The position numbers and the translations under genes were made by a program. A DNA stretch of 64,000 bases from Hymenobacter volaticus (GTDB lineage Bacteria; Bacteroidota; Bacteroidia; Cytophagales; Hymenobacteraceae), in NCBI RefSeq assembly GCF_022921055.1, contig NZ_CP095061.1, forward strand, positions 3,201,501 to 3,265,500. The letters run 5' to 3'. The notes under the pieces are model-generated. The model was given only the letters and a program-made list of their open reading frames with translations, ran no database searches and was not told the origin of the DNA. The number at the start of each line of letters is the position of its first letter. The stretch's first letter is position 1. Shown piece by piece: positions 1 through 64,000 of this stretch.

Positions 1-871
1 GGCGCTTGGCGTAGCGGCGGGTGTTACGCTTGAGCAGGCGTACTGCCTCGGGCCAGTCGTGCAGGCCATTCAGATAATCGAAGATTTCCTGGTACCCGAC
101 CGTTTGCAGGGCGTTGTGGTGCTGAAAGGGTAACAACGATTCCACTTCCGCCAGCAAACCAGCTTCTAGCATTTGGTCGACCCGTAGGTCGATGCGCTGG
201 TAAAGTTCTTCCCGCTCCCGCGTGAGAGCCAGCTTAATAATGCGGAAAGGACGCTCCGGAGCCGAGCGGCCAGCCGTGTGGAAACTAGAGAAAGGCTGCC
301 CGGTGGCGCGGCACACCTCCACGGCCCGCACTACCCGTTGCGGATTCTGCCGGTCGATGCGGTTGTATGCAACAGGGTCCAGGCGCGCCAATTCTGCTAC
401 TAGCGGTTCCAGACCGTGTGCGGCCAGTTCCTGGTGCAACTGCGCCCGCACGGCGGGGTCGGCGGTGGGTAGTTCGTCGAGCCCATCCGTTACGGCTTGC
501 AAGTAGAGTCCGGAGCCCCCCGTTAGTATCACCACGCGGTGACGCTGGAACAGCGTGTCGAGCAGCGCTAGGCAGTCCGCTTCGTAGCGGCCAGCATTGT
601 AGTCTTCAGTTATGCTGTGCGAGTTAATGAAATGGTGCGGTACGCCCTGCATTTCCTCGGGAGTTGGTTTGGCCGTACCAATACTCATCTCGCGGAAGAA
701 TTGTCGCGAGTCGGCCGATACCACTTCGGTTTGGAAATGCTGCGCCAATTGCACGCAAAGCGCCGTTTTGCCTACAGCCGTAGGGCCCGCCACCACTACC
801 AGCGTCGGCCGGTTGGGCTGTGCCGCCAAATCAGCTTCCAGGTAGGTTATCAACTCGGAAAGTATACTCAT
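1..871 (-). CDS. miaA: tRNA dimethylallyltransferase MiaA (3' end beyond window)
   Basis: MiaA transfers a dimethylallyl group to N6 of A37 in tRNAs that read codons starting with U, which improves decoding. The reading frame on the minus strand starts with ATG at 869-871 and is open to the window edge, giving about 290 residues, close to the family's usual 300. Seen in the sequence: the P-loop GPTAVGKT at residues 29-36, an ADSRQ motif shortly after, the GGSGLY motif, and the C-terminal TVGYQEI and NTRRYAKR motifs. The last of these normally lies within about 30 residues of the C-terminus, so little is missing. The glycosyltransferase gene ends 40 bp upstream on the same strand, so the two may be co-transcribed. 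The identification is firm. Confidence 0.95.
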   Translation of the reverse strand, partial: MSILSELITYLEADLAAQPNRPTLVVVAGPTAVGKTALCVQLAQHFQTEVVSADSRQFFREMSIGTAKPTPEEMQGVPHHFINSHSITEDYNAGRYEADCLALLDTLFQRHRVVILTGGSGLYLQAVTDGLDELPTADPAVRAQLHQELAAHGLEPLVAELARLDPVAYNRIDRQNPQRVVRAVEVCRATGQPFSSFHTAGRSAPERPFRIIKLALTREREELYQRIDLRVDQMLEAGLLAEVESLLPFQHHNALQTVGYQEIFDYLNGLHDWPEAVRLLKRNTRRYAKR

Positions 872-911
872 GATAGCGAAAGCAAAGAAAGTAACCTGAT
901 GGCGTGAACTG

Positions 912-2039
912 CTACGATTTGCTGTCAACCAAGCCAGCATATAGAGCTAGAAGATGTTGCTCCTCGTGTTGCCAGCTTAACTCACGGCGGGCCCGCCGAC
1001 AATTTTCTGCCAGCTGCTGATAACGAGCGGGGTTGTCGCGCAACAGATAGTTGAGCGTCGCCGCCAGCGTTGTCGGCTTTAGGTTGGGTACGATTTCAGC
1101 CACGTCGTACTCGTTGTTGAGGGCACGGTATTCCGGAAAGTCCACTACTACCTGCGGAATGCCGGCGTGGAGATAATCGAAGAACTTGTTGGCCAAAGAG
1201 TAATAGTAGCTCAGGCCTTGGTTTTCCAACAGCATCACTCCCAATACCGCGTTCTGCGTCACGTCGCGTAGCGCGTCGGGCAGCACGAAGCCGCGGAACT
1301 CCACCTGCCCACTCGCCAGCAGCCCTAGTGCTGCCGCACGCGCCCGCAAGCTTTCCGACAAATCACCTTCCCCACAAACAACCAGCCGACCAATTACCTG
1401 CGGCATGGCTTCGAGCAGCGCCTCCAGTCCCCGGCCCGCGTTGAGGGCCCCCTGATACAAAATATACCCTGCTGCGGGCACCGCTGTGGGAGCCGGCGGT
1501 AAAGCTGCCTCCGACAGCCGACTGATGTTGCGCACTACCTTTACCGGCCGCCCGTAGCGTTCCTCGAACACCCGCGCCAACGCGGGCCCAACGGTGTACA
1601 CCAAGTTGGCACGAGGCACTATAAACTGCTCCACCCACCGCCACATTCGCTGCACGGCTGGCCGGGCCACCACCTCGGGCACCTCCGTAAATAATTCGTG
1701 GGCGTCATACACGAAGGGTTGCCCTCCTAGCCGCGCCCGCAACCATACCGGCAAAGCAGTGTCGAGGTCGATGGCGCACCACACGGTGGCGCGGCGCGGT
1801 AGCAGATACAGGAACAGGCGCAGATTATACTCGAGGTAAAACAGCTTGCCGCGCTGAAACCAGCATCGTAAACGGTGCTGCTTATACGGTTGCGGCACGA
1901 GTGGCCGCGAGTTGCTCCACTGCCGTCCAATCAACCGAACTTCGTATCCTGCCTCGGCCAGGCTGCTGCAAATTCGCTGCATACGCTGGTCATAGTTAAG
2001 ATCAGTGGTAACGGTAAAATACAAGCGTGGAACGGTCAT
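912..2039 (-). CDS. Glycosyltransferase, GT4-like (GT-B fold)
   Basis: A 375-residue predicted cytosolic or membrane-associated glycosyltransferase. It probably transfers a sugar from a nucleotide-sugar donor to a cell-surface or exopolysaccharide acceptor. The N-terminal half carries a Rossmann-like start (LYFTVTTDLNYDQRMQR) and a YDAHELFTEVPEV segment, typical of GT4 enzymes in this phylum. The C-terminal half has the donor-side pattern: ILYQGALNAGRGLE, then a VVCGEGDL turn, then ANKFFDYLHAGIPQVV, where family members bind the nucleotide-sugar. The start is ATG at 2037-2039. It lies 40 bp upstream of miaA in the same direction and is divergent from the histidine kinase. The acceptor cannot be inferred from the sequence, and no other polysaccharide genes lie alongside. 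Confidence 0.85.
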   Translation of the reverse strand: MTVPRLYFTVTTDLNYDQRMQRICSSLAEAGYEVRLIGRQWSNSRPLVPQPYKQHRLRCWFQRGKLFYLEYNLRLFLYLLPRRATVWCAIDLDTALPVWLRARLGGQPFVYDAHELFTEVPEVVARPAVQRMWRWVEQFIVPRANLVYTVGPALARVFEERYGRPVKVVRNISRLSEAALPPAPTAVPAAGYILYQGALNAGRGLEALLEAMPQVIGRLVVCGEGDLSESLRARAAALGLLASGQVEFRGFVLPDALRDVTQNAVLGVMLLENQGLSYYYSLANKFFDYLHAGIPQVVVDFPEYRALNNEYDVAEIVPNLKPTTLAATLNYLLRDNPARYQQLAENCRRARRELSWQHEEQHLLALYAGLVDSKS

Positions 2040-2178
2040 AGTACACGTCGTGCAACTTCCAGATGATATCAGTGTTTAGAATCGTGGAGGTTCGGGATAT
2101 TTTCGTCAAATTTAGGGGTTAAACCCGGCCCCCGCAGGAGTTTCGTATCCGCTCTTGTTTCAGCCTTTCTTTACCCTG

Positions 2179-5100
2179 ATGCCTCATTCTGCTGCTCCGA
2201 CGTCCACTGCTGCCGTGGCCATGCCGACAGATTTTTACCGTGCGCTTTTTGAAGATGCCTATGATGCTCAGTTGCTCTACGACGAGCAAGGCAACTTAGT
2301 CGACTGCAATAAAGCTGCGCTGCATCTGCTTGGCATTAGCCGCACCGACTTGCAGACCAATGGCCTGATGGCCTTAACCGTGCCAACTACCACCAACGGG
2401 CAGTGGCACACCGAAGCTACCTTGCGCGAAGCTATTCAGTACACCGCTCGCACTGGTAAAGAAGCATCACGGCCTTGGCAGGCTCGCCGTCCGAACCAAC
2501 GGAACTTGTCGGCCCAACTCACGTTGCGCCGCTTGGCATCACCCAACAGTCAGGTACAAGTCCTGCTCGGGTTGCGCGAAACCTCACCTGCTCATCAGAC
2601 CACCGAAACCGAGGTGCAGCAACTCGTACTCGACCGTACCCAGGAGCAGTTGCGGGACCTCCTTTCGCGCACCACGCTGAGCTATGTGCTTCTCGACCGG
2701 GAAGGCTTTGTAGTGGACGCCAACGATTTTTTTCTGGAGTTCACCGGCTACACCCGCGACGAAATTATTGATAAGCCTTACCACACTACGTTCTCGCCGA
2801 CGGCCGAGCGTGAGTTGCGCCTGCAATCCTTTTTGACTTGTATTCGGGAAGAACGGTTGCAGGATTTCTACGAACGCTCCCTGCTCACCAAGAACGGCCA
2901 GACGCGCATGGTGCACTGGCATGCCGAGTTTGCGCATGATGCCGCTAACAACATCACCGGTATCTTCTTGGTCGGGCGCGACTTCACGGAGCGCCACGTT
3001 GCGGCCCGGGCCCTCACTGACAACCGCAACCGCCTCCAAGACTTCCTCGACAACGCCCACGACCTCATCCAGAACCTGAGCATCGACAACCGGCTTTTGT
3101 TCGTCAACAAGGCTTGGAAAGAAAAGCTTGGTTACAGCGACGAAGACCTACCCAACCTCAGCCTTTCGGATGTAGTGCACCCTTATTACAAGGCCAAGCT
3201 GCTGTATCAGCTGCGCAACCTATACAAGGGGAGAAAGTCAACAAGCTTGAAACGGTATTCCTTACTAAAACCGGCAAGCCCGTTCACCTGATTGGCTCGA
3301 TTTCCTGCTCCTGGCAGGATAACGAGCCGGTAAGTACCCGCGCCATTCTGCACGACATCACCGACCGCATCAAGGCAGAGCGTTTGCAGAAAGTATACTA
3401 TAGCATTGCCAACCTGGCCATTAGCTCGAAAGACTTGCACTCCCTCTACGGTGCTATTCACCGGGAGCTGAGCAAGATCATCGAGACCAACAACTTCTAC
3501 ATTGCCCTCTGCGATGAAGCGCGGACGCAATTGCAGTTTGCATACTTCGTCGATCAAAATACGCCGGGTGAAGTAGGCGCCGTGTCGCGGCCTTTCTCTT
3601 CGGGCATGTCGGAGTACATTATCCGGACGGGGCGGCCGCAGTATATGCTACGTCACGAGTTGGAAGAGCTGATCAGCAGTGGTACCATCACGGCGTATGG
3701 CCTAATACCCGAAGTAATGCTTTGTTCCCCACTGAGCATTGGGGAGCGGATTATCGGGGTGATTGCCGTGCAGGACTACCATAAAGCGGATGCCTACGCT
3801 CCTACCGACCTGGAAATTCTGCACTTCATTTCCAACCAAGTAGCGTTGGCAATTGAACGCAAGCGCAATGAGGTTCAGATTCAAAAGCAGAACGCGCGTC
3901 TAAACGCCATTTTCGAAAGCGGGTCGCACTTAATGTGGTCTGTAGATACGCATTCGCGCCTCACTTCCTTCAACCGCAACTACGCCGCTTATTTCTTGCG
4001 TCGCAACGGGGTGTACCCGGCGCCAAACGTGAACTTGTTCCAGGCCGACTTGGCCATGATGGAGGAGGATGCACGCGAACTGTTTGTAGAAAACTACCGC
4101 AAGGCGTTTCAAGGGCAGCCTCAGCGCTTCGAGGTACGTCTGCAAGACGCCCGCGGCGCCGATTCGTGGCGCGAAATCTTCCTCAACCCCATCTACCTCG
4201 ACGACGGCTCGTTCGAGGAAATTTCGGGTATTGCCCACGACATCACCGAGAAGAAGCACTCCCAATTGGAGTTGGCCGCGCAGGAAGAGAAATTCCGCGC
4301 CATTTTCGAGTCGTTCCAGGACGTGTACTATCGCACCGATGACCAGGGTATTTTGACCTTGGTTAGCCCTTCGGTGCTGGACGTGTTGGGCTATGCCGCT
4401 GAGGATGTGGTGGGTACACCTATTTCCAACTATTACATTCACTCTCAAGAGCGCGACAACCTGCTACGCGTTATTCAGACGGATGGGGACGCGCGCAACT
4501 TCCCAATCGAAATGCGCCACAAGCAGGGTCACAACGTGAGCATGCTGGTGAATGCACGACTGGTTAGCGGTGGTATAACTGGCACCGAGGGGATTGCGCG
4601 TGACATCACCACGTTCAATCAAATGCAGATTGATTTGCGGCGGGCCAAGGATGAAGCCGAATCGGCGTTGGAAGCCAAAACACTGTTCTTGGCCAACATG
4701 AGTCATGAGCTGCGGACGCCCATGAACGGCATCATCGGCATGATTGACTTGCTGCACCAAACGGTAAGCAGCGAAGAACAAGAAGAATATGTAGACACGC
4801 TACGGAAGTCGAGCGACGCGCTATTGGCCATCCTAAACGACATCTTGGACCTCTCCAAGATTCAGGCCGGCAAGCTGCAACTCAACGAGGAGGGCATGGA
4901 TTTGCACTACACGCTCGAGAAAATTCATTCGCTCTTTGCCAACCGTGCTCAGCAAAAGCGTCTCACCTTCTCGTATCACATTGCGCCTAACACGCCGCGC
5001 TTCATTGTGACCGATGAAACCCGGTTGTTGCAGATACTCAGCAATCTTACTTCCAACGCTATCAAGTTCACGTCACAGGGCACAGTGAGCATCATTGTGT

Positions 5101-6221
5101 CGACGGATAAGCGTGAGGACGACGAGTACAAGCTGCGCATTGCGGTGCAGGACTCCGGCATTGGTATTTCCACGGAGAATGCCAAGCTGCTGTTCACCAA
5201 CTTCACGCAGCTTGACACTACGCCGACCAAGGCCTTCGGTGGCACAGGCTTAGGCCTAGCCATCAGCAAGCAACTAGCCGAATTATTAGGCGGCGACATT
5301 GGGGTGCTTTCCAATGAAGGCGATGGTAGCACGTTCTGGTTTACGTTGCGGTGCCGCGCGGCCTACAACGAAGACGAAATCGTGCAGGAGCGGCTGGCTT
5401 CGCGCGAGCGGGCTCCCGACATTACGCGCTTCGATACGGCACCGCGCGTGCTGCTTGTGGATGACAACCCCATCAACCTAAAAGTAGCCATCCGCCTGCT
5501 CGACAAGCTAGGCTGTGAAGTGGCCGTGGCCGACAACGGCTTTGAAGCCATCAGCAAAGCCACGGCGCCTGGCTCTAAGTTCGACTTGGTGTTCATGGAT
5601 ATTCAAATGCCGGAAATGGACGGCGTGGCCGCCATGCAGGAAATCCGTCGGCGCTTGGGGTCTGCTTGCCCGCCCGTGGTAGCCATGACGGCGTATTCCA
5701 TGAAGGAAGATGCCGAGCGCTTCGTACGCGAAGGCATGGACGACTACGTTTCCAAGCCCGTAAAAAGCCAGGATCTGCACTCGGTGCTGCGGCGCTGGGT
5801 AACAGCGGGGCCTGCCATGCGGCCTAGCTCCGCTGCGCTACCCGTCGCTGAAGCCGCTCCTGCCGCTGTGGAGGAACCGCCTTTTATTGATCCAGATGTG
5901 ATAGAACAGCTGCGACAATTGGGTGGCGCCGAATTTGCCGCTCAGCTCTACCAAGACTTCGAGGTGGAGGTAACTCAACTCCTTGATGAGGCCCAAGTAT
6001 TGGTTCAGAGTGGGCAGTACGAACAGATTTTACCACATTTGCACCAATTAAAGGGAACTGGCTTTACTTTAGGTTTAACTTTGCTGGCCGAGTGTGCCAA
6101 AGAGATAGAGCACAATTTGAAGAAAGGTGACCAAAGCACTGTAGAGCAGGATTTTCAAAAATTAATGGATTACTTCACTCGATTTAAAGCAGTCTATCCG
6201 GGCGTGACGAGTGACTTGTAA
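2179..6221 (+). CDS. Multi-PAS/GAF hybrid histidine kinase with receiver and HPt domains (one-base frameshift in this sequence)
   Basis: A signalling kinase of about 1347 residues once the frame is repaired. Domain order: three PAS domains (about 15-400), GAF (about 405-590), two further PAS domains (about 590-820), HisKA with SHELRTPMNG (His near 842), HATPase_c (GTGLGLAISKQLAELLGG near 1020), receiver (VLLVDDNPIN near 1090; phospho-acceptor Asp in VFMDIQMPEMDG near 1138) and a C-terminal HPt (HLHQLKGTG near 1287). There is no obvious membrane segment, so it is probably a cytosolic sensor. The frame breaks at a G4 run (3228-3231): frame 1 continues only to 3291, and the rest lies in frame 3. 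A fifth G restores LYKGEKVNKLETVFL through the PAS domain. I chose ATG 2179 over an upstream TTG at 2155. A single-domain receiver follows 69 bp downstream and is its likely partner. Confidence 0.9.
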
Positions 6222-6290
6222 GCGCCCGAAAACATCTTTTTAATTTTACTTTTTCAACCCGTACCCCTACATCATTACATTCTCTCTCCC

Positions 6291-6668
6291 ATGAGCGACG
6301 CGAAAACAATACTGATTGCCGAAGACAGCTCCGTCATCCTGAACTTGACTAAAAAAATTCTTGAGCTGCAGAAATACCGCATTGTGTCGGCCAAAAACGG
6401 GGGCGAAGTTCTCAAGCAAGTGGAAAGCCAGCCCATCGATTGCGTATTGATGGACATCAACATTCCCGTAAAGGACGGTATGGAATGCACCCGCGAGATT
6501 CGGGCTCATCAAGACGAGCGGATTTCTAAAATCCCAATTATTGCTATCACTGGCAACGCCAACAACTACTCGATGGAGCAATTCCGTGAGGCTGGCGTAA
6601 CCGATTACTTACCTAAACCACTTGATTTTGATGCACTTGTACGCGTAGTAAAGCAGTACGTAGGATAA
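6291..6668 (+). CDS. Single-domain response regulator (CheY-like receiver)
   Basis: A 125-residue stand-alone receiver with no output domain. The acidic pair E11-D12, phospho-acceptor D55 (LMDINIPVKDG), the conserved T/S region (IIAITGN) and the switch Lys in YLPKPL are all present, so it should be phosphorylated and act by protein-protein contact or as a phosphorelay shuttle. It starts 69 bp after the hybrid kinase with HPt domain on the same strand, and is therefore most simply that kinase's cognate receiver. A 32-bp perfect hairpin begins a few bases after its stop codon. Confidence 0.9.
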   Translation: MSDAKTILIAEDSSVILNLTKKILELQKYRIVSAKNGGEVLKQVESQPIDCVLMDINIPVKDGMECTREIRAHQDERISKIPIIAITGNANNYSMEQFREAGVTDYLPKPLDFDALVRVVKQYVG

Positions 6669-6674
6669 ATACCC

Positions 6675-6750
6675 GAATAGCTGAATGGCGAAATGGTTGG
6701 TTGTTCCGATAATTCGTAGAACAACCAACCATTTCGCCATTCAGCTATTC
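6675..6750 (+). terminator. Long perfect hairpin after the receiver gene
   Basis: Arms 6675-6706 and 6719-6750 are perfectly complementary over 32 bp, with a 12-nt loop. It begins 6 nt after the receiver stop and ends just before the next gene. There is no U-tract. It may act as a transcript 3'-end stabiliser or terminator, or as an RNase III site. Function is inferred. Confidence 0.6.
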
Positions 6751-6762
6751 AACAATTAGCCC

Positions 6763-7530
6763 ATGCAAATCACCTTTCTCGGCACGGGTACTTCGCAGGG
6801 TGTGCCCGTGATTGGGTGCCACTGTGCGGTGTGCCGCTCCCTGGATTACCGCGATAAGCGGCTACGGGTATCGGTGCACCTCGAAATCCAGGGCAAGAGC
6901 ATCATTATTGATTCAGGGCCCGATTTTCGGCAGCAGGTACTGCGCGAACGAGTCGACCGGCTGGATGCACTGGTGTTTACGCACGAGCATAAAGACCACA
7001 CAGCCGGCATGGATGACATCCGGGCTTACAATTTCAAGCAACAGCAAGATATGCCCGTGTATGCCGAGCCACGGGTGCTTGACCAGCTCCGGCGCGAATA
7101 CGCCTACATCTTCGCTGAACACAAGTACCCTGGAGTGCCGCAGGTACAAACCATTCCAATTACCGACGACACTACTTCCTTCGATGTGCAAGGAGTAACT
7201 TTCCATCCTATCCGGGCGCTGCATTACAAGCTGCCAGTGCTTGGGTTTCGGGTAGGCAACTTCACCTATGTGACGGATGCCAATCATCTAGAGCCGGAAT
7301 CGTTGGAGCGGATGCGAGGCTCGGAAATCATTGTGCTAAATGCCTTGCGTCACGAGCCGCATATCTCACACTTCTCCTTGACTGAGGCCATAGCCGTGCT
7401 CGAAGACCTCGCTCCGCGTCGGGCTTATCTCACGCACATCAGCCATTTGTTGGGTAAACACCGTGAGGTAGAGGCTACGCTGCCCGATTTCGTTCGGCTG
7501 GCCTATGACGGACTGCGGGTAGAGGTGTGA
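6763..7530 (+). CDS. MBL-fold metallo-hydrolase, PhnP-like
   Basis: A 255-residue metallo-beta-lactamase-fold hydrolase. The metal motif HEHKDH is at residues 74-79. An N-terminal GCHCAVC cluster (C19, C21, C24) resembles the structural zinc site of PhnP-type phosphodiesterases, and later conserved histidines lie in LRHEPHISHFSL and LTHISH. PhnP family members cleave cyclic phosphodiesters, but there are no phosphonate genes nearby, so the substrate is unknown; in this phylum the family is usually annotated only as an MBL hydrolase. The start is ATG 6763, 13 bp after the preceding hairpin. A 37-bp hairpin lies downstream, between this gene and the convergent lipoprotein gene. Confidence 0.85.
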   Translation: MQITFLGTGTSQGVPVIGCHCAVCRSLDYRDKRLRVSVHLEIQGKSIIIDSGPDFRQQVLRERVDRLDALVFTHEHKDHTAGMDDIRAYNFKQQQDMPVYAEPRVLDQLRREYAYIFAEHKYPGVPQVQTIPITDDTTSFDVQGVTFHPIRALHYKLPVLGFRVGNFTYVTDANHLEPESLERMRGSEIIVLNALRHEPHISHFSLTEAIAVLEDLAPRRAYLTHISHLLGKHREVEATLPDFVRLAYDGLRVEV

Positions 7531-7589
7531 GTGAAAGCAGTGCAGGCTTATTTTTCCAGATGCCTAGTATCAGGCAAGTTCAGTGACTA

Positions 7590-7667
7590 AAAACAGAATT
7601 GAGCCGTTGCGGAGTAGCCTAGTGAACGAATTCACTAGGCTACTCCGCAACGGCTCAATTCTGTTTT
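7590..7667. terminator. Bidirectional 37-bp perfect hairpin
   Basis: Arms 7590-7626 and 7631-7667 pair perfectly with a CGAA loop, A-rich on the left and T-rich on the right. It lies between convergent genes (MBL hydrolase on +, lipoprotein on -), whose stops are at 7530 and 7673, so it most likely terminates both. Confidence 0.8.
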
Positions 7668-7670
7668 AAC

Positions 7671-8144
7671 TTAGTTTTGGATTGGTTTTGTAACACGAAG
7701 TGTCACCATAACATCCTTTTTCGCTGGTTGATCCTTCTCGGCTTTTAGATTGTATTTAAGGTAATATAGCAGGTAACGCTGGCCATTAGCTCGTACGCTG
7801 GTTGTATCGAGCCAGTTGGTGTTGTAGGTTCCAATCTGGTTAGCTGGAAACTTCACTTCTTGGCTTTGCCCTTGTGCATCTGTAACAAGGAAGGTTGGAT
7901 AAACAGGATAACTAGGGCCGAAACAGCATATTGCGCCTTTGTGACAAAAAGAAAGCTGCATGTCCGTAAGACTCACAGTTAATTCGGGCTGATTAGAAGA
8001 AGGTAGTACAGCTTGTTGACGATAGCTCAGGCTAAAATCTTCGTTGAAAGGTACCGCAATAGCGGTAGGTCCCACTTCCTCATCAGTTTTTGAACAGGCG
8101 ACTACGCTTAACCCTAATGCGGCAAGAAGTAAGTATTTTCTCAT
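7671..8144 (-). CDS. Hypothetical lipoprotein
   Basis: A 157-residue protein with a lipoprotein signal: the N-terminus MRKYLLLAALGLSVVAC puts a lipobox Cys at position 17, followed by SKTDEE. It is therefore predicted to be lipid-anchored, probably in the outer membrane. The mature part is beta-rich and has a cysteine-containing segment (LSFCHKGAICCFGPSYP). I do not recognise a catalytic motif or family and propose no function. It is convergent with the MBL hydrolase gene, and its stop lies directly beside their shared hairpin. The start is ATG at 8142-8144. Confidence 0.75.
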   Translation of the reverse strand: MRKYLLLAALGLSVVACSKTDEEVGPTAIAVPFNEDFSLSYRQQAVLPSSNQPELTVSLTDMQLSFCHKGAICCFGPSYPVYPTFLVTDAQGQSQEVKFPANQIGTYNTNWLDTTSVRANGQRYLLYYLKYNLKAEKDQPAKKDVMVTLRVTKPIQN

Positions 8145-8306
8145 GTTATGCTAGATAAGTAGGACAGCATTGCTGTTTATATATACTGGAACTGGAGCCG
8201 CAACCTCTGATACTGGTTGCAAGCAGCTGCCCTAAATTTGCTGTTCTACCTTTACCTACTGTACTAGCAGGCACTACCAAACTTGCCTTGTTTCGAATAA
8301 TAACTC

Positions 8307-9970
8307 ATGCATAATAATTACTACTTCCTGCGCCAGTTGGCTCCGGCTCTCACGCGTCAGTTGGCTGGCTACAAAGTAGTGACGTGCTTTTCGCAAGAGA
8401 AGGATGAATTGGTGATAGGTCTTACCAATGGCGCGACGGAATTCTGGCTGCGGGCCCAGCTTTCGGCTGTTTTTACAGTGCTGGCTCTGCCCGAAACCTT
8501 TCACCGGGCCCGCGCTAACTCAGTGGATTTGTTGCCGGACTTATTGGGGCAGGAAGTAGCTGAAGTACACGCGCTGCCTAACGACCGAGTACTACAACTC
8601 GGTTTCCAGAGCGGCGCCACGTTGCTGCTGAAGCTATACGGCCCCCGCCCCAATGCTATCTTTCGCCTCACTCCTGATGCGCCGGCTGAGCTGTTCCATC
8701 AGCGCTACACCGCCGATGCTGACATTCAACCGCTATTAGTAAACGAGGATTTGCCCCTGCCTCACCCGCTATTAATGAAAGTGAACAGGCTACTAGGATT
8801 GATCCAAATCCAACGGATCTAGAGAAAGAAAGCGGTGAAGCTTTAGCACCAAAAGAGGTAGTAAATCCGCTTAAGCGCTATCCAGCTCTAGCCGATGTGC
8901 CTACCCGTTACCTCCGTGCCCACGGCTACGACCCGGCGCCGCTGGCGGTCAAAGAGCAACTGATTCGGGAAGTATTACTTCTACTGGAGAATCCGACAGC
9001 ATTTTACCTTGTGGCGGTGGAGGGGCGCACCCGTTTGAGCTTACTGCCTGTTGGGGAAGTGGAGCGCACCTTACCGCCCGACCCGATAGCGGCGCTGCGC
9101 ATCTTCGTACCCCTGACCCTAGGACGCCGTGCTTATGAATCAGAACTGCGGCATGTACGGCAGACGCTAGAGCGCCGTGCTGATGAGGCCACCACGAGTG
9201 CCAGCATGGCCCGTACGCGGCTGTACGCTTTGGAGCATACGGCCGGCTACCGCCAAACCGCCGACCTCATTATGGCGCATCTGAGCCAGATTCCGGCGGG
9301 GGCGAGTAGCGTGGAAGTAGTGGATTTCTACCAGGACAATCAATCAAGAATCATCAAGCTCAAACCAACCGAAACCCCTCAGCGCACCGCGCAGAACCTG
9401 TACCGCAAAGCCAAAAACCAGCAAATTGAAACCCGCCAACTAACCGAGCGAGTGGAACGACGCGAAGCGGAAGCGCTGTGGTGCTTGGAACGGTTAGAAG
9501 AACTTGACCAGCTTCCGACTGACCTGCGCGCGTTGCGGGCTTGGCGCAAGCAGCACCAGCTAGAGCCCGAAACCAAAGCCAAAGCTGCCCAAGAATTGCC
9601 TTTCAAAGTATTTGAAGATGCTGGCTTTACCATTTTGGTGGGTCGCAATGCGCAGAACAACGACCTGCTTACGCAACGCTATGCCCACAAAGACGACTTA
9701 TGGCTGCACGCCAAAGATGTGAGCGGCTCACACGTAGTTATTCGTCACCGGGCGGGCCAACCTGTGCCTGAACCTGTAGTGGAGCATGCAGCGCAGTTAG
9801 CCGCTTGGTATTCGCGCCGGCAAAACGATTCGCTTTGCCCGGTTACGGTCACGCCGAAGAAGTTCGTACGCAAGCCTAAGGGAGCTTTGCCAGGCCAAGT
9901 GCTAGTGGAGCGCGAAAAGGTGGTGCTGGTGGTACCGGCCAATCCGTTTGAGCGAAACGGTACGTTGTAG
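8307..9970 (+). CDS. rqcH: RqcH/NFACT-family ribosome quality control protein (one-base frameshift in this sequence)
   Basis: NFACT proteins bind stalled 50S ribosome-peptidyl-tRNA complexes and, in bacteria such as Bacillus, drive C-terminal alanine tailing (RqcH). About 554 residues after repair. The N-terminal NFACT-N region (residues 1-150), a helical coiled-coil region (about 280-400), and a C-terminal NFACT-R/DUF814 domain are visible. The NFACT-R domain has AHKDDLWLHAKDVSGSHVVIR, the hallmark of the family. The frame breaks at a C4 run, 8754-8757: frame one ends at 8822, and the rest is read one base back. A fifth C gives EDLPPASPAINESEQ leading into the second part without stops. A perfect terminator follows. 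The identification is strong. Alanine-tailing activity in this organism is inferred from the family. Confidence 0.88.
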
Positions 9971-9996
9971 ACCACGATACTATCCTTGATAAAAAC

Positions 9997-10032
9997 AAAG
10001 AGCCCGTTTCAGCTAGCTGAAACGGGCTCTTT
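9997..10032. terminator. Perfect 18-bp palindromic terminator
   Basis: Arms 9997-10014 and 10015-10032 form a perfect palindrome ending in A/T runs. It lies 26 bp after the rqcH stop and 8 bp from the 3' end of the oppositely oriented tRNA-Leu, so it can serve both strands. Confidence 0.8.
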
Positions 10033-10040
10033 TCTTGGAG

Positions 10041-10122
10041 TGCGCGCGGGGAGATTCGAACTCCCACACCCGAAGGCACCACCCCCTCAAGATGGCGTGT
10101 CTACCAGTTTCACCACGTGCGC
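10041..10122 (-). tRNA. tRNA-Leu (anticodon GAG)
   Basis: On the minus strand: acceptor 5' strand GCGCACG, Leu-type D-arm (TGGTGAAACTGGTAGACACG), anticodon stem CCATC/GGTGG with loop TTGAGGG (anticodon GAG), a class II variable arm, T-arm GGGAG-TTCGAAT-CTCCC, and acceptor 3' strand CGCGCGC plus discriminator A. One A-C mismatch lies in the acceptor stem as read. The CCA end is not encoded. This is a normally ordered tRNA, unlike the elements at 15.4-16.5 kb. Confidence 0.92.
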
Positions 10123-10434
10123 AGATAACGGCAAGCACTCCTTTACTGGTCGAAAACCGAGGCTTTCGGCTCTGCTGAGGCGTCAGAGCGAGGACAAAAG
10201 TAGGTAGCCGGTGCGCTTAGTCCAAATCCAGTCAGGTATTTTTTGCTCGCCAAAGCGCGTTTTGCCGAACAGCAAGGGTGTTGCAGCCTCACTGTCAGCC
10301 GGAAAAGTAATTTCTGCTTGCTCTGAAAATTCTAAAAAAAGTAAGCTCGCCACGGTTTATAACTCCAAATGCTCTTACTCAGCCACCTTAATCCATCGGA
10401 ATTAAAACCACATAGGCGAAGCAAGCCCTAACGC
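10123..10434. other. Intergenic, no gene seen
   Basis: About 310 bp between tRNA-Leu and the dps terminator. Short frames here lack recognisable content, and I see no repeat or clear promoter. It presumably holds the tRNA-Leu promoter, since the tRNA is read leftward from 10122. Confidence 0.5.
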
Positions 10435-10467
10435 AAAATGGCTCCAGTCTTACGACCAGAGCCATTT
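10435..10467 (-). terminator. Terminator of dps
   Basis: Nine perfectly paired bases (10436-10444 with 10459-10467), extended inward by three more pairs after a two-base mismatch. The T-rich flank lies on the minus-strand exit side. It is 24 bp downstream of the dps stop codon. Confidence 0.6.
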
Positions 10468-10490
10468 CATACTACAGTGAATTAGTTAAG

Positions 10491-11180
10491 CTATTCGGCG
10501 CGAACCAAGGGCGTGTCAACTACGTGCTCAGACACAAACCACACTTGTAGTTCGTTGGTCCGCATTACGTCGCTTACTACTACGTCGTTGGTACCGTCGT
10601 CGCCGGCGTCAGCAGCCGTTTTGGCGTACTCGTGGCAATTCTTGAGGATGATTTGGTGGGCCTCCAACAAGCGCGACACTTGTACGGGTGCTTCTTCCCG
10701 GTCGCGGGGCGGGCGGGGAATGCTGGTGAGTTCGGCTACGTCGTGCGCCATAGCTACGGCTACACCGCCCAAGATCTGGATGCGCTCAGCAATGATGTCG
10801 ACTAGGCCGCTTTGCTCTTCGTAATGCTTATCGTAGAGCAAGTGCAATTGGTAGAAAGTAGGACCTACCACCTGCCAATGGTGCTTCTTGTACAGGTCGC
10901 GCAGCGTGATAGTGTCGGCGAGCAGTTGGTTGAGGTTGGCTACACTTTGCTGGCGCGTATCGGTATCGAGGCCGATAGGCAGACGTTGCGACACGGTGCC
11001 GAATTTCTGCAGCGCCGCAGGAGCATCGAACTGCTGATTCAGTACGGGTTGCAGCATAGGTGTTGCACGATTGTTGGACGATGCCTGCCCATCAGAGGAG
11101 GCCGCCTTTTTGCTAGCAGCAGAAACTTTAGGAGCTGCTGCTACAGCAGCAGAAGTTTTGGTGGCAGGAGCTTTGGCCAT
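10491..11180 (-). CDS. dps: Dps-family ferritin-like protein with Ala/Lys-rich N-terminal tail
   Basis: Dps forms a 12-subunit shell that oxidises and stores iron with peroxide, and in many species binds DNA during stress. The core (about residues 60-229) shows the dinuclear ferroxidase pattern: KKHHWQVVGPTFYQLH, then LYDKHYEEQSGLVDIIAERI (His and Asp/Glu ligands) and the PVQVSRLLEAHQ helix. The first 50 or so residues are an unusual Ala/Lys/Ser-rich tail (MAKAPATKTSAAVAAAPKV...). Such tails make Dps bind DNA non-specifically. It is divergent from a VIT-type Fe/Mn transporter, which fits iron handling. The start is ATG at 11178-11180. Confidence 0.9.
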   Translation of the reverse strand: MAKAPATKTSAAVAAAPKVSAASKKAASSDGQASSNNRATPMLQPVLNQQFDAPAALQKFGTVSQRLPIGLDTDTRQQSVANLNQLLADTITLRDLYKKHHWQVVGPTFYQLHLLYDKHYEEQSGLVDIIAERIQILGGVAVAMAHDVAELTSIPRPPRDREEAPVQVSRLLEAHQIILKNCHEYAKTAADAGDDGTNDVVVSDVMRTNELQVWFVSEHVVDTPLVRAE

Positions 11181-11310
11181 GGTACTTGAAAAGAAGAGAA
11201 GAAGGTAGTCGGATGAATAACCGGTTGGTTGGTTTTACTCAACCGCACCGCTTAGGGGTAGTACGCACAAATAAGCGGCAGGTTAGCGTACAGACTATAT
11301 TTACTTCCTT

Positions 11311-12018
11311 ATGACGCACCCTCATTCGCACCCGCACCCCGAACAGCACCTAGCTAGTTCGGCCATGCTACAGGATATTGTCATCGGTCTTTCAGATGGC
11401 CTTACGGTCCCGTTTGCGTTGGCAGCCGGCCTCAGCGGAGCCGTCGATTCGTCAAACCTGGTGATAACGGCTGGCCTCGCAGAGATTGTGGCGGGCTCGA
11501 TTGCCATGGGGCTCGGCGGCTATTTGGCTGGCCGAACCGAAGTGGATCATTATCAGGCCGAACTAGCCCGCGAGTACCAAGAGGTGCGTGAAGTGCCGCA
11601 CGTGGAGCGAGCCGAAGTAGAAGATTTGTTGGCAGAAATCGGCCTTTCGGAAACTACCCGTAAGCTGGCCGTGGCTGAGCTCACCGCTGACCCTGACCAG
11701 TGGGTGCGGTTTATGATGAAATACGAACTTGGCTTGGAGCAGCCCGATCCGAAGCAGGCGCCCAAAAGTGCGGCCACTATCAGCCTAGCATACGCAGCCG
11801 GCGGCTTGATTCCGCTAAGCGCCTACTTTTTCACGGCTACTCCCAACCAAGGGCTGCTTTGGTCGGCTGTTATCACTCTAGTGTGCTTGCTGGTGTTTGG
11901 CTACCTCAAAAGCCGCCTGACGGGTCAGCCACCACTTGGCGGAGCTTTCAAAATGGCGGGTATTGGTGCTTTGGCTGCCGCTGCTGCATTTTGGGTTGCC
12001 AAATTAATTTCCGCATAA
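11311..12018 (+). CDS. VIT-family Fe2+/Mn2+ transporter
   Basis: A 235-residue inner-membrane protein of the VIT1/CCC1 family, whose members move ferrous iron or manganese out of the cytosol. It has a His-rich N-terminus (MTHPHSHPHPEQH), the first helix DIVIGLSDGLTVPFALAAGLSGA with the family's metal-path residues, then AEIVAGSIAMGLGGYLAGRTE and a cytosolic Glu-rich metal-binding hairpin (residues about 75-145). Three C-terminal membrane helices follow. It shares a divergent intergenic region with dps, consistent with joint iron or oxidative-stress control. The start is ATG 11311. Confidence 0.9.
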   Translation: MTHPHSHPHPEQHLASSAMLQDIVIGLSDGLTVPFALAAGLSGAVDSSNLVITAGLAEIVAGSIAMGLGGYLAGRTEVDHYQAELAREYQEVREVPHVERAEVEDLLAEIGLSETTRKLAVAELTADPDQWVRFMMKYELGLEQPDPKQAPKSAATISLAYAAGGLIPLSAYFFTATPNQGLLWSAVITLVCLLVFGYLKSRLTGQPPLGGAFKMAGIGALAAAAAFWVAKLISA

Positions 12019-12193
12019 CTTGGTTGAGGTGTCAGCAAGCTTGCGGTTTGCTATTTCAGCAGTTGAAACGGTTGTCACGTTATCTTTCGGGCTTACCAGA
12101 GCTTACATACCGTAAACTCCGGCTTTTCACTACTGACGACGTTTTTCGTCGAAACGAATTCGTAACCATTTCAGTGGCCTCACGGCTCAGCAT

Positions 12194-12739
12194 ATGCCTT
12201 TTCCTTTCTTCGGCGACGATAAGTCCACCATTGCTACCCTCTTGAGTACTCTCCCTCAAACCGGCCGCTTGGCCTGGATAGGTTTACGGCCCGTGCGGCG
12301 GGAGGCGGTACGCTCAGTACCCGAAGCCATTGCCGAAACCGACCGGCACCTGCAAGGCGACCACGCCCGCCCAAAAAGCGGTGGCAAGCGCCAGATTACG
12401 CTGATTCAGGAAGAGCACCTAGCCGCTGTGGCGGGCTACCTCGGCCACGACTCCCCGCTCGATCCGGCCCGCTTGCGCCGCAACCTGGTTATAGGCGGCC
12501 TGAACCTGCTGGCGCTCAAAAACCGGCGTATTCAGATTGGGGAGGAAGTGATACTCGATATTACCGGAGAATGCCACCCCTGCTCCCGTATGGAAGAAGA
12601 ACTAGGGCCTGGCGGCTACAATGCCATGCGCGGCCACGGTGGCATCACGGCCCGCATTGTGCAAGGAGGCACACTCCGCGTAGGAGACGCAGTGCAGGTC
12701 ATAGCAACACAGCCCGCTACCGAACAAGCTACCAGCTAA
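12194..12739 (+). CDS. MOSC-domain protein (YiiM-like)
   Basis: A 181-residue protein with a MOSC fold, the C-terminal domain found in molybdenum-cofactor sulfurases and in YiiM-type N-hydroxylated-base reductases. Seen: the core LRRNLVIGGLNLLALKNRRIQIGEEVILDITGECHPCSRME, with the family's conserved Cys in GECHPCSRM, and the trailing MRGHGGITARIVQGGTLRVGD. The substrate is unknown. The N-terminal part includes GLRPVRREAV, the typical MOSC start. It follows the VIT gene by 175 bp with no terminator that I can see between them. Confidence 0.88.
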   Translation: MPFPFFGDDKSTIATLLSTLPQTGRLAWIGLRPVRREAVRSVPEAIAETDRHLQGDHARPKSGGKRQITLIQEEHLAAVAGYLGHDSPLDPARLRRNLVIGGLNLLALKNRRIQIGEEVILDITGECHPCSRMEEELGPGGYNAMRGHGGITARIVQGGTLRVGDAVQVIATQPATEQATS

Positions 12740-12868
12740 TTGCCTTCCGAAAGCTGCTCCTTTGCGAGGTATTCTTATCCGTAACCGCAAAAACCAACAA
12801 GCCTCGCTCGATACCCTTGCAGGGCATTACTTGCTAGTGTGGCGAGGATAGTGACCCGCTTGAGCTTG

Positions 12869-13666
12869 TTAATCTTGCTGTGAGGGCAGGCGCTCAGGAG
12901 CCGCAGAATTGGACTTACGACTAAGCCGATAAACAAGTGCTATTACTATGTTGCGCTTGGCAGACGTGTTTTGCGGGATAAACTGGCCTTGCCTAACAGC
13001 AGGCTGGTTGTAGTTGGCTTGATTCACCCACCCCGTTTGCAGCGTCAGGTGGTCGTTGAACTGATAGCCGGCCCCTAGATAGATGCGGTTGCGTTCCAGC
13101 ACCGGGCCTTCGGGGTTAAGAAAGATTTCGTCGTAAGCGGAAAGGAATACGGTGCCGGCCCCGATGGTCTTCTTGTTTAGCGGATAAAACGCGTTGAGGC
13201 GGTAGCGCAGTCGTTGGCGGGACGAGGTACTATCGTCGCGGAACCGAAACCAGCGCTGCTCTGCCCGGTACCGATGCTCTATTTTCAAACGGCTGGAATA
13301 CTGCGTCAGCACAACTTGCCCCCACATGCGCTTCTCCACATTCAAAGGTCCTGCCGGACGGTCCCGGTAATCGGAGGTGGCGTAGCGGCCGCCACCAAGC
13401 AGCACCGTAAAATTCTTGTCGAGGTCGAAGCTAACGCCGCCTTTCAACTCATTATAGAAATACTGCCGGAACAGCGCGTTGGTGCGCGCTTGTGCTTCCG
13501 CAAAGCCTCCCCACCGACTCTCGGCGCTGCCGGGTAATTGCAACGTCCCAATAAACCAGGTTCCCCAAGGTTGTTCGGGGTTAGAAGGTACTTGCGCCAA
13601 GGCTGGTTGGGTGGCACTGGCAAGTAGCACGATAGCCGAACTTGCAACGAGAAGATTTCTATTCAT
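12869..13666 (-). CDS. DUF2490 outer-membrane beta-barrel-like protein
   Basis: A 265-residue secreted protein with a Sec signal peptide (NLLVASSAIVLLASATQPALAQ). The mature part consists of alternating beta-strands and matches the DUF2490 pattern (WGTWFIGTLQLP..., SRLKIEHRYRAEQRWF, RLRYRLNAFYPLNKK, NRIYLGAGYQFNDHLTLQTGWV). Members are small outer-membrane beta-barrels of unknown function. I chose the ATG at 13664-13666 because it places the signal peptide at the very N-terminus; a TTG 21 nt upstream would add seven residues. A small 7-bp hairpin (13717-13736) lies upstream. Confidence 0.8.
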   Translation of the reverse strand: MNRNLLVASSAIVLLASATQPALAQVPSNPEQPWGTWFIGTLQLPGSAESRWGGFAEAQARTNALFRQYFYNELKGGVSFDLDKNFTVLLGGGRYATSDYRDRPAGPLNVEKRMWGQVVLTQYSSRLKIEHRYRAEQRWFRFRDDSTSSRQRLRYRLNAFYPLNKKTIGAGTVFLSAYDEIFLNPEGPVLERNRIYLGAGYQFNDHLTLQTGWVNQANYNQPAVRQGQFIPQNTSAKRNIVIALVYRLSRKSNSAAPERLPSQQD

Positions 13667-13894
13667 TGGAAAAGGCAGGCGGTTCAAGGCTGAACAGCAG
13701 ACATGAAACCAGGACGCTGATGTAGCGGCACATCAGCCTGCCCTGTTCCGAAGTTGCTCTCCACAATTGCCTAGGGCTAGGTGATAGCCAATGCAAATAT
13801 ATCGGGTAGCCGGTAGGGACTTGGTAAGATGCCGCGCCGAAGTTGCTTGTTATTCACGGTATCAAAGCGGACTTTGCCTTGCCCACGAACACAA

Positions 13895-13925
13895 AAAAGG
13901 CCTCAACCAAGAGTTGAGGCCTTTT
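13895..13925 (-). terminator. Terminator of rtcB / end of the RNA-repair operon
   Basis: A 13-bp perfect stem (13895-13907 with 13913-13925) with a 5-nt loop. The U-tract is on the minus-strand exit side, 10 bp beyond the rtcB stop. Confidence 0.85.
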
Positions 13926-13934
13926 CTTACTGCA

Positions 13935-15338
13935 TTAAGCGCCACCTTCCATTCGCACGATGCGCGGGGAGAAAGACCCGAGCACATCTACCAGTTCGGT
14001 CTGGCTGGCCATGACGGTTCGGATATCCTTGTAGGCTTGCGGTGCTTCGTCGAGGCCGCCTCCAATCAGCTCGATGTTGTGCTGCTGGAGGTAGCGTTTC
14101 ACCTCGGCCTCGCCGAGTTCTTGCTTGGCCCGCGTCCGCGACATGGCCCGACCGGCCCCGTGCGAAGCTGAAGCCAACGACGCTGGATTGCCCCGGCCGC
14201 GCACAATGAAGCCAGGAGCCGTCATCGAGCCGGGGATGATGCCGAGCACGCCTTCACCGGCGGGCGTCGCGCCCTTGCGGTGCACAATTGCTGCGCGGCC
14301 ATCGGCTAGGCGCTCTTTCCAGGCGAAGTTGTGGTGGTTTTCCACTTTCGCTAGGGGCCGCTCCCCAAGGGCTTTGGCTAGGCGCTGGTGTATTTGGTGG
14401 TGACAGGCCGAAGCGTAGTCCCCGGCCAGATTCATAGCCGCCCAATACTCTTGCCCGGCTTCGCTGTCGAGGGAAAGCCACGCGAGGTGTTGCGCTTCCG
14501 AGGGCAGTTGACACACATCTTTGGCGAGTTTGGTGTAGTGGTTGGCCACGCTAGCGCCCAAGCCCCGAGAGCCGGAGTGCGAAAGCAGACCTAGGTACTC
14601 CCCTACCGGTACGCCTAGATCGTTGCTAGAATCAGTAATGTTGACAATACCCCACTCCACAAAGTGGTTGCCGCCGCCCGAGGTGCCAATTTGCTCGGCT
14701 GCCGTAGCTTGCTTGTTGCGCAGAAATCCGATGTCCTGGAATTCGGCGCGGTCTAGCACGGCGTGGTCAAGCTTCTGGCCGCGCTGAAAGCCTTGCTTGT
14801 TGCCGAAACGAGTGTTGTCGAGGAGCAACTTGCGCAGTTCCTGTATCCGTTGCTCTAGGTGCTTGGGCGGCAAGGCAAACACCGACAGCGCCATCCGGCA
14901 CCCAATATCCACGCCAACGGCGTAGGGAATAACGGCGTTATCGGTGGCTAATACGCCCCCAATAGGCAAGCCGTAGCCGTGGTGCGCATCGGGCATGAGG
15001 GCGCCAGCCACCGTCACGGGCAACTTCATGGCCGTTTCCATTTGATGAATGGCCCCATGCTCTATGTGCTCAGCCCCAAATACGGCGTACTCCTTGCGCT
15101 CGGCTAAGGCAATGTGGCGGCTAGGAGGTGGCAGCAACGCGGCGGCCGTATGGCTCCAGTCGAGGTCGGTGAGGAAATCGTTGGGTGTTGCGAGTAGGCG
15201 CTGCAACAGCGCTAGTTGATCGGTTTGCGAGAGTTTTTTGAGATGCTTGCGCTGCAATTGTGCTAGCGCCAGTCCGATGGCCCGACCTTCCGGGAAGCCA
15301 AGCTGCCGAAGGTCGTTGCCGCGTAAAAGATTGCCCAT
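13935..15338 (-). CDS. rtcB: RNA-splicing ligase RtcB
   Basis: RtcB joins RNA ends bearing 2',3'-cyclic phosphate (or 3'-phosphate) and 5'-OH using GTP and Mn2+. It repairs cleaved RNA, and in archaea and animals splices tRNA. 467 residues, normal length. Metal and guanylylation motifs seen: DAHHGYGLPIGGV, VGVDIGCRMA, GTSGGGNHFVEWG, SHSGSRGLG, the VENHHNFAW pair of His residues, and the C-terminal SASHGAGRAMSR containing the His that carries GMP in this family. It is the last gene of a minus-strand cluster: PcfJ-like, Ro60/TROVE, structured-RNA array, rtcB. No archease, RtcA or RtcR gene is in the window. A small hairpin (15379-15402) lies in its leader, between the last RNA unit and the ATG at 15336-15338. 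Confidence 0.96.
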   Translation of the reverse strand: MGNLLRGNDLRQLGFPEGRAIGLALAQLQRKHLKKLSQTDQLALLQRLLATPNDFLTDLDWSHTAAALLPPPSRHIALAERKEYAVFGAEHIEHGAIHQMETAMKLPVTVAGALMPDAHHGYGLPIGGVLATDNAVIPYAVGVDIGCRMALSVFALPPKHLEQRIQELRKLLLDNTRFGNKQGFQRGQKLDHAVLDRAEFQDIGFLRNKQATAAEQIGTSGGGNHFVEWGIVNITDSSNDLGVPVGEYLGLLSHSGSRGLGASVANHYTKLAKDVCQLPSEAQHLAWLSLDSEAGQEYWAAMNLAGDYASACHHQIHQRLAKALGERPLAKVENHHNFAWKERLADGRAAIVHRKGATPAGEGVLGIIPGSMTAPGFIVRGRGNPASLASASHGAGRAMSRTRAKQELGEAEVKRYLQQHNIELIGGGLDEAPQAYKDIRTVMASQTELVDVLGSFSPRIVRMEGGA

Positions 15339-15378
15339 ATAAAGGAGGGTTGATTGCTGAATGTTGATTGTTGACTTT

Positions 15379-15402
15379 GGCGCAAGCCGCTGACTTGGCG
15401 CC
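15379..15402 (-). promoter_or_regulatory. Hairpin in the rtcB leader
   Basis: Eight base pairs with one bulged base (15379-15386 with 15394-15402) and a 7-nt loop, between the last RNA unit and rtcB. It lacks a U-tract. It might be a processing site or attenuator that separates the RNA array from the rtcB message. Inference only. Confidence 0.35.
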
Positions 15403-15417
15403 GCAATCCTTGAATTA

Positions 15418-15522
15418 CTTTTCTTCTGAACCCCGGAGCAACAGACGGGCCGCGCAACGGGCCAAACGGCCCGACGTGAAAAGTCGAAGTAGCGCGTACC
15501 TACGGCATCCGGAGAAGAAAAG
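15418..15522 (-). ncRNA. Array RNA unit 8 (no tRNA-like head, simple hairpin head)
   Basis: Outer stem 15508-15522 with 15418-15427 and 15433-15437 (15 bp, 5-nt bulge). Conserved TGCCGTA on the 5' side and GTCTGTTGC on the 3' side of the internal loop. Inner stem 15492-15500 with 15448-15455 is weaker (7 of 9 pairs). TACTTCG follows the inner 5' strand as in all units. In place of a tRNA-like head there is a GC-rich hairpin, 15459-15472 (GGGCC-GTTT-GGCCC). Last unit before rtcB. Confidence 0.7.
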
Positions 15523-15530
15523 CAGGATAC

Positions 15531-15599
15531 GGGAAGGGTGAAAAACGGATAGCCGCTTTGAGTATCGGACGAAGTAAGGCTAGCCTACGACACCTTCCC
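15531..15599 (-). ncRNA. Array RNA unit 7 (minimal, no tRNA-like head)
   Basis: Outer stem 15593-15599 with 15531-15537 (7 bp), 5' internal-loop sequence TGTCGTA, inner stem GGCTAGCC (15578-15585) with GGCTATCC (15547-15554), 7 of 8 paired. TACTTCG opens a 23-nt terminal loop where other units carry a tRNA-like domain. At 69 nt it is the shortest unit, a natural 'stem only' version of the family. Confidence 0.7.
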
Positions 15600-15616
15600 T
15601 TTCTCCTGTAATGAAA

Positions 15617-15756
15617 ACCTGACAGGGCTACAGCGCGCGAAGCCCACAAAATGTGCTCTAACCACTGAGCTACTGCCTGATAACGGCAGGTGGGACTTGA
15701 ACCCACGACCCCATTGCCCCAAACGAAGTACGGCTTCGCTACGGCACCTGTCAGGT
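15617..15756 (-). ncRNA. Array RNA unit 6 with permuted tRNA-like domain
   Basis: Outer stem 15747-15756 with 15617-15626 (10 bp, perfect). Inner stem GCGAAGCC (15732-15739) with GGCTTCGC (15637-15644), 8 of 8. Between the inner strands, in transcription order: TACTTCG, T-arm GTGGG-TTCAAGT-CCCAC (15690-15706), a short acceptor-like stem CTGCC/GGCAG (15685-15689 with 15673-15677) closed by 7 nt, and D-arm GCTC-AGTGGTTA-GAGC (15655-15670, with preceding TA). The T-arm precedes the D-arm, the reverse of a normal tRNA. Confidence 0.85.
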
Positions 15757-15771
15757 GTAACCTAATGTTAA

Positions 15772-15918
15772 TGTACGGGGCAACTAGCGCCAAGCCTCCT
15801 AATTAACCTGCTCTGCCAGTTGAGCTACAGCACCACCGAAGGGCAGTACCAGCAGGACTCGAACCTGCAACCTGGGCAATCGAAATGCGAAGTATGGCCC
15901 GGCTACGGCACCCGTACA
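15772..15918 (-). ncRNA. Array RNA unit 5 with permuted tRNA-like domain
   Basis: Outer stem TGTACGGG (15911-15918) with 15772-15779, 8 bp perfect. Inner stem GCCGGGCC (15896-15903) with GGCTTGGC (15789-15796): all eight pair, two as G-U. T-arm GCAGG-TTCGAGT-CCTGC (15852-15868); acceptor strands 15845-15851 and 15828-15834 pair at all seven positions with several G-U pairs, closed by a 10-nt loop; D-arm GCTC-AACTGGCA-GAGC (15810-15825). 3' internal-loop sequence GCTAGTTGC. Confidence 0.87.
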
Positions 15919-15927
15919 AGGCTAATT

Positions 15928-16070
15928 AATAGTGAGGTAAAATGCGCTGGCCGTTTTTTAGCGCGTCTACCAATTTCGCCACTCGTGGCTTACACCACGA
16001 GGCAGGACTCGAACCTGCACATCCTTACGGAACTACACCGAAGTATCGGCCACCTACGACACCCACTATT
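15928..16070 (-). ncRNA. Array RNA unit 4 with permuted tRNA-Leu-like domain
   Basis: Outer stem AATAGTG (16064-16070) with 15928-15934, 7 bp perfect. Inner stem GGTGGCCG (16047-16054) with CGGCCAGC (15946-15953), 7 of 8. The head looks like a class II (Leu-type) tRNA cut open at the anticodon: variable-arm-like TTCC-GTAA-GGAT, T-arm GCAGG-TTCGAGT-CCTGC (16002-16018), 3' acceptor CTCGTGG (15995-16001) directly abutting the T-stem, 6-nt loop, 5' acceptor CCACGAG (15982-15988), then D-arm TGGCGAAATTGGTAGACGC. The acceptor stem is 7 bp and perfect. Confidence 0.9.
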
Positions 16071-16090
16071 GTAACTTGGTTTCTGTGGAT

Positions 16091-16233
16091 TTCATACGGG
16101 GCAACAGGCGCCAGCCACTCGGTCTTGCCCTACCAATTTCCGGCGCCATGCTTCACAGCATCACTTCGGGAGTCGAACCCGCGACAAGACCTGTTGGGGG
16201 CGAAGTAAGGCAAGCTTACGGCACCCGTTTGAA
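16091..16233 (-). ncRNA. Array RNA unit 3 with permuted tRNA-like domain
   Basis: Outer stem TTCAAACGGG (16224-16233) with CCCGTATGAA (16091-16100), 9 of 10. Inner stem GCTTGCC (16209-16215) with GGCTGGC (16110-16116), 6 of 7. An extra stem GGTCTTG/CAAGACC (16185-16191 with 16121-16127) lies closer to the head, like an anticodon stem. T-arm 16166-16182, acceptor strands 16158-16164 and 16145-16151 (6 of 7 paired, 6-nt loop), Leu-like D-arm with GGAAATTGGTA (16127-16144). 3' loop GCCTGTTGC. Confidence 0.83.
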
Positions 16234-16249
16234 GATCAACAAGAAAAGT

Positions 16250-16377
16250 CTGCCGGGGCAACAGGCAACGAACCCTTTGCTCTACCAATTGAGCTACAGG
16301 CCCATGGTAAAAAATGCGTGGGCCTGATAAGAATCGAACTTATAACCGAAGTAAGGATCATTTACGACACCCGGCAG
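16250..16377 (-). ncRNA. Array RNA unit 2 with permuted tRNA-like domain
   Basis: The most compact complete unit. Outer stem CTGCCGGG (16370-16377) with 16250-16257, 8 bp perfect. Inner stem AATGATCC (16355-16362) with GGTTCGTT (16267-16274), 7 of 8. TACTTCG plus three bases lead to T-arm ATAAG-TTCGATT-CTTAT (16327-16343). The 3' acceptor CAGGCCC (16320-16326) abuts it and pairs perfectly with GGGCCTG (16297-16303) across a 16-nt loop. D-arm GCTC-AATTGGTA-GAGC (16279-16294) follows. The inner stem starts within four bases of the D-arm, exactly where an anticodon stem would. Confidence 0.9.
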
Positions 16378-16396
16378 GGTGATTTCTCAGCTGGGC

Positions 16397-16536
16397 CCAC
16401 CAGCTTCGGGGCAACAGGCGGCTGGCGTATTGTTCACGGCCGAAGCCGTGAAGTGGGACTCGAACCCGGCAACCCTTCCGAAGAATAGTTGCTTCACCAG
16501 CGAAGTAACGCCCGCCTACGGCACCCGAAGTGGTGG
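16397..16536 (-). ncRNA. Array RNA unit 1 with partial tRNA-like domain (D-arm missing)
   Basis: Outer stem 16524-16536 with 16397-16410 (13 bp, one bulged base). Inner stem GGCGGGCG (16509-16516) with CGCCAGCC (16420-16427), 7 of 8. A long variable-arm-like hairpin (16469-16492, with internal TTCG loop), a T-arm with weak stem (16453-16469, loop TTCGAGT), then an acceptor-like hairpin TTCACGGC-TTCG-GCCGTGAA (16433-16452) closed by a TTCG tetraloop. Only five bases separate this from the inner stem, so no D-arm fits. 3' loop GCCTGTTGC. Confidence 0.82.
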
Positions 16537-16547
16537 CTCAGCTGTTT

Positions 16548-16624
16548 GGAACGGCGAGCCGAAGCCACAATGCTCCGGCTACCTGCCGTTCCGGCTGGCG
16601 GCTGCCGCAAGCTGGTCAGCCGCC
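16548..16624 (-). promoter_or_regulatory. Structured leader of the RNA array (two hairpins)
   Basis: On the minus strand a hairpin GGCGGCTG/CAGCCGCC (16617-16624 with 16597-16604) is followed by a two-tier hairpin: GGAACGGC/GCCGTTCC (16585-16592 with 16548-16555), enclosing an 8-bp inner stem. Neither contains the CCGTA-N9-TACTTCG signature of the array units, so this is a leader or an unrelated RNA. Confidence 0.5.
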
Positions 16625-16645
16625 TTCCCAATTATAATAACGCAA
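16625..16645 (-). promoter_or_regulatory. Possible promoter of the RNA array
   Basis: In an A/T-rich stretch the minus strand reads TTATTATAATTGGG. It holds TATAAT (16631-16636), which is also one mismatch from the Bacteroidota -7 element TAnnTTTG. It sits directly upstream of the structured leader. I see no convincing -33 element, so the call is weak. Confidence 0.3.
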
Positions 16646-16732
16646 GAAAAATCATGATTATTGAGTGTTTTATGAAAAAAATGTTTCAGTTGTCTTCTGT
16701 CGAGGTTAGTGCTGGTATGTTTCGGGCAGTAA

Positions 16733-16778
16733 CCCGGGAGTGGCGGCAGCTTTCACTAGGTTAAATACCACTCCCGGG
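16733..16778 (-). terminator. Hairpin after the Ro60 gene
   Basis: Eleven perfectly paired bases (16733-16743 with 16768-16778) and a 24-nt loop, 12 bp past the Ro60 stop. No U-tract follows directly. It may terminate most Ro60 message or protect its 3' end, with read-through into the array. Confidence 0.5.
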
Positions 16779-16789
16779 CCGCATGATGT

Positions 16790-18316
16790 TTAAAAGGTTA
16801 TTGACTGGATTTCAGTGAGGGCGGAGCCACCATTTTCGAGGGCTTCCAACACGTTGAAAACTTTGTCGGACCAGCCGGCTATCAGGGCTACTCCGTCTTC
16901 GGCGCGAACGTCGAGGGGAGCGGTACCGTGACCGGCGAGGTCGAAGAGGTACAGGCGAGCCTGTGGGGCCACCGTACGGCGGTACTCCGCCCACTCGTGA
17001 GCAATAGTGGCACCATTGAGGTGGGTGTTCCAGAGCTGGCAGTCGGTGAAAATCATCACTTTATCGACTACCTCCCGGCGGCGGCGCAGGTCCTCAATTA
17101 CCAGGTAGCCGTTGGTGCTGTAGCCTACCTCGCCCTCGCGGCGGTAGAATTCGTCGACGTTGCCAAGCACCGGCCCGCGGGGCAGGCTGAGGCGCTTCCA
17201 CGTGTTGCCGAACATACCAGCCGTGACGTGCTGGCAGCGGCTTTGCAGCAACATGCCGAGCACCAAGCCCACGTCATAGAGCTGCACTTTGCTGCGCGCC
17301 GACACCGGTTGCTGCATCGAGCCCGACACGTCGCAGGCGACTACTACGCGGGTGGCGGGGCCGAAACCGCGCAAGTTGGCGGCGCTGTGCGTTATGGCAT
17401 CTTCCAGAGCGGCAAGCACCGCTGCTACGTGGCCGTTTTGCAAGGCTTTCACCTCACGGTAAGCGGCCAAATAGCGGAAAGGCAACTGCTTGCTGCGCGC
17501 TACTGCCGTCCGGTCGGAGAGCGTGGTGCATACTTCCACCACCGCCTCGGCCGACACGTCGGCTTCGAGGATATTGCGTAGGTTGCGCAGCAAGGCCATG
17601 TAGCCAAGCTTGCCGCTGGCAATCAACGTCTCCCACTTTTCGCGGAAAGCCGCCGTACGTTCCACTTGCGTGGCGTAGGTAGCCTGCCCGAGCGCCGACA
17701 ACTCGGTTTCCCACGTGTAGGGCGTGGGCAAGGTTCCGGCCACCAACTGGTTGAAGAGAACCTGCTGCGCCTCGTTGCGGGGCGTGGGGTGCACCAAGAA
17801 GAGTGCGTCGCGCAACCGCACGGCCCCGGCCCGGTCGTACTTGGCCAGCTGGTAGCCGTCGAAACGGTTGAAGCTGGCGGCCAGACCTTTCTGCAACTGC
17901 TTGGAGAGGCGGTTGAGGGTTTTCACCCCTGCCCGCTGATTTGCTTGGGCGTAGCAAGCCAGCAACTCGGTGATTTCGTCGGGCCGCTGCACGATGCGGG
18001 CCACCAAGCGGCTCACTAGGTTGTCGCCGCGGTGCAAACGCGCCAGTTCTACGGCCAGCACCAAAGGCACCGAGCGCATGTACATCTGCTCGCGGGCGTA
18101 CACCGCCAACTGCGCCACAAACGTGGGGTCGTTGCGAGCCACCAACTCACGCAACCGAGTTAGCCGCGTATCGGCTTTCTCGTAGAACTGGTCGCTGAGG
18201 GCGGCCGTAGCCACAGCAGCGTACAATTCCAACTGGGGCGTGAGCGTGAAGGCGGCAGCGCCTTCGTGGTTCACAGTGTTGGGTTGGGCTTTGCGGAAAG
18301 TAAAGTTGAAACGCAT
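16790..18316 (-). CDS. Ro60/Rsr-like TROVE-domain RNA-binding protein
   Basis: Ro60 orthologues are ring-shaped HEAT-repeat proteins that bind Y RNAs on their outer face and misfolded RNA ends in the central hole. In bacteria (Rsr) they pair with Y RNAs and exonucleases, or sit in RNA-repair operons with RtcB. 508 residues. The TROVE region (about 1-330) begins MRFNFTFRKAQPNTVNHEG and shows the paired-helix pattern. The C-terminal vWA-like domain has the MIDAS motif DVSGSMQQP and later MIFTDCQLW. I chose the ATG at 18314-18316; a GTG at 18370 would add an unlikely Pro-rich 18 residues. It lies between the PcfJ-like gene and the RNA array, all on the same strand, so its RNA partners are very likely the array units. 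Confidence 0.93.
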   Translation of the reverse strand: MRFNFTFRKAQPNTVNHEGAAAFTLTPQLELYAAVATAALSDQFYEKADTRLTRLRELVARNDPTFVAQLAVYAREQMYMRSVPLVLAVELARLHRGDNLVSRLVARIVQRPDEITELLACYAQANQRAGVKTLNRLSKQLQKGLAASFNRFDGYQLAKYDRAGAVRLRDALFLVHPTPRNEAQQVLFNQLVAGTLPTPYTWETELSALGQATYATQVERTAAFREKWETLIASGKLGYMALLRNLRNILEADVSAEAVVEVCTTLSDRTAVARSKQLPFRYLAAYREVKALQNGHVAAVLAALEDAITHSAANLRGFGPATRVVVACDVSGSMQQPVSARSKVQLYDVGLVLGMLLQSRCQHVTAGMFGNTWKRLSLPRGPVLGNVDEFYRREGEVGYSTNGYLVIEDLRRRREVVDKVMIFTDCQLWNTHLNGATIAHEWAEYRRTVAPQARLYLFDLAGHGTAPLDVRAEDGVALIAGWSDKVFNVLEALENGGSALTEIQSITF

Positions 18317-18411
18317 GACGGTGGATTTGTGAGGTGGTGGAGGGGGAGCTTGTGGTTCGGCTGGCACCACGTGGTGGGCAGTACGGGGTTCTTTTTCGCC
18401 AACTACTTAGG

Positions 18412-19712
18412 TTAGCTCAGCAAATGCTTGGGAATCAGCAGGCGGTTGTCGGCTGCCCAACGCTGTATCCAGGCGCCTTCCTCGTCGTTGGGGCGGCGGT
18501 TGAACAGTCCCCGGGCTTGCACTATTGTGCGGTTGGCCTGCACTTCAAGCGTTACGGCACGGGTACCGTTGAGAGTAAGCGAGAAAATAGCGCTACGCCC
18601 TCGCCGACACGAATCGAAGTAGGAAGCCACGCAGTGGCGCAGGGTCCGACCCTCGTCGAGCAGGTTCCGGTAGGTGCGCAACTGGGTGATGCGCACCGGG
18701 CACTTGCTCCCCCAGAAAAATCCGGTATTGGCAGCGGCACCCAGGTGGTATCTAGCATCAAGCTGGTTTCAGGCACCCGGTATGGAGCCTGGGCTAGTTG
18801 ACGGTGCCACTGCGCCGTTTGCGTCAGTACACTGCTCATCGAGCGACCCTTCAGCGAAAAGCCCGGTTGAGCTGGTTCGCCATTTAGGCCCACCGCGCGC
18901 TTTTGGTGAATCCAGTCGCACACAGGCCCTAATTGATAGGGGTCGACCATGGATGCCGTGGCAAAGAAGTCGACCACTCGTAGCCAGAACTCGTCGTCGC
19001 GCCCCAGATAGCGGCTCAGACGGGAATCGAGCACTGGCCCTAGCCAAGCCAGCTGGTCGCGGGCAGCGAGTTGGGCGTAGCGCAAGGCATGGAGAAAGGA
19101 GTAACCCGCCGGGGCTAGGCGTAGGTGGTGCTCTACCTTGCGGGTAAGTGGCACCGGCAACCCCCGAAAGGTGCGTAGCGCCCCACCCCGCCCTAGGTGC
19201 ACGGTTAGCTCGGCAATGTTGAGGCCGTCGTGCAGGCGGCCGGCAGTCCAGGAGTTAATAACCCAGGCAGGCACGTCGCCATACTGGTCGAAGAGGTGGC
19301 GCACCAGGCTTTCCAGCTGCCGAAAGGGGTTCCGGCTGCGGGGCTGCCAGTCGGTTAGCTCCCGGCAACGCTGGGGCAGCCACTGGGCCACCGCCGCCAA
19401 GGCCGGGGCCAGTTCGGGGCGCCAGAGTAGTTCGGTACGCTTGGCGGCCAGGGCGAGCAGCAGTTTGGCGCACTGGCTACGCTGCGACTCTTTTTGTTCG
19501 TGAATGCAGTGCCGATAGAACTGCGCCAGCACCGAATTCTCGCCTAACTGAGCATTGATGACGGGCAGGGGGCCGTAGTGCGAAAACAGGTATTCCACCT
19601 GTTGGGGGAGCGGCCAGCGGCGCCAGTCGAGGCGCTTGGCCGCAGAAAGTACTATGCGCGCTTGCTGGGCTTCCCAGACGGCATGGGGTAAGGGTTTGAG
19701 ACGGTTGGACAT
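18412..19712 (-). CDS. PcfJ-domain-like protein (one-base frameshift in this sequence)
   Basis: About 433 residues after repair. The C-terminal part has the PcfJ-like pattern: LRHCVASYFDSC, then SLTLNGTRAVTLEVQAN, then IVQARGLFNRRPNDEE and IQRWAADNRLL. PcfJ-like proteins occur on conjugative plasmids and in many genomes. Their biochemical role is not established, so I propose none. The frame breaks at a C5 run on the plus strand (18709-18713; G5 in the gene). Adding one base joins PDFSGG to SKCPVRITQLRTYRNLLDEG without stops. It starts at ATG 19710-19712 and ends 95 bp before the Ro60 ATG, same strand, so it is probably the first gene of this operon. Confidence 0.75.
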
Positions 19713-19953
19713 CGGGGCAGATTCCCTTCACGAGGGCGGTTACCGATTGACAAATCAGATTGATAATTAGGCTCGGAGGCCGATAAGCTGAGTAGAATCC
19801 GGAAGCTTTCGTACATGACAGATGGCATAAAAAGTGGTGAATGAAATTTGCGATTCGCAGCAAATACAATTATTGTTTGTTAATTAATTATTACCGAAAA
19901 GGCACACGTTTTTCACGTCGCTTGAAATTAATTTTCAGCGAATAAATACTATG

Positions 19954-19988
19954 AAAAAGCCCGACTTCTGGTGGAAGCCGGGCTTTTT
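19954..19988. terminator. Bidirectional terminator-like hairpin
   Basis: Arms 19954-19968 and 19974-19988 pair over 15 bp with one mismatch. There are A and T runs at both ends and a 5-nt loop. No annotated gene ends here, which suggests an unannotated short transcript. Confidence 0.65.
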
Positions 19989-20152
19989 TCACGGATACGT
20001 CACGAGGTATTTACCTACGCGAATCGTTCAACGAAAAATCCCGGCCATACCAATCCCACTTGGCGCTCATAGGCCGCCACTCTGGTGATTGATACAGAAA
20101 ACTACTGTGTAACAGGCGCATGGCCGAAGGGATGAAAAGGGCTGAAAACAAA

Positions 20153-20179
20153 CCACCCGAACCTTCTGAGTTCGGGTGG
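20153..20179 (-). terminator. Terminator-like hairpin, minus strand
   Basis: Ten-bp perfect stem (20153-20162 with 20170-20179), 7-nt loop. On the minus strand it is followed by a T-rich TTTGTTTT tract. No upstream coding region on that strand is visible. Confidence 0.55.
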
Positions 20180-20622
20180 CGGAAGTATCAGAGGGAGTCT
20201 GCTACTACTTAGCTATACCGAACCGCGCATGAAACCATTGGCTTCCTGTCGTCTTGCTTACTGATATAATTAAAGTGGCGTAGCATGGGGTTATTGTGTT
20301 TGGTGTAACAAATATGAAAGGAGTTTTTGTATTAACCAAAATACATTCCAAAATATTTTAATTTATTTTTATTTAGAATGAATCAAGAACAATTAAGATC
20401 AATAAATAGCGGCCAACACATTCAGTATCTAGAAAAGATAAGACGGCATTTAACGTCAAATATCTCGTTTCAACCAGTGTATTTAATTTAAGAAATTAAG
20501 CTGACTAATTAGTTGAAATAACCCTCTGACGGACGCTCCTACACCACAGCTAAGAAGGAAAGTCTGTTGGTACCCTAAGATGAGTGGTAAGGATAGTTGA
20601 TGTGCTGCCCCATCCACAAGAC

Positions 20623-20770
20623 CGTCCTGCTGAACGGAGTCGAAGCATCTCGCGTGAATCGTAGCATATAGTAGGAGTTACCACCCTGGCGAGATGCTTC
20701 GACTCCGCTCAGCATGACAATTTCTGTGATAACCTCAGCACGCGAGATGCTTCGGCAAGCTCAGCATGAC
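20623..20770. repeat. Dispersed inverted repeat, locus A
   Basis: Copies of the core GCTGAGCGnAGnCGAAGCATCTCGC in inverted orientation: left arm 20624-20654, right arm about 20687-20718, plus an extra half-copy 20739-20770. Same family as loci B, C and D. Resembles REP/BIME-type intergenic repeats or a MITE. Confidence 0.8.
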
Positions 20771-20993
20771 GGTTACTGTGACAATAGCAGCGAAGAGTGG
20801 TCAACTACTCCTAACCTCTCCTAGCTAGAATGCGCAATATCATGTGTGGATGGGTATCGGATTACTCTGTTGTACTCTTGGCTTATAAGCTTTAGCGTAG
20901 ATGTGCTATGGCTAGAGCCGACTGGTTGGTACTGCTTCCGCTTGGTGTTGCTTGTTTTGCGTACTGTTTTGTGTATTCACTCTAGCTGCCTGC

Positions 20994-21896
20994 ATGCCTT
21001 GCCTTGCCACTTCCGAACGTTATAGCATCAGTTTGCCGAATGGTCACCGCTTTCCCATTGCTAAGTACGAACTGATCCGAGAGCAGCTGTTGTGGCAGGG
21101 CATAGCGCCACCGGATGATTTCTATGACCCGGGGCTGTGCTCCGAAGAAGACATTTTGCGCGTGCATTCGGCGGAGTACTGGCACCGGGTGCGCGACTTG
21201 CAACTCTCCCCTGCCGAAGTACGTCGGCTGGGCTTGCCACAGAGCCCGGAGTTGGTTCGTCGGTCGTTGAGCAGCGTGGCGGGCACGGTGCAATCGGCAC
21301 GGCGGGCGCTGCACGATGGTATAGGGATGAGTCTGGCCGGGGGTACGCACCACGCATTTCGGGACCGGGGCGAAGGGTTTTGCGTGCTCAATGACATTGC
21401 CGTGGCTGCTATGCACTTGCTGCACCATCAGCTGGCCAAGCAAATTTTGGTGGTTGACTTGGATGTGCACCAGGGTGATGGCACGGCCAGTATTTTTCGG
21501 GAGGAGCCGCGCGTGTTCACCTTCTCGATGCATGCCGGCGCTAATTACCCATTGCGCAAAGAGCAGTCGGATCGGGATGTGGCCCTTGACTTGGGTACCG
21601 ATGATGCCGCGTATTTAGCTATTCTCCGCGCCAATCTACCCGACTTGCTTGCCCAGGTGCAGCCAGACTTTATCTTCTTTCAGGCTGGCGTGGATGTATT
21701 GGCGACCGACAAGCTCGGCAAGCTGGCGCTCACGCCCGAAGGCTGCCGCCAGCGCGACGAGTACGTGTTGCGCCGGTGCCAGGAGCAGCAGTTGCCAGTA
21801 GCCGTCAGCATGGGCGGTGGGTACTCCGAGCGGCTCTCCGACATTGTGGATGCACATTGCAACACGTTTCGGGTGGCGTATGAGGTATTTGGGTGA
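20994..21896 (+). CDS. Histone deacetylase-family (class II-like) deacetylase
   Basis: About 300 residues. Bacterial HDAC-like zinc enzymes remove acetyl groups from small amines or acetyl-lysine. Seen: LPNGHRFPIAKYELI (N-terminal signature), LAGGTHHAFRDRGEGFCVLND (catalytic HH pair), VVDLDVHQGDGTASIF (zinc-binding DxDVHxGDG), TFSMHAGANYP, FFQAGVDVLATDKLG and SMGGGY. All catalytic residues are in place. The start is uncertain: I chose ATG 20994, because 19 residues before LPNGHRF is normal for the family. The frame is open further upstream from a TTG at 20952. A J-domain-like gene begins 51 bp downstream in the same direction. Confidence 0.9.
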   Translation: MPCLATSERYSISLPNGHRFPIAKYELIREQLLWQGIAPPDDFYDPGLCSEEDILRVHSAEYWHRVRDLQLSPAEVRRLGLPQSPELVRRSLSSVAGTVQSARRALHDGIGMSLAGGTHHAFRDRGEGFCVLNDIAVAAMHLLHHQLAKQILVVDLDVHQGDGTASIFREEPRVFTFSMHAGANYPLRKEQSDRDVALDLGTDDAAYLAILRANLPDLLAQVQPDFIFFQAGVDVLATDKLGKLALTPEGCRQRDEYVLRRCQEQQLPVAVSMGGGYSERLSDIVDAHCNTFRVAYEVFG

Positions 21897-21947
21897 ACCT
21901 GGCAGGGCCTCCCTTCTGTTCGATTACCTGCACCCTACCTTTGCCTG

Positions 21948-22960
21948 ATGAATCTGCACAACCCCGCCACCGATTTACCTGCCGCTAATTCCTTACCGAC
22001 ACTAGCTTCGGGCGAAGCGGTGGGTTCGCCAGCGCAACAGGCGTTTCGGGAGGCCGTGCAACAGGTGGAAGGCTTGCGCCAGCGGCTGCGCGACTTGCAG
22101 GTGGAGCAGGCCGAAGCCCGGCGGCGCTACTGGCAGCAAGTGGGCCCCGCCGCACGGACAGTAGTGGAAGCCAGACGCGCACTATTTGCACCACTGGAAG
22201 AAGCGCTGTTGCTGCCTTACTTCAGCCGCAAGGAGGAGCGCCAAATCACGGAGTTCATTCTTGGCAATGCCCGCTCCTTGCACAATCGGTTTGGGGAAGA
22301 CACGGCGGATATAGTGCTGAAATATGCTCCTAACCGCCGCGCAGCAGTTGAAACAGAAACAGCACCCCCGAAGACAAGACCCCGGACTTCTCTCCTGATT
22401 TAAATTCCAGCTTGCCGCCCCACGAGCAAGCTGCTGCTCATGCACGCGCCCGGCGCAAATCGAAAGCCCAGAAAGCGCAAGAAGCTGCTGAAAAGATTGC
22501 CCGGGAAGAGCAACAACGTCTTCTTTCCAACACCAAAACTCTGTACCGCCAGCTGGCCCGCACGCATCACCCCGACCTGGAGCGCGACCCGGCCACCCAG
22601 GCCCACAAAACGGCCTTGATGCAGCGCATCACCGAGGCCTACGAAGCCAACGACCTCTACACGCTGCTCCAACTCCTGTCGGAATCAGGGCCCGCCGCCA
22701 GCGCCGACGATGATGTACTGACCCGTTACACGCAGGCCTTGCACCAGCAGCAAACAGAGCTCAAACAGCAACTCAACGAGTTGAAATACGGCGACAATGG
22801 GTTTAGTGGCAGCAGCGGCAAAAAGCGCGAAGCGGAATTGCGCCAGCTCAAGCGCCATTTGCGTGCCGAGGCAGAGTATTTAGAACATATCCTCCGACTA
22901 ATTCAAGAGCCCGAAGGCTTGCGGGAGGTACTGCGCGACCTATCCGCAAGCGGCCACTAG
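21948..22960 (+). CDS. J-domain-like protein (one-base frameshift in this sequence)
   Basis: About 337 residues after repair, of the Bacteroidota type often called DnaJ-like. The N-terminal half is a coiled coil rich in Gln/Glu/Arg (residues 25-90), followed by FSRKEERQITEFILGNARSL. The second half has KTLYRQLARTHHPDLERDPATQ, a J-domain-like helix with an HPD motif, then KTALMQRITEAYEANDLYTLL. The HPD suggests it stimulates a DnaK partner, though the domain is not a standard N-terminal J domain. The frame breaks at a C5 run (22365-22369). A sixth C joins TETAPPEDKTPDFSPDLN into the second part. Follows the HDAC-like gene closely. Confidence 0.75.
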
Positions 22961-22996
22961 ACGGTGTAAAGCAGTTTTGCTGAAGCTCGCAAGACC

Positions 22997-23938
22997 TTAG
23001 GCCAGGAACTCCACCACTTGCGCTAATACGCCCGAGTCGCGCATGATGCGGTTGTGGCCCAAGCCGCTGGTAGCCCGGAAATCCAGCGCTGGCCAGCTGG
23101 CGGCAATAGCTTCGGCATCGGTGAAGGGCACGTTCAGGTCGTGGCGGTCGTGGAGCAGCAGGGCCCGCTGCACGGGCAGGTGGCGGCCCGCTTCTACTAG
23201 GCTAAAGCTTTCAGCCTTGCGGTTGAACTGCTGTTGAATGAAGCGAGCCATGTGGTCAACCACACTGTGCGGAAGGCGCAACAGGTCGGCGAACCGCTCG
23301 GCTACGTTGCGGGTGCTGCTTGGGGCGCTCATGAGTACCAAACGCGGCAACTTGCCCCCATCGGGCTGCTTGAATTGCACCGGCACCCCGGCCGTGCAGG
23401 CTGCCCCAAATGAATGCGCTACCACAGCGTACACGGGCCCAATGGCATCGGCTACGGCCTGTATTGCGCCGGCAAAGCTTACCAACGTCGCCCGTTGCCC
23501 TTCGGAAGCGCCGTGGGCGGGGCCATCGAGGGCCACTGCCCGATAGCCAGCCGCTACCAAGCCAGCCGCCATGGAGCCCCAAAAGCTCGCCCGGTGTTCC
23601 CACCCGTGCACCAGTAGCACCGTACGCCCCCCCGTAGCGTTCCACTCGTAGTAAGCCACGCGCCCACTACCAGCCTGCACTGAGTGCGACTGCGCCTTGG
23701 CCAGTGCCGACGCTTCCCACGCTTTCACGGGCAATCGGCGCGGCGTAGTAAACAAGCGCCAGGTTGACCGGAATGCCCACTCTTCCGAGAGGGCCGCTTG
23801 CAGCCGCAGTTGCAGGCGTAAGAACTTCAGGCCGGGCGGCACCGATGGATACAGCACTTTCGCGGGGCGGACGGGAGCGGGCTCAAACAAAGTTTCCAAC
23901 GGATAGAGGTCTGAGGCAGGCGAAAAGACATTAACCAT
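22997..23938 (-). CDS. Alpha/beta hydrolase
   Basis: A cytosolic alpha/beta-fold hydrolase, probably an esterase. The oxyanion region is LLVHGWEHRASFW, the nucleophile elbow VVAHSFGAACTAG (Ser in HSFG), the acid region LLLHDRHDLNVPFTDAEAI (Asp), and the catalytic His GLGHNRIM. The substrate cannot be told. Its ATG (23936-23938) lies 31 bp after the stop of the tetR-like gene on the same strand, so that regulator and this hydrolase probably form one operon. A GTG nine bases upstream is an alternative start. Confidence 0.88.
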   Translation of the reverse strand: MVNVFSPASDLYPLETLFEPAPVRPAKVLYPSVPPGLKFLRLQLRLQAALSEEWAFRSTWRLFTTPRRLPVKAWEASALAKAQSHSVQAGSGRVAYYEWNATGGRTVLLVHGWEHRASFWGSMAAGLVAAGYRAVALDGPAHGASEGQRATLVSFAGAIQAVADAIGPVYAVVAHSFGAACTAGVPVQFKQPDGGKLPRLVLMSAPSSTRNVAERFADLLRLPHSVVDHMARFIQQQFNRKAESFSLVEAGRHLPVQRALLLHDRHDLNVPFTDAEAIAASWPALDFRATSGLGHNRIMRDSGVLAQVVEFLA

Positions 23939-23969
23939 AACGGGCACAGCTAGCGGGTTAAGAAAGGAT

Positions 23970-24560
23970 TTACTCTGGTAGCAGTTCCAAGCGCAACTGC
24001 TCGAAAATCAAGTAAAACTGGCGCTCATCGTGGACGCGGGCCATTTGGAGCGCACCCGCCAACGTGGTCAGTACCTGCGCGGCTTTGGCCGTTGGTTGAC
24101 CTTTGAATGCTAAGGTGCCAGCCGCGCGGCCTGCTTCCAGCACACCCGCCAGAAATTCGGTTAGCTCCCGGGTTAGGAGGCGTAGCTCCTGCTGCATAGC
24201 CTCGGGAAGGGTCCGGAACTCGGCAGCCAACGAGCCAAACAAACACACCCGTTGCTCGCTGCGCAAATGCTCGAGATATACTTCAAAAAGGGCCTCCAGC
24301 TGCTGCTGAGGCTGCAATTCCGTTAATCGGGGTAAGCCACGCCACTTATTCAGCCGCTTGCGCTGCCGCTGGATGATGGCCGTCCCTAAATCTTCTTTGG
24401 TTGGGTAGTGATAGTGAATAGCGGCGGATTTTACGCCTAGCTCTTTGGCAATATGCTGATAGCTAAACGCATTGAATCCGCGCTCAAGCAACAGCTGCTG
24501 AGCCAGATTGAGGATGCGGGTGCGGGTATCGGGTGTAAGTACTTCCGGCTGATTCGACAT
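23970..24560 (-). CDS. TetR/AcrR-family transcriptional regulator
   Basis: 196 residues. The N-terminal helix-turn-helix TRTRILNLAQQLLLERGFNAFSYQHIAKELGVKSAAIHYHYPTKEDL is classical TetR, followed by an all-helical ligand domain (TetR_C-like, GTLAFKGQPTAKAAQVLTTLAGALQMAR). It probably represses itself and the hydrolase behind it. A near-perfect operator candidate lies 15 bp upstream of the ATG at 24558-24560. A TTG start three codons upstream is possible but less likely. The ligand is unknown. Confidence 0.92.
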   Translation of the reverse strand: MSNQPEVLTPDTRTRILNLAQQLLLERGFNAFSYQHIAKELGVKSAAIHYHYPTKEDLGTAIIQRQRKRLNKWRGLPRLTELQPQQQLEALFEVYLEHLRSEQRVCLFGSLAAEFRTLPEAMQQELRLLTRELTEFLAGVLEAGRAAGTLAFKGQPTAKAAQVLTTLAGALQMARVHDERQFYLIFEQLRLELLPE

Positions 24561-24574
24561 AACACTCAAACATA

Positions 24575-24594
24575 CTTACTTAGTAGTAAGTAAG
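24575..24594. promoter_or_regulatory. Candidate TetR operator
   Basis: Inverted repeat CTTACTTA-GTAG-TAAGTAAG: two perfect 8-bp half-sites with a 4-bp spacer, 15 bp from the regulator's ATG in the gap shared with the divergent amidase gene. The position and the 20-bp size fit TetR autoregulation. Confidence 0.65.
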
Positions 24595-24763
24595 CAAATA
24601 TCGCCTAAATTTTATACTTGGATAGCCTTGCCACTTACCCGCCGTAAAACCCTTTTGGTGCCATAGGAGTAGAGGGAGTTTCTTGGTGCAGATTGGACAG
24701 TTGCGCTCCCTGCAGCCTGATTAATGCTTTTAACCGTGTATTCTGGCTCGTTTTTTAGTACTC

Positions 24764-25849
24764 TTGTCATTTAGAATTTATTACCGCTACCTAGTTGCTT
24801 TGCGAACGGCCATTCTCTTTCTCCTGCTTTTGCTGGCTTCTGCCCTAGCCTTTAGCCAAACTAAATACCGGCAAGTAGTAGCCCGTCGCGGTGATGGTAC
24901 CCAAACTCTGCTGCGCCGCTATGGCCTAGCCCCGGCCACTTACTTGCGGCCTTTTCTAGTCCTAAACCGGGGCGCGCTCGGCAAAAACCAATCGTTGGTT
25001 GCCGGCCGCAAATACCGCCTCCCCCCCGTTGTACGCCGTACAGCAACCACTACGCGCCGTATTCAGCCGCGAACCGCTGCGCGGGCCGCCACGCCAGTAC
25101 CGAAAAAAGTGATACTGCCGCTGACTAGCTTTTTCGGCAAAGCCTACGACCAAACCCGGCCCTCCGATGGTCTGTTGCGCGGCGCGGTTTTCTACCTTTC
25201 TTCCGGCCACGGCGGCCCCGACCCTGGCGCCATTGGCAAGTATGGCAGCTATTCGTTGGCCGAAGACGAGTACGCCTACGATGTAACGCTGCGGCTAGCC
25301 CGGGTGCTTTACATGCATGGGGCCTTGGTTTACCTCATTATCCGGGACCCCAACGACGGCATCCGCGACCAGCCCGTGCTTCTCCCCGACTACGACGAAG
25401 TCACGTATCCGAGCCTGACTATCCCGCGGAGCCAGCTGGCCCGTCTGCGTCAGCGCATCAACGCCGTAAATGCCATTTATCCCCGCCACAAAGGCGCTTA
25501 CCAGCGCTTTTTGGGCTTGCACGTAGACAGCCGCAGCGAAGGCAAGAACATCGACGTGTTCTTCTACCACAACTCCAACAGCGCTGTGGGCAAACGGCTG
25601 GCGCAAAACATTCACAAGATGTTTACGGCCCGCTACAAGCGCGCCCAACCAAATCGGCCCTATTCCGGCACGGTATCGGCCCGCAACTCCTTGTATGTGG
25701 TGCGCAACAGCCACGCGCCGGCCGTATTCATGGAGCTAGGCAACATCCGCAACAACAAAGACCAGCGCCGTTTCCTCATCCCCGACAACCGCCAAGCCCT
25801 AGCCAACTGGATGTACGAGGGCATTCTAGCCGATTACCGCTCACGCTGA
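24764..25849 (+). CDS. N-acetylmuramoyl-L-alanine amidase with LysM-like domain
   Basis: A secreted peptidoglycan amidase of about 361 residues (Amidase_3). A hydrophobic signal (TAILFLLLLLASALAFSQ) is followed by a LysM-like segment (RRGDGTQTLLRRYGL...LVAGRKYRLPP, residues 40-90) and then the zinc amidase domain: YLSSGHGGPDPGAIG (zinc His), EDEYAYDV (zinc Glu), FLGLHVDSRS (zinc His) and VFMELGNIRN (catalytic Glu). It cleaves the bond between muramic acid and the stem peptide, in cell separation or remodelling. The start is TTG 24764; a second TTG at 24800 sits nearer the signal peptide. Confidence 0.9.
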   Translation: MSFRIYYRYLVALRTAILFLLLLLASALAFSQTKYRQVVARRGDGTQTLLRRYGLAPATYLRPFLVLNRGALGKNQSLVAGRKYRLPPVVRRTATTTRRIQPRTAARAATPVPKKVILPLTSFFGKAYDQTRPSDGLLRGAVFYLSSGHGGPDPGAIGKYGSYSLAEDEYAYDVTLRLARVLYMHGALVYLIIRDPNDGIRDQPVLLPDYDEVTYPSLTIPRSQLARLRQRINAVNAIYPRHKGAYQRFLGLHVDSRSEGKNIDVFFYHNSNSAVGKRLAQNIHKMFTARYKRAQPNRPYSGTVSARNSLYVVRNSHAPAVFMELGNIRNNKDQRRFLIPDNRQALANWMYEGILADYRSR

Positions 25850-25895
25850 GTAGTGCCAAAGCATCTGGTGTGATGACGTTGCAAATAACCACAGT

Positions 25896-26052
25896 ACGTC
25901 ATGCGCGCTTGCCGAAGTATCTCGCATACTAATGGTAAAACACAACACTATCAGCCCGTCCTGCTGAGCGCAACCGAAGCATCTCGCTAGGGTGGTAAAC
26001 CCTAATGTATGCAACGATTCACGCGAGATGCTTCGGCTCCGCTCAGCATGAC
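25896..26052. repeat. Dispersed inverted repeat, locus B
   Basis: Left-oriented copies at 25898-25925 and 25958-25987, right-oriented copy 26022-26052. Core identical in type to loci A, C and D. Occupies the gap between the amidase and msrB genes, which face each other. Confidence 0.8.
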
Positions 26053-26151
26053 GTCCTTGTGGATGGGGCAGCAAGGGAGACGCGGTGGCTCTGCTAAGTA
26101 GGACTTGCGTGGTGCCTGGCAGTACTATATAAGGGAAGCTTAGTTAAACTT

Positions 26152-26541
26152 TCATTCTTCATCAGCTAGCATAACCAAACTTTCTGAATTCATGCAGTAG
26201 CGCAAGCCGCTTGGCTCTGGGCCGTCGGGAAACACGTGGCCGAGGTGGCCGTCGCAGACGTTGCAGAGGGCCTCGATTCGCTGCATTCCGAAGCTCTCAT
26301 CGTAGGCGTACTTGATGGCGTTTTTGGTGAGCGGCTGCGTGAAACTAGGCCAGCCTGATATGGCGTGATATTTCGCGGACGACGTAAATAATAGGCTTCC
26401 GCAGCCACGGCAGGCATATGTGCCGGGCTCGTAGGTGCGGCAATACGCATTGCGATACGGCGACTCGGTTCCTTTCTGGCGCAACACCCCAAACTGCGCG
26501 GGCGTCAGTGTTTGCTGCCATTCCGCCTCCGATTTCTCCAC
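26152..26541 (-). CDS. msrB: Peptide-methionine (R)-S-oxide reductase MsrB
   Basis: A 129-residue enzyme that reduces the R form of methionine sulfoxide in proteins. Seen: zinc-binding Cys pairs CRGC and CNVC, the substrate loop SGWPSF, HLGHVFPDGPEPSGLRYCMNSESL with the catalytic Cys in RYC. The usual KF-x-SGCGWPS is slightly altered (KYHAISGWPSF), so the Cys found there in some MsrBs is absent. There is no ATG near the expected start; a GTG at 26539-26541 fits VEKSEAEWQQTL. No signal peptide, so cytosolic. Divergent from the NIPSNAP gene. Confidence 0.93.
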   Translation of the reverse strand: MEKSEAEWQQTLTPAQFGVLRQKGTESPYRNAYCRTYEPGTYACRGCGSLLFTSSAKYHAISGWPSFTQPLTKNAIKYAYDESFGMQRIEALCNVCDGHLGHVFPDGPEPSGLRYCMNSESLVMLADEE

Positions 26542-26734
26542 GCGGCGCGGTGGCTCGGGTTGCTGTATTTGGCAAATTTCAAGATATCAATCCAGCGCAG
26601 CATCAACGCATATACTCAACAGTGACTGGGAAGTTTAGCTTTTCAGGTGTAGATAACTCTGCATCTTGCCTAGTGGGCATAGAATTTTTATTAGGTTTAG
26701 TGCGACTATTTCTTACCCCCACACTTTCTCCCAA

Positions 26735-27541
26735 ATGAAGCACTTGCTAGTATCTGAACGGCCACCCAAGACTGGTTTGCTTTTTTTTATCGTTTTGGCG
26801 CTGCTAACCTTACAGGTGACTGTAGCCGCCGCCGCTGACAAAGAACTCTACCAACTTCGAATCTATCATCTAAAGGACAAGCAGCAGGAAGAGCGCGTTG
26901 ACGCCTTTTTGAAGGATGCTTACCTGCCTGCTCTGCATAAGTTGGGCGTGCAGAAAGTCGGCGTTTTCAAGCCTATCGGCAACGATACGGCCGTTGACCG
27001 CCGGATTATGGTGCTTGTTCCTTTCAAGACGTTCAACCAACTCCTGAGCGTAACCGACCGCCTAGAGCAAGACAAAAGTTTCGAAAGCAACAGCCAATAC
27101 TGGACGGCCGCCTACAATAACCCGCCCTACGCACGCCTCGAAGTTGTTGAAATCCAGTCTATGTCGGATAAGCTTCAGTTGCAGGAACCAGCGCTGAAGG
27201 GTCCACGGGCAGAGCGGGTGTACGAGTTGCGCAGCTACGAAAGCCCCAACGAGAAGATCCACATCAATAAAGTGCAGATGTTCGTGCAAGGCAACGAAAT
27301 AGGCTTGTTCAAGCGCCTAGGGTTCAACGGGGTGTTCTACGGCCGGGTAATAGCGGGCAGCCACATGCCCAACCTGATGTACATGACCAGCTTCGAAAAC
27401 AAAGCCGACCGCGACGCGCACTGGAAAACCTTTGGCTCCGATCCGGAATGGAAAAAGCTTTCGGCCCTGCCAGAGTATCAGAACAACGTTTCCAGAAACC
27501 AGCAGACGTTTTTGTACCCCGTCGCGTACTCTGACTTTTAA
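26735..27541 (+). CDS. NIPSNAP-family secreted protein
   Basis: About 268 residues with a signal peptide (LLFFIVLALLTLQVTVAAAADKELY) and two NIPSNAP ferredoxin-like domains: YQLRIYHLKDKQQEERVDAFLKDAYLPAL and YELRSYESPNEKIHINKVQMFVQGNEIGLFKRLG. It ends with the family's WKTFGSDPEWKKLSALPEYQ. Members are small-molecule-binding or enzyme-like proteins of unknown function; in Bacteroidota they are exported. The start ATG 26735 was chosen because the signal peptide follows directly. The long hairpin downstream lies between it and the M3 peptidase gene. Confidence 0.85.
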   Translation: MKHLLVSERPPKTGLLFFIVLALLTLQVTVAAAADKELYQLRIYHLKDKQQEERVDAFLKDAYLPALHKLGVQKVGVFKPIGNDTAVDRRIMVLVPFKTFNQLLSVTDRLEQDKSFESNSQYWTAAYNNPPYARLEVVEIQSMSDKLQLQEPALKGPRAERVYELRSYESPNEKIHINKVQMFVQGNEIGLFKRLGFNGVFYGRVIAGSHMPNLMYMTSFENKADRDAHWKTFGSDPEWKKLSALPEYQNNVSRNQQTFLYPVAYSDF

Positions 27542-27561
27542 GCCTAGTTTTCCGAGGCAGT

Positions 27562-27658
27562 AGCAAGAAGCCTGCGCTTGGCGCATCGTTTGGCACGACT
27601 GAAACCGCATAGCGGCAACGGCTTCGTTCAACGATACGCCAAACGCAGGCTTCTTGCT
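27562..27658 (+). terminator. Long hairpin after the NIPSNAP gene
   Basis: Arms 27562-27590 and 27630-27658 pair over 29 bp with two G-U wobbles and a 39-nt loop. Same style as the hairpins at 6.7 and 7.6 kb. No T-tract. Confidence 0.6.
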
Positions 27659-27793
27659 CTTGGATAGTGCGGTTGTAGGGCGTAGGGAGCGGAAAGGCTG
27701 CGTAGCAAGGCGCTTGAATGGAACCCGCTGAAGCGAATTAGGCTTTGGTAGTACTTTCACGCTTGCACCATTGCCACAACCTGTTCTTTGCTC

Positions 27794-30019
27794 ATGTCCA
27801 ACCTTACTTTTTCTGGTGGGCGGCGGCTTACTTCTGCCCTGCTTGCCTTTAGTTTAGCTGCCTACGTGAACCCAACTCCTACTAGTGCCCAGACGGCGCC
27901 GGCAGTGGCTGCCGTCCGCCCCGACTCCAACCCCCTACTAGCGTCTTGGGCGGGCCCCTACGGGGGGTTTCCGGCTTTCGACAAAGTGCAGGTAGCCCAC
28001 TTCAAACCGGCGTTGGAAGCAGCTATGGCCGAAAACTTGAAGGAGATTCAAGCTATTGCCAGCAACGCACAAGCCCCAACGTTCGAGAACACCATTGCCG
28101 CGCTAGAACGGGCCGGCCACACGCTCGATCAGGTCCAGACGGTGTATGGCGTGTGGGCGGGCACCATGAGCAGCCCCGAAGTGCAGGCGGTACAGCGCGA
28201 AATGGCGCCCCGCATGGCGGCCTTCGGCGACCAAATCACGCAGAACGAACCGCTGTTCAAGCGCATTGAGGCCGTTTACAACTCGCCCGACAAAAAGAAG
28301 TTGACGCCCGAGCAGCAGCGCCTCACGTTTGTGTACTACAACAACTTCGTGCGGGCTGGGGCTAAGCTAGATGCCAAAGCCAAAACGCGCCTCTCGGAAA
28401 TCAACCAGCAGCTGGCGGGGCTGTTCACGCGCTTCAGCCAAAACGTGCTGGCCGACGAAACGGACTCCGTGATGGTGCTGAAAACGCCGGCCGACTTGGC
28501 CGGCCTGCCTACTTCGTTGCGCGATGATGCGGCCAATACGGCCACCGCGCGCAAGATTTCGGCGGTGGGTGTTATCACCAACACCCGCTCGTCCATCGAG
28601 CCGTTCTTGACCTACTCCGATCAGCGCAAGCTGCGCGAGAAGGCGTGGCGCATGTTCTACAACCGCGGCGACAACGGCGGCGCGCACGACAACAACGCCC
28701 TCATTACCGAGATTCTGCAGTTGCGAGCGGAGCGGGCCAAGCTGCTCGGCTACGCCACCCACGCCCACCTGCGCCTCGACAACACCATGGCCAAGACGCC
28801 GGAAAAAGCCATGGCCCTGATGGAAGAAGTGTGGGCGCCGGCCGTGGCCCGCGTGAAAGAAGAAGTGGCCGACATGCAGGCGCTAGCCAAAAAGGAAGGT
28901 GCCAACATCAAAATCGAGCCCTGGGACTACCGCTACTACTCCGAGAAGGTGCGCAAAGCCCGCTACGACCTCGACCAGAACGAGGTGAAGCAATATTTGC
29001 AGCTCGATAAAATGCGCGAAGGCATGTTTTGGGTGGCTGGCGAACTGTTCAACTTCACCTTCAGCCCCGTCACCGACGTGCCCGTGTATCATCCCGACGT
29101 GAAAGTGTGGGAGGTGAAAGACAAAACCTCGGGCAAGCACGTGGGCTTGTGGTACTTCGATCCCTACGCTCGGCCCGGCAAACGATCCGGCGCCTGGATG
29201 AACGCCTACCGTAAGCAGGAGCGCATGAACGGCGAGGTAAACACCATCGTGTCCAACAACTCCAACTTCGTGAAGGGCAAGGACGGTGCGCCCACCCTCA
29301 TTTCCTGGACCGACGCCACCACGTTGTTCCACGAGTTCGGCCACGCCTTGCACGGCCTCTCGTCCAACGTAACCTACCCGACCCTGTCGGGCACAAGCGT
29401 AGTGCGCGACTACGTGGAATTCCCGTCGCAGGTGCTGGAAAACTGGCTGCCTACGCCGCAGGTGCTTCAGCGCTTCGCCGTGCATTACCAGACCGGCAAG
29501 CCCATTCCGCAGGCCTTGGTTGATAGGATTGAAAAGGCCTCGACCTTCAACCAGGGCTTCGAAACCACCGAGTTTTTGGCCAGCGCCCTCATCGATATGA
29601 AGCTGCACTTGGCCGGCGACCAGAAGATTGATGCCGATAAGTTCGAGCGCGAAACGCTGGCGCAGTTGGGTATGCCGAGCGAGATTGTGATGCGCCACCG
29701 CACGCCGCAGTTCTCGCACGTATTTTCCTCGGATGGGTACTCGGCCGGTTACTACAGCTACCTCTGGTCGGTGGTACTAGCCTCTGATGCATACGGCGCC
29801 TTCACAGAAGCCGGTGGCCCCTACGACAAAGCCGTGGGCCAGCGCCTGACCAAGTACATCTTCTCGGTCGGTAACACTGTGGACCCTGCCGATGCCTACC
29901 GCTCCTTCCGCGGCCGCGACCCGAAAATTGATGCCTTGATGCGAGAGCGTGGCTTCCCATTGAAAGGCGCAAAAGCCAGCCCACCGGCAACCAAAAAACC
30001 AGCTACTAAGAAGAGCTAG
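27794..30019 (+). CDS. M3-family zinc metallopeptidase (Dcp-like)
   Basis: About 741 residues. M3 peptidases cut short peptides; Dcp removes C-terminal dipeptides. The N-terminus has a signal peptide ending PTPTSAQ, so the enzyme is periplasmic. The zinc motif FHEFGHALHG (HExxH) is near residue 515, with the third ligand Glu in YVEFPSQVLENW. The N-terminal helical lid shows PTFENTIAALERAGHTL, which is typical of M3. The C-terminus ends in an unusual Lys/Ala/Pro-rich tail (KASPPATKKPATKKS). ATG 27794 was preferred to the TTG two codons upstream. An intrinsic terminator follows at 30075. Confidence 0.92.
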   Translation: MSNLTFSGGRRLTSALLAFSLAAYVNPTPTSAQTAPAVAAVRPDSNPLLASWAGPYGGFPAFDKVQVAHFKPALEAAMAENLKEIQAIASNAQAPTFENTIAALERAGHTLDQVQTVYGVWAGTMSSPEVQAVQREMAPRMAAFGDQITQNEPLFKRIEAVYNSPDKKKLTPEQQRLTFVYYNNFVRAGAKLDAKAKTRLSEINQQLAGLFTRFSQNVLADETDSVMVLKTPADLAGLPTSLRDDAANTATARKISAVGVITNTRSSIEPFLTYSDQRKLREKAWRMFYNRGDNGGAHDNNALITEILQLRAERAKLLGYATHAHLRLDNTMAKTPEKAMALMEEVWAPAVARVKEEVADMQALAKKEGANIKIEPWDYRYYSEKVRKARYDLDQNEVKQYLQLDKMREGMFWVAGELFNFTFSPVTDVPVYHPDVKVWEVKDKTSGKHVGLWYFDPYARPGKRSGAWMNAYRKQERMNGEVNTIVSNNSNFVKGKDGAPTLISWTDATTLFHEFGHALHGLSSNVTYPTLSGTSVVRDYVEFPSQVLENWLPTPQVLQRFAVHYQTGKPIPQALVDRIEKASTFNQGFETTEFLASALIDMKLHLAGDQKIDADKFERETLAQLGMPSEIVMRHRTPQFSHVFSSDGYSAGYYSYLWSVVLASDAYGAFTEAGGPYDKAVGQRLTKYIFSVGNTVDPADAYRSFRGRDPKIDALMRERGFPLKGAKASPPATKKPATKKS

Positions 30020-30074
30020 CACATTCGCACACGGCTTTCCTTATTCTAAGGAAAGCCACTTATAATTAGCAAGT

Positions 30075-30107
30075 AAAAGCCCTGACTGATGCAGTCAGGG
30101 CTTTTTT
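30075..30107 (+). terminator. Intrinsic terminator of the M3 peptidase gene
   Basis: 12-bp stem (30075-30086 with 30094-30105), 7-nt loop, six-T run. Confidence 0.85.
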
Positions 30108-30148
30108 GGTTATAACAGCTTCTCGTTTTAGAGCTTTGAATATACGCA

Positions 30149-30264
30149 CCCACCAGAACGTCATGCTGAGCGCAGCCAAAGCATCTCGCGTGCTGACGTT
30201 GTAACGCTAACTCAACGATTCAAGCGAGATGCTTCGACTCCGCTCAGCATGACGTTCTAGTGGG
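30149..30264. repeat. Dispersed inverted repeat, locus C
   Basis: Arms 30149-30190 and 30224-30264 pair almost throughout, about 40 bp including flanks (CCCACCAGAACG left, CGTTCTAGTGGG right) that are not shared with the other loci. Core as in loci A, B and D. Confidence 0.85.
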
Positions 30265-30406
30265 TCAGGTAGTGGATACTTCTACAAGTTGCTGTGTGAA
30301 ATTACAGCACTTCCTATATGGACCTTCGTTTGTCAACTAGTCTAATTAGCTAAATCTAGACAACTGGCTAATCAGGATAGTTACCTACCTTTCGGGACTG
30401 CAACTT

Positions 30407-33400
30407 ATGTGTATGTTGAAATCAACGGAAACCCTGCCTCTGCCCGACGACGACCTACATCCGCATCAGTATTTTCTTGCGGGAGCTACGATTTCTACGC
30501 TCAGTAGCACAGACGTTGCCGGGCATTATCCGGCGCTGTTCCTAGCCGATACGCAGACATTGACAGCAGTGCAACCTGAGAGCATAACGCTGAATTTTGG
30601 CTCGTTTTCCAGTTCGGTGCCTCCTGCTGGTCAGCAGAAGTTTCCGAGTGTGATTATAGAGCAACAAGCTGAGGGGCTGTTGCTTTCCTGCGCTTGCACT
30701 GCTCCGAAAACCACCTTGTGCGAGCATCAGGCACAGGTGCTACTCAGTGTGTTGCGCCGCAAAGAGTTGCGCGTGTTCTTTGACCCCGTGCAGCGGCGCG
30801 CCCTCCTACTGGCCACTGCCCGCGACTATGGCTTGGAAAACGCCGCCGACCTCGATGAGCACTTTCAATTGACGTACGTGCGGCCATCGGTGGTGGTAAG
30901 CCCGCGGCAGGCAGGGCTTTACCCTATCACGGCGGCTACCAAGCAGGAACTGGTGGGGCAGTTGCAGCCCCAAAAACGCAGTGGCATCCCCGAGCCGGTT
31001 CATACGCAGCGGTTTGTGGTGTTCGGCAAGCACAAGTACTACGGTCACCTCACCATTCAGCTAGCGGAAGCGGCCCTCACCTCGGCCGGCAAAGTCAAGA
31101 ATCCGGTGACCGTGCTCAACCCGCTGGACGGCATTTGGAAAACCACCGACGCAGCCGAACTAAAGTTTTTCACCGGCCTTGCGCGCTTCCAGAACAACTA
31201 CGACGACACGCGCTCCACAGCAGCCATCGAGGCATTGCAAGCCGTGCTACACAACCCAACGGGCCTTCCCATCTTCGGCCACAACCCAACCGTATCCGAC
31301 AAGCTCACGGCCCCGTCGCTCACGCGCCTGCGGGTGCGCAGCGTGCCCGCCGATTTGCGTTTGGCGGTGAACTTGAAAGGTGAGTTTTACGAAATGGCGG
31401 GCCTGTTGGTGCTGGAAGGCCAGCCCGTAGACTTGAAGACGCTAGCCGTGCGCTACGAATATTTCGTGGCGGTGCAGGACGTACTCTACCTGATTGAAGA
31501 CCCGGATGTGTGGCGCGCTATCGAGTTCTTCACCAAGCGTAACAACACGCTGCTGATTCACCAAAGCAAATTCGCGGAGTTTCAATTGGACGTGTTGGCC
31601 AACTTAGAGGACCGCCTGCACATCAGCTACTCCTACGCGCGGCCCGCTACGCCCCAACAGGTGGTGTCCTACGGCTTCGACCGAGCGCCGGAAAAGCTGT
31701 TGTACCTCTCCGATGCCGGGGCGCACGTGGAAGTGCTGCCCGTGATGCGCTACGGCACCAAGGAAGTGTCCATTCTGTCGCGCAAGCAGCTTTTAGCGGT
31801 TGATGAGGTGGGCAAACCGTTTGTCTTGGAACGCGACGACGTGGCGGAACAGCTCTTTGCCAACACCCTGCTGCGCCACTACCCCGACTTTCAGGAGCAG
31901 TTGCAGTTTGACTCGCTATACGTACCCAAAAGCCTGTTTTTGGAAGAAGAATGGTTTCTGAACGCCTTCGAGGATTGGCAGAACGAGCACATTGAAATTC
32001 TTGGCTTCAACCAGCTCAAGAAAAACGACCTCAACCCGAATCGGGCGCACATTTCGGTGCGCGTAACCGGCGAAACCAACTGGTTCGACACGCAGCTCCG
32101 AGTCCGCTTCGGCAAGCAAAAAGCGTCCCTCAAGCAACTGCACCAAGCCGTCCGCAACAAAAGCCACTACGTCCGCCTCGACGACGGTACCCGCGGCATC
32201 TTGCCCCAAGAATGGGTCGAGAAGTTTGCGCACTACTTCGCGGCCGGCCATGTTGTGGATGACCATATCCGGACGCCAAGCATCAATTTCTCGGCTATTC
32301 AAGAACTCTACGACCCCGAAGCCCTAGCGGCCGAAGCGCAGGCGCAGCTAGCCACCTACCAAAACGCAGTGGTTGACTTTGCTGCCATCGAACCCGTGGC
32401 GGTACCGCCCGGCTTGCAGGCTACCATGCGCGAGTATCAGCGGCAGGGCCTGAACTGGCTGAACTTCCTGGACACATTCAACTTCGGTGGCTGCCTCGCC
32501 GACGACATGGGCCTCGGCAAAACCCTGCAAGTACTAGCCTTCATTCTGCTTCAACGCGCTAAGGGCCGCACGGCCGCCAATCTGGTCGTCGTCCCAACTT
32601 CATTGGTATTCAACTGGCAAGCCGAGGTGAAGAAGTTCGCCCCTACGTTGCGTGTGCACGTGCTACACGGCACCGCCCGCAGTGTCAGCACCAAGGATTT
32701 CGATGCCTTCGACATTGTGTTGACCACCTACAACACGATGGTTTCCGACATCCGGCAGCTCAAGGAATACACCTTCAATTACGTGTTTCTGGACGAATCA
32801 CAGGCCATCAAAAACCCGGAGTCGCAGCGCTACAAGGCGGCTTGTTTGCTGCAAGCCCGTAACCGAGTGGTGCTCACGGGCACGCCTGTTGAGAACAACA
32901 CGTTTGACTTGTATGGGCAGCTTTCCTTCGCTTGTCCTGGCCTATTAGGTAGCAAGCAGCACTTCAACGACATTTTCGGGAGCCCCATCGACAAGTTCAA
33001 GGACGACAAAAAGGCGCGGGCGCTGCAACGCAAAATCAGTCCCTTCGTGCTGCGCCGCACCAAAGCCCAAGTGGCCCGCGAGCTGCCTGATAAAACCGAG
33101 ATGGTGCTCTACTGCGAAATGGGCGCCGAGCAGCGCCGGGTATACGAAGCCTGCAAAAAGGAATACCACGACATGCTGCTCGGTATTCAGGAAGAAACGC
33201 CCCGCAAAAGCAACATGCACATCCTACAGGGCCTGACCAAGCTGCGTCAGATCTGCAACTCCCCCGCCCTGCTCCCCGACGAGGAAAGCTACGGTCAGCA
33301 GTCCGCCAAGCTGGATGCTTTGCTGGAAGAAATCCGCAACAAGGCTCCACAGCATAAAATCCTGGTGTTCTCGCAGTTCGTGACCATGCTCGACCTGATC

Positions 33401-33805
33401 AAGCAGGAGCTCGAAATGCACCATATTCCTTTCGAGTACCTAACCGGCCAAACAAAAAACCGCGCCGCAACCGTCAACAACTTCCAGCAAAACGAAGCTG
33501 TGCGCGTGTTCCTCGTGAGTTTGAAAGCGGGTGGCACCGGCCTCAACCTCACCGAAGCCGACTACGTCTACCTCGTGGACCCGTGGTGGAACCCGGCCGT
33601 AGAAAACCAGGCCATCGACCGTAGTCACCGCATCGGCCAGGACAAAAAGGTGGTAGCCGTCCGCCTTATCTGCCCCGATACCATCGAGGAGAAAATCATG
33701 AAGATGCAGGAAGCGAAGCGCGAGCTAGCCGACGGCCTCATCAAAACCGATACCGGCTTCATCAAGTCCCTAACGCAGCAGGAATTGCTGGACTTGTTTA
33801 GTTAG
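30407..33805 (+). CDS. SNF2-family DEAD/DEAH helicase with SWIM-like zinc finger
   Basis: About 1132 residues, a common Bacteroidota Swi2/Snf2 ATPase that translocates on duplex DNA. The N-terminal region has a SWIM-like pattern (SCACTAPKTTLCEHQ; CxC...CxH, near residue 100). The ATPase core: Walker A DDMGLGKT near 700, a DESQ box (YVFLDESQAIKN), then LTGTPVENN, and in the second lobe FSQFVTMLDLIKQELE, SLKAGGTGLNL and DPWWNPAVENQAIDRSHRIGQ. Full length and intact. Its cellular role is unknown; it could act in transcription or DNA repair. An ATG at 30413 is an alternative start. No partner gene adjoins. Confidence 0.93.
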   Translation: MCMLKSTETLPLPDDDLHPHQYFLAGATISTLSSTDVAGHYPALFLADTQTLTAVQPESITLNFGSFSSSVPPAGQQKFPSVIIEQQAEGLLLSCACTAPKTTLCEHQAQVLLSVLRRKELRVFFDPVQRRALLLATARDYGLENAADLDEHFQLTYVRPSVVVSPRQAGLYPITAATKQELVGQLQPQKRSGIPEPVHTQRFVVFGKHKYYGHLTIQLAEAALTSAGKVKNPVTVLNPLDGIWKTTDAAELKFFTGLARFQNNYDDTRSTAAIEALQAVLHNPTGLPIFGHNPTVSDKLTAPSLTRLRVRSVPADLRLAVNLKGEFYEMAGLLVLEGQPVDLKTLAVRYEYFVAVQDVLYLIEDPDVWRAIEFFTKRNNTLLIHQSKFAEFQLDVLANLEDRLHISYSYARPATPQQVVSYGFDRAPEKLLYLSDAGAHVEVLPVMRYGTKEVSILSRKQLLAVDEVGKPFVLERDDVAEQLFANTLLRHYPDFQEQLQFDSLYVPKSLFLEEEWFLNAFEDWQNEHIEILGFNQLKKNDLNPNRAHISVRVTGETNWFDTQLRVRFGKQKASLKQLHQAVRNKSHYVRLDDGTRGILPQEWVEKFAHYFAAGHVVDDHIRTPSINFSAIQELYDPEALAAEAQAQLATYQNAVVDFAAIEPVAVPPGLQATMREYQRQGLNWLNFLDTFNFGGCLADDMGLGKTLQVLAFILLQRAKGRTAANLVVVPTSLVFNWQAEVKKFAPTLRVHVLHGTARSVSTKDFDAFDIVLTTYNTMVSDIRQLKEYTFNYVFLDESQAIKNPESQRYKAACLLQARNRVVLTGTPVENNTFDLYGQLSFACPGLLGSKQHFNDIFGSPIDKFKDDKKARALQRKISPFVLRRTKAQVARELPDKTEMVLYCEMGAEQRRVYEACKKEYHDMLLGIQEETPRKSNMHILQGLTKLRQICNSPALLPDEESYGQQSAKLDALLEEIRNKAPQHKILVFSQFVTMLDLIKQELEMHHIPFEYLTGQTKNRAATVNNFQQNEAVRVFLVSLKAGGTGLNLTEADYVYLVDPWWNPAVENQAIDRSHRIGQDKKVVAVRLICPDTIEEKIMKMQEAKRELADGLIKTDTGFIKSLTQQELLDLFS

Positions 33806-33880
33806 CCTGTGCTCAGCCAGCTATGTTCATCTGGCAGCCGCATGCAGAAGTAGCCCCTATACTGCCGTTTTTATAGTGCT

Positions 33881-33991
33881 GTCTGCCGTCATGCTGAGCG
33901 CAGCCGAAGCATCTCGCGAGTGTGGTAAAATTAATGGCACCACAACCTCAGCACGCGAGATGCTTCGGCTGCGCTCAGCATGACGGTAGAC
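33881..33991. repeat. Dispersed inverted repeat, locus D
   Basis: Arms 33881-33918 and 33954-33991 pair over about 38 bp with one or two mismatches, flanks again included (GTCTGCC with GGTAGAC). A further degraded half-copy follows near 34012-34040. Confidence 0.85.
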
Positions 33992-34154
33992 AGATTGGGT
34001 AATGTTAGCACGTCAGATGCATATGCAAGGTCAGCATGACGTTCGGATTGTAGTGTCAACCTCAATGGGTTCAGCCTGATGATTTCTTAGGCTAGGCAGG
34101 CACCATACAGAACATTGAGGTTGAGACGCTGTTGATTTTCTTACTTGCAGAACT

Positions 34155-35060
34155 ATGAAATCCACTGAATCAGTAGAGCGTTTTTATCAGGTCCAGGGCC
34201 GCCCCGAGGCAAGCTTGGTTCGGCAACACGAAGCCATTAAGTCCGGGCACTTCAAGGTCTACGATATCGAGCAGTTCTGTACGACGGATCTGACCTACAA
34301 CCGTCGGGACTTCTACAAGATATCGTTGCTGACGGGCGTCTACCAATTCAACTACGCCGACCGGGGCGTGCGAATTGATCGGCCGGCGCTGATCTTTTCC
34401 AATCCGATGGTACCTTATTCGTGCGAAGTGGTATCGGAGGCGCAAACTGGCTACCTGTGCCTGTTTACCGAAGATTTTCTGGTTATCAACGACCGAACCA
34501 CCAGTTTGCAGGACTCGCCGCTATTCAAAATCGGCAACGACCCCATCTTTTTCCCCAACGAGGCGCAGTATGCCGTGTTGCAGCAACTGTTTCAGCAGAT
34601 GCTAGCCGAGCAAAATTCCACGTATTCCTACAAACAAGACCTGCTGCGCAACTACGTGAACCTCGTCATTCATGAGGCGCTGAAGATGCAGCCCCAGGCG
34701 CCTTATTATCCGCACCACGATGCCTCCAGCCGTATTGCCACGCTGTTCGCGGAACTGCTGGAACGCCAGTTTCCGGTTGACTCGCCCAACTATACGCTGA
34801 AGCTGCGGACTGCCAGCGATTTTGCCGCTTGCCTCTCCGTACACGTTAACCACCTCAACCGCGCCGTACGCAAGCTAACCGGCAAAACCACGACGGTGCA
34901 TATTGCCGAGCGCATCATTAGCGAAGCCAAAGCCTTGTTGCAGCACACCGACTGGAGCGTTTCTGAAATTGCTTACAGCCTAGGCTTCGAGTACCCCACC
35001 TATTTCAACAACTTCTTTAAGAAACATACGGGGCTGGCACCTTCAGACCTACGCGCTTAA
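34155..35060 (+). CDS. AraC-family transcriptional regulator
   Basis: 301 residues. The N-terminal cupin-like ligand domain (FNYADRGVRIDRPALIFSNPMVPYSCEVVS) is followed by a C-terminal pair of helix-turn-helices: FAACLSVHVNHLNRAVRKLTGKTTTVHIAERI and the AraC signature DWSVSEIAYSLGFEYPTYFNNFFKKHTGLAPS. It probably responds to a small molecule. The SDR gene begins 203 bp downstream in the same direction. Regulators of this type often control a neighbouring dehydrogenase, so the SDR gene is a plausible target. Confidence 0.92.
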   Translation: MKSTESVERFYQVQGRPEASLVRQHEAIKSGHFKVYDIEQFCTTDLTYNRRDFYKISLLTGVYQFNYADRGVRIDRPALIFSNPMVPYSCEVVSEAQTGYLCLFTEDFLVINDRTTSLQDSPLFKIGNDPIFFPNEAQYAVLQQLFQQMLAEQNSTYSYKQDLLRNYVNLVIHEALKMQPQAPYYPHHDASSRIATLFAELLERQFPVDSPNYTLKLRTASDFAACLSVHVNHLNRAVRKLTGKTTTVHIAERIISEAKALLQHTDWSVSEIAYSLGFEYPTYFNNFFKKHTGLAPSDLRA

Positions 35061-35263
35061 GTAAGGAGATTAGCGAGAAGTTGATAACCAAGGCAAGGCA
35101 CCGATTTTTACTTGTGATCTGCGGAGCGTGGAGCAATCGATAAAGAGAGGCACCCATGTTTGAATAGCTTAAGGAATAGCTTGAAATCCGTATGTATCGG
35201 GGGTGTGGGCGGCAGACCTTTGCATTGCTTTGCATAACGCAAGCAGTACAATAACTTCCTTCT

Positions 35264-36109
35264 ATGACAACGCCCACCGTTTGGTTTATCACCGGAGCCT
35301 CCAAGGGATTAGGCTTAACCCTAGCCAAGCAGTTGCTAGCCTCTGGCCACCATGTAGCCGCCACTTCCCGCACTATCCAAGCCCTTACCGATGCCGTAGG
35401 GGAAGCTTCCTCCGACCGTTTTCTGCCGCTGAAAATGGACCTATCCGATGAGGAAAGCGTGCAACAAGCCATCGACGCCACAGTAAAGCAGTTCGGCCGC
35501 CTCGATGTAGTGGTCAACAATGCAGGCTACTTGCAATTCGGCACGTTGGAAGAGTTGACCGATGCGGAAGTCCGCCGCACCTTCGATGTGAACGTGTTTG
35601 GTACGCTGAATGTCATTCGCCATGTGATGCCGCAACTGCGTCGGCAGAAAGCCGGGCACATTTTCAATATTGCTTCCGTTGCGGGCTATTTCGGCGAATT
35701 CCCCGGCAGCGGCAGCTATACCGGGGTGAAATTTGCCGTGGCAGGCTTGTCGGAGGCCTTAGCAGCTGAGGTCAAACCCTTCGGCATTCACGTTACGGTG
35801 GTGTATCCGGGCACTTTTCGGACCAATTTCCTGGCTGACAGTTCCTTAATGATGCCAGCCCAGCCAATAGCCGACTACACGGAAGTGCGCGCCGCCGAAA
35901 ACCAGTGGTCGGCCTACGACGGCCAACAGCCCGGCGACCCGGAAAAAGCCATGGCCGTGCTAGTGGAAGTGGCGGCCTCAGCTACCCCGCCCCTGCACCT
36001 TTTCTTGGGCCCAGATGCCTACGAGGTAGCTAGCAAGAAAGAAGCTGAAGTTCAAAAGCAGCGGGAAGCCTGGCAAGCAACGGCTACTGCCACCAACTTC
36101 CCGGCCTAG
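35264..36109 (+). CDS. Short-chain dehydrogenase/reductase (SDR)
   Basis: 281 residues, a classical SDR. The cofactor motif TGASKGLG near the N-terminus, NNAG, the catalytic triad (Ser in IASVAGYFG, then Tyr and Lys in SYTGVKFAV), and PGTFRTNF are all present. In the first beta strand region the residues (SRTIQAL) favour NADP. The substrate is unknown. It follows the AraC-type regulator on the same strand and ends beside a bidirectional terminator (36177-36209), shared with the convergent SBBP gene. Confidence 0.93.
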   Translation: MTTPTVWFITGASKGLGLTLAKQLLASGHHVAATSRTIQALTDAVGEASSDRFLPLKMDLSDEESVQQAIDATVKQFGRLDVVVNNAGYLQFGTLEELTDAEVRRTFDVNVFGTLNVIRHVMPQLRRQKAGHIFNIASVAGYFGEFPGSGSYTGVKFAVAGLSEALAAEVKPFGIHVTVVYPGTFRTNFLADSSLMMPAQPIADYTEVRAAENQWSAYDGQQPGDPEKAMAVLVEVAASATPPLHLFLGPDAYEVASKKEAEVQKQREAWQATATATNFPA

Positions 36110-36176
36110 ACACAGCGCTAGAACCCAACAAGTTTTTCTTTAGCAGCCTCAACTAACGAACACTGGCTTACACAAA

Positions 36177-36209
36177 AAAGCGTCCCTAAACTAAGTTCAG
36201 GGACGCTTT
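36177..36209. terminator. Bidirectional terminator
   Basis: 11-bp stem AAAGCGTCCCT with AGGGACGCTTT (36177-36187 with 36199-36209). Serves the SDR gene (+) and SBBP gene 1 (-). Confidence 0.85.
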
Positions 36210-36232
36210 GTGCTGTTTAATACCGCTGAGCC

Positions 36233-39200
36233 TTAACGAGTAACAAGCAAGCGCACCGTTTCGCGCTGGCCATTGACGAGCAACGAGCAGGTGTACAAGC
36301 CCGCCGCTAGTTTCACGCTGTTGAGTGCCACCTCGTAGTGCTGCCCCTTGTGCACAGTACCCTCGTAGAGGCTAGCTACCTGCTGGCCGAGTTGGTTGTA
36401 GACCCGTACCTGCGCTAGCCCATCGAGCACCGGCCGGAAACTAACAGTAGTTGGCCCCGCACTTGGGTTGGGGTACACGGCTAGTTCCTGCAACCGCCCG
36501 CTTGCAGCTGCTACAGCCAAGGGCGCACTGCTGGCTTTAACCGGAGCTGCGCTTGCCAGCGCTGTCGGCCCTGAGAGGACACTAACCCGGCTGTATTTGA
36601 GCGTGGCATAGTCGTAGCTCGTGCCACTGCCGAGCGAGAAGCCGGTTACGTACACATTGTTGGCGCCATCTACGTTTATCGCCGCCGCTTCATCGTAACT
36701 GTTGCCCGACCCATTGTAGCGCGCTTCCCACAGCAACTGGCTCGTGGTCGTGTTTGGGTTGGGGCTGAATGCATATTCAATCGTCGCGTAGTCATCGGTG
36801 GCGGCGCTGTTGTACGACAAGCCCGTGACATACACGTTGCCCGCCGCGTTGACGGCGACGGCCTTGGCCTCGTCGTAACTGTTGGCGGGTCCATCGTAGC
36901 GGTTATTCCAAACGACTTGACCATTACTGGCGTAGCGTACGGTGCTGTAGTCAGCGCTGCGGCCGCCATACGAGGTACCCGCTACCACTACGTCGCCCTG
37001 GCTGGTTACGGCCACGTCAGCCGCTACATCGTCCCCATTGGCAGGGTCATTATACCGGCTCACCCAGGCCTGCAAGCCGCTCAATGTTTGGTACCGGATA
37101 GTTGCAAAGTCGTAGCCCGTGCTCGTGCCACCGTAGGAGGTGCCCGTCACGGCGACACTGTTAAGCGGGCCAGCAAGCACTATCTTGGTCGCCTCGTCAT
37201 AGCCGTCGCCAGTGCCATTATAAATTTCTTCCCACTCCTGCTGGCCATCGGCTCCAGCGTACCTGAGAGTGGCATAGTCGCTTTGCGAATCGGTGTAGGT
37301 CGTGCCGGTCACGTACACGTTGCCCTCGCTGTCTAGCGTTAGGTCGGCAGCCAGATCGAAGCTATTGGACGGCCCGTTGTAGCGGGTGGCCCATACCTGC
37401 TGGCCAGTGGACGCGTATTTGATGGTCGCATAGTCGTAGCGGCTGGCACTGCCATTGTCCGAGGAGCCCGTTACGTACACGTTGCCGGCCGCGTCTACCT
37501 TTACCTTGGCGGCTAGGTCATAGCCACTAGCGGGGCCATTGTAGCGGGCCACCCACAGCTGCTGACCCGTAGGCGAATATTTCACCGTCGCATAGTCGCT
37601 CTCGGTAGCACTGTAGCTCGTGCCCGAGACGTACACGTTGCCGGCCTCATCCACTACTACATTGGTGGGCAGATCCTCGTTGTCGGCGGGGCCGTTGTAG
37701 CGCGCTTGCCACAGTTGCTGACCGGTTGCATTATACTTGACGGTGGCGTAGTCGTAGTTGCGTCCGTTGTAGGCATAGCCCGTCACGTACACGTTGCCAG
37801 CGGTGTCACTGACCACGTCTTTGGCCACTTCGGCGCTATTGCCTGCGCCTGTGAAGCGCGCCTCCCACGCTTGCTGCACTTTAAACTGAGCGTACCTGAC
37901 GGTGGTGAAGTTGCCAGTGAATACGCCGCTGAAAAGAGACGTTCCAGTTACGTAGACGTTGCCGGTCAAATCTACGGCGAGATCTTCTACTTCGTCGATG
38001 CCATTGCGAGGACCGCCCATACTGTTGTATTGAATGTCCCATACCTGCTGCCCAGTGGCTCCATTGTACTTCACGGTAAGATAGTCGGTGGGAACACTAA
38101 GCAGCGGCTGCGTATTTCCGGTCACGTACACATTGCCGGCCGCATCCAAAACCAAACGCCGAACCACGTCTTGACTGATTCCGGGAATGTCAGAACCAGC
38201 ACCGTTATAGATGGCTTCCCAGAGCTGCTGACCACTGGTTGAAAACTTCACCGTGGCGTAGTCGGAAGTACTGTTGCTGCTGCGGTAGGTGTTGCCGGTG
38301 ATGTACACGTTGCCCGCCGCATCCACGGCCGCGCTTACCATCTCGTCTTGGCCATTGTTGGCGCTGTTGTAGCGCGCCTCCCACAGTTGCTGGCCCGTAG
38401 CTCCGTCGTACTTGCGCGCTACGTAATCAGCGTTGCTGGTGCCCCGGTCCACGCCCCCTACCACGTACACCTGGCCAGCCGCGTCCAGATATATAGCTCC
38501 TGCTGGTGCAGGCGTAGTCCAGATTTGCTGCCCGCTGGCTGTGTATTTGGTGATGCCGCTGCTCCTACTCACGTAGAGGTTATCAGTCGCGTCGAGCGCT
38601 AGATCCCCGCCCGCCGCCGTCCAGAGCTGCTGCCCGTCGGGTGAGTACTTGACCGTGGTAGTGCCTTCCACATATACGTTACCGGCTTTGTCAAGTACCA
38701 ATTCGGCTGTCCGATCATTGCTGTCATTTGGCCCGCTGTAAGCGGCCACCCAGAGCTGCTGGCCGCTCGCCGAATACTTGATCGTAGCATAGTTGGCGGT
38801 GGTCGCCGCATCAGTGAACGTGTAGCCGGTCACGTAGACGTTGCCCGTAGCATCCACCTTTACATCCGTAGGCCGGTTACTGCCCGATCTTGGCGCCACA
38901 TTGTATCGGGCTACCCACAACTGCTGACCGCTCGCCGAATATTTGATGGTAATAAAGTCATCACCTGGGGCCAATTCAGTGCGAGTCCCATAACCAATTA
39001 CATAGAAGTTGCCGGCGGCATCTACGGTCACCCCGGCGGCCCGGTCAATTTGGCTGCGGGGTCCTCGATAAGTGAACACGCCTTCTTGAATTACCCTTTC
39101 GTTTGCCAGAGTCGACTCTTGCGTTCTGCGCACTGGGGCTGGGATGGAGAGCTGCGACACCGATTTGGTTTGAGGGCGTTGATGGAGCCGGGTGGCTTGG

Positions 39201-39406
39201 GCTGCTCCGCCCGCTGCCTTAACGGCGAGCAACGCCTGGGGCAGAGCCGGTGCGCCAGGGGGCAATGCTTGCACTCGGGATAGAACCGGAATTGACCGCT
39301 GTGCTTGGGCAGTCGGAGTGGCTGGGGTGGTTTGCGCATGGGTAACGGGCACTTGGACCAGCAACCCGGATGCTAATGGCAGCAAACGCGTAAAAAAGTA
39401 GTTCAT
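36233..39406 (-). CDS. T9SS-exported SBBP beta-propeller protein 1
   Basis: 1057 residues: signal peptide (MNYFFTRLLPLASGLLVQVPVTHAQ), a variable Pro/Ala-rich linker to about residue 110, sixteen SBBP-type repeats of roughly 50 residues (pattern VDaaGNVYVTGxSYnG...DYATvKYsxxGqQLWxxRYNG), and a type-A T9SS sorting domain (ELAVYPNPSAGP...LLVTR, last 80 residues). It is expected to be carried across the outer membrane by the type IX system and to be anchored or released. Repeats 3-5 are degenerate. Between repeats 8 and 9 the usual GQQLW is replaced by QFKVQQAW. Belongs to subfamily I with proteins 5 and 6. Function unknown; the propeller suggests ligand or surface binding. Confidence 0.9.
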   Translation of the reverse strand: MNYFFTRLLPLASGLLVQVPVTHAQTTPATPTAQAQRSIPVLSRVQALPPGAPALPQALLAVKAAGGAAQATRLHQRPQTKSVSQLSIPAPVRRTQESTLANERVIQEGVFTYRGPRSQIDRAAGVTVDAAGNFYVIGYGTRTELAPGDDFITIKYSASGQQLWVARYNVAPRSGSNRPTDVKVDATGNVYVTGYTFTDAATTANYATIKYSASGQQLWVAAYSGPNDSNDRTAELVLDKAGNVYVEGTTTVKYSPDGQQLWTAAGGDLALDATDNLYVSRSSGITKYTASGQQIWTTPAPAGAIYLDAAGQVYVVGGVDRGTSNADYVARKYDGATGQQLWEARYNSANNGQDEMVSAAVDAAGNVYITGNTYRSSNSTSDYATVKFSTSGQQLWEAIYNGAGSDIPGISQDVVRRLVLDAAGNVYVTGNTQPLLSVPTDYLTVKYNGATGQQVWDIQYNSMGGPRNGIDEVEDLAVDLTGNVYVTGTSLFSGVFTGNFTTVRYAQFKVQQAWEARFTGAGNSAEVAKDVVSDTAGNVYVTGYAYNGRNYDYATVKYNATGQQLWQARYNGPADNEDLPTNVVVDEAGNVYVSGTSYSATESDYATVKYSPTGQQLWVARYNGPASGYDLAAKVKVDAAGNVYVTGSSDNGSASRYDYATIKYASTGQQVWATRYNGPSNSFDLAADLTLDSEGNVYVTGTTYTDSQSDYATLRYAGADGQQEWEEIYNGTGDGYDEATKIVLAGPLNSVAVTGTSYGGTSTGYDFATIRYQTLSGLQAWVSRYNDPANGDDVAADVAVTSQGDVVVAGTSYGGRSADYSTVRYASNGQVVWNNRYDGPANSYDEAKAVAVNAAGNVYVTGLSYNSAATDDYATIEYAFSPNPNTTTSQLLWEARYNGSGNSYDEAAAINVDGANNVYVTGFSLGSGTSYDYATLKYSRVSVLSGPTALASAAPVKASSAPLAVAAASGRLQELAVYPNPSAGPTTVSFRPVLDGLAQVRVYNQLGQQVASLYEGTVHKGQHYEVALNSVKLAAGLYTCSLLVNGQRETVRLLVTR

Positions 39407-39764
39407 GCAGTAAGGGGTAAAAATTGGGGTATATAAGTGGAAAAGGACAAGTTCTAATTACATGGAGCATCATAAAAGGAGGGTGATTCCTATTTAGATA
39501 CTGTTTTTCTAGACATTTGACCTAGCGCGCTCATAACAAGCTATTTGCCTGCATCTACCAGCACTTAATTCAGGGTAAAATATCAAGTAATAATGAGGAA
39601 AATACCATACATAATTCGGGGTGATTCACTTGTATGTACACTGATCTAAAGAAGCACTTCACTTACTTTATCCATATCTACACTTCTAGCTGCTAGCACA
39701 AAAAAGGTGCCTCCAGAAATGTCTGAAGGCACCTTTGGCACTTGGCACGAATGTCTTGCTGGTT
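39407..39764. other. Intergenic between SBBP genes 1 and 2
   Basis: 358 bp, A/T-rich, no gene seen. It contains the terminator of gene 2 (39703-39736) and must hold the gene 1 promoter. I see no well-matched TAnnTTTG element. Confidence 0.5.
39703..39736 (-). terminator. Terminator of SBBP gene 2
   Basis: 10-bp stem AAAGGTGCCT with AGGCACCTTT (39703-39712 with 39727-39736). The A-run on the left gives a U-tract on the minus strand. Confidence 0.8.
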
Positions 39765-42700
39765 TTACCGCGCGACTAGTACTCGCACCGTTTCGCGCTG
39801 GCCGCCCACGAGCAAGGAGCAGGTGTACAAGCCCGGGGCGAGCTTGTGGCTGTGGAGTGGCAGCTCGTAGTGCTGGCCCTTGCGCACGGTGCCCTCGTAG
39901 AGGCTGGCTACTTGCTGGCCTAGCTGGTTGTAGACCGCTACCTGCGCCGGCCCATCGAGCATCGGCCGGAAGCTCACTGCCGCTTGGCCGGCAGCCGGGT
40001 TGGGGTATACGGCTAGTTCTTGCAGGCTCTTGGTTGAGGCCGCTAGCGCTGGGCGGGTGGCCGCTACCAGGGCCGTCGGCGCCGAAGTGTTGGTTTGGGC
40101 GTATTTGATGGTAGCAAAATCGTCTCGGTACACAATGCTGAGGCCGTTGTAAGACGAACCAGTCACAAGCACATTACCAGCGGCGTCCAAGGCGATGCTT
40201 GAGGCCAGATCGGTGCCGTTGGCGGGGCCGTTGTAACGAGCTTCCCACAGTTGCTGACCACTAGTACCATCGTACTTGAGGGTGGCATAATCGGCTTTGG
40301 TGGTAAGAGGACTTGTATCAAGGTTACTGATAGAGGAGCCCGTTACGAACACATTGCCGGCCGCGTCCATGGTTATATCGGTTGCCAGATCTTCCCCGTT
40401 GCCCGTTCCGTTGTAGCGAGTCAACCAAAGCTGCTGACCATCAGCTGACGCATACTTGAGGGTACCGTAGTCGATCTGGCCGTTGTTATCATAGAAGTTA
40501 CCCGTTACGGCCACGTTGCCGGCGGCGTCCATGGCCACGGCTGTTGCGCCGTGCTGCTGACTTGCAGAGCCAAATCTATCGGAGCGCGCTACCCACAGCT
40601 GCTGGCCGCTCGCCGAGTACTTAACCGTAGCGTAGGCGCTTTGGCCGGCGCTGGTGTAGGAACGACCCGTTACGGCCACATTACCCTCTGGATCTAGAGC
40701 CAGATCGGCCGGCACTTCCTGGCTGTTTCTGGCACCCGTGCCGTTGTAGGTTTTTACCCACAATTGCTCGCCGCTGGTTGAATATTTGAGCGTAAGGAAG
40801 TCGTAGTTAGTGGCGGCGAGGTCGCCATCACTGAAGCCGGTTACATACACATTGCCGACGGCGTCTACGGCCAAGGCCGAGGGCACATCATCTTCGTCCC
40901 CATTCAAGAAATAGGTCCTTATCCAGAGCGGCTGGCCGCTGTCCCCGCTGTACTTGATGGTCGTATAATCGGATCTGGCACCAAATTCCTTGGAATATCC
41001 TGTTACATACACATTGCCCACGGCATCCATGCCTACATCGGCTACGCCATCACTGCCATTCCCAATTCCATTGTAGGTTTTCACCCACAGTTGCTGGCCG
41101 GTGGCCCCATTGTACTTGATGGTAAGATAGTCGCTGCTGAAAGCAAAGTTGATAAGGGCTCTACCCGCTACCGACACGTTACCAACGGCATCCACGGCGA
41201 TATGAGGTGGATTATCAACCGAAGCCTGCGTGGCGTAGCGTGCTTGCCACAGCTGTTGACCGCTAGCCGAGTACTTGACGGTGACGATGTCCCAAGCGAA
41301 GCCATATGGGGTACTAAGAACGTTAATGTTATTAAGCGAAACGCCCGTTACATACACGTTTCCCTGGGCATCCACGGCCATGTCGGAGGCCTGACAATCG
41401 TTGCGGGTAGTTTCAGGTCCCGACGGATACGAGACCCGCTGGCCGCTACTTGAGTAGGTGGGCGTATAGAAGTCGGAGTTATTGCTGCTTGGGTTTACCG
41501 TTCCTGTAACGGTTACTTCTCCATTGGTCTTGATAAAAACAGCTGTAGCTGCCTCGTCGCCGCCCGAGACCCCACCAGAGCGGGCGCGCCACAACGTTTG
41601 TCCGTTGGCGGCATACTTGATGGTGGCGTACTCACTCAGGCCGCTACTGTTGAAGGAGCGCCCTGTTACGGCTACGTTGCCGGCCGCATCTACGGCCACG
41701 TCTTTGGCTTCGTCGTAGCTGCTAGCGGACCCGTTGTAGAGGTTTTCCCACTGCTTCAAGCCGTTGGGCGCGTACTTGAGCGTCACGTAATCCCAGTTGT
41801 CGCCGCCGGTGTTGGCATAGCCCGTCACTAGCACGTTGCCGAACTGGTCGGCCGCCACTGCCGTGGCCTCGTCGTAGCTGTTGCCGGCCCCACTGTAGCG
41901 ACTGGCCCAGAGCTGCTGGCCGCTGGTGGCGTAGCGCACGGTGGCATAGTCGTAGTTGCCGGTGCCGTCGTCGCTGGTACCCGTCACGGCCACGTTGCCG
42001 GCCGCATCCACGACCATATCGCGCGCCAGGTCATAGCCGCTGGCCGGGCCGTTATAGCGCGCTTCCCACTGCTGCTGGCCGCTGGTCGAGTACTTGAGGG
42101 TGAGGTAGTCGCCTTGGTTGCCGGAGTAGGCATTGCCCGTTACGTACACGTTGCCACTGCCGTCGAGGGCCAGTGTGGTGGGTAGCTCGTCGCTGTTGCC
42201 GCTGCCGTTGTAGCGGGTTTCCCACTGCTGCTGACCGGTGGCAGAGTACTTCAGCGTCACGTAGTCGTAGCTGGTGGTGGGGCCGTTGTAAGAAGCCCCC
42301 GTCACGAGTACGTTGCCGGCCGCATCCACGGCCACGCTAGCGGCTAGGTCGTCGCTGTTGGCCGGACCGTTGTAGCGAGTTACCCACTGTTGTTGGCCGG
42401 TGCTGGAGTATCTGATGGTGGTGTAGTCCCAAGTAGTGCCATTATAGGAGCTTCCGGTCACGGATACACCGCCGGTTGGGCTCAAGGTTATAGCCGACGG
42501 CACATCATCTTTGTTGGCCGGCCCGTTGTAGCGCCTTTCCCAGTCCACAGTGGCAGTGGGCGAGTACTTGATAATCACATAGTCATAGCCTGTATCCTTA
42601 CCCAAAGAGTAGCCGGTTACATACACATTGCCGGCCGCATCCACGGCCATGGCCTTGGTTCCGTCGAAACTGCTGGGCCCCGTAAATCGGCTCACCCATT

Positions 42701-43004
42701 CTTCGCTCACGGGTCCGGAGGCAAGAGTCTTGGCTCCAGTAGTTACGCCTGCTACTTGCTTAATCGAGCGAGTCAGTGAACGTGTTGGCACCGCAGCGTT
42801 TTTTTCACTTAGGGAGGTACCGCCAGGCAAGGCATGTCGTAGGGCCGGAGTACCGGGCGGCAGCAACAAGTCCTGTATCGGGGTCGGAAGAAGCTTCTTG
42901 GCTCTGCCCGCAACTTGAAGTTGATGGGTCTGTGCCTGCGTAGCAGGCACACAAAGGAGCAAGCCTGCTGCTATAGGCAGCAAACGAGTAAATGCTTGTT
43001 TCAT
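39765..43004 (-). CDS. T9SS-exported SBBP beta-propeller protein 2
   Basis: 1079 residues with the same plan as protein 1: signal peptide MKQAFTRLLPIAAGLLLCVPATQAQ, linker, sixteen SBBP repeats, and T9SS sorting domain ending VRVLVAR. Subfamily II, closest to proteins 3 and 4: repeats 3-7 (for example ALDGSGNVYVTGNAYSGNQG) and the sorting domain are nearly identical in all three. Between repeats 8 and 9 the blade signature is lost (SSSGQRVSYPSGPETTRNDC), which is the only Cys outside the signal peptide seen at this point in the family. Confidence 0.9.
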   Translation of the reverse strand: MKQAFTRLLPIAAGLLLCVPATQAQTHQLQVAGRAKKLLPTPIQDLLLPPGTPALRHALPGGTSLSEKNAAVPTRSLTRSIKQVAGVTTGAKTLASGPVSEEWVSRFTGPSSFDGTKAMAVDAAGNVYVTGYSLGKDTGYDYVIIKYSPTATVDWERRYNGPANKDDVPSAITLSPTGGVSVTGSSYNGTTWDYTTIRYSSTGQQQWVTRYNGPANSDDLAASVAVDAAGNVLVTGASYNGPTTSYDYVTLKYSATGQQQWETRYNGSGNSDELPTTLALDGSGNVYVTGNAYSGNQGDYLTLKYSTSGQQQWEARYNGPASGYDLARDMVVDAAGNVAVTGTSDDGTGNYDYATVRYATSGQQLWASRYSGAGNSYDEATAVAADQFGNVLVTGYANTGGDNWDYVTLKYAPNGLKQWENLYNGSASSYDEAKDVAVDAAGNVAVTGRSFNSSGLSEYATIKYAANGQTLWRARSGGVSGGDEAATAVFIKTNGEVTVTGTVNPSSNNSDFYTPTYSSSGQRVSYPSGPETTRNDCQASDMAVDAQGNVYVTGVSLNNINVLSTPYGFAWDIVTVKYSASGQQLWQARYATQASVDNPPHIAVDAVGNVSVAGRALINFAFSSDYLTIKYNGATGQQLWVKTYNGIGNGSDGVADVGMDAVGNVYVTGYSKEFGARSDYTTIKYSGDSGQPLWIRTYFLNGDEDDVPSALAVDAVGNVYVTGFSDGDLAATNYDFLTLKYSTSGEQLWVKTYNGTGARNSQEVPADLALDPEGNVAVTGRSYTSAGQSAYATVKYSASGQQLWVARSDRFGSASQQHGATAVAMDAAGNVAVTGNFYDNNGQIDYGTLKYASADGQQLWLTRYNGTGNGEDLATDITMDAAGNVFVTGSSISNLDTSPLTTKADYATLKYDGTSGQQLWEARYNGPANGTDLASSIALDAAGNVLVTGSSYNGLSIVYRDDFATIKYAQTNTSAPTALVAATRPALAASTKSLQELAVYPNPAAGQAAVSFRPMLDGPAQVAVYNQLGQQVASLYEGTVRKGQHYELPLHSHKLAPGLYTCSLLVGGQRETVRVLVAR

Positions 43005-43363
43005 AGGGCAAACGGTAAGGGAGAAGAAAATACAGGAAGTAACCTGTCTAGTAATTAGGAAAAGCTATAAGGACGTTGTCCTATTTAAGTAACGGGTATC
43101 ACGTACGCTCGACTTATGATTTAGGGTATCAACACCAACCAGCAACAACTCGCCGCCAGCTCCTAAAGAGGCCTGAAGTACTTGAAAAGAAATGGAAATA
43201 AATAAGGCATAATCATAAAGTAACTTCGCTATGTACCACGAATCAATACTCTATTTCCCTGGAATCACATGTCTTACTACGCAGAGGTCAACTCTTGGTA
43301 AACGAAAAGCGTCCTTGAAACAACTTCCAAGGACGCTTTTCAAAAACGAGGTGGTTAATTGCC
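43005..43363. other. Intergenic between SBBP genes 2 and 3
   Basis: 359 bp with no gene seen. Holds the terminator of gene 3 and the start region of gene 2. The minus strand just before the gene 2 ATG reads TACCGTTTGCCCT, weakly like a TAnnTTTG -7 element but too near the ATG to trust. Confidence 0.4.
43304..43341 (-). terminator. Terminator of SBBP gene 3
   Basis: 14-bp perfect stem (43304-43317 with 43328-43341), loop 10 nt, A-run to the left. Confidence 0.85.
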
Positions 43364-46300
43364 TCAATGAGTGACTAGTACCCGCACCGTTTCGCGCTGG
43401 CCGCCCACGAGCAAGGAACAGATGTACAAGCCCGGGGCGAGCTTGTGGCTGTGGAGTGGCAGCTCATAGTGCTGGCCTTTGCGCACTGCGCCTTCATAGA
43501 GGCTGGCTACTTGCTGGCCTAGCTGGTTGTAGACCGCTACCTGCGCCGGCCCATCGAGCATCGGCCGGAAGCTCACGGACGCTTGGCCGGCAGCCGGATT
43601 GGGGTATACGGCCAGTTCCTGCTGCATATTCCCCAACGCCGTTAGTGTGGCACGGGTGGTTAAAACGGCGGTTGAAGCGGTGCTGCTGGCTTGGGTGTAT
43701 TTGATGATCAGGTAATCGGGGTCGGTAGGGCTGGCCAGTGTGGTACCCGCCACAACCACACTGCCGGCCGCATCCACGACCACACGCACCGGCCGGTTGT
43801 TGTCGATGCTGGGGGTGTTGTCGCGGGTTTCCCACAGCACATGGCCGCTGGTTCCGGCATACTTGATGGTGTTGTAGTTGCTGGTGCCGTTAACCGATAC
43901 GCCAGTCACGTAGGCATCACCAGCACTATCAATAGCCATATCCACAGCCTGATCGGTTGTGTTGCCAGCTCCGCTGAACACCTGCCAGAGCCGTTGCCCC
44001 GTGGCTCCGTCGCACTTGGCTGTCACCCAAACCCCCTGGCTGGCATTACCATTGAGGTAGCCTGTGCCGGTCACCAACACATTACCGGCGGCATCTACGG
44101 CTATTGCAGTGCCATTGGAGAAGTATTGAGCGGTCCAGAGAAGTGTACCGCTCGACGAGTACTTGAGCGTGCTGGTACCCGTCACGTACACGTTGCCGAC
44201 GGCATCTACGGTTATAGCCGTGGGGTTGTCTTCGCGGACGGGGTCATCGTAGCGGGCCACCCACTGCACTTGGCCGCTCGGCGAGTACTTGATAGTGGTA
44301 GACTCTATCCTATTGAACTGCTCTGAATAAGAAATTCCAGTTACAAACACGTTGCCAGCCGCATCCAAGGTCAAGCTCGAGGGTATATCGTTGCGGGCAC
44401 TAACGTACCGCATTGCCCAGAGCTGCTCACCACTTGGCGAGTACTTAATGGTAGCGTAATCGAAACCCGTCGTGATACCCATAACGGAGGCGCCCGTCAC
44501 GTAGGCGTTGCCGGCCGCATCCACGACTAAGTCCGTCACTCGATTACCCCGATTGATAACTCCCGGAAAGTAACGCCTGACCCAGAGCTGTCGTCCGCTG
44601 GCACCATCGTATTTGATGGTAGTGTATTCGTTGTTGAAGCTGCCAGCTATATACACATTGCCGGCCGCGTCTACCTCCACGGCCAACAAATCAGCACTGA
44701 TAAACCCGAACGAATAGCGCGCCTCCCAAAGCTTCTGTCCAGTGGCTGCGTATTTGACCGTGGCGTAGGAGTTGCTGCCGCTACCTACAGGGGTAAGTCC
44801 CGTCACTACCACGTTGCCAACGGGGTCAACGGCCATATCCTTGGCTTGGGTTGCAGGGCTGGATGTTTGAGTGCCCGTGAATATGCTTACCCACATTTGC
44901 TCGCCAGTGGTAGCAGCGTACTTGAGGGTGGCATAATCGAAGTTGCGGCTGCCAGCAAACGAGGTGCCCGTCACGAGCACATTGCCGGCTGCATCCACGG
45001 CTAAGGCTGTTGCTTCGTCGTCGCCACGAGCGGGCCCGTTGTAACGAGCCTCCCATAGCTGCTGACCTACATTCGAGTACTTAAGCGTAACGTAGTCACT
45101 CTCGCCACTGCTGTTGTATGAGCGGCCCGCCACGGCTACGCTGCCGTTTGCGTCCACGGCAATGTCCTTAGCTTCGTCATAACCGTTGTCGGGGCCATTA
45201 TATTCTCTTAACCACACCCGCTGGCCGTTAGCACTGGCATAGAAGATGGTTACATAATTCCAGTTGTTGTTGCCGGTGTTGGCAAAACCGGTGACGGCCA
45301 CGTTGCCTGCTGCATCGAGGGCCACGCCAGTGGCTTCGTCGTAGCTGTTGCCCCCGCCGTTGTAGCGTGTAGCCCAGAGCTGCTGCCCGCTGGTCGAGTA
45401 GCGCACCGTGGCGTAGTCATAGCTGCTCCCGTTGTCGGAGGTGCCCGTCACGGCCACGTTGCCAGCGGCATCCACGGCCAAGTCGCGCGCTAGGTCGTAG
45501 CCGCTGGCCGGGCCATTGTAGCGGGCTTCCCACTGCGGCTGACCCGTGGTCGAGTACTTCAGCGTAAGATAGTCGCCCTGGTTGCCGGCGTAGGCGTTGC
45601 CCGTCACGTACACATTGCCGCTGCCGTCGAGGGCCAGTGTGGTGGGTAGCTCATCGCTGTTGCCGCTGCCGTTGTAGCGGGCCGTCCAGAGCTGTGCCCC
45701 AACCGACGAATATTTCACCGTTACATAATCGTAGCTGGTGGTGGGGCCGTTGTAGGAAGCACCCGTTACGAGTAAGTTGCCGGCCGCATCTACAGCCAGA
45801 CTTACTGCTAAGTCGTCGTTGTCGGCGGGGCCATTGTAGCGGGCCTCCCATAGCTGCTGGCCGTGGGCCGAGTACTTGAGCGTAGCGTAATCATAGCTGG
45901 TGCCATTGTAGGAGCTGCCGGTCACATACACATTGCCTGCTGAGTCTACAGCAATGGCTTTGGCCACATCGTCGCCATTGGCTGACCCGTTGTAGCGTCC
46001 CTCCCACTGTTTTACCCCCTCCGCGGAATACTTAATGGTGAGATAGTCGTAGCTGACAGCGTTGCTGGCGTCTTGGAATGAATAGCCGGTCACGTACACG
46101 TTGCCCGCGGCATCTACAGCAGTGCTCGTGGCCACGTCGTAGCTGTTGTCGGGTGTAGTGTAGCGTGCTACCCACTGCTCGCGCACCGGCCCCGAGGTGT
46201 GAGCTTGACTACCCCTTGCACCAAGGTTAACGGCTTGAGATAGATGAGGTTTTGTTGGAAGGGGCAACTGAGGTAGTTGCGCAGTAGGCTCCTTCCCCGT

Positions 46301-46465
46301 CGAGGGTAAGGCGTGACGCAGAGCCGAGGCTTCAATTGGCAAAGCGGCTGGGTGCTTTAAGAGTCTCGAGGCACCCGGTGAATCAATTGTTTGGGCCTGT
46401 GTGAATGAATTGTGCAGAAGCAGAAAGGCTATCATCGGCAGCAAGTGAGTATATGTGTGTTTCAT
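43364..46465 (-). CDS. T9SS-exported SBBP beta-propeller protein 3
   Basis: About 1033 residues. I chose ATG 46463-46465 because it puts the signal peptide (MKHTYTHLLPMIAFLLLHNSFTQAQ) first; the frame is open 12 codons further. Sixteen SBBP repeats, then sorting domain ending VRVLVTH. Subfamily II. Repeat 13 is shortened: it runs NVYVTGTSTLKYSSSGTLLW with no SYNG segment. At the repeat 8/9 boundary the RYNG strand is replaced by WVSIFTGTQTSSPATQ. Neighbouring genes 2 and 4 share long near-identical DNA with it. Confidence 0.9.
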   Translation of the reverse strand: MKHTYTHLLPMIAFLLLHNSFTQAQTIDSPGASRLLKHPAALPIEASALRHALPSTGKEPTAQLPQLPLPTKPHLSQAVNLGARGSQAHTSGPVREQWVARYTTPDNSYDVATSTAVDAAGNVYVTGYSFQDASNAVSYDYLTIKYSAEGVKQWEGRYNGSANGDDVAKAIAVDSAGNVYVTGSSYNGTSYDYATLKYSAHGQQLWEARYNGPADNDDLAVSLAVDAAGNLLVTGASYNGPTTSYDYVTVKYSSVGAQLWTARYNGSGNSDELPTTLALDGSGNVYVTGNAYAGNQGDYLTLKYSTTGQPQWEARYNGPASGYDLARDLAVDAAGNVAVTGTSDNGSSYDYATVRYSTSGQQLWATRYNGGGNSYDEATGVALDAAGNVAVTGFANTGNNNWNYVTIFYASANGQRVWLREYNGPDNGYDEAKDIAVDANGSVAVAGRSYNSSGESDYVTLKYSNVGQQLWEARYNGPARGDDEATALAVDAAGNVLVTGTSFAGSRNFDYATLKYAATTGEQMWVSIFTGTQTSSPATQAKDMAVDPVGNVVVTGLTPVGSGSNSYATVKYAATGQKLWEARYSFGFISADLLAVEVDAAGNVYIAGSFNNEYTTIKYDGASGRQLWVRRYFPGVINRGNRVTDLVVDAAGNAYVTGASVMGITTGFDYATIKYSPSGEQLWAMRYVSARNDIPSSLTLDAAGNVFVTGISYSEQFNRIESTTIKYSPSGQVQWVARYDDPVREDNPTAITVDAVGNVYVTGTSTLKYSSSGTLLWTAQYFSNGTAIAVDAAGNVLVTGTGYLNGNASQGVWVTAKCDGATGQRLWQVFSGAGNTTDQAVDMAIDSAGDAYVTGVSVNGTSNYNTIKYAGTSGHVLWETRDNTPSIDNNRPVRVVVDAAGSVVVAGTTLASPTDPDYLIIKYTQASSTASTAVLTTRATLTALGNMQQELAVYPNPAAGQASVSFRPMLDGPAQVAVYNQLGQQVASLYEGAVRKGQHYELPLHSHKLAPGLYICSLLVGGQRETVRVLVTH

Positions 46466-46828
46466 AGCGAAAAAGGTGGAGAAGGCAGGGAAGGCTATCA
46501 TCTACTTATCAACAGGATCTAACTCTCATCACTCAGCTCAGAAGTCCGCGTTTTCTTTCTCACCACATGCACAACCCTATCCAGCGCCTTGAATCCTACT
46601 GCAACAGCGTATGGATCAGATATAAATTAACAAAAAACGAAAGCACAAAACAGGGTTTCGTTATACATGCTTTTTTTATATGTATTACATTCTTAGTTCT
46701 GTGAGTCGCACTGTCTAGAAGTTACTCCGTAAAGTAGAACCAGACTTACAGGTGAAGTTTTGGCCGGTACCCGCGGTGCGGCAATAAATAGCCGTTTTTG
46801 GTATACGGGCGCAGTTACTGCCAATAAG
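46466..46828. other. Intergenic between SBBP genes 3 and 4
   Basis: About 360 bp, A/T-rich, no gene seen. The terminator of gene 4 lies at its left in the next entry. Confidence 0.5.
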
Positions 46829-46861
46829 AAAAGGCCTCTGGACTAAGTCCAGAGGCCTTTT
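46829..46861 (-). terminator. Terminator of SBBP gene 4
   Basis: 15-bp perfect stem (46829-46843 with 46847-46861), three-base loop, A-run left. Confidence 0.85.
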
Positions 46862-46879
46862 GCGGAGCCAAATGGCCGG

Positions 46880-49800
46880 CTAGTGTGCGACCAGCACCCG
46901 CACCGTTTCGCGCTGGCCGCCCACGAGCAAGGAGCAGGTGTACAAGCCCGGCGCGAGCTTGTGGCTGTGGAGTGGCAGCTCGTAGTGCTGGCCTTTGCGC
47001 ACGGTGCCTTCGTAGAGGCTGGCTACTTGCTGGCCTAGCTGGTTGTAGACGAGCACCTGCGCCGGCCCATCGAGCACCGGCCGGAAGCTCACTGCCGCTT
47101 GGCCGGCAGCCGGGTTGGGGTATACGGCTAGCTCCTGCACATTGCTACCAGCGGTGGTGAAGGCTGAACGCGTGGCAGCTACCACACCAGCGGAAGCGGT
47201 AGTGCTAGTCTGCACGTACTTGATGGTGGCAAAATCGGTGTTCACGTAGAGGCTGTAGGAACTGCCCGTCACGTACACGTTGCCGGCGGCGTCCACGGCG
47301 AGGCCGTTGGCCTGATCGATGCGGTTAGGGGAACCGTCGTAGCGAATGTCCCAGAGTTGCTGGCCCGTGGTGGCATCGTATTTCAGCGTGGCAAAGTCAT
47401 AGCTTTCGCCGCTGCTGTTGTTGTCGGAGTAGCCGGTTACGTAGGCGTTTCCAGCAGCATCCAGCGCTACATCAGTTGCCACATCTACGCCGGAGCCGGG
47501 ACCATTGTAGCGCGTAGCCCAGAGCTGCTGGCCCGTGGTGGCATCATACTTCAGGGTGGCATAATCGGAGCTGCTGAAGGCTGGGCCGCTGTAGGAACGA
47601 CCGGTTACATACACGTGGCCCGTGCTGGGGTCAACGGCCAGTTTTGCCGCCTGGTCGCTGCGGTTGCCGGGGCCGTTGTAGCGCGTAGCCCACAGTTGCT
47701 GGCCGGTAGCCGCGTTGTATTTGACCGTGGCATAATCGTAGCTGCCTGTGGTACCAATTGACTGGCCCGTTACTACGACGTTGCCGCTGGCATCCACCTC
47801 TATGTCGGTTGCCGCGCCGTTTCCATTGCCTACTCCGCTATAAGGAGCCTCCCAGAGCTGCTGGCCACTAGCCGAATACTTGACGGTGAGGTAGTCGAAA
47901 CGGCCGTAGGTGGCGCCGGTCACGTACACGCTGCCCTCCGCATCGACAGCCAAGGCACTGGCTTGGTCGTTGCTGGCGCCGGCACCGTTGTAGCGGGCCA
48001 CCCATTGCTCTTGGCCCGTGGGCGAGTACTTGAGGGTGGCATAGTCGTAGCTGGTGCCGGTGCCAATGGAAAAGCCAGTTACATACACGTTGCCAGCCGC
48101 ATCAACTGCCACTTCATAGGGGTTGTCCATGCTGTTGGCGGAGCCGTTGTAGCGGGCTACCCACAACTCTTGGCCAGCGGGCGAGTACTTGACGGTGGCG
48201 TAGTCGGAGTTGCTGGTGCCGGTCACGTACACGTAGCCGGCGGCGTCTACGGCCACGCTGATAGCGGTATCAAAACTGTCGCCGGGGCCATCGTAACGGG
48301 CTTCCCACAGCTTAGTGCCACTAGCCGAGTACTTGATGGTGGCATAGTCGTAGCGGCTGCCACTGCCCGCCGAGGAACCTGTCACGTACACGTTGCCCGC
48401 AGCATCCACGGCTATATCCTTGGCCTGATCGTCGTTGTTGATGGCCAGGGCGTCGGTGTAGCGAGCTTCCCAGAGGGGCTGCCCGCTGGTGGCGTCGTAC
48501 TTGAGGGTGGCGTAGTCGGAATCGTTGCTGCTGGTATTGGAAATGCCCGTCACGGCCACGTTGCCGGTGGCATCCACGGCCAAACTTACCGCCTGCTCAT
48601 CGCCGGCCGTTGGGCTGTTGTAGCGGCTGGCCCAAAGCTGCTGGCCGCTGGCTGCCGCATACTTAACGGTGGCGTAGTCGCTCTGGCCGCTGCTGTTGAA
48701 AGAGCGCCCCGTCACAGCCACATTGCCGGCGGCATCTACCACCACGTCTTTAGCTTCCTCGTAGCTGCTGTCGGAGCCATTGTAGCGGGCTTCCCAGAGA
48801 GGCTGCCCGCCGGCGGCGGCGTACTTGAGCGTGACGTAGTCCCAATTGCCGCCGCCAATGTCGGCAAAGCCGGTGACGGCCACGTTGCCTGCTGCATCCA
48901 GCGCTACCGCCGTGGCTTCGTCGTAGCTGTTGCCCCCGCCGTTGTAGCGGCTGGCCCACAGTTGCTGCCCGTTGGTCGAGTAGCGTACGGTGGCGTAGTC
49001 ATAGCTGCTCCCGTTGTCGGAGGTGCCGGTCACGGCCACGTTGCCAGCGGCATCCACAGCCAAGTCGCGCACTAGGTCGTAGCCGCTAGCGGGGCCATTG
49101 TAGCGGGCCGCCCACTGCTGCTGGCCGCTGGTCGAGTACTTGAGGGTGAGGTAATCGCCTTGGTTACCGGAGTAGGCGTTGCCCGTCACGTACACGTTGC
49201 CACTGCCGTCGAGGGCCAGTGTGGTAGGTAGCTCATCGCTGTTGCCGCTACCGTTGTAGCGGGCCGTCCAGAGCTGTGCCCCGACGGTCGAATATTTTAC
49301 CGTTACATAATCGTAGCTGGTGGTGGGGCCGTTGTAGGAGGCCCCCGTGACGTACACATTGCCGGCCGCATCTAGGGCCAAGCTTGTGGCTAGGTCGTCG
49401 CTGTTGGCGGCTCCGTCGTAGCGGGCAGCCCATAGTTGCTGGCCGTCTGGGTCGTACTTGACTGTGGCGTAGCCGTAGTTGCCGGTGCGCCCAAAAGAGC
49501 CTCCCGTTACATAGATATTGCCTGCCGCGTCCACCGCAATGCCTTTCGGCACATCGTCGCTGCTGCCCGAGCCGTTGTAGCGCGCCGTCCAAAGTTCCTG
49601 GCCACTGGCCGAGTACTTCACCGTAACATAGTCGTAGTCGATGGAAAGGACGCTGCTGGCGGTGCCCGTCACGTACACGTTGCCTTCCGCATCGGTGGTG
49701 GTAGCGGAAGCCAAATCATAGCTGGCCGTTGGGCCGCTGTAACGGGCCGTCCATGCCTCACTGACCGGTCCGGCCGCGGCCGCCTGCATATTCTTGCTGG

Positions 49801-50047
49801 TAGTTACTTGCGCGTCTTGCGCTAGTTGTTTGGTGGCTATTCGTTTGCTGACGGCTCTCGTTTGTTTCGGCAAGGCATGCTGCAAGGCCCGGGCTCCGGG
49901 GGGCAGCAGAAACTCTTGGGCTTGCGTAGGCTGTGGTTTCTGCTTCTTAACTGAAACCGGGCTTAGTCGAGTTTGCGCCTGAGTAAGCGGCACAACCAAA
50001 AGCAAGCCGGCGGCTAACGGCAGCAAACAAGTAAAAGATTGTTTCAT
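46880..50047 (-). CDS. T9SS-exported SBBP beta-propeller protein 4
   Basis: About 1055 residues. ATG 50045-50047 was chosen, since the signal peptide MKQSFTCLLPLAAGLLLVVPLTQAQ follows it; the open frame runs 37 codons further but that extension is not signal-like. Sixteen regular SBBP repeats and a sorting domain ending VRVLVAH. It is the most regular of the eight: no degenerate blades, and repeat 14 reads VDPSTGHVYVTG. Subfamily II, with stretches near-identical to proteins 2 and 3. Confidence 0.9.
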   Translation of the reverse strand: MKQSFTCLLPLAAGLLLVVPLTQAQTRLSPVSVKKQKPQPTQAQEFLLPPGARALQHALPKQTRAVSKRIATKQLAQDAQVTTSKNMQAAAAGPVSEAWTARYSGPTASYDLASATTTDAEGNVYVTGTASSVLSIDYDYVTVKYSASGQELWTARYNGSGSSDDVPKGIAVDAAGNIYVTGGSFGRTGNYGYATVKYDPDGQQLWAARYDGAANSDDLATSLALDAAGNVYVTGASYNGPTTSYDYVTVKYSTVGAQLWTARYNGSGNSDELPTTLALDGSGNVYVTGNAYSGNQGDYLTLKYSTSGQQQWAARYNGPASGYDLVRDLAVDAAGNVAVTGTSDNGSSYDYATVRYSTNGQQLWASRYNGGGNSYDEATAVALDAAGNVAVTGFADIGGGNWDYVTLKYAAAGGQPLWEARYNGSDSSYEEAKDVVVDAAGNVAVTGRSFNSSGQSDYATVKYAAASGQQLWASRYNSPTAGDEQAVSLAVDATGNVAVTGISNTSSNDSDYATLKYDATSGQPLWEARYTDALAINNDDQAKDIAVDAAGNVYVTGSSAGSGSRYDYATIKYSASGTKLWEARYDGPGDSFDTAISVAVDAAGYVYVTGTSNSDYATVKYSPAGQELWVARYNGSANSMDNPYEVAVDAAGNVYVTGFSIGTGTSYDYATLKYSPTGQEQWVARYNGAGASNDQASALAVDAEGSVYVTGATYGRFDYLTVKYSASGQQLWEAPYSGVGNGNGAATDIEVDASGNVVVTGQSIGTTGSYDYATVKYNAATGQQLWATRYNGPGNRSDQAAKLAVDPSTGHVYVTGRSYSGPAFSSSDYATLKYDATTGQQLWATRYNGPGSGVDVATDVALDAAGNAYVTGYSDNNSSGESYDFATLKYDATTGQQLWDIRYDGSPNRIDQANGLAVDAAGNVYVTGSSYSLYVNTDFATIKYVQTSTTASAGVVAATRSAFTTAGSNVQELAVYPNPAAGQAAVSFRPVLDGPAQVLVYNQLGQQVASLYEGTVRKGQHYELPLHSHKLAPGLYTCSLLVGGQRETVRVLVAH

Positions 50048-50409
50048 AGGGTAAGGGATTGGGAATGAAAGGCTAGTACCAGCCTGTAGAACAAGAAAAG
50101 CAGGGGTAACAGAATCAGGAACAAATGATTCTAATTCTTCCCTTATGAGTTTGAGCAAAGCTCATACTACATAATCAACAGCACGAAATCCGGCGCCAAG
50201 TACTTAAAAATAAGGCTACCACAACAAGGTTTAACAATAATACTACACGCTTTCACTCCTAGCTCAACTATACACTCGGTTATCGTTGAAATCTACCGAC
50301 AAGCGTAGTAGGCTGGGTTTTCTGGTTTGACAATTATGTAAGTAGTAGCAGTCAGAACCACACTGCTCTTACCACAAAACTTACCGCAGCAGGAATTCCT
50401 ACTTCACAA
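50048..50409. other. Intergenic between SBBP genes 4 and 5
   Basis: About 360 bp, no gene seen. Carries the upstream region of gene 4. Confidence 0.5.
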
Positions 50410-50443
50410 AAAAGCGCCCCCGAAACAAATTCGGGGCGCTTTT
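50410..50443 (-). terminator. Terminator of SBBP gene 5
   Basis: 14 pairs with one bulged C (50410-50424 with 50430-50443), A-run left. Confidence 0.8.
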
Positions 50444-50466
50444 AGCAGCATTTAGCTACTTGGTAC

Positions 50467-53400
50467 CTACCGGCTAATCAGCACACGGACGGATTCGCGC
50501 TGACCGTTGACGAGCAACGAGCAGGTGTACAAGCCCGCCGCTAGTTTCTCGCTGTTGAGGGGCAGCTCGTAGTGCTGCCCCTTGCGCACTTTGCCTTCAT
50601 AGAGGCTGGCTACCTTCTGACCGAGCTGGTTGTAGAGTTGTACCTGCGCTGCTCCATCCTGCACCGGCCGGAAGCTGACGGTGGTCGGGCCAGTGGCCGG
50701 ATTTGGATAGACGGCCAGTTCCTGCAACTGTCTGGTAGGGGCCGCTACGGCCAGTGACGCGCTAGCCGTTACGAGTGGGGTTGCGCCAGCCAATGCTACC
50801 GGGCCTATGCCAGTACTTTGGCTGTACTTGAGCGTAGCAAAGTCGTAGCTGGTGCCACTCCCGAGCGAGAAGCCCGTCACGTACACGTTGCCCGCGGCAT
50901 CTAGGGAGAGTGCTGCGGCCTCGTCATAGCTATTGCCGGGGCCATTGTATCGGGCGGTCCATGCCTGCTGGCCGCTGGCCGAATACTTGACGGTGAGGTA
51001 GTCATCGGTTCCGTCGTTGTTGTAGGACAAGCCCGTTACGTAGGCGTTACCGGCGCCATCCACCACCAGGGCTGTGGCTTCATCATAGCTGTTGGCAGGG
51101 CCATCGTAACGCGCTACCCATTGTTGCTGGCCGCTTCTCGAATACTGCAAGGTGGCATAATCCCATCCCGTACTGCCACCACTGTTGGAATACCCTGTTA
51201 CATATACGTTGCCGGTATTATTGTCAATTGCTACGGAAGTGGCTAGGTCATCCTTGTTGCCGGGCCCATTGTAACGGGCACCCCATAGCTGAAACCCATT
51301 GGCAGATGAGTAACGCGCGGTGGCGTAGTCGTAGCTGCTACCACTATCGGAAATGCCAGTCACGACTAAGTCACCGGCGGCACTGATGGCTAAACCTGCT
51401 GCCACATTATAGCTACTGATGAGCGAGGCGTAAAAGCTGGTCCATGCTGGCACGCCACTAATTCCCTCGTATTTCACTGTGGCATAGTCACTCTTAGTTC
51501 CCGCGTACGAAGTGCCCGTCACGTATACATCGCCGGCCGCATCCACGCCTATATCTGTTGCCACGTCGGCATCGTCGCCGTACCCAATAAAGCCTGCAAC
51601 CCACGACCGCTGCCCACTCGCCAAATACTTGCACGTGATATAGTCGTAGTTGGTCGCTTGGTAAGAGGTGCCCGTTACGTACACATTGCCCGCGGCGTCC
51701 ACGGCCACCCCTGCCGCCAGATCATCCTTGTTGCTGACCCCACTAAAGCGAATGGCCCACAACTGCTGACCGCTCGGCGAATATTTGACAGTGGCATAGT
51801 CGGCGTTGAGGCCGTAGGACGTGCCCGTCACTATCACGTTGCCAGCCGCATCAACAACTAGTTCCACCGGTAGCTCGTCGCCGTTGCCGTCGTAGTGGGC
51901 TTCCCAGAGCTGCTGGCCCGTGGGCGAATACTTGACGGTGGCATAGTCGTAGTTGCTGCCGTTGTAGGCGTAGCCCGTCACAAACACGTTCCCTGCGGCA
52001 TCTGTGGCAATATCCGTGGCTACTTCCGCCCCGTTGGTGGCCGCGTTGAAGCGCGCTTCCCAAAGCTGCTGCACATTGTTTTGCTGGTATTTGATGGTGT
52101 TGAAGCCATTACTATCAGTAGAGCCAAGGCTATAGAAACTGCCCGTCACGTATACATTGCCAGCGGCATCTAGCGCCACGTTCGTGGCTTCATCATCCGC
52201 ATCATAGTCGTAGCGGGCTTCCCAGACTTGTTGGCCGCCGGCCGAGTACTTTACCGTCGCGTAATCCGACCTAGAACGTGAACTAGCAGTTCTTCCTGTA
52301 ACGTACACGTTGCCCGCCGCATCCACCACTAGGTCCCTCGCCCCCTCGCTACTGGCACTCGCGGTACTAGGTCCCTCGTAGCGGGATTCCCAGACTTGCT
52401 GACCGGTAATGCCGTTGTACTTGAGCGTGGCATAGTCGGCATTGGAGCCGGAATTGTTGCCACTACTCCCGGTCACCAGCACGTTACCAGCGGCGTCCAG
52501 GGCCAAGGCAGTAGCTTCGTCGTTGCGGTTGCTATGGCCATTGTAGCGACCTATCCAAAGTTGCTGGCCAGTGGCCACGTCATACTTGAGCGTGACATAG
52601 TCGGAGTTGCTCTCATTATACGCGTAGCCGGTTACATACACATTGCCTGCCGCATCCGCGGCTATATCATTGGCTAAATAAAAAGACCCATTGCTAACGT
52701 CGCTATACTGAGCAGCCCAAAGTTGTTGGCCGTTGGCCGCGTACTTGCGGGTGGTGCCTCCTCCGGTGACGTACACGTTGTCCGCCACATTTACAACTAA
52801 ATGGGAGCCTCCGAGAGCCGTCCAGAGTAGTTGCCCATTAACAGTGTACTTGGCTGTCTGGTTACCCGTCACATACACGTTACCCGTCCCATCTACGGCT
52901 ATATCTTTCCCACCGGCGAATCCGCGCACCACCCAAAGCTCTTGGCCGCTGGGAGAATACTTTAGGGTAGCATACCCAAGTCCGCTCGAACCCGTTACGT
53001 AGACATTGCCCGTCGCGTCCACGGTTATAGCCGCTGCCGCATCGTAGCTTCCCGTGCCAAGTGGTGTGGAGCTGTTGTAGATGCTTTCCCAGAGTTGCTG
53101 GCCGCTAGGCGAGTACTTGAGAGTGATGTAGTCGGCGACAGCAAACGTGCCCACCGCATAGAGTTGGGAGCCGGTCACATACGTATTACCGGCTGCATCC
53201 ACCGTCATATCCGCAATCCGAAGCCTTCTATTATTTCTATAGAGGGCAATCCAGACCTCACTAGCCACTTCCGTGGCTGATCCGGTTGTGACATCCTGAG
53301 CGCTAACGCCTCTTGCTGCTGCGGCTACTTTCTGACCCGACCTGACACGTGCTGGTCGGTTCGTCAACCGGTTGGCCCCATTGCCGGGTAGCGGGTGGCG

Positions 53401-53565
53401 CAAGGCGGGCACCCCAGGGGGTAGCACGTTCTGCGGCCGCAATGCTGGCAAGGCTCGTTGCGCTTTACTGATAAGTTGAGGCGGGCTGGCCTGCGCCAAG
53501 GCGCCCGATGGGTGCAGCAGTAAGCTTGCCGCCAAGAATAGCAACCACGTAAAAGCCTGTTTCAT
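50467..53565 (-). CDS. T9SS-exported SBBP beta-propeller protein 5
   Basis: About 1032 residues. ATG 53563-53565 was chosen for the signal peptide MKQAFTWLLFLAASLLLHPSGALAQ; the frame continues 29 codons upstream. Sixteen repeats, of which 2-4 are short, lacking the SYNG segment (NVYVTGNQTAKY; NVYVTGGGTTRKY). The midpoint marker between repeats 8 and 9 reads KYQQNNVQQLWEARF. Sorting domain ends VRVLISR. Subfamily I with proteins 1 and 6. Confidence 0.9.
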   Translation of the reverse strand: MKQAFTWLLFLAASLLLHPSGALAQASPPQLISKAQRALPALRPQNVLPPGVPALRHPLPGNGANRLTNRPARVRSGQKVAAAARGVSAQDVTTGSATEVASEVWIALYRNNRRLRIADMTVDAAGNTYVTGSQLYAVGTFAVADYITLKYSPSGQQLWESIYNSSTPLGTGSYDAAAAITVDATGNVYVTGSSGLGYATLKYSPSGQELWVVRGFAGGKDIAVDGTGNVYVTGNQTAKYTVNGQLLWTALGGSHLVVNVADNVYVTGGGTTRKYAANGQQLWAAQYSDVSNGSFYLANDIAADAAGNVYVTGYAYNESNSDYVTLKYDVATGQQLWIGRYNGHSNRNDEATALALDAAGNVLVTGSSGNNSGSNADYATLKYNGITGQQVWESRYEGPSTASASSEGARDLVVDAAGNVYVTGRTASSRSRSDYATVKYSAGGQQVWEARYDYDADDEATNVALDAAGNVYVTGSFYSLGSTDSNGFNTIKYQQNNVQQLWEARFNAATNGAEVATDIATDAAGNVFVTGYAYNGSNYDYATVKYSPTGQQLWEAHYDGNGDELPVELVVDAAGNVIVTGTSYGLNADYATVKYSPSGQQLWAIRFSGVSNKDDLAAGVAVDAAGNVYVTGTSYQATNYDYITCKYLASGQRSWVAGFIGYGDDADVATDIGVDAAGDVYVTGTSYAGTKSDYATVKYEGISGVPAWTSFYASLISSYNVAAGLAISAAGDLVVTGISDSGSSYDYATARYSSANGFQLWGARYNGPGNKDDLATSVAIDNNTGNVYVTGYSNSGGSTGWDYATLQYSRSGQQQWVARYDGPANSYDEATALVVDGAGNAYVTGLSYNNDGTDDYLTVKYSASGQQAWTARYNGPGNSYDEAAALSLDAAGNVYVTGFSLGSGTSYDFATLKYSQSTGIGPVALAGATPLVTASASLAVAAPTRQLQELAVYPNPATGPTTVSFRPVQDGAAQVQLYNQLGQKVASLYEGKVRKGQHYELPLNSEKLAAGLYTCSLLVNGQRESVRVLISR

Positions 53566-53871
53566 AGGGTATGGGTTAGGATTGAAAAAGAACAAAAGCG
53601 AGTCATGGCCCGCTAGGTACCCGGCGGGTCTTGGTGGTTCTGTATGCTTCAATTTGCTCCTGTCTACTGCTGAGCTTTCAGGAGTAGGCCGCCGTACTCT
53701 AGTGTTAAGCTGCAGTAAATAAATGAATTAAATCTAGAGACACTGTATATACCCTATATCTTATACCTACCTCTTTTCAGCAGTGCCAGCCTTTGACCTA
53801 TGCTAGTGAAGACCACGTAAAGTCTGCAAATCCTACTCTCTCCATCAGGGAGGCACTCCTACTACCTACAA
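53566..53871. other. Intergenic between SBBP genes 5 and 6
   Basis: About 305 bp, no gene seen. Confidence 0.5.
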
Positions 53872-53906
53872 AAAAGCGTCTCACGCATAAGACGAGAGAC
53901 GCTTTT
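53872..53906 (-). terminator. Terminator of SBBP gene 6
   Basis: 11-bp stem (53872-53882 with 53896-53906), A-run left. Confidence 0.8.
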
Positions 53907-53930
53907 CAAGCTTGTTAACAAACTATGACG

Positions 53931-56900
53931 TTAGTGAGTCACCACCAGCCGAACGGCTTCGCGTTGGCCATTAACGAGCAAGGAACAGGTGTACAAGCCC
54001 GCGGCTAGCTTCTCACTGTTGAGCGGTAGCTCGTAGTGCTGGCCTTGGCGCACTTTGCCTTCATACAACGTGGCTACTTGCTGACCCAGCTGGTTGTAGA
54101 CCCGCACCTGCGCTGTCCCATCCAGCACCGGCCGGAAACTGACGGTGGACGGGCCAGTGGCCGGATTCGGATAGACGGCTAGCTCCTGCAACTTTCTAGT
54201 AGGAGCCGCTACGGCCAACGGCGCGCTAGTGGTTGCGGCCGGGGCCACACCTGCCAAGGCCACCGGCCCCACGCCGGTATTCTGGCCGTACTTGAGCGTG
54301 GCAAAGTCGTAGCCGGTGCTTGCCCCGAACGAGAAGCCGGTGATGCACACGTTGCCGGCGCCGTCCAGGGACAGAGCTGCAGCCTCATCATAGCTGCTGC
54401 CCGGTCCGTTGTAGCGCGCTTCCCACAATTGCTGGCCACTGGTGCCTGCGTACTTGAGCGTGGTGTAGTCGTCGGTGCTGTCGCGGTTGAACGACAAACC
54501 CGTTACGTACACGTTGCCGGCCGGATCTACGGCGAGGGCAGCGGCTTGGTCGTAGCCGTTGTCGGGGCCATTGTAGCGGCTGGCCCACACTTGCCGGCCG
54601 CCATAGTAGGGAGCAATGTAGTCGTACTTCACAGTTGCATAGTCGTAGGTCCCGCCGGTGCCCACCGAGAAGCCCGTCACAACCGCGTCGCCGGTGGCGT
54701 CCAACGCAATGCCCGTCGGAATATCATCGCTGTTGGCGGTTCCGTTGTAGCTGCTGAACACCACTGCGGCCCCGTTCTCCCCGAGGTATTTGATTGTGAC
54801 ATAATTGTAGTTGGTACGCCCGTTGGTGGTGGCGGCGCCCGTCACTATTGCATTGCCCGCGTCGTCCACCACCATAGCTGTTGCCACTTCATTGGTGGTA
54901 CCGCTGCCGTTGCCCGTGTAGCGGGTTTCCCACAGTTGGCGGCCGGTGGCGGCCGCATACTTGAGCGTGGCATAATCATAGTCGTTCTGAGTGGCACTGG
55001 TGGCCGCGCCGGTCACAAACACGTTGCCAGCCGAATCGAGGGCGACGGCAGATACTACCTCGTTGCTATTGCCGATGCCAGCGTAGCGCGCTTCCCACAC
55101 CTGCTGGCCGCTGGCTGTGTACTTGAGCGTGACGTAGTCGTAGTCGCGAAGGTTGGCGGCGATGGCGGAGCCCGTCACCACCACGTTGCCAGCGGCATCT
55201 AGTGCCAAGGCCGTTGCTTCTTCGTTGCCGTTGCTGTTGTAGCGGGCGCTCCACAGCTCTTGGCCCGTGGGCGAGTACTTGACAGTGGCATAATCGTACC
55301 CATTGATACTATCGTAGGCGGTGCCCGTCACATACACGTTGCCGGCGCTGTCCAGGGCCAGCGCCTTTGGTATTTCGTCGCCGTTGGCGGAGCCGTTGTA
55401 GCGCGCTTGCCACACTTGCTGCCCCGCGGGCGAATACTTGACGGTGGCATAGTCGTAGTTGCGGCCGTTGTAGGCGTAGCCGGTCACGTATACGTTGCCG
55501 GCCGCGTCGGTTGCCTGGTTGGTTGCCACCTCGTTACTGGTGCTGGCTGGTGGGGTAAAGCGCGCTTCCCACACTTGCAGCACGTTGTTTTGCTCGTACT
55601 TGATGGTAGCCAGTACCGAGTTGGTAGTTATGATGACGCTGTTGGAAGAGGCCCCCGTGACGTACACGCTGCCGGTTGCTCCCACAACCACGGCTACTGC
55701 CACCTCGCTGGTGGGGAAAGGCCCGGTTCCGGCGTAGCGAGTTTGCCACAGCTGCTGCCCATTGGCGCCACTGTACTTGAGCGTCGCATATTCGCTGATC
55801 GACTGCGTGAGTCCCGAGTAGCCGGTCACATACACATCTCCGGCCGCATCCACAGCCAAGGCGTAAGCTTCGTCGACGCTAATTCCACCGTTTCCGTTGT
55901 ACGAAGCTTGCCACACTTGCTGGCCGCTGGCCGAATATTTCACCGTGCCATAGTCGTAGCTGCTAAGAAAGCTATTGAACGAAGCGCCCGTCACGACCAC
56001 GTTACCGGCCGCATCCACGGCCAAGGCAGTAGGCACATCCAAGCTAGTGCTGGATGCGCTGAACCGTGCATTCCACAACTCTTGGCCACTAGCTGAATAT
56101 TTGACGGTGGCATAATCGGAAAGTTGGCCTGTTAGCTCGGACCGCCCGGTCACGTACACGTTGCCCACGGCGTCCACGGCCAAATCCGTCGCCTGATCAT
56201 CGGTGTTGCCAGGCCCCGAGTTATAGATCATGCTCCACTGTTGCTGCCCCGTGGTCGAGAACTTCAGCGTGCTGTAGTCGTTGCCCGTGCCGTTGCTGGC
56301 AGCGGTACCGGTCAAGTAGACGTTGCCGGCCGCATCTACGGCCAGATCTTTAACCGTGCCCAAGAGTGAGTTAGAGAACAGCCACAACTGCTGACCGGTG
56401 CTTCCGGCGTATTTGACGAGGCTGTGGGCGCCGCTACCCACGTATACGTTGCCGGTAGCATCCAGCGCCACAGAAGCTCCTAGGCTACCGCCGCTGTAGC
56501 TGGCCGTCCACAACTGCTGGCCGGTAGCCGAATATTTGACCGTGGTACCATCCGAGTTGTTGCTGTTGCCGCGGGTGGCGTAGCCGGTTACATAGACGTT
56601 GCCGGCGGCATCCACGGCCAAATCCGTCGCCCGATCATCGGTGTTGCCGGGCCCCGAGTTGAACAAGACGCTCCAAAGCTGCTGGCCGCTAGGCGAGTAC
56701 TTGATGGTCACGTAGTCGTTGCCACGGCCGGTGTTAATAGCCGTTGTAGAGTAGCCGGTCACGTACGTATTACCGGCTGCATCTACCACTAAGTTGCTGG
56801 CCACATTGATGCTGGGGCCTTCGTAGAGGGCCACCCAGGCTTCGGTGACTGAACCGGCCGTGACGGCTTGGGTACTAGTTCCCCTTGCTGATGTAGTTGG

Positions 56901-57137
56901 TTGCTGAACGGACCTGACAGGTGTGGGTCGGCGCGCCAGTAGCGCGGCCTTGTCGCCAGGCAGCGCGTGGGATAAGGTCGGGGCTCCCGGTGACAACAGC
57001 AGCGCTTGAGACAGCGGAGGCAGTACCCGCTCGGCGCGCCTCGACGGCCGAGTTAGGTCCACCTGCGCCTGGGCAGTTGACACATGGAACAACAGGCTTG
57101 CCGCCAGCGGCAGCAAACGCGTAAAAGCTTGTTTCAT
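53931..57137 (-). CDS. T9SS-exported SBBP beta-propeller protein 6
   Basis: 1068 residues. Signal peptide MKQAFTRLLPLAASLLFHVSTAQAQ, sixteen SBBP repeats, sorting domain ending VRLVVTH. Repeat 3 is short and altered (NVYVGSGAHSLVKY). The midpoint marker is KYEQNNVLQVWEARF, as in protein 5, followed by a repeat 9 (NVYVTGYAYNGRNYDYATVKY) identical to that of protein 1, placing it in subfamily I. Confidence 0.9.
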   Translation of the reverse strand: MKQAFTRLLPLAASLLFHVSTAQAQVDLTRPSRRAERVLPPLSQALLLSPGAPTLSHALPGDKAALLARRPTPVRSVQQPTTSARGTSTQAVTAGSVTEAWVALYEGPSINVASNLVVDAAGNTYVTGYSTTAINTGRGNDYVTIKYSPSGQQLWSVLFNSGPGNTDDRATDLAVDAAGNVYVTGYATRGNSNNSDGTTVKYSATGQQLWTASYSGGSLGASVALDATGNVYVGSGAHSLVKYAGSTGQQLWLFSNSLLGTVKDLAVDAAGNVYLTGTAASNGTGNDYSTLKFSTTGQQQWSMIYNSGPGNTDDQATDLAVDAVGNVYVTGRSELTGQLSDYATVKYSASGQELWNARFSASSTSLDVPTALAVDAAGNVVVTGASFNSFLSSYDYGTVKYSASGQQVWQASYNGNGGISVDEAYALAVDAAGDVYVTGYSGLTQSISEYATLKYSGANGQQLWQTRYAGTGPFPTSEVAVAVVVGATGSVYVTGASSNSVIITTNSVLATIKYEQNNVLQVWEARFTPPASTSNEVATNQATDAAGNVYVTGYAYNGRNYDYATVKYSPAGQQVWQARYNGSANGDEIPKALALDSAGNVYVTGTAYDSINGYDYATVKYSPTGQELWSARYNSNGNEEATALALDAAGNVVVTGSAIAANLRDYDYVTLKYTASGQQVWEARYAGIGNSNEVVSAVALDSAGNVFVTGAATSATQNDYDYATLKYAAATGRQLWETRYTGNGSGTTNEVATAMVVDDAGNAIVTGAATTNGRTNYNYVTIKYLGENGAAVVFSSYNGTANSDDIPTGIALDATGDAVVTGFSVGTGGTYDYATVKYDYIAPYYGGRQVWASRYNGPDNGYDQAAALAVDPAGNVYVTGLSFNRDSTDDYTTLKYAGTSGQQLWEARYNGPGSSYDEAAALSLDGAGNVCITGFSFGASTGYDFATLKYGQNTGVGPVALAGVAPAATTSAPLAVAAPTRKLQELAVYPNPATGPSTVSFRPVLDGTAQVRVYNQLGQQVATLYEGKVRQGQHYELPLNSEKLAAGLYTCSLLVNGQREAVRLVVTH

Positions 57138-57495
57138 ACGGTGGGATAATGGTTAGGAAAACAAAAAGCAGGTCGAAACCTGCGTACTGGCAAAAACTCG
57201 ATGTCTCGTCTGAATACTCTACTCGGAGCGGGGCAGCACCGGGTTGCTTAGGTCAGCTAATGGCGGTACAATGGCAGGCGCCACTCTATCAGTAAATTAA
57301 CGAATTAATACTAATTATTCTATATATATTATTGTGGCAATTCCGGTTTTGTTTTTTGCTAACGCACGCAATTAACTGCAGTAGAGGGTATTTGTCTTTC
57401 TATAAATCAGAAAATCGTTCTTAAATAAGAAGAGAATTATTTCTAGGGTAGACCCATGCTTAAATCGGCTGCTACTGTCGTGCTGTCGCGCTGCA
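57138..57495. other. Intergenic between SBBP genes 6 and 7
   Basis: About 360 bp, A/T-rich in 57300-57440 (runs of TA and AT), no gene seen. Confidence 0.5.
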
Positions 57496-57532
57496 AAAAA
57501 GCGCCACCAGAAAAAGTCTGGCGACGCTTTTT
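57496..57532 (-). terminator. Terminator of SBBP gene 7
   Basis: 16-bp stem with two non-Watson-Crick positions (57496-57511 with 57517-57532), A-run left. Confidence 0.75.
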
Positions 57533-57554
57533 GCGAAGCGAAATACAATCTTCG

Positions 57555-60500
57555 TTAATGCGTTACTACCAGGCGCACCGATTCACGCTGGCCGTTGACG
57601 AGCAACGAGCAGGTGTACAAGCCCGCGGCTAGCTTCTCGCTGTTGAGTGGTAGCTCGTAGTGCTGCCCCTTGCGCACTTTGCCTTCGTAGAGGCTGGCTA
57701 CTTGCTGACCGAGTTGGTTATAGACTCGCACTTGCGCCGTACCATCCCCTACCGGCCGGAAGCTGATAGTGGTTGGGCCGGTGGCCGGGTTGGGATACAC
57801 ACTTAGCTCGTGCAGGCCTTTAGTTGAAACTGCCAAAGTTGGGCGAGCAGTTGCGAGAGCCAGAGAAGCGGCGCTGCTAGTCTGGCTATACTTAATGGTA
57901 GCAAATTCGCTTCTTCTATAAAGAACCTCAACGGAAACACCCGTCACATACACATTACCCACTGCATCTACGGCTAAGCCAGCGGGTGTATCGCTCATGT
58001 TACTCGGTCCGTTGTATCGCGCCTGCCAGATTTGCTGACCACTGCCGCCATCGTATTTTACGGTAGCATAATCCGAGCTGCTAATACCGGTCACATACGC
58101 ATTCCCGCTGGCATCCACGGCTAAGTCGTAGGGACTATCAAAGCCTTTGAATCCCCCATCGTAGCGGGTTTCCCAGAGTTGTTGGCCAGAAGCTCCGGCA
58201 TACTTCACGGTGGCGTAGTCATAGTCACTGTTGGTGTCGGAAGCAGAATAACCAGTTACAAACACGTTGCCTGCGCCGTCAACAACCAAGTCCGTTCCAT
58301 AATCATCTAAATCGACGGGGCTATTATAGACGGCTAGCCATAACTGCTGGCCGCTGGCACCGGCGTACTTCACCGTAGCATAGTCACTGTTGTAATAAGG
58401 TTTACTATTTTCGGTGTTCCCCGTCACATACACATCGCCAGCCGCGTCCACGGCTATGTCTCTGGCTACATCTTCACTCCCGTATGGCCCTTGGCCAGTG
58501 TAACGGGCCACCCAGAGTTGCTGGCCACTAGAGGAATATTTAATTGTTGCGTAATCATCTTGACTAGAACCAGTAACATAAATATTGCCAAGCGCATCCA
58601 GTGCCAGTGCGTTAGCCTCATCAGTGCTAAATCCGCTGCCGGTAGAATAACGAGCAACCCAAAGCTGTTGACCACTGGCGCCGTCGTATTTGAGGGTGGC
58701 ATAATCTTCTCCAGTGCTCCTACCATTTGAGTAGCCGGTTACATACACATTCCCATTGGCATCTACGGCCAAGTCAGTGGGACTATCGTAGCCGTTGGCT
58801 GACCCTTCGTAGCGCGCTTCCCACAGTTGCTGACCACTAACTCCGTTGTATTTGATCGTGGCATAATCGAAGTTATTGCCCGTTCCATCGTATATGTTGC
58901 GGCCTGTCACGTACACGTTACCCGTTGCATCAAGGGCAATGTGCGCCAAGTTGGTTGCGTTAGTCGTATTGCCAAGGTAGCGGGCTTCCCAGAGCTGCTG
59001 ACCGCTAGCTGAGTACTTTATGGTGACCAAGTCCCAACTGCTGCCGTTGTAGGCACTACCCGTCACATACACGTTCCCTGCTGCATCCAGGGCTACGTCG
59101 TTTGCTTCACTACTCACACTGGTAGCAGTAGGCCCACTGTAGCGGGTTTGCCAGAGTTGCTGGCCGTTGGCTCCAGCATACTTGAGTGTAGCGTAGTCGA
59201 AGTCGGTGCTGCTAGTGCTAGCGGAGGCACCTGTCACAGCCACATTACCAGTTCCATCTACTGCCAACCCAAGAACAGCCTGATCACCCGTAACCGTACC
59301 ACTGTAGCGAGAGGCCCATAGTTGCTGGCCAGTAGCGGCCGCATACTTTGCGGTAGCATAATCGAGTTGGCCGCTGCCATTGTACGAGCGGCCTGTCACG
59401 AATACATTATTAGCTGCATCTACGGCAACGTCCCGCGCCTCATCATAGCTGTTGTCGGGGCTATTGTAGTAGCTCTCCCACAGCGGCTGTCCGCCAACGG
59501 CATATTTGATGGTCGTATAATCCCAGGTGCCATTGCTACCCAGTGCGTAGCCAGTCACTACGGCATTACCGGCATTATCTACTACCAAGCTTGTGGCTTC
59601 GTCGTAGTCGTTGCCAGCCCCATTGTAGCGTGTAGCCCAGAGTTGCTGGCCGCTAGTTGAGTAACGTACCGTGGCATAGTCGTAGTTGCTACCATTGTCC
59701 GACGTGCCCGTTATATACACGCTACCGTTGGCATCCACCGCCAGGTCGCGCATTAGGTCATAACCGTTAGCTGGTCCATTGTAGCGGCTAGCCCACAGTT
59801 GGGTGCCTCCGTTAGAATATTTGACCGTGAGATAGTCGCCCTGATTGTTCCGGTACGAGTTACCAGCTACATACACGTTTCCAGCGTTGTCTAAGGCCAA
59901 ATTGGAAGCCAAATCATTATCGGTGCTAGTACCGGAGCCAATGTACTGACTCACCCATTGCAGCTGGCCGCTAGTCGAATATTTGAGGGTAGTGTAGTCG
60001 TAGCTGTTAGTGCTTATGCCGTATGAAGAACCGGTTACGTACACGTTACCGGCTGCGTCGGTGGCAATGTCAGCTGCCAAATCCGTACTTGGCAGAGTCG
60101 AGAAGCGAGGCTCACTCGTGTAAATGGCTGAGAAAAGCAATTGGCCGTTGGTGCCGTTATACTTCACGGTGGCGTAGTTATAACCAGTAGCACTAGTACC
60201 ATACGAAGCTCCCGTTACATAGACGTTACCTGCCGCGTCCAACGCAATACCAGTTGGCACGTCGTCGCTCTGGCTGGCCCCGTTGTAGCGAGTAGCCCAC
60301 AGTTGCTGGCCGCTGGCCGAGTACTTCACGGTTACATAATCGTAGCTGTTGCTACCAAACGAGTAGCCTGTTACGTAGACATTGCCCGCTGCATCAGCTA
60401 CGACGTCCTTGGCGCCATCAAAGCTGTTGCCATATCCACTGTAGCGGGCTATCCATTCTTCACTAACGGGTCCATCGACAACCCCTGAAGTCTTTGCCCC

Positions 60501-60764
60501 AACTGCACCTACCTCATCCCGACGAACTATCGGACGCTCTAGCTTCTTGGATATTTTGCTGGTCCCTGTTTCCCGCTCGGTACCAGGCAGCGCGTGTTGC
60601 AAGGCCGGAGTACCGAGCGGCAACAATAAGTTCTGTATTTGGGTCGGCAGGGCCTTCCTAGCTCTGCCCACAGCTTGGGGTTGATGAACCTGTGCCTGAC
60701 TAACAGGCACGGAGAGGAGTACGCCTGCTGCTGCTGGCAGCAAGCGAGTGAAAATGTGTTTCAT
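57555..60764 (-). CDS. T9SS-exported SBBP beta-propeller protein 7
   Basis: 1069 residues. Signal peptide MKHIFTRLLPAAAGVLLSVPVSQAQ, sixteen SBBP repeats, sorting domain ending VRLVVTH. It follows the subfamily II register (repeat 4 GNNQGDYLTVKY-like, repeat 5 TSDNGSNYDYATVRY) but is clearly more diverged from proteins 2-4 at the DNA level. Repeats 12 and 15 are short (NIYVTGSSQDDYATIKY; NAYVTGISSSDYATVKY). Confidence 0.9.
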   Translation of the reverse strand: MKHIFTRLLPAAAGVLLSVPVSQAQVHQPQAVGRARKALPTQIQNLLLPLGTPALQHALPGTERETGTSKISKKLERPIVRRDEVGAVGAKTSGVVDGPVSEEWIARYSGYGNSFDGAKDVVADAAGNVYVTGYSFGSNSYDYVTVKYSASGQQLWATRYNGASQSDDVPTGIALDAAGNVYVTGASYGTSATGYNYATVKYNGTNGQLLFSAIYTSEPRFSTLPSTDLAADIATDAAGNVYVTGSSYGISTNSYDYTTLKYSTSGQLQWVSQYIGSGTSTDNDLASNLALDNAGNVYVAGNSYRNNQGDYLTVKYSNGGTQLWASRYNGPANGYDLMRDLAVDANGSVYITGTSDNGSNYDYATVRYSTSGQQLWATRYNGAGNDYDEATSLVVDNAGNAVVTGYALGSNGTWDYTTIKYAVGGQPLWESYYNSPDNSYDEARDVAVDAANNVFVTGRSYNGSGQLDYATAKYAAATGQQLWASRYSGTVTGDQAVLGLAVDGTGNVAVTGASASTSSTDFDYATLKYAGANGQQLWQTRYSGPTATSVSSEANDVALDAAGNVYVTGSAYNGSSWDLVTIKYSASGQQLWEARYLGNTTNATNLAHIALDATGNVYVTGRNIYDGTGNNFDYATIKYNGVSGQQLWEARYEGSANGYDSPTDLAVDANGNVYVTGYSNGRSTGEDYATLKYDGASGQQLWVARYSTGSGFSTDEANALALDALGNIYVTGSSQDDYATIKYSSSGQQLWVARYTGQGPYGSEDVARDIAVDAAGDVYVTGNTENSKPYYNSDYATVKYAGASGQQLWLAVYNSPVDLDDYGTDLVVDGAGNVFVTGYSASDTNSDYDYATVKYAGASGQQLWETRYDGGFKGFDSPYDLAVDASGNAYVTGISSSDYATVKYDGGSGQQIWQARYNGPSNMSDTPAGLAVDAVGNVYVTGVSVEVLYRRSEFATIKYSQTSSAASLALATARPTLAVSTKGLHELSVYPNPATGPTTISFRPVGDGTAQVRVYNQLGQQVASLYEGKVRKGQHYELPLNSEKLAAGLYTCSLLVNGQRESVRLVVTH

Positions 60765-60868
60765 AGAAAAGGAAAGGTTGGAAATAATAAAGGCACTTAA
60801 TTGGTGTGGTGTAGTAATTCCGAAGCAAGCAGAAGCGAGTCCTGCGGCTAAAGGAGATGTACAGGTAT

Positions 60869-60901
60869 GCAGGCGCTGGCTATAAGTGCCAGCGCCTGCA
60901 G
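60869..60901 (-). terminator. Hairpin downstream of SBBP gene 8
   Basis: 13-bp perfect GC-rich stem (60869-60881 with 60889-60901), 7-nt loop, no U-tract, unlike the terminators of the other seven genes. The gap to gene 7 is only 150 bp. Confidence 0.55.
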
Positions 60902-60914
60902 CAGGGATAGAGTT

Positions 60915-63900
60915 TTAGTGAGTTACGACCAGCCGCACAGTTTCGCGCTGGCCATTGACGAGCAACGAGCAGGTATAGAGGCCCGCGCTCAGCTTCTCGC
61001 TGTGCAGCGGCAGCTCATAGTGCTGACCTTGGCGCACCTTGCCCTCATATAAGGTGGCGACCTGCTGACCGAGTTGGTTGTAGACCCGCACTTGCGCGGC
61101 CCCCTCCAGCACTGGCCGGAAGCTGACCGTCGTCGGGCCGGTGGTGGGGTTGGGATACACGGCTAGCTGCTGCTGACCCGTAGTTGAAACTGCCAGCGCC
61201 GGACGGGTGGCTGCTACGAGTGGAGTTGCGGCAGTACCGTTAGCTTGAGAATACTTAACAGTAACATAATCGGAATTACTGGCATTACTATTACTAGAGA
61301 AGCCTGTTACATACACGTTACCAACTGCGTCCAAGGCCAAAGCGTAAGGTTGATCTCGACTCGATGTAATTAGCGAGCCATGATAGCGAGCCTCCCACGC
61401 TAGTTGGCCACTGGCACCAGCATATTTTACGGTGACATAGTCAGTGAAATTATCCCCGACACCAAACGAGAAGCCGGTTATATATACATTACCGACCGCA
61501 TCCACTTCTAAATCTGTGGGCTGATCGTACCCTCTTCCTACAGGGCCATTATAAAGAGACTGCCAGAGTTGCTGCCCATTAGCTCCGTCGTACTTAGTTG
61601 TAGACCAGTCCGCGTCCCGAAAGGGCAGATTAGTAAAATATCCTGTCACAAATACGTCGCCGTTCGCATCTAAGCCAACTCGAGCGCCACCTCCTGGATT
61701 GTTGTTCCCGTTGAAGCGAGTAGTCCAAAGCGGTTGACCGTTTGTCCCATCATACTTGATGATTATTACACCGGCGACAACTACATTACCCGTCTTATCT
61801 ACGGCTATGTCTGGTAAATCTTCGAAACTAGCCGTGCTATTAGACCTATTGAAGCGCGCTACCCATTGTTGTTGGCCAGTGGCTCCATCATACTTGATTG
61901 TGGCATAAACATAGCTGCTGTAGCCGTTGATCAAGGAAGTTCCGGTTACGTACACATTGCCCGCTTGGTCAAGGGATAAGCCAGTGGGTTGATCAGAACC
62001 GTTGTTGGGTCCGTTGTAGCGCGCTACCCATAGTTGCTGCCCGGTGTCACCAGCGTACTTGAGGGTGAAGTAGTCATAATCACCGGTTAGTGTAGACTGA
62101 AAGCCTGTCACGAACACATTACCACTCGCATCCAAGGCTAATTCAGCTACCCCCGTTCCCCGGGTAGAAGTCTCAAATTGATAATTTTGGCTCCATAGTA
62201 GTTGACCATTACTAGAGTATTTAATGACGAGGTAAGTATTGTTGGTATTACCAGCTACATACACACTGCCCATCGCATCCACGGCGATATGAGGATTAGA
62301 TGCATACGTACTCTGTTGAGTGCGCTGACGGACTTCCCACAATTGTTGGCCGCTAGGTGAATATTTGATAGTAGCATAGCTACTCACGGAAAGGTTATTG
62401 GCCTCGTAAGAGCTGCCAGTCACATATACATTGCCGGCTGCGTCTACCGCTATATCGTTTGGGACATCATCAGTATTATCTACAATCCAGATGTTATAAC
62501 GTACATCCCATAGCATTTGGCCAGTACTGGCGGCGTATTTAAGAGTCGCATAATCACGGCTGGTGCTGTCGCTGCCGTTGAAGGAGTCACCCGTTACGTA
62601 CACATTACCTGTAGCATCCACAGCCACGGCCACGGCCACATCATTACCCACATCTGACCTTGTGTAGCGAGCTTGCCAGATTTGCTGACCACTTGAGCCG
62701 GCATACTTCACGGTGGCATAGTCGCTCTGAACGCCCTTATAGGAGCGCCCGGTTACGGCTACATTACCTTGGCGGTCTATTACCACGTCTTTAGCTTCAT
62801 CATAGCCATTGTCGGGCCCATTGTATTCGGCTTGCCACAATTGCTGACCACTGGCAGCCGCATACTGGAACGTGAGGTAGTTCCAATTACTGTTGCCGCT
62901 ATCGGAGTAGCCAGTCACCACCACGTTGCCCGTTGAACTCAGGGCTACAGCCGTTGCCTCATCATAGTTGTTACCCGCACCATTATAGCGTACTGCCCAC
63001 GTCTGCTGACCGCTAGGGGAATATTTGGCCGTAGCGTAGTCGTAGTTGCCGGTGCCGTCGTCACTGGTACCGGTTACGGCCACGTTGCCGTTGGCGTCTA
63101 CGGCCAGGTCACGCACCAGGTCGTAGCCATTGGCCGGGCCATTGTAGTGGGCTTCCCACATCTGCTGGCCGCTGCCACTGGCATACTTGATGGTTGTGTA
63201 GTCACTCTGATTATCCAGGTAGGTAGTGCCGGTCACAACCACATTACCACTCCCGTCCAGGGCCAGATCTGTGGGCAGATCATCACTAGTACTAGATCTA
63301 CTGTAAGGAGCCGCCCATAACTGCTGACCACTAGGCGAATACTTGACCGTTACGTAGTCGTAACTTGCACTGCCGTTGTAGGAAGTACCCGTCACGTACA
63401 CGTTGCCGGCCGCATCCACCGCTATGTCGGTAGCTAGATCATCACCACTAGCAGATCCATTGTAGCGAACGGCCCACAGTTGCTGGCCGCCAGAAGAATA
63501 TTTAACAGTAGCATAATCATAGCCGTTGCTACCGCGGCCAACCGATGTACCCGTCACGTATACATTACCAGCCGCATCTACCGCTATGCCCGCTGCCAAA
63601 TCAACGTTAGCTCCCGGTCCATTATAGCGGGCTTCCCATAAGAGCACACTACTGGCCGAGTACTTAACAGTTGCAAAATCATAGTTGCTGCCGCTACCAA
63701 ACGAATTGCCAGTCACGTAGACGCTACCGGCCGCGTCCGTCACCACTTCGGTACCTCCTCCAAAGGTGGTACCGTACCGAGTGTAGCGAGTAGCCCACTC
63801 TTCACTCACGGACTCGGATGTGATGGCCGTTGTTGCAGTCGTCTCGATGGCTTGCCGTTTATTGAACTTGGTCACGGAACGCGAAGGCATGGATTTCTTT

Positions 63901-64000
63901 TCACCAGCTACCTTGCTCCTAGAGGCAGGCAATGCGTGGCGCAGGGCCGGCGCGCCATCTGGCAGCGAGAACTGAGGCAGCGTGGGCAAACCTTTTGGCG
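60915..64000 (-). CDS. T9SS-exported SBBP beta-propeller protein 8 (5' end beyond window)
   Basis: At least 1027 residues visible. The frame is still open at the window edge, and the signal peptide is not seen: by comparison with the paralogues, about 40-50 residues are missing. Sixteen SBBP repeats and a sorting domain ending VRLVVTH are present. Subfamily II register. Repeat 13 is short (NVVVAGVIIIKY). The tandem array may continue to the right. Confidence 0.88.
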   Translation of the reverse strand, partial: PKGLPTLPQFSLPDGAPALRHALPASRSKVAGEKKSMPSRSVTKFNKRQAIETTATTAITSESVSEEWATRYTRYGTTFGGGTEVVTDAAGSVYVTGNSFGSGSNYDFATVKYSASSVLLWEARYNGPGANVDLAAGIAVDAAGNVYVTGTSVGRGSNGYDYATVKYSSGGQQLWAVRYNGSASGDDLATDIAVDAAGNVYVTGTSYNGSASYDYVTVKYSPSGQQLWAAPYSRSSTSDDLPTDLALDGSGNVVVTGTTYLDNQSDYTTIKYASGSGQQMWEAHYNGPANGYDLVRDLAVDANGNVAVTGTSDDGTGNYDYATAKYSPSGQQTWAVRYNGAGNNYDEATAVALSSTGNVVVTGYSDSGNSNWNYLTFQYAAASGQQLWQAEYNGPDNGYDEAKDVVIDRQGNVAVTGRSYKGVQSDYATVKYAGSSGQQIWQARYTRSDVGNDVAVAVAVDATGNVYVTGDSFNGSDSTSRDYATLKYAASTGQMLWDVRYNIWIVDNTDDVPNDIAVDAAGNVYVTGSSYEANNLSVSSYATIKYSPSGQQLWEVRQRTQQSTYASNPHIAVDAMGSVYVAGNTNNTYLVIKYSSNGQLLWSQNYQFETSTRGTGVAELALDASGNVFVTGFQSTLTGDYDYFTLKYAGDTGQQLWVARYNGPNNGSDQPTGLSLDQAGNVYVTGTSLINGYSSYVYATIKYDGATGQQQWVARFNRSNSTASFEDLPDIAVDKTGNVVVAGVIIIKYDGTNGQPLWTTRFNGNNNPGGGARVGLDANGDVFVTGYFTNLPFRDADWSTTKYDGANGQQLWQSLYNGPVGRGYDQPTDLEVDAVGNVYITGFSFGVGDNFTDYVTVKYAGASGQLAWEARYHGSLITSSRDQPYALALDAVGNVYVTGFSSNSNASNSDYVTVKYSQANGTAATPLVAATRPALAVSTTGQQQLAVYPNPTTGPTTVSFRPVLEGAAQVRVYNQLGQQVATLYEGKVRQGQHYELPLHSEKLSAGLYTCSLLVNGQRETVRLVVTH

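Follow-up and report, generated by a model that had tools for sequence, protein, structure and literature searches.

Permuted tRNA genes, in which the 3' half precedes the 5' half, occur in algae and archaea, and in some algae they are processed via circular precursors into working tRNAs. A permuted order is also known from the bacterial Y RNA YrlA, whose Rfam consensus (RF02553) runs from an outer stem over an internal loop and an inner stem to a T-arm, an acceptor hairpin and a D-arm. The literature describes the YrlA gene beside those of Ro60/Rsr and rtcB (PMC7790460; PMC8394870), the Salmonella operon rsr-yrlBA-rtcBA, in which Ro60, Y RNAs and RtcB are likewise adjacent (PMC7790460), and the Ro60 of jumbo phages, a TROVE protein presented as an RNA-repair platform with a tRNA-like partner (PMC7824862).

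Here, we describe an array of eight Y RNAs of the YrlA kind in the window, i.e., the whole stretch of 64,000 nucleotides from Hymenobacter volaticus that was analysed. The block lies between a Ro60 orthologue, in which the TROVE and Ro60 vWA domains score over cut-off (Pfam PF05731, E 4.5e-29; PF25045, E 3.4e-7), and an RtcB RNA ligase (Table 1), as the first-pass annotation had placed it. Its claim of eight tandem minus-strand units with conserved TGYCGTA and TACTTCG was borne out as well: the motif TGYCGTA-N9-TACTTCG, which has 14 fixed letters, occurs in eight exact copies within 15423-16533, and elsewhere in the 7.1-Mb assembly there is no exact copy, the next best site having one mismatch. 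All eight units were found by R1, a covariance model based on 40 units, each from a different locus and window unit 5 included (40 of the 46 loci having group-B units), with scores from 142 to 38.4 bits and a best score elsewhere in the window of 9.5 bits. Compared with the Salmonella operon the array has far more RNAs, and the window's genome gave no match to RtcA (PF01137) or RtcR (PF06956) at E 0.001, the E. coli control being positive for both.

Table 1. Features of the Y RNA array and its neighbours (positions in the window).
Feature	Position	Strand	Evidence and remarks
Ro60 orthologue, 526 aa	16790..18370	-	upstream of the array; TROVE and Ro60 vWA domains
Unit 1	16396..16533	-	R1 51.9 bits; sequence and fold
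Unit 2	16243..16379	-	R1 75.8 bits; Rfam YrlA 46.9 bits (E 5.8e-9; gathering 69)
Unit 3	16086..16233	-	R1 66.5 bits; permuted head with T-arm and acceptor hairpin
Unit 4	15922..16071	-	R1 68.8 bits; tRNA-Leu-like head
Unit 5	15765..15920	-	R1 142 bits (itself a row of the R1 alignment); class-I head, split anticodon arm
Unit 5 anticodon hairpin GCA-TTTCGAT-TGC	15876..15888	-	triplet TCG at 15883-15881, U33, A37
Unit 5 T-arm	15852..15868	-	sequence; alignment helix 5
Unit 5 acceptor hairpin, a loop joining the two acceptor strands	15828..15851	-	alignment helix 6
Unit 5 D-arm, GG in the loop	15810..15827	-	parse; alignment helix 7
Unit 6	15612..15756	-	R1 104.3 bits; Rfam YrlA 35 bits
Unit 7	15523..15602	-	R1 39 bits; Y RNA stem, no T-arm, no tRNA-like head
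Unit 8	15423..15517	-	R1 38.4 bits; Y RNA stem and small GC hairpin, no T-arm, no tRNA-like head
TGYCGTA motif 5' ends, units 1 to 8	16523, 16369, 16223, 16061, 15910, 15746, 15592, 15507	-
RtcB RNA ligase, 467 aa	13935..15338	-	downstream of the array; Pfam PF01139, E 2.2e-83, 281.3 bits

The predicted plan of a unit begins with an outer stem, followed by an internal loop in which TGYCGTA stands opposite a 3' strand close to CTGTTG, an inner stem and TACTTCG. The long stem formed by pairing of the ends, with its conserved internal loop, covaries in helices 1 and 2 of the R1 alignment (both-side changes in 13 of 19 pairs), which upholds the inner 8-bp stem proposed at first. Over the whole alignment (40 units, 39 distinct) 94.5% of the paired cells can pair compared to 80.6% after shuffling, and both-side changes occur in 24 of 42 pairs, in a structure drawn from the same rows; the covariation score of 0.431, against 0.055-0.144 for slid versions, likewise refers to a structure drawn from the scored rows themselves. 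The acceptor hairpin (helix 6) has both-side changes in eight of nine pairs. We take the stem portion as the part that would bind Ro60, and the eight Y RNAs are probably bound by the adjacent protein.

The heads of the units are diverse, as had been claimed, with YrlA-type, Leu-like, class-I and headless units in one array. A TTCRANT loop is present in units 1-6 as described, and the circularly permuted tRNA-like order is recovered by a strict parse in units 2, 4, 5 and 6 and by a loose parse in unit 3. The D-arm with GG in its loop, ascribed to five units, is clear in the four strictly parsed ones, while that of unit 3 was found by the looser parse only. In unit 1 a long hairpin resembles a variable arm, the TTCGAGT loop is carried by a weak T-stem (three pairs in the fold), and an acceptor-like hairpin is present; the unit has no D-arm, and no parser accepted a head. 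Unit 2 is the one of YrlA type, having T-arm, acceptor hairpin and D-arm with no room for an anticodon arm. In unit 4 the D-arm and the variable arm each have tRNA-Leu as best host match. Unit 5 matches the Rfam tRNA model at 15844-15912 with 28.9 bits, slightly under the gathering threshold of 29, and ARAGORN calls a tRNA-Arg(tcg) at 15842-15912 that uses the same anticodon bases as the local hairpin. Unit 6 carries a class-I head with a Pro-like loop, TTTGGGG, and four of the five anticodon-arm pairs.

A further finding concerns the anticodon arm, which the first-pass annotation had considered to be replaced by the inner stem. This is true of unit 2 and does not hold for the many heads whose anticodon arm is retained, covaries and has U33 as well as a purine at position 37. 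Comparison of the units shows the architecture of the permuted heads, predicted from sequence, to include an arm that is split into a 3-bp hairpin with a 7-nt loop and 2 bp formed with the D-arm side, the putative Ro60-type stem entering class-I heads between tRNA positions 28 and 29. Unit 5 has all five pairs of the split arm, 15874-15875 (CC) being paired with 15807-15808 (GG), and the triplet UCG; its single-sequence minimum-energy fold does not display the split arm. For the family-wide count, T-arm, acceptor and D-arm were strictly parsed in 166 of the 389 units of 67 family loci (227/389 by the loose parse with GG in the D-loop), and 34 of these heads were set aside as too short for an anticodon arm. 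Among the remaining 132 testable heads, all five pairs were present in 67, picked by pairing alone, against a shuffled mean of 1.66, and at least one pair was missing in the other 65. The complete arms have U33 in 66/67, a purine at 37 in 66/67 and both in 65/67 compared to 14% in shuffles, and when identical arms are counted once, U33 and purine 37 are each found in 43 of 44. The triplet varies, with 20 kinds, and G37 follows G36 in 16 of 17 cases. Of 34 distinct loops, seven are identical to the anticodon loop of a host tRNA, compared to 2.0 expected by column permutation. In the group-B hairpin, 99 of 105 cells (35 distinct rows) are Watson-Crick in register and 0-32 at eight other slides. 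Furthermore, in other genera and viral contigs, for which 67 of 91 R1 matches were used (the other 24 being mostly weaker or partial), five pairs occur in 18 of 37 heads, compared to 0.42 after shuffling, and both marks in 14 of these 18. Wherever a locus has at least two anticodon-arm heads (pairing score of at least 4 combined with U33 and purine 37), their triplets differ, in all 22 loci, which is weak evidence because two unit types differ in triplet preference anyway.

Other heads resemble tRNA-Leu or, to judge from the D-arm alone, tRNA-Ser. Of 12 heads with a Leu-like D-arm, nine have a class-II variable arm, and TAGCTCA-type D-arms are accompanied by class-I variable arms in 91 of 91 (91 of 125 heads tested, the other 34 being too short). 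Ser-like D-arms have Ser as best host match in 15 of 18, and the automatic variable-arm match of these heads is class I in 15 of 18. A variable-arm hairpin was tried as a Ser-like mark and dropped, as it did not separate Ser-like from class-I heads.

Arrays of this kind are widespread in relatives. In 64 of 66 family loci with Ro60 there are three to nine units (motif search allowing differences; the 64 loci comprise 378 units, 237 of them without any difference), so that the number of eight, which had appeared special, is ordinary; the two exceptions, a locus with a TROVE fragment (L065) and one with a second TROVE paralogue (L066), are without a convincing array. RtcB lies downstream in 53 of the 66 loci and was not found in the stretches of the other 13, of which three are short and ten are without RtcB for several kilobases; the locus with the TROVE fragment and no array is one of these ten. 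The covariance model and the search of relatives proposed with the first-pass annotation thus returned covariation as well as arrays in relatives that keep Ro60 and RtcB, and its reading was not refuted.

Beyond the family, R1 matches at E 1e-10 or better were found in 19 of 296 genomes of a phylum sample, 16 of them outside the genus; all 19 have TROVE, which overall occurs in 24 of the 296. Among the 36 loci not labelled Hymenobacter, R1 matches a site beside Ro60 at E 1e-4 or better in 33. R1 matches beside Ro60 are also present in two of the three viral contigs found, which bear one and two units and in this differ from the array. Weak R1 matches arise on tandem tRNA genes, and therefore only E 1e-10 or better was used for co-occurrence: a threshold of E 0.001 yields matches in 231 of the 296 genomes of the phylum sample, and of the 20 TROVE-negative family genomes searched (out of 84 in the sample), 19 give a match as well. 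Stronger matches in the TROVE-negative genomes G420 (4.3e-10) and G082 (8.2e-8), as well as a partial one in G036 (6.6e-11), fall on tandem tRNA genes. Among the 20 TROVE-negative genomes, G036 alone reaches E 1e-10 or better with a full-length match, which adjoins a Ro60 remnant lacking about residues 107-485; in this single examined genome with a broken Ro60 the units are weaker.

Comparison with YrlA defines what is new. The permuted order of T-arm, acceptor and D-arm is known from the Rfam model and is not new. By score the window units, at 46.9 bits or less, stand outside RF02553, and none of the 17 family loci (of 66) searched with the model gave a match. Nevertheless, the units are homologous to YrlA as judged by sequence comparison, namely by the sub-threshold matches in the window and by a bridging locus (L219) with two units at 73.2 and 73.0 bits, above gathering, where R1 matches the same places. 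Their internal-loop letters (TGYCGTA and TACTTCG) differ from those of YrlA, there are three to nine units per locus, and many heads have an anticodon arm or Leu- or Ser-like features; the absence of an anticodon arm, a YrlA trait, holds for unit 2 and fails in unit 5 and 66 other heads. What looks new is that arrays are the rule where the family has Ro60, with related units beside Ro60 across Bacteroidota, and that a split anticodon arm persists in many heads. Neither arrays of Y RNAs nor Y RNAs with an anticodon turned up in a literature search, and earlier mention in primary YrlA or Y RNA papers or in an RNA-repair survey is possible.

For the function of the heads we regard it as an even call that the array, YrlA-kind Y RNAs probably bound by Ro60, provides a repertoire of tRNA look-alikes for tRNA-acting enzymes. 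Against this explanation count the headless units 7 and 8, the heads with an incomplete anticodon arm or no room for one, the minimum-energy fold of unit 5 and the loci that have no RtcB nearby. Units 7 and 8 would also fit decayed, functionless remnants of tRNAs or Y RNAs, to which the weak model matches on adjacent tRNA genes would also point; given the covariation, the conservation beside Ro60 across the phylum and the weaker units in the one genome with a broken Ro60, we consider such decay very improbable. Hardly credible is the idea that the units are permuted tRNA genes yielding working tRNAs from circular precursors, even though the T-arm precedes the D-arm, the anticodon arm is kept and a ligase gene is adjacent. 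In contrast to permuted tRNA genes, the acceptor strands are closed, in 138 of the 166 strictly parsed heads by 3-8 nt (pairing extended, one mismatch allowed), and the opened arm runs into the conserved Y RNA stem, for whose excision we know of no bacterial splicing enzyme. The units were rejected as a source of tRNAs because ordinary tRNA genes of the host cover all 20 amino acids, so that no tRNA would be supplied that the genome lacks.

A possible, although rather less probable, explanation than the look-alike repertoire is that the units are ordinary tethers, whose heads, as in Deinococcus, do no more than attach Ro60 to PNPase or an enzyme of that sort, while copy number and head diversity are due to duplication and drift. 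A bacterial Y RNA tethers Rsr to PNPase according to PMC7790460 and PMC8394870, and the part common to the heads is T-arm, D-arm and acceptor, unit 2 being without an anticodon arm. However, drift leaves unexplained why complete arms keep U33 and purine 37 despite covarying stems and a varying triplet, and why Leu-like D-arms are mostly found together with class-II variable arms. It is unlikely, though less so than decay, that the heads act by recruiting RtcB, imitating a tRNA broken in the anticodon arm with its halves held together and bringing the ligase to the Ro60 ring for repair. The frequent downstream position of RtcB, the fact that the strands join the head at the anticodon arm, where cleavage of tRNAs takes place, and the religation of tRNA halves by RtcB discussed in PMC7790460 favour it, but arrays are kept in loci without RtcB nearby, and recruitment by itself does not need many isotypes.

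Regarding the look-alike repertoire, we infer a mechanism in which Ro60-tethered mimics serve as decoys or adaptors. Units 2-6, and unit 1 in part, have permuted tRNA-like heads in which a loop shuts the acceptor end, so that in this form they could not be charged. Where the head is of class I, as in unit 5, the insertion of the Y RNA stem spares an anticodon arm with U33, purine 37 and varying triplet, and other heads copy tRNA-Leu or, by their D-arm, tRNA-Ser. Such heads may keep enzymes that act on tRNA at the Ro60 ring, or compete for these enzymes. The likeliest clients would be anticodon nucleases, towards which the heads would act as decoy or bait, and RtcB, by which cut tRNA or cut bait would be religated; the array may in this way form a multi-RNA repair or surveillance system. 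More specifically, and only tentatively, since we think it somewhat improbable as it stands, the acceptor-capped mimics of Bacteroidota Ro60, the best of which extend to a complete anticodon arm, could have exchangeable anticodons and act on the anticodon nucleases of toxins and of phage defence as decoys, or as baits that the neighbouring RtcB religates after cutting. A decoy role for YrlA was raised by Hughes et al. 2020 (PMC7790460); the same article reports that in Salmonella no YrlA fragments were seen under conditions of tRNA cleavage by an anticodon nuclease, a point against the heads serving as bait.

The heads indicate that a tRNA fold can open in the anticodon stem, close at the acceptor end and sit on the stem of another RNA, while its loop still keeps U33 and a purine at 37. 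Since each head anticodon predicts a client, the question of the clients is directly testable. If the decoy or bait reading is true, these bacteria would possess an RNA-based shield that protects the tRNA pool and owes its specificity to the array's anticodon triplets, and the variation of these triplets between species suggests a set of tRNA look-alikes that captures enzymes attacking or repairing tRNAs.

The array consists of eight copies of TGYCGTA-N9-TACTTCG on the minus strand of the window, all with the same inner spacing, and no further exact copy was found in the whole 7.1-Mb assembly. It is flanked by the genes encoding Ro60 (TROVE and Ro60 vWA domains) and RtcB, all on the same strand. 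R1, a covariance model trained on 39 units of relatives plus unit 5 of the window, recovers all eight units; nothing else in the window scores above 9.5 bits. The TTCRANT loop is present in units 1–6, and a full tRNA-like head including the D-arm is recognized by strict automatic parsing in units 2, 4, 5, and 6 and only under a looser parse in unit 3; in unit 1 the T-stem is weak and the D-arm is absent, and units 7 and 8 carry no tRNA-like head. A PcfJ-like C-terminal part also lies upstream of Ro60, in the same orientation, in 23 of the 80 named loci; every one of these belongs to the 44 Hymenobacter loci.

Coordinates of features in the window and at loci of related genomes and viral contigs
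Feature	Location	Position	Strand	Observation
Units 1–8	window	15423–16533	minus	Y RNA array
RtcB gene	window	13935–15338	minus
Ro60 gene	window	16790–18370	minus
Inverted repeats	window	16540–16790	minus	two, seen by eye between Ro60 stop and unit 1, around CCCGGGAGTGG / CCACTCCCGGG and GGAACGGC / GCCGTTCC
PcfJ-like frame	window	18412–18696	minus	PF14284, directly upstream of Ro60
Longer frame	window	18552–19712	minus	overlaps PcfJ-like frame; no Pfam match
Extra unit	L050	5209–5351		adjoins RtcB, >1 kb from main array
Extra unit	L091	1836–1980		adjoins RtcB, >1 kb from main array
Flavo-1 (Rfam)	L206	3046–3127	plus	just downstream of Ro60 gene, opposite strand
Two Y-RNA-like units	L309	5572–5885		viral-collection contig, beside Ro60
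One Y-RNA-like unit	L307	5498–5649		viral-collection contig, beside Ro60
Weak YrlA match	G000:C1 (genome of the window)	2181793–2181942		over two adjacent tRNA genes
tRNA-Met, tRNA-Arg, and tRNA-Lys genes	L214	3227–3922		interleaved with Y-RNA-like stem matches
Ro60 end pieces	L224 (G036:C30:88000–98000)	about 4124–6828		middle of the gene missing; range also takes in four weaker array units and an intact-looking RtcB

The first-pass annotation had suggested looking for covariation with a model of the units, and covariation was indeed found. RNAalifold applied to the 40-unit alignment yields the outer stem, inner stem, T-arm, acceptor, and D-arm, with changes on both sides in 23 of 37 pairs. 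With the anticodon pairs added, 24 of 42 pairs are changed on both sides, 94.5% of cells are paired vs. 80.6% in shuffled versions, and the covariation score is 0.431 vs. 0.055 to 0.144 with partners slid by one to three columns, comparisons that are biased in favor of the structure as it was drawn from the same 40 rows.

The Rfam YrlA model matches unit 2 (E 5.8e-9), unit 6 (E 1.7e-5), and unit 5 (E 4.3e-5), all under the gathering score, and at gathering level no YrlA was found in the window or in 17 family loci tested. In L219, a Bacteroidota relative, two units score above the YrlA gathering score and R1 matches both places, which links units of the window type to the YrlA group. Based on the sub-gathering matches and this bridge, we class the units as Y RNAs of YrlA kind, an assignment that is almost certainly correct, lying outside RF02553 as curated. 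The Rfam YrlA consensus shares with the window units the order of outer stem, internal loop, inner stem, short stem, T-arm, acceptor hairpin, and D-arm. The circularly permuted heads described initially are borne out, but the permutation is therefore a YrlA feature and not new. RtcA and RtcR, which are features of the Salmonella-type operon, gave no match in the genome of the window, so that the locus is not of this type in full.

The search of relatives by Ro60 and covariance model, likewise suggested at first pass, revealed that the array is widespread. Of 150 sampled genomes of the family, 66 have TROVE, including that of the window, and 66 loci were fetched from the 65 others. Of these loci, 64 contain 3–9 motif units (median 6), 237 of their 378 units being identical to the motif; at a threshold of E 1e-3, R1 finds 362 matches in the 66 loci and the window combined. 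RtcB lies downstream in 53 of the 66, and three of the remaining 13 are short stretches. Among 296 genomes of the phylum sample, 19 are matched by R1 with an E-value of 1e-10 or lower, two of which (the window's own genome and G011) contributed units to the model; all 19 are within the 24 with TROVE, and 16 are outside the genus. The nearest TROVE-negative genome, G420, has its R1 match (E 4.3e-10) at two tandem tRNA-Thr genes. When the stretches flanking TROVE in the 21 genomes outside the genus were searched, R1 matched in 19 of these genomes with an E-value of 1e-3 or lower. Among the best 80 of 131 loci found by Ro60 similarity, 33 of the 36 not labelled Hymenobacter have a match at E 1e-4 or better; these 36 include Flavobacterium, Pedobacter, Sphingobacterium, Chitinophaga, and Chryseobacterium. 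Ro60 relatives also occur in 95 phage records. Twenty family genomes negative for TROVE were tested, and G036 alone yielded a full-length R1 match with an E-value of 1e-10 or lower; its Ro60 pieces are accompanied by four weaker units (54.8 to 22 bits) and an RtcB that looks intact. This single case could be explained by the array decaying once Ro60 had been lost.

A local hairpin (3 bp, 7-nt loop) occupies the sequence between TACTTCG and the T-arm, and the next two bases pair with the two that follow D-arm position 26. The result is a 5-bp anticodon stem in which the Y RNA stem interrupts the 5' strand after position 28. For group B, which comprises 53 units from 46 loci with 35 distinct rows, Watson-Crick pairing in this register holds for 99 of the 105 possible hairpin pairs, vs. 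0–32 in the eight slid registers. With the register picked by pairing alone, all five pairs form in 67 of 132 strictly parsed heads vs. 1.66 expected from shuffles. U33 is present in 66 of these arms and purine 37 in 66, both in 65 (shuffles: both in 14%); counting identical arms once leaves 44, with 43 each. The complete arms use four hairpin types (CGA/TCG, GCA/TGC, TCG/CGA, and GCG/CGC), eight combinations at 27–28/42–43, and 20 different triplets. Of 37 heads from other genera and from viral contigs, whose loci took no part in building R1, 18 form all five pairs vs. 0.42 expected, with U33 in 16, purine 37 in 15, and both in 14. One viral-contig head has a complete arm and the loop CTTGTAA, as found in host tRNA-Thr(tgt). 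Seven of 34 distinct loops are identical to host anticodon loops (Asp, Asn, Leu, Lys, His, Pro, and Gln) vs. 2.0 by column permutation, and of the 17 loops with G37, 16 have G36 before it, a pattern also seen in all six host loops with G37. The hairpin of unit 5, GCA-TTTCGAT-TGC, carries the triplet UCG, and ARAGORN independently calls it tRNA-Arg(tcg) on the same bases; no tRNA with this anticodon is among the host tRNAs found. Unit 6 has the loop TTTGGGG and four of the five pairs. The anticodon arm is very probably real.

Some other heads are similar to tRNA-Leu or, in their D-arm, to tRNA-Ser. The D-arm and variable arm of unit 4 each have tRNA-Leu as best host match, and its string TGGCGAAATTGGTAGACGCGCT is present also in host tRNA-Leu(cag). 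In the family, Leu-like D-arms occur in 12 heads (best host match Leu in 12 of 12, class-II variable arm in nine) and Ser-like ones in 18 (Ser in 15); for only three of the 18 did this automatic matching give a class-II variable arm. All 91 tested heads with a TAGCTCA-type D-arm have a class-I variable loop. A YrlA-type head without space for the anticodon arm is found in 34 loci, the window counted.

Tandem tRNA genes match YrlA and R1 weakly, since the permuted order is mimicked by the 3' half of the first gene together with the 5' half of the second, and the pair in the window's own genome hints at how a permuted head may have arisen. At L214, downstream of Ro60, ordinary tRNA-Arg and tRNA-Lys genes end where Y-RNA-like stem matches start, possibly a snapshot of tRNA parts entering Y RNAs. 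Such a topology would result if a Y RNA stem had captured a pair of tRNAs.

As the acceptor ends are closed, the heads are not chargeable as they stand, and the conserved stem would fit binding of Ro60. For YrlA-like RNAs, two roles have been put forward, a tether to PNPase and a competitive inhibitor of an anticodon nuclease (PMC7790460, PMC8394870). The kept anticodon-loop rules, the changing triplet, and the copies of class-II tRNAs are consistent with enzymes that recognize the tRNA as a whole; anticodon nucleases, modification enzymes, or RtcB would be candidates. We tentatively favor decoys or adaptors, at slightly less than an even chance, over the plain tether, which is less likely; for the explanation as a whole, including its mechanism, the chances appear evenly balanced.
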